A DNA stretch of 10,192 bases from Thermococci archaeon (lineage in GTDB: Archaea > Methanobacteriota_B > Thermococci > Methanofastidiosales > B48-G16), in assembly GCA_030668905.1 (NCBI GenBank), contig DAOVEQ010000017.1, positions 1 to 10,192 on the forward strand. The letters are read 5' to 3'. Under the pieces are notes generated by a model. That model saw only the letters and a list, made by a program, of their open reading frames with translations, was not told where the DNA came from and searched no databases. Positions within the stretch are counted from its first letter, which is position 1, and every line of letters starts with the position of its first letter. Position numbers and translations under genes: made by a program. Below are positions 1 through 10,192 of this stretch, piece by piece.

Positions 1-135
1 TGTGGAGAAAAAAGAGAAAGAGGAGATAATAAAGAGCTTTGCAGAGCTTACAATATTGTTTGAGAAATGCAAGTACAGTACGAAAAATATAAATGAGAAC
101 GATGTGAATAAAGCAATGAGAATGTATGAAAAGAT
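1..135 (+). repeat. Direct repeat, left copy (DUF4129 3' end)
   Basis: Bases 1-135 align without gaps to 757-891 (offset 756) with only six mismatches by my count, about 96% identity. The repeat stops abruptly near base 134, a few codons before the stop codon, and runs off the left edge of the window, so its true length is unknown. Five of the six differences are silent third-position changes and one is Ile/Arg. Confidence 0.95.
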
Positions 136-160
136 CTCGCATATACTTATGGAGAGATAG
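1..160 (+). CDS. 3' end of a DUF4129-type protein (partial, cut by window edge)
   Basis: Reading from base 2, an open frame encodes 52 residues and ends in TAG at 158-160; the 5' part lies outside the window. The visible part is the charged helical end of a DUF4129-like cytoplasmic domain, with the motif FEKCKYSTKNINENDVNKAM, and ends in ISHILMER. It differs from the same region of the next gene at one residue (Ile for Arg) over about 44 codons, then the tails diverge. DUF4129 domains often form the C-terminus of transglutaminase-like or other membrane proteins encoded next to MoxR and DUF58, so the missing part may be a transglutaminase protein or simply a second copy of the next gene; the window cannot decide. 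The next start codon follows 3 bases after the stop, so it belongs to the same operon. Confidence 0.8.
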   Translation, partial: VEKKEKEEIIKSFAELTILFEKCKYSTKNINENDVNKAMRMYEKISHILMER

Positions 161-163
161 ATA

Positions 164-919
164 ATGAAAAAAGCTGTGATTGTGTTTATATTACTTTTAG
201 CCGCGCTCGCTTTCAGCTCGAAAATAGAAAGTTTTATCTTAGAAGCCAATATTAATCTAACAAATTTGAGAGATATCTTTATTGGCGTTTTCGCGATATT
301 TTCTATAATTGCCGTTATATTTCTTATATTTTTTATTAAAACAATAAAGAGGGTTGCGAAGAATAAAAGACAGTATACAAACATTACTATACTTAGTTTT
401 TTTATATTTTTGATATTATTTCTTGCAATTAAAGAAAGATCTTTTGATGAAGAAGGAATTGAAGAAAAAGACAAATTTGAAGATAAATTTAATAATTCTC
501 ATGTGGATACTCAAATAGAAAGCCATAAGACTTTTGATAGTAAATGGCTCGGTTTATCTTCACTCATTTTACTACTTTTTGTTTTCATTGGTAAAAAGAA
601 GCTGAGAAAAACAAAGACTGAGGAAAAAGAGATAGTTCCCGCTGCGGAGCAAAAAAACGAGGCAGTAGTTGAGTACTACAAAAAAGCAGTTTTACTTCTT
701 AACAAAAAAGGCATACCATATAAAGATTCATTCACACACTGGGAGCTGGAAAATATTGTGGAGAAAAAAGAAAAAGAGGAGATAATAAAGAGTTTTGCAG
801 AACTTACAAGATTGTTTGAGAAATGCAAGTACAGTACGAAAAATATAAATGAAAACGATGTGAATAAAGCAATGAGAATGTATGAAAAAATAGAACAGAA
901 GGTGTCAAAAAATGCCTGA
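164..919 (+). CDS. DUF4129-domain membrane protein
   Basis: This 251-residue protein has a hydrophobic N-terminus that could be a signal or first membrane helix (about 4-18). Further helices lie at about 37-60, 74-90 and 128-144. An acidic hydrophilic stretch (about 93-125) separates helices three and four. The C-terminal segment (about 168-243) has the DUF4129 pattern: a YYKKAVLLLNKKGIPY start, a threonine-containing middle, and an end with repeated aromatic and charged residues around FEKCKY. The domain is expected to be cytoplasmic. Its biochemical role is not established; the family recurs beside MoxR and DUF58 genes, as here. The start is supported by a GGAGA at 151-155 placed 8 bases before the ATG. 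It follows its partial paralogue by 3 bases and overlaps the next gene by 8 bases. Confidence 0.85.
   Translation: MKKAVIVFILLLAALAFSSKIESFILEANINLTNLRDIFIGVFAIFSIIAVIFLIFFIKTIKRVAKNKRQYTNITILSFFIFLILFLAIKERSFDEEGIEEKDKFEDKFNNSHVDTQIESHKTFDSKWLGLSSLILLLFVFIGKKKLRKTKTEEKEIVPAAEQKNEAVVEYYKKAVLLLNKKGIPYKDSFTHWELENIVEKKEKEEIIKSFAELTRLFEKCKYSTKNINENDVNKAMRMYEKIEQKVSKNA
757..891 (+). repeat. Direct repeat, right copy (DUF4129 3' end)
   Basis: This is the partner of the repeat at 1-135, in the same reading frame and at the same place in the encoded domain. The two copies lie 756 bases apart, close to the length of the gene between them, as expected of a tandem gene duplication or of gene conversion between neighbours. 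Confidence 0.95.
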
Positions 920-1487
920 AGAATTTTGGATGATCGAACTTCAGAAGAGAGGCAGAGATGTATTGTACCTCAAGGGATATAGGGAGTATGTAGATGTTGA
1001 AAGAAGTTATAAACTGACAAAAGTTATTGTTCTTCTTTATGTTGTCTCCGTTTCCCTGTTTTTATATGGGGGTATGATAACATCTTTCTTTTGGAAATGG
1101 ATATACTTACTTTTGACATGCTTTTTTCTCTTTTCCCTTATCATATCAATTTACTTAGAAAATTTACAGTCTTTCGGTTTTAAAAAAGAAAAAGAGATAG
1201 AAATAAGGAATTATACAGAGAATTTTGCAGAAATAATAGAAAGGGCATCTAAGGATTATAAACTTTCAAAGGACATAGTAGAGGACAAAATATTAGACAT
1301 ATATTCCATAAGATTATCAAAAAGAATGGATATTAATTTGTATGAAGCTAAAAAGAATATTGGAAATGAATTTTCAGAAAAACTTAAAAGTGCGAGAAAT
1401 TTAGAAGGAGAGGAGTATTTAAATGCAATTAAAAATATTGTAGAAGAGATAGAGGAGGGATATTATGGATATAAAAGAGGTGCATGA
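912..1487 (+). CDS. Two-helix membrane protein of the MoxR operon, function unknown
   Basis: I do not recognise this 191-residue protein. It has a short charged N-terminus, two membrane helices (about 37-56 and 61-82) joined by a tight turn, and a hydrophilic tail of about 105 residues rich in Lys, Glu and Ile that looks mostly helical. It overlaps the preceding DUF4129 gene by 8 bases and the moxR gene by 23 bases, so it is translated as part of the same unit. An AAGGTG at 899-904, 7 bases before the ATG, matches the Shine-Dalgarno and supports this start. Small uncharacterised membrane proteins are common in MoxR-DUF58 clusters, and the long tail could be a docking surface for the ATPase; that is inference from position only. 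Confidence 0.85.
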   Translation: MPEEFWMIELQKRGRDVLYLKGYREYVDVERSYKLTKVIVLLYVVSVSLFLYGGMITSFFWKWIYLLLTCFFLFSLIISIYLENLQSFGFKKEKEIEIRNYTENFAEIIERASKDYKLSKDIVEDKILDIYSIRLSKRMDINLYEAKKNIGNEFSEKLKSARNLEGEEYLNAIKNIVEEIEEGYYGYKRGA

Positions 1488-2409
1488 GTTAGGAGATAGT
1501 ATAGTTAAGGAAGTTTCTAAGGCTATTGTGGGTAAAAGAAATGTTCTGGAACTCTTCTTAGTAGGGGTTTTAGCCAATGGGCATTTGCTTATTGAGGATC
1601 TTCCAGGATTGGCAAAAACAATGATAGCGAGGTCATTCTCTATGGTGATGGATCTCGAGTTTTCCAGAATTCAGTTCACACCAGATCTGCTTCCAGCGGA
1701 TATTTTAGGAACGTATATATTCAAAAAGGATCAGTTCGAATTCAGGAAAGGTCCTATCTTTGCGAACATAGTTTTAGCAGATGAGATCAATAGGGCGCCG
1801 CCAAAAACGCAGTCTGCTCTGCTCGAAGTAATGGAGGAAAGACAGATAACTATTGAAGGAAAGAGTCATCCCGCCAAATCCCCTTTTTTTGTAATAGCCA
1901 CTCAGAATCCGATAGAGATGGAAGGAACTTATCCTCTTCCTGAAGCCCAGATAGATAGATTCATGATGAGGCTTGATGTCGGATATCCCGAAAAAAAAGA
2001 CGAGATAGAAATTTTAAATAGAAGAATAGAGAGAAAAACAGATAATTTTGTCCTGGAAAAACTTGTAAATAAAGAAGATATCATAAAAATGCAGAAAGCC
2101 ATAGAAGAAGTTTATTTGAGTGAATCCGTTCTTGAGTATATAGTAAATATCGTTTCAAGAACGAGGGAGGTAAAAGATACAGAGATTGGTGCTTCTCCCC
2201 GAGGATCGTTAGCTTTAATGAAGCTTTCAAAAGCACTGGCAGCTCTGGAAGGAAGAGAGTACGCTATTCCAGATGATATAAAAGCTGTGGCCATACCAGC
2301 ATTGGCACACAGAATAATTTTAAGGAGAGATTTATGGTATACAAAGATAACCCAGGCAGACATAATAAAGAATATCTTAGAAAGTGTTCCAGTGCCGAAA
2401 TTCAAGTGA
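1465..2409 (+). CDS. moxR: MoxR-family AAA+ ATPase
   Basis: A complete 314-residue MoxR ATPase. The Walker A region is LPGLAKT (46-52), the Ala-before-Lys variant common in this family. Walker B is IVLADE (102-107), followed by the family-typical INRAPPKTQSALLEVMEE. Sensor 1 is ATQNP (145-149) with the MEGTYPLPEAQIDRF continuation that carries the arginine of the active site. The sensor 2 region is SPRG (244-247) in the C-terminal lid. MoxR proteins are cytoplasmic, ring-forming ATPases thought to act as chaperones in maturing or activating von Willebrand-type and membrane complexes, usually with a DUF58 partner, which is the next gene. A strong GGAGG at 1454-1458 fixes the start, although it lies inside the preceding gene. 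The DUF58 gene begins 4 bases after the stop. The substrate is not known. Confidence 0.97.
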   Translation: MDIKEVHELGDSIVKEVSKAIVGKRNVLELFLVGVLANGHLLIEDLPGLAKTMIARSFSMVMDLEFSRIQFTPDLLPADILGTYIFKKDQFEFRKGPIFANIVLADEINRAPPKTQSALLEVMEERQITIEGKSHPAKSPFFVIATQNPIEMEGTYPLPEAQIDRFMMRLDVGYPEKKDEIEILNRRIERKTDNFVLEKLVNKEDIIKMQKAIEEVYLSESVLEYIVNIVSRTREVKDTEIGASPRGSLALMKLSKALAALEGREYAIPDDIKAVAIPALAHRIILRRDLWYTKITQADIIKNILESVPVPKFK

Positions 2410-2413
2410 TTTT

Positions 2414-3628
2414 ATGGGTAAGGTAAGATATACAACTAAATTTGTTTATACCTTATCAATAGTTTTTCTTCTGGTAATAATATCTATAATAAGTTTGAAG
2501 TTCTGGCTCTTGTATAGTGTATATCCGTTTTTAATCCTGATTTTTTATTCCTGGTACTATGTTTATTCCGAGAATATGGATATTATCTTAGAGAGAACAA
2601 TAGACAAAAGGAGATTTATAGAAGGGGAGACAGCAACAGTGAGTATAAAACTCGACACGAACGGGAAAAAGCTTCTGAAACTCTGGGAGAGATACAATGA
2701 AAATCTAAAAATTTTTTTGGGGTATGTAGAAAATGAAAAAACTTTTAAATATAAGATCAATGTAAAAAGAGATATCTATATATTCCAGGATATAATTGTT
2801 GACATCAAAGATCCCTTTTCACTTTTTTATAAAAGAAAGGAGTTTAAAACAATGGATTATATTCTCGGACTTCCAAAAATAGAGGATATAAGATTAAAAA
2901 TGAATGTTAAAGGATACAAAGTTGTTTCTGGAGCTTTCCCGTCTCCGAAGATGGGAGGCGGTGTAGAGTTTCATGCTATAAGAGACTATGTTCCAGGTGA
3001 TCCGTTCAAGGTAATAAACTGGAAATCTACAGCCAGATTTGGGAAACTAATGTCAAATGAGTATGAAAGTGAAAAGAAAGTGGATTTTATAATAGTGTTG
3101 GATACTATTATAGAAGGGAAAAAAGCTCTGGATTATGGAGTAAGAGCAGCTGTTTCTGTGCTGTTCTATGCTCTGAAAACAGGGATACCTTTTGGGGTTC
3201 TTGTTTGCAGTGATGTTGGTTATTATTTGAGGCCTGATTATGGAAGAACTCATTTTTTTAAGGCTGTCGATTTTCTGTGCAAGACAAAAGCAAAAAAGAG
3301 GGTGAACATCGCAGGACAGGTGGATAATTATGGGAGGAGGTTCTTTCCTCCGAGAGCAAAGGTGATCTTTATTTCTCCTATGATAGATGATAGAGCTCTG
3401 GAAGCTGTAAAGATTCTCAGAGGGTACAGGTACGAGGTTTTGGTAATAACACCTTCAGTATTTTCCGTAGAGTTTATGGAGATGGAAAAAACAAAAGAAA
3501 ATGAGCTTGCTTATAAAATTTTGGAGTTAAATAGAAGAAATATCATGACAGAACTGAAGAGATACGCTAATGTTGTAAACTGGAAGGCAGAAATTCCCCT
3601 CAGAGCTGCTCTGGAGGATGTATTATGA
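2414..3628 (+). CDS. DUF58 protein (MoxR partner, vWA-like fold)
   Basis: This 404-residue protein has two N-terminal membrane helices (about 9-29 and 31-51), a beta-rich middle, and the DUF58 signature at about 182-217: GGGVEFHAIRDYVPGD, then NWKSTARFGKL. A von Willebrand A-like region follows from VDFIIVLDT (223-231). In many vWA domains the corresponding Asp starts a DxSxS metal site; here it reads DTIIEG, so a classic metal site is not visible. DUF58 proteins are encoded with MoxR and are thought to work with it at the membrane. I chose ATG 2414 rather than in-frame GTG 2384 because it lies 4 bases after the moxR stop, has a GTGAT element at 2406-2410, and starts just ahead of the first helix. 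The last four bases overlap the next gene (ATGA). Confidence 0.93.
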   Translation: MGKVRYTTKFVYTLSIVFLLVIISIISLKFWLLYSVYPFLILIFYSWYYVYSENMDIILERTIDKRRFIEGETATVSIKLDTNGKKLLKLWERYNENLKIFLGYVENEKTFKYKINVKRDIYIFQDIIVDIKDPFSLFYKRKEFKTMDYILGLPKIEDIRLKMNVKGYKVVSGAFPSPKMGGGVEFHAIRDYVPGDPFKVINWKSTARFGKLMSNEYESEKKVDFIIVLDTIIEGKKALDYGVRAAVSVLFYALKTGIPFGVLVCSDVGYYLRPDYGRTHFFKAVDFLCKTKAKKRVNIAGQVDNYGRRFFPPRAKVIFISPMIDDRALEAVKILRGYRYEVLVITPSVFSVEFMEMEKTKENELAYKILELNRRNIMTELKRYANVVNWKAEIPLRAALEDVL

Positions 3629-4050
3629 AAAGATATTTGTATATTGTATTTTTGACTGTGCTGACAGTTTATTCTTTTTTTATTACTAAAAATCTATATT
3701 TCCTGATAGCTACAGTTTTATGCATGACAGGTTTGTATATAAGAAGATTTGAGACGTCTTTATTCTCTGTTCTTTTCTTAGTTTTTTACATAATATCCCC
3801 AGAGAAACTGAACATTTTTTATGCTTTGGGTATGTCTTTCCTTATTTTAGCGTATATGGAGTTTTACAACTTTTATCTGGAGGATTTTTATCCAAAAGAG
3901 GTACTACCAGTTTTCTCTGTATGTATTGCAACACCTCTAGTTCTTTATCTTTTTTCCGTATATCTCCCAGAGGTACCTGCGTCTTACCTGCTTTTCTTTT
4001 TAATAGTGGCCATATTTAGCTTCTTTTATTTACTATTTGCAGAGAAATAA
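3625..4050 (+). CDS. Small polytopic membrane protein ending the MoxR operon, function unknown
   Basis: This 141-residue, very hydrophobic protein has about five or six membrane helices (roughly 4-20, 23-39, 45-58, 62-80, 93-113, 118-137) and almost no soluble part. I do not recognise a family. It overlaps the DUF58 gene in an ATGA junction and has a GGAGG at 3613-3617, 7 bases before the start, so it is clearly expressed and translationally coupled with it. It appears to be the last gene of the operon, since the next gene has its own TATA box. By position it may be a membrane subunit of whatever complex MoxR and DUF58 serve; that is inference. Confidence 0.85.
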   Translation: MKRYLYIVFLTVLTVYSFFITKNLYFLIATVLCMTGLYIRRFETSLFSVLFLVFYIISPEKLNIFYALGMSFLILAYMEFYNFYLEDFYPKEVLPVFSVCIATPLVLYLFSVYLPEVPASYLLFFLIVAIFSFFYLLFAEK

Positions 4051-4089
4051 GTTCTATATACATAAAAGATGCACGATTGAACATAAACC

Positions 4090-4098
4090 TTAAAAATA
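4090..4098 (+). promoter_or_regulatory. TATA box for the MATE gene (leaderless)
   Basis: TTAAAAATA is centred about 24 bases before the ATG at 4118, with an A-rich AAACC just upstream that could be the BRE. The stretch between box and start holds no Shine-Dalgarno. Transcription is therefore expected to begin at or next to the start codon. It also marks the end of the upstream operon. Confidence 0.65.
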
Positions 4099-4117
4099 GA
4101 AGCACTTTTGTACATTT

Positions 4118-5455
4118 ATGCAAGATTTGACATCCGGAAGTATAAGGAAGAATGTAATTTATCTGGCATGGCCTGCCGTTATTACGATGCTTCTTCAGAT
4201 GATAGTAGGGATTGCAGATATTGCAATGGTGGGCAGGCTCGGTGCCAATGAACTTGCATCTGTCGGACTCGGAAGACAGATCATATTTCTATTTCAGGGG
4301 CTGATCTTTGGAATGAGCATAGGTGTTACAGCCTTAATAGCGAGATACATAGGAGCAAAAGAAAAAGAAAAAGCTGTATTAGTTGGAGAACAATCGATCA
4401 TTCTTGGAATATTCCTTTCTTTTGTGATAGGATTTCCTGGATTTTTCTATGGTGATACCTTTTTCAGAGTTCTTGGTGCAGAAAGTATTGTTGTATCCTT
4501 AGGTTACGATTACTTACAAATAATGTTTTTTGGGCTATTTACAGTCTTTATTACATTTATAATTAATGGGATTTTCAGGGGAATCGGCGATACAAAAACA
4601 CCCATGTACTTGATGGGATTTATTAATATTCTGAATGTTATTTTGAACTATTTTCTCATCTTCGGGATCTGGAAATTTCCTTTTTTGGGTGTAAAAGGAG
4701 CTGCAATAGCTACCGTATTCTCACGTGGACTGGGCATATTGATAGGGAGTTATCTTTTATATTCTGGTAAAAAAGGGATTAAATTAAGACTCCGCTATCA
4801 AATTGATTTTTCGATCATAAAAAAGATCATGAGGATAGGACTCCCTGCGTCCGGAGAGAGACTGATATACTCAAGTGCAGGTATAATCTACACGATGATT
4901 GTGGTTTCCTTCGGAACATTTGCCATAGCGGCACACCAGGTAGCTTTACGTTCCGAGAGTTTTTCGTTTATGCCGGGGTTTGGATTTGCAATTGCTGCCA
5001 CCACTCTTGTCGGCCAGAATCTGGGAGCTGTAAAACCGCAAAGAGCAGAGAAAAGTGCGTACGAATCTCTAAAACTGGCATTGCTCGTAATGGGGTCTAT
5101 GGGCGTTCTATTTTTCATTTTTCCTGAGTATTTTGTAAGGATATTTACAAATGATCCAGATGTTATAAAACTTGCAGTTCCATGCCTCAGAATAGTCGCC
5201 ATTTCAGAACCTATGCTTGCCGCTACTTTTGTTCTCGCTGGAAGTTTGAGAGGTGCGGGGGATACTGTTTACCCGATGGTAATTGCAGGGATTTCTCAAT
5301 GGTTTGTCAGATTACCGTTAGCATATCTCTTTGGCGTGACATTGGGTTATGGACTCATAGGTGCATGGATAGCTATGACTGTAGAAACAATAATTGGGGG
5401 CTTGTTATTTTACATAAGATTCAAAAGAGGCAAATGGAAAAAAATTAAGGTTTAA
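4118..5455 (+). CDS. MATE-family multidrug/metabolite exporter (NorM-like)
   Basis: A complete 445-residue MATE transporter with about 12 membrane helices in two homologous halves. The first half begins with WPAVITMLLQMIVGIADIAM and continues into VGRLGANELASVGLGRQI. The second begins around residue 240 with GLPASGERLIYSSAGIIY, then AAHQVALRSESF and ATTLVGQNLGA. The repeated FRGIGDTKTPMY and LRGAGDTVYPM motifs, one per half, are family hallmarks. MATE proteins export organic cations, drugs or metabolites, driven by sodium or protons; the substrate here cannot be told. The length is normal and nothing is missing. The gene stands alone behind its own leaderless promoter and its last 11 bases overlap the end of the opposite-strand trm5 gene. 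No regulator lies beside it. Confidence 0.97.
   Translation: MQDLTSGSIRKNVIYLAWPAVITMLLQMIVGIADIAMVGRLGANELASVGLGRQIIFLFQGLIFGMSIGVTALIARYIGAKEKEKAVLVGEQSIILGIFLSFVIGFPGFFYGDTFFRVLGAESIVVSLGYDYLQIMFFGLFTVFITFIINGIFRGIGDTKTPMYLMGFINILNVILNYFLIFGIWKFPFLGVKGAAIATVFSRGLGILIGSYLLYSGKKGIKLRLRYQIDFSIIKKIMRIGLPASGERLIYSSAGIIYTMIVVSFGTFAIAAHQVALRSESFSFMPGFGFAIAATTLVGQNLGAVKPQRAEKSAYESLKLALLVMGSMGVLFFIFPEYFVRIFTNDPDVIKLAVPCLRIVAISEPMLAATFVLAGSLRGAGDTVYPMVIAGISQWFVRLPLAYLFGVTLGYGLIGAWIAMTVETIIGGLLFYIRFKRGKWKKIKV
5438..5444 (-). terminator. Possible oligo-T terminator after trm5
   Basis: On the minus strand the trm5 stop codon TAA is followed at once by seven T residues. Archaeal RNA polymerase stops at T-rich tracts without needing a hairpin, so this run could end the methyltransferase-trm5 transcript. 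It lies inside the 3' end of the MATE gene, where it encodes lysines, so it may be coincidental. Confidence 0.35.
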
Positions 5456-6308
5456 TATCATATCTCCATACAAATACTCTGGGAGAATAGGATTTCACCT
5501 GCTGTACATACTCCATGTTAAATTTTATCTCTTCTTCAGGTTTTATAGAATACAGATGTATTATCCCCTTCTTCTTTATCTTGCTTAAAGCTGCATCCAG
5601 GAATTCAAGAGAGTTTTTAGGGAGATTCATTATAATCCTGTCAAACTCAGGTAATTTTTTAACAACGTCTTTACAGTCTCCAAGATACGGGAAAACATTC
5701 TTTACTTTGTTGATCTCTATATTCTTTTTCAGATAGCGAAAAGCATCTGGATTTATGTCTATACTGTGAACTTCAACTTTTTTCTTTTTCGCAATCAAAA
5801 TGGAAAAAGGTCCTACTCCCGCAAACATATCTAGTACCCTTTCTCCGGCTTTAACTTTTTTAGATATTCTATGCCTCTCCGTTGCAAGCCTCGGATTGAA
5901 ATATACTTTCTCTATATCGAGCATGTATCTGCAGCCGTATTCTCTATGTATCGTTTCCGTATTTTTTGTGCCTGCCAGATATACATATTTTCTCGTTCTG
6001 TATGTTCCATCCACGTTTGTTTCTTTTTTGTAGACAGATCTAACGTTTTTTCTTCGAAGAATAGAGCTATCATAATTTTCAACTATGGCAATATCGCCAA
6101 TAAGATCAAACTTAAACTCAAATTTCTCCCTCTCTTTTAACTTTTCAAACTCAGTCTCTACGATCTCTCCTTCAGTTTTTTTAAGTATAGGAAAAACTAG
6201 ATAGTCTCCAAGGTTCTTTATTTTATAGCTTTTATCCAAGATTCCATTTTGCAGGAGAATTTTTCTTGTTTTTTCACCCTCTTCTTTTCTTATCTTTAAT
6301 CCTAACAT
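5445..6308 (-). CDS. trm5: tRNA (guanine(37)-N1)-methyltransferase Trm5
   Basis: Trm5 transfers a methyl group from S-adenosylmethionine to N1 of G37 beside the anticodon, which prevents frameshifting. The 287-residue protein shows a small N-terminal D1-like segment (about 1-42), then D2, with TYRTR (102-106) and the VYFNPRLATERHRI block (135-148). The Rossmann catalytic domain has VLDMFAGVGPFSI (158-170), SIDINP (182-187) and the NLP motif (228-230). The residues I recall as functional in the Methanocaldococcus jannaschii enzyme (R145, Y177, R181, E185, N265) have counterparts at R104, Y136, R140, E144 and N228. It is about 50 residues shorter than that enzyme, mainly in the D1-D2 linker. 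It overlaps the preceding methyltransferase gene by 7 bases, with AAAGGGAT just before the ATG, so it is the second gene of that unit. Confidence 0.95.
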   Translation of the reverse strand: MLGLKIRKEEGEKTRKILLQNGILDKSYKIKNLGDYLVFPILKKTEGEIVETEFEKLKEREKFEFKFDLIGDIAIVENYDSSILRRKNVRSVYKKETNVDGTYRTRKYVYLAGTKNTETIHREYGCRYMLDIEKVYFNPRLATERHRISKKVKAGERVLDMFAGVGPFSILIAKKKKVEVHSIDINPDAFRYLKKNIEINKVKNVFPYLGDCKDVVKKLPEFDRIIMNLPKNSLEFLDAALSKIKKKGIIHLYSIKPEEEIKFNMEYVQQVKSYSPRVFVWRYDIKP

Positions 6309-6889
6309 TTTATCCCTTTTAAAACTCTGTAGCCACTTTTCCTATCAACTGTTTCACAGTTTCCAAAAATCTCTTCAATTTTTTCTTCATAACTCTTGGC
6401 ACCCTGTTTTGTTCTCACGACCATATAAAATCTTCCTTCTTCCTTTAAAAAATCTGGAACCCTCTCTATAATTTTAAAAACAAACTCTTTTCCCATTCTG
6501 AAGGGCGGATTCGTGACTAAGATATCAAAATTCTTTATCTCGAACTCAAAAAAATCTTTTTTCATTACACTTACATTGGAACACTTATTCAAAACTGTAT
6601 TTCTTCTTGCCAGATGTACAGCCCTCCTGTTTATATCGATCATGTAAACTTTTCTTACAAATTTTGAGATTACTATGCCTATAATCCCATATCCGCATCC
6701 TATGTCAAGAACAGTATCACTTTTTTCTGCCTCTACAGATTTTACAAGAAGTTTACTTCCCTTATCAATCTTTTTTCTCGAGAAAACTCCTCTATCTGTT
6801 AAAAACTCAAACTTAATCCCTTTTATATTAGCTTCTATCTTTAAAATCTCGTGGTCTGTTTTCTGTCTTTCCGAGAAATAATGATCCAT
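6302..6889 (-). CDS. RsmC-like SAM-dependent methyltransferase, MJ0882 family
   Basis: A 195-residue class I methyltransferase of the small-domain (MTS) type. It opens with HYFSERQ, then FEFLTDRGVFSRKKIDKGSKLL, SAM motif I VLDIGCGYGIIG (60-71), MIDINRRA (83-90), and the catalytic NPPF (127-130) that marks amino-group methylation. The C-terminal TKQGAKS and GYRVLKG match the MJ0882 family of known structure, whose RNA substrate I do not know to be settled; rRNA or tRNA guanine or adenine is likely. The frame is open further upstream to ATG 6952. I chose ATG 6889 because the family starts near HYFSE, because it lies about 25 bases from a TATA box, and because the longer version would run through that promoter into the S8e gene. 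It is cotranscribed with trm5. Confidence 0.92.
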   Translation of the reverse strand: MDHYFSERQKTDHEILKIEANIKGIKFEFLTDRGVFSRKKIDKGSKLLVKSVEAEKSDTVLDIGCGYGIIGIVISKFVRKVYMIDINRRAVHLARRNTVLNKCSNVSVMKKDFFEFEIKNFDILVTNPPFRMGKEFVFKIIERVPDFLKEEGRFYMVVRTKQGAKSYEEKIEEIFGNCETVDRKSGYRVLKGIKC

Positions 6890-6910
6890 GATAGTTATAT
6901 TATGCAAAAT

Positions 6911-6918
6911 TTTATAAA
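6911..6918. promoter_or_regulatory. Shared palindromic TATA box between rps8e and the methyltransferase gene
   Basis: TTTATAAA is a perfect palindrome centred at 6914.5. The ATG of the minus-strand methyltransferase (6889) is 25.5 bases away and the plus-strand ATG at 6939 is 24.5 bases away, both at the distance expected for an archaeal transcription start. Both flanks carry A-rich, BRE-like bases when read towards the box (GCAAAA on the plus strand, GAAAATCG on the minus strand). I see no second TATA box in the 61 bases between the two starts, so one TBP site probably serves both genes. Confidence 0.7.
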
Positions 6919-6950
6919 CGATTTTCAGTTCTATTAAAATGGTGAGAATC

Positions 6951-7328
6951 ATGGGTATTTATCAAGGTAGATCAAGAAGAAAAAAAAGTGGAGGAAGATA
7001 CAGGAAATACAGAGATAAGAAAAAGTATGAAATGGGTAGAGAGCCTGTATTCACGAGAATAGGAGAAGAAAAAAAGAAGATTGTCAGAGTTAAAGGTGGA
7101 AATAGGAAGATAAAACTTAAATCTGCACTATATGCCAACATAAGCAGTCCTGAAGGTATTAAAAAGGTTAAGATTTTAAATGTAGAGGAAAACCTGGCAA
7201 ATAAACAGTTTACAAGAAGAAATATCCTCACAAAAGGTGCGATAATAGAGACAGAGATAGGAAAAGCAAGGATAACCTCGAGACCCGGGCAGCATGGCAT
7301 TGTAAACGGTGTTCTTTTAAGTAAGTGA
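6951..7328 (+). CDS. rps8e: 30S ribosomal protein S8e
   Basis: S8e is a small-subunit protein found in archaea and eukaryotes and not in bacteria, so it fixes the domain of life. The 125-residue protein starts [19 protein letters not shown], has the conserved [10 protein letters not shown], then [12 protein letters not shown] and the C-terminal [16 protein letters not shown], all family landmarks, and is of normal length and very basic. An in-frame ATG at 6939 would add MVRI. I chose 6951 because homologues start at M-x-I/W-x-QGRS and because GGTGA at 6941-6945, 5 bases upstream, is a proper Shine-Dalgarno. With transcription starting near 6939 the leader would be only about 12 bases. It is divergent from the methyltransferase-trm5 pair, so translation genes flank the shared promoter on both sides. 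Confidence 0.97.
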
Positions 7329-7332
7329 AAAC

Positions 7333-7342
7333 TTTTTATTTA
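7333..7342 (+). promoter_or_regulatory. TATA box for the alkyltransferase gene; T-run may also end rps8e
   Basis: TTTTTATTTA lies 5 bases after the rps8e stop and is centred about 24 bases before the ATG at 7362, with GAAAAC upstream as a possible BRE. No Shine-Dalgarno precedes the start, which suggests a leaderless mRNA. The same T-rich run is where an archaeal polymerase coming from rps8e could stop, so the 33-base gap may hold terminator and promoter in one. Confidence 0.6.
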
Positions 7343-7361
7343 ATGAGTAAGTAAGATAAAC

Positions 7362-7886
7362 ATGTACTATGGTCTTGACAGAGTCAAAACAGAAAAAAAG
7401 AAAGAACTTTATTCCTGTGTGATACTGGATGTCAAGATCTCTAAAATAATTCTTCCAGATTATTTAGAAAATATCCTCAAAATAATAAGAAAGAGTTATG
7501 TCAGATCTAAAAAAGCTGATAATCTAGCAAGAAAGGTAAACAGCTGGATAAATTATGGATTGTCATTCGATTATCCATTTGTTCTCAGAGGAAGCAAATT
7601 TGAAAAAAGAGTCTATAAACTTACGTTGAAGATCCCAAAAGGAAAGGTGGCGTCTTACAAACAAATAGCAGAGGCTCTTGATTCAAGGGCTTACAGGGCT
7701 GTCGGCAATGCAATGAAAAAAAATCCTGTTCCTTTATTAATTCCATGTCATAGGGTAGTTAACACGGATGGAAAACTAGGGGGATACGGCGGAGGATTAG
7801 CACTTAAAAAAAGGATACTGTATAAAGAAGGCGTGGAGGTAATAAATGGAAGAGTTCCTGAGAAATACTTTGTGAAGAAGATTTGA
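7362..7886 (+). CDS. ogt: Methylated-DNA-protein-cysteine methyltransferase (O6-alkylguanine-DNA alkyltransferase)
   Basis: This suicide repair protein moves alkyl groups from O6 of guanine to its own cysteine. The 174-residue sequence is typical of short archaeal forms without an Ada regulatory domain. An N-terminal domain with little conservation (about 1-75) precedes the catalytic domain: FEKRVYKLTLKIPKGKVASY (80-99), a helix-turn-helix DNA-binding part with the arginine finger in YRAVGNAMKKNP (R112), the active site PCHRVV with nucleophile C129, then GGYGGGLALKKRIL and the closing KEG glutamate (E156). All key residues are present. It starts 33 bases after rps8e behind its own TATA box, and its stop codon abuts that of the opposite-strand RDD reading frame with no base between. 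No alkylation-response genes are adjacent. Confidence 0.97.
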   Translation: MYYGLDRVKTEKKKELYSCVILDVKISKIILPDYLENILKIIRKSYVRSKKADNLARKVNSWINYGLSFDYPFVLRGSKFEKRVYKLTLKIPKGKVASYKQIAEALDSRAYRAVGNAMKKNPVPLLIPCHRVVNTDGKLGGYGGGLALKKRILYKEGVEVINGRVPEKYFVKKI

Positions 7887-8213
7887 TTAAAGTTTTACAA
7901 CTTTTATTTCCGTATACTTATCAATAAAACGCAGAGTTTTGTATTTTCTGCCGAGAATTACGTCTATAATCAAGGGAATTATAAAAGCCTTTGGAAAGTT
8001 CCGAACAGCAGCTTTTTTTATATTCATTTCTCCTACAGCTTTGATATCGAGCAAGGCTTTCCCCAATGTCTGTCCACCCTCGCTTTCAAAAATAGTCAAA
8101 TATATCCAGAAAACTAACAAGATCGTCAATATGTAGGACGGGGTGATAACAAATTCTTGTTGAATAATACCCGAAATTTTTATAGGAAAAATAAAATATA
8201 TTAAACTTACCAA
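7887..8213 (-). CDS. RDD-family membrane domain (C-terminal part of a split HTH-RDD protein)
   Basis: From the first usable ATG this frame gives 108 residues, but the frame is open further upstream (to at least about 8281) and encodes the missing front of the domain: ARRASAYFLDFLAVILV, which carries the Arg and Asp of the first RDD helix. The rest shows a second helix (about 24-42), the hallmark EGGQTLGKALLDIKAV, AAVRN with the conserved Arg, another helix, and the closing FIDKYTEIKVV. RDD domains are small helical membrane modules of poorly known function. Since an RDD domain without its first helix is unlikely to fold, and the preceding ORF ends in this region with an HTH, I read this as the second half of one gene broken by a frameshift rather than as an independent gene. 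Confidence 0.8.
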   Translation of the reverse strand: MVSLIYFIFPIKISGIIQQEFVITPSYILTILLVFWIYLTIFESEGGQTLGKALLDIKAVGEMNIKKAAVRNFPKAFIIPLIIDVILGRKYKTLRFIDKYTEIKVVKL

Positions 8214-8506
8214 AATAACTGCAAGGAAATCCAGGAAATATGCAGATGCTCTTCTTGCTGCAGAAGCCCCTCTATTTTTTCTGGGACCTGCTGCATTATT
8301 GAAAAAGCTCTCAATCCTTCATCTGTGAGTTTGTACAATCCTTTTTTATCTTTCTCGATCAAATCTTCCAACTTTTTCAAATGAAAATTAAGCTTTCCTG
8401 TATCTACATCTAATTCTTCCAGCATGTATGTGTATGTTACGCTATTTCTTGCAAGCATCTCGATAATTTTTCGCCTAATGGGATGATTAAGAGCTGAAAA
8501 CATCAT
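8207..8506 (-). CDS. ArsR-like winged helix-turn-helix protein (N-terminal part of a split HTH-RDD protein)
   Basis: The 99-residue frame has an ArsR-like winged helix: LNHPIRRKIIEML (6-18), a recognition helix around TGKLNFHLKKLEDL (36-49), and a wing ending in GLYKLTDEGL (56-65). After about residue 80 it runs on for 19 residues, ending in SWISLQLFW, that resemble no domain; the same DNA read in the -1 frame gives the start of an RDD domain. The intended product is therefore probably a membrane-anchored transcription regulator of about 206 residues. A soluble HTH alone could still work. The start overlaps the stop of the preceding gene (ATGA, 8503-8506), so the two are translationally coupled and it shares the promoter of the 152-residue membrane protein. 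Confidence 0.85.
   Translation of the reverse strand: MMFSALNHPIRRKIIEMLARNSVTYTYMLEELDVDTGKLNFHLKKLEDLIEKDKKGLYKLTDEGLRAFSIMQQVPEKIEGLLQQEEHLHISWISLQLFW
8262..8281 (-). other. Inferred frameshift site joining HTH and RDD frames
   Basis: The minus strand has a run of six A (8275-8280) and, after TAGA, a run of four G (8267-8270). Upstream the HTH frame is sensible; downstream the -1 frame encodes the RDD domain. One extra A in the A-run, or one extra G in the G-run, would fuse the two into one ORF with no stop. Homopolymer sequencing error, a true mutation or slippage could each explain it. Confidence 0.7.
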
Positions 8507-8961
8507 TGATTCTCTGGCTTACGTATATAAAAGAATTTTGTTGTTGGAAATTTAAAACGGTACAGAGTATAAAATGAGATACCACTGAAAAAAATATTGA
8601 AAAGTGAACTTATAATATTTGCAATATATACCCAAAAAGGATATTTTTCCCAGATTGCTGGAAGCTTACCATAATAAGCATTTACTAGTAAGTAAACCGA
8701 TCCAAAAAATGCCGTTATGAAAATATAGACCAAAAAAAATATAAATACATAATAAGCCCACTCTTTTCCCCTGTATGCGAAGATAATCAGTGCCAGGATT
8801 ATAATTGAGAAAAATATCCTAGAATAAAAGTTACTTCTTATAACACTCACTCCTTCAGGAATACCTATACCCATAGAGAAAAGCATGTTTTCTATAATTG
8901 CTATTAGAATAAATATGCCCCACAGATAAAAAACAACCTTCGCTCCTTTCTCGTAATTCAT
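8503..8961 (-). CDS. Four-helix membrane protein, single-module member of an unrecognised family
   Basis: This 152-residue protein has four membrane helices (about 8-28, 45-63, 68-95, 108-134). It starts MNYEKGAKVVFYLWGIF and has the motif AYRGKEWAYY (62-71) on a short loop between helices two and three. Both motifs recur in the same order in each half of the larger protein encoded at 9061-9954, so the two genes are paralogues built from one module. I know no function. The start lies 25.5 bases from a TATA box with no Shine-Dalgarno, so the mRNA is probably leaderless. The stop overlaps the HTH gene start, placing this membrane protein and a probable membrane-bound regulator in one operon; it may sense or transmit a signal to that regulator, which is inference. 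Confidence 0.85.
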   Translation of the reverse strand: MNYEKGAKVVFYLWGIFILIAIIENMLFSMGIGIPEGVSVIRSNFYSRIFFSIIILALIIFAYRGKEWAYYVFIFFLVYIFITAFFGSVYLLVNAYYGKLPAIWEKYPFWVYIANIISSLFNIFFSGISFYTLYRFKFPTTKFFYIRKPENQ

Positions 8962-8982
8962 GAAATTATTTAGATTTTCGCA

Positions 8983-8990
8983 TATTTATA
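8983..8990 (-). promoter_or_regulatory. TATA box for the 152-residue membrane protein operon
   Basis: On the minus strand the box reads TATAAATA, centred 25.5 bases before the ATG at 8961, preceded by an A-rich AAAAAAG BRE-like stretch. The sequence from AAAAAGT to AAATATG closely matches the promoter of the paralogous gene at 9977-9984. Confidence 0.75.
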
Positions 8991-8997
8991 CTTTTTT

Positions 8998-9011
8998 GAA
9001 AAGAAAAATTG
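8998..9011 (-). terminator. T-rich tract after the 297-residue membrane protein gene
   Basis: The minus strand reads CAATTTTTCTTTTC about 50 bases past the stop codon of the upstream gene and just ahead of the next TATA box. Such T-rich tracts end transcription in archaea. A similar AATTTTTC also stands upstream of the paralogous promoter, so it may instead be a duplicated promoter element. Confidence 0.35.
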
Positions 9012-9060
9012 TCAAAGGATGATAATTTTATTAGGCCCCTCATTTTTTGTTACTATTTAA

Positions 9061-9954
9061 TCAAGTACGTTGTTCATTTCTGACACTAAAAAGATCGTTG
9101 ACACTCTGGTTTACGTATAGGATATAGAGTGAAATACTGAAGGCAAGGAGCAAACAGAAAGAGGGAATAAAGAAATATAAAAATGTAGTTGTATCTCCTG
9201 AAGAATTACAGTAATATATCCCCTCAAATAGTTTAATCATGAACCCATAAGTCAGCCAGACCATAAAACCATGATAAGCCCATTTTTTTCTCTCATATGC
9301 AAAGATAACAAGTATGGGGATCCCGACACAGAAAATAACTGATAGTATGTTGTAATAGAGATCCGCTCCAAGGAATCTCGTGCCTTCAAAAGGGCTTTGC
9401 CAATATAGGATTTCAGTAAGATTGTTGATAAGTGTTACTATAGCAAATACACTCCATAGATAATAAATACTCTTTACTGCTTCCTTATAGTTCAATGGCA
9501 AAATAGACCTTTTATTCATATAAAGAATATAAATAGAGATGATACTGCCGGAGATCAGAAGAACTGACCAGACCAGAGATCCCCAGAAAAGATACATTTC
9601 AATATGTGGGGGTAATATGTGGGTAGTTCTATGCGCAAACATGACAGGTAAAAAAGATAGATTATCTATAAGACTGTAGAATAATAAAACTATGAAACCA
9701 TAATAGGCCCATTCTTTTTTCCTATAGGCAAGAACGATTAAGATCAGGGCTGCAATACCAATAACAACGTACCTGAGAAACGCGGAGTATGTAAACCATA
9801 GACAGACGGTATCACATGTTGTGTCTATATATCTGGCGATATATTCTGGGACCTCCTGACCAACGATAAGGATCTTCATGGTGAGGAATATGGATACCAT
9901 GTAATATACTCCCCACAAACCAAAAACAATCTTTAACACCCTCTCATAGTTCAT
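9061..9954 (-). CDS. Eight-helix membrane protein, tandem two-module member of an unrecognised family
   Basis: A 297-residue membrane protein with about eight helices in two homologous halves. Half one begins MNYERVLKIVFGLWGVY and has AYRKKEWAYYGF (76-87); half two begins LNYKEAVKSIYYLWSVF (154-170) and has AYERKKWAYHGF (219-230). Each half ends in a similar helix, IISIYILYMN and SISLYILYVN. Two cysteines (C47, C51) lie in the first loop of half one and C249 in half two. I do not recognise the family or function. An in-frame ATG at 9960 would add two residues, but ATG 9954 lies 26.5 bases from the TATA box, aligns with the start of the 152-residue paralogue and has no Shine-Dalgarno, as expected of a leaderless start. 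It is a single-gene unit upstream of its paralogue. Confidence 0.85.
   Translation of the reverse strand: MNYERVLKIVFGLWGVYYMVSIFLTMKILIVGQEVPEYIARYIDTTCDTVCLWFTYSAFLRYVVIGIAALILIVLAYRKKEWAYYGFIVLLFYSLIDNLSFLPVMFAHRTTHILPPHIEMYLFWGSLVWSVLLISGSIISIYILYMNKRSILPLNYKEAVKSIYYLWSVFAIVTLINNLTEILYWQSPFEGTRFLGADLYYNILSVIFCVGIPILVIFAYERKKWAYHGFMVWLTYGFMIKLFEGIYYCNSSGDTTTFLYFFIPSFCLLLAFSISLYILYVNQSVNDLFSVRNEQRT
9109..9492 (-). repeat. Membrane module, copy 2 of the tandem duplication
   Basis: This covers residues 155-282 of the 297-residue protein. NYKEAVKSIYYLW, AYERKKWAYHGF and LYILYVN occupy the same relative places as in copy 1. The linker between copies is only about seven residues, and the even number of helices per copy implies both have the same membrane orientation. 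Confidence 0.8.
9514..9951 (-). repeat. Membrane module, copy 1 of the tandem duplication
   Basis: This covers residues 2-147 of the 297-residue protein. It carries the NYE-x-LW entry motif, the AYRKKEWAYYGF loop motif and the IYILYMN exit helix. It aligns by eye with the whole 152-residue paralogue and with copy 2. Similarity is clear at the protein level but not obvious in the DNA, so the duplication is old. Confidence 0.8.
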
Positions 9955-9976
9955 GCACATGTTTATAATTTCTACA

Positions 9977-9984
9977 TATTTAAA
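9977..9984 (-). promoter_or_regulatory. TATA box for the 297-residue membrane protein gene
   Basis: On the minus strand the box reads TTTAAATA, centred 26.5 bases before ATG 9954, with AAAAAG immediately upstream. It matches the promoter of the 152-residue paralogue over AAAAAGTwTAAATATG, with a shared AATTTTTC further upstream. The spacing helps choose 9954 over 9960 as the start codon. Confidence 0.7.
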
Positions 9985-10049
9985 CTTTTTGAAAAATTAT
10001 CATTTTAGAACCCAACAGGTCTCTGCCATTTTTTTATCAATTTATCCGG

Positions 10050-10192
10050 CTATCCTATTTTCTTTAAAATTTTTGCAGTATCCTTGTTAACGAGTCCTTT
10101 TTCTCTCCTTTCAATTATAGCCATTTTTGGAATATGAAAAATTCTATGTTCATGTCAGTCCCAGCCGAAAAATTCGAATCCTTCTTCATCTA
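10050..10192 (-). pseudogene. C-terminal fragment of an unidentified minus-strand gene, perhaps degraded
   Basis: Read on the minus strand from base 10190, one frame encodes DEEGFEFFGWD, then a TGA (10155-10157), then 34 more codons including HEHRIFHIPKMAIIERR and VNKDTAKILKKIG before TAG at 10050-10052. The composition on both sides of the TGA looks like protein-coding sequence, so either a gene entering from the right ends at the TGA, or an older, longer gene has been broken by it (TGG to TGA would do). I do not recognise the protein. The rest of 9985-10049 shows no ORF. Confidence 0.35.

Follow-up and report, generated by a model that had tools for sequence, protein, structure and literature searches.

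The divergent gene pair and its start codons

The window, i.e. the whole stretch of 10,192 nucleotides analysed here, belongs to the draft genome of a Thermococci archaeon (223 contigs totalling 1.15 Mb; completeness 69.8%, contamination 2.3%). Within it, rps8e, coding for ribosomal protein eS8 (6951–7328, plus strand; PF01201, with TIGR00307 matching from residue 1), is divergently arranged with the first gene of a minus-strand unit, which codes for an MJ0882-like methyltransferase of 195 amino acids (6302–6889; PF05175). Compared with solved structures, this protein matches MJ0882 best (1dus, E 7.8e-50), and its nearest named match is a protein of Thermococci archaeon isolate B48_G16 (91% identity). 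Its gene overlaps by 7 bases with that of a Trm5b-like tRNA(G37) methyltransferase (5445–6308, minus strand). The best solved relative of the latter is Trm5b (5yac, E 5.4e-64), with MJ0883 in second place; the score lies under the NCBIfam cut-off for Trm5b. An earlier sequence-only reading had named an eS8, an MJ0882 relative and a Trm5 enzyme at this locus, and these identities were borne out. An Rfam search of the window returned no match. Elsewhere in the window, at 1465–3628, a gene for a MoxR-type AAA ATPase is followed by one for a DUF58 protein. MoxR-DUF58 is a familiar cluster, and upstream of the pair a DUF4129-like protein is encoded, just under the Pfam cut-off.

Between the start codons of the two genes (6889, minus; 6951, plus) lies a gap of 61 bp with 77% A+T. 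The methyltransferase start had previously been placed at 6889, and this position was confirmed: the N-terminus (MDHYF or MEHYF) is conserved and the codon lies 25.5 bases off the centre of the TATA box described below. For rps8e the same reading had used 6939, which is an in-frame ATG, but the eS8 model TIGR00307 matches from residue 1 of the protein beginning at 6951. Moreover, a Shine-Dalgarno-like GGTGA is found at 6941–6945 (plus strand); it is also present in the f1 congeners and in f4 (for the families see below) and reads GGTGT or GGTGA in f3. In the congener L100, the ATG equivalent to 6939 is out of frame owing to a single-base difference. We therefore assign the rps8e start to ATG 6951. 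The codon-to-box distances are consequently 25.5 bases for the methyltransferase and 36.5 bases for rps8e, which leaves rps8e with a short leader. Position 6939–6941 is plausible as the transcription start of rps8e: from the box spacing in this genome and in P. furiosus, the start site is predicted at ~6940 (6938–6942, plus strand) with a leader of ~11 nt.

On the methyltransferase side, the 15 nt preceding the start codon at 6889 (CATAATATAACTATC, minus strand) contain neither GGTG nor GGAG, so that a Shine-Dalgarno motif is absent. The box-to-codon distance of 25.5 bases is also the commonest one in the genome sample described below, as for a leaderless gene. Judged by these features, the methyltransferase transcript is probably leaderless, with a predicted start site at or beside the ATG (~6889; 6887–6890, minus strand) and a C as the −1 base.

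A TATA box readable on both strands

Promoter matrices were derived from a sample of the same genome comprising the window and 36 further contigs (248,326 bases in total, 255 genes called). Expectation-maximisation seeded with TTTATAAA on 101 upstream regions, the two genes of this gap being left out, gave a first matrix, CCAAAAAATTTATAAA, consisting of BRE and TATA box, the latter with the consensus TTTATAAA. A second matrix, CAAAAAAATTTATATA, was obtained from 63 tandem-gene regions with four of five seeds and has the TATA consensus TTTATATA; the fifth seed gave a form shifted by one base. Boxes could be placed in 68 cases among the 101 upstream regions and were commonest at 25.5 bases before the start codon (18 boxes), in a histogram that is approximate because genes, and hence start codons, were called by a simple script. 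The same peak appeared in a matrix-free count of T-rich hexamers, with the first T 26–30 bases ahead of the start codon (50 matches in 135 upstream regions, overlapping ones counted). From this peak, leaderless genes are probably common in this genome, in contrast to the median leader of 13 nt given for P. furiosus (PMC6640164).

The palindrome described by the earlier reading is present in the gap: TTTATAAA at 6911–6918 is self-complementary and centred at 6914.5. It scored 8.0 on the plus and 6.6 on the minus strand with the first matrix, and 6.1 and 7.3, respectively, with the tandem-only matrix, i.e. it is a near-symmetric TATA element usable on both strands. The claim that the gap holds no other TATA box stands insofar as this is the sole match above 5 on either strand, one-base shifts allowed; a weaker plus-strand element, TTATATT at 6894–6901, does exist and scored 2.8 and 4.8 with the two matrices. 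Over ~6780–7120 the first matrix found one further 16-mer above 5 on each strand, both beyond the gap, and no other minus-strand box above 5 between 6916 and 7120.

Both sides of the box had also been called BRE-like, which holds to a moderate degree. The flank for rps8e is TGCAAAAT (6903–6910, plus strand), the weakest among the four genomes of the genus (congeners: TGCAAAAC, TGGAAACC and TAGAAAAC), and 15% of random 8-mers match equally well. The flank for the methyltransferase, GAAAATCG (6919–6926, minus strand), is likewise a moderate match, within the top ~9% of random 8-mers. Compared by hand with the P. furiosus consensus RRAAA (−36 to −32), the plus side (CAAAA) agrees in 4 of 5 positions and the minus side (AAATC) in 3 of 5. 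The reverse BRE is modest.

When the 61-bp gap was shuffled base by base, the motif TTTATAAA arose in 2.2% of cases, and an 8-bp palindrome of any kind in 44%. It is near the genome's TATA consensus (TTTATAAA, TTTATATA) and occurs in 65 copies in the 248-kb sample; the palindrome alone is therefore ordinary. The symmetry might accordingly be a chance by-product of an A+T-rich genome with a near-palindromic TATA consensus, its conservation being due to rps8e alone. BRE flanks that each fall within the top 9–15% of random 8-mers are compatible with this, as is the pattern of conservation within the genus, where the methyltransferase side of the gap is the less conserved one and the rps8e side (6919–6950) is near invariant (0 substitutions, 1 substitution, and 1 substitution with 1 indel in the three congeners). 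On the other hand, the methyltransferase needs a promoter and no other is found in the window's gap. Together with the comparison to family f5 given below, this makes a by-product of base composition improbable to us. The site is remarkable for its two-sided context, its spacing and its conservation, not for the palindrome alone. Ranked by the weaker of the flanking BREs, the site of the window is fourth out of 64 scored copies of TTTATAAA and second out of the 27 intergenic ones. Tandem promoters were as two-sided as the window (reverse score of at least 6.6, first matrix) in 2 of 38 cases; with the second matrix, reverse scores of at least 5, 6 and 7 were reached by 5, 3 and 2 out of 51 tandem controls, respectively.

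By the same rule, a box is shared in three of nine divergent gaps of 30–80 bp with the first matrix and in four of nine with the second, the window included. Hence the arrangement recurs in this genome. A 48-bp divergent gap of the same genome (L072:2868–2917) has one TTTAAA-type box at 24.5 bases from both start codons; its right-hand gene encodes a protein of 213 amino acids resembling the C-terminus of ERCC4/Hef, and two of three congeners have the box sequence as well, the locus of the third being truncated by a contig end. For the Xpf-like pair, CCAAGAATTTAAAAA is found in its own locus and in two congeners (L149, L150, L152), L151 being cut by the contig end. The reverse score drops to 3.9 in L150 and the best-scoring box of L152 lies elsewhere, so that sharing is not proven for this pair. 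For another pair, with a DUF7121 gene (L157–L160), the box scoring highest was located 90.5–93.5 bases upstream and was not the shared one.

Conservation within the order and the contrast with family f5

The comparison of rps8e loci covers the class Thermococci, to which all genomes returned by a search of the whole phylum belonged. Of the 21 genomes of the order, 19 yielded an rps8e gene, and the analysis took in every one of these (f1, four genomes; f2, two; f3, four; f4, nine). Its divergent neighbour is the MJ0882-like methyltransferase throughout f1, f2 and f3. The Trm5b-like gene adjoins the methyltransferase in the f1 and f3 loci too; no Trm5 match followed it in the two f2 loci (L103, L104). 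At the same box, the nine f4 genomes carry a different gene. In L102 (422–1429) this is hypE according to the family model (NCBIfam TIGR02124; 385.5 bits, cut-off 251.6); the remaining eight f4 loci show the N-terminus of the L102 partner and an open frame of 335 amino acids. The pairing of rps8e with the methyltransferase was absent from the nine f4 loci over the ~0.7 kb searched upstream, and from 20 loci of family f5 over flanks of, as a rule, 1.5 kb. The gene opposite rps8e thus differs between families, while its spacing to the box is kept.

With the matrix trained on one genome and applied to the other families, the reverse score of the rps8e box was 6.0–11.0 in all 19 genomes. The distance from the box centre to the partner ATG is 24.5–28.5 bases (mean 26.6, sd 1.31; 19 genomes), the search being limited to 16–32 bases from the box and the ATGs found bearing conserved N-termini. 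The distance to the rps8e start is 25.5–60.5 bases (mean 42.7, sd 9.6; 19 genomes). The most compact loci are those of f2 (L103, L104), where the whole gap measures 49 bp with the box in the middle, at 24.5 and 25.5 bases from the start codons; these genomes are apparently leaderless on both sides. In 16 of the 19 genomes the partner ATG is preceded by C or T, as preferred by initiators; in f3 this holds for only one of four. Measured against random intergenic 8-mers, the median reverse flank has a P of 0.117 in f1, 0.140 in f2, 0.065 in f3, 0.044 in f4 and 0.63 in f5; f1–f4 combine to p = 0.011 on the assumption that families are independent, which they are not fully.

The box reads TTTATAAA in 15 of the 19 genomes, including all four of the genus, and TTTTTAAA in the four f3 genomes. 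Conservation of the palindrome across relatives, proposed as a check by the earlier reading, is therefore found within the genus, but f3 keeps the gene pair with TTTTTAAA. What is conserved is thus not the exact palindrome; by the terms of that reading, its loss would count against the claim only in close relatives that keep the gene pair. As the f3 box is still two-way by score, sharing seems to outlive the exact palindrome. This bears also on the idea that a dimeric regulator of both genes uses the palindrome as its operator, and that it is not a basal TATA box. Symmetric operators between divergent genes are a textbook pattern, and the present box is symmetric and so positioned. Nevertheless, it has basal TATA spacing from both expected starts and matches the promoter matrix of the genome, and in f3 this match is kept without the 8-bp palindrome. 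We regard an operator as very improbable.

Alternatively, the promoter may be directed towards rps8e only, leftward RNA being weak noise and the methyltransferase operon being transcribed via this noise or from a promoter inside rps8e. The plus score indeed exceeds the minus score in all 18 other genomes of the order (8.5–12.4 and 6.0–11.0, respectively). Furthermore, three of the four f3 genomes possess a stronger minus-strand box (8.6–11.7) located 54–59 bp beyond the shared one, over the rps8e start codon; this outer box may simply reflect the coding sequence, or it may act as a second promoter from which the partner is transcribed with a leader. In all, 7 of the 19 genomes, these three included, have minus-strand matches above 6 besides the shared box. 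The four f3 genomes (at 10 bases) and L099 (at 21 bases) have an extra box nearer the partner, too close for normal spacing, and weak extra matches occur in the f4 loci L110 and L112 (6.3 and 6.4). Against a solely directional promoter stand the lack of any other minus-strand box above 5 in the window between the gap's box and 7120, and the spacing, which varies by 4 bases for the partner but by 35 for rps8e. The loci of f5 also argue against it.

In f5, rps8e was matched in 89 genomes (108 in the class less the 19 of the order), and the best-scoring 33 of these 89, a non-random choice, were examined. The rps8e box is CTTATAAA in 32 of these best 33 and CTTATAAG in one. Although forward scores are at least equal to those of the order, reverse scores range from −4.8 to 1.1 when one-base shifts are allowed, none of the best 33 of 89 reaching 5, a value attained by all 19 genomes of the order; with two-base shifts, scores of up to 4.4 were seen (25 loci). 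This difference speaks against a mere by-product of base composition. Instead of a reverse match, 27 of the best 33 of 89 have a separate minus-strand box of at least 6 towards the partner, which is absent from the other six. In one out of 25 f5 loci (L121), an in-frame partner ATG is positioned 27.5 bases from the rps8e box, with a low reverse score. On these grounds, a promoter serving rps8e alone is considered unlikely, if less so than the two other alternatives.

Probable shared use of the box and comparison with known promoters

Two results argue for a box shared by both genes. Reverse scores exceed 6 in 19 of 19 genomes of the order, compared with 3 of 51 tandem controls and 0 of the best-scoring 33 of 89 f5 genomes, and the spacing to the partner is tight (sd 1.3) while that to rps8e is loose (sd 9.6). 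We consider it likely that one BRE-TATA-BRE box in the 61-bp gap drives both genes. The earlier proposal of a minimal bidirectional promoter is thus upheld in its core, namely one box for two genes, by the single box, the leaderless spacing, the conservation in the order and the contrast with f5; its BREs turned out to be only moderate.

According to this model, the gap would constitute one BRE-TATA-BRE core promoter read both ways. TBP would bind the self-complementary box and TFB would engage either the plus-side or the minus-side BRE, setting the direction of RNA polymerase, with one orientation occupied at a time. Rightward transcription would start at ~6940 and yield an rps8e mRNA with a ~11-nt leader bearing GGTGA. 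Leftward transcription would start on or next to the A of ATG 6889, and its leaderless mRNA would encode the MJ0882-like and Trm5b-like methyltransferases. Where the two transcripts start, how the box is occupied and how strong each direction is are predictions from sequence. By score, rps8e would be the stronger side in the other 18 genomes, with both sides near balanced in the window genome.

P. furiosus belongs to the class Thermococci, as does the window. Archaeal TBP binding is described as nearly symmetric, the direction being determined by TFB binding (PMC6640164). In that study, the BRE-TATA-BRE promoter of PF1918 yielded sense and antisense transcripts in vitro at nearly equal levels, from start sites 49 bp apart, and this distance was 49–50 bp for bidirectional promoters of P. 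furiosus (PMC6640164), compared with ~51 bp predicted here. PF1918 and others of this type resemble the present box in their near-symmetric TATA element and in the weaker BRE on the second side. The second product differs. In P. furiosus the second RNA is antisense; it was observed in vivo and, for PF1918, in vitro, and was treated as probable noise, while the signals of head-to-head genes could not be separated (PMC6640164). Here, judged by sequence comparison, it would be a protein-coding mRNA, predicted to be leaderless. This kind of promoter is already demonstrated in P. furiosus (PMC6640164). What the loci compared here add to it are the order-wide conservation, the two protein-coding products and the different partners. 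The two-way arrangement at rps8e was not found in print in the open-licence literature.

A related principle is reportedly known from bacteria as well as archaea: a study by Warman et al. (2021, Nat Microbiol) has in its title divergent transcription from symmetric promoters of both. Going by that title, the principle is the same as here, i.e. a symmetric core element fires both ways. Follow-up work in bacteria deals with E. coli and Salmonella and with symmetry of the −10 element. For E. coli bidirectional promoters, competition is reported only if one direction is strong (PMC12825309). The mutual competition for one TBP expected by the earlier reading is accordingly not taken for granted here.

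The earlier reading saw in the arrangement a coupling of a ribosomal protein with RNA modification. As a general purpose this does not hold, the partner being hypE in the nine f4 genomes. A better fit is the economy of a compact gap whose client gene is exchanged. The conservation suggests that selection maintains the shared box for the production of two mRNAs, of which one encodes a ribosomal protein. It is an even call, in our estimation, whether the rps8e promoter of the order is an old, fixed two-way box with an exchangeable left-hand client (the methyltransferase in f1–f3, hypE in f4), either client being kept at a leaderless or near-leaderless spacing from the one BRE-TATA-BRE element, whereas the f5 box works in one direction and most of the neighbouring genes there have their own. 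If so, the TATA box itself would be a shared, inheritable part by which successive divergent genes are recruited. The 19 candidate shared-box loci, with four families and two partners, form a natural test set against f5 with its mostly separate boxes. This set allows direct measurement of how the strength of the TFB-BRE contact divides one TBP site between two genes.

The two enzyme families of the leftward unit are also those of MJ0882 and MJ0883 in Methanocaldococcus jannaschii, one MJ0882-like and the other Trm5b-like. From their consecutive locus numbers, we take these two genes to be neighbours in that genome.
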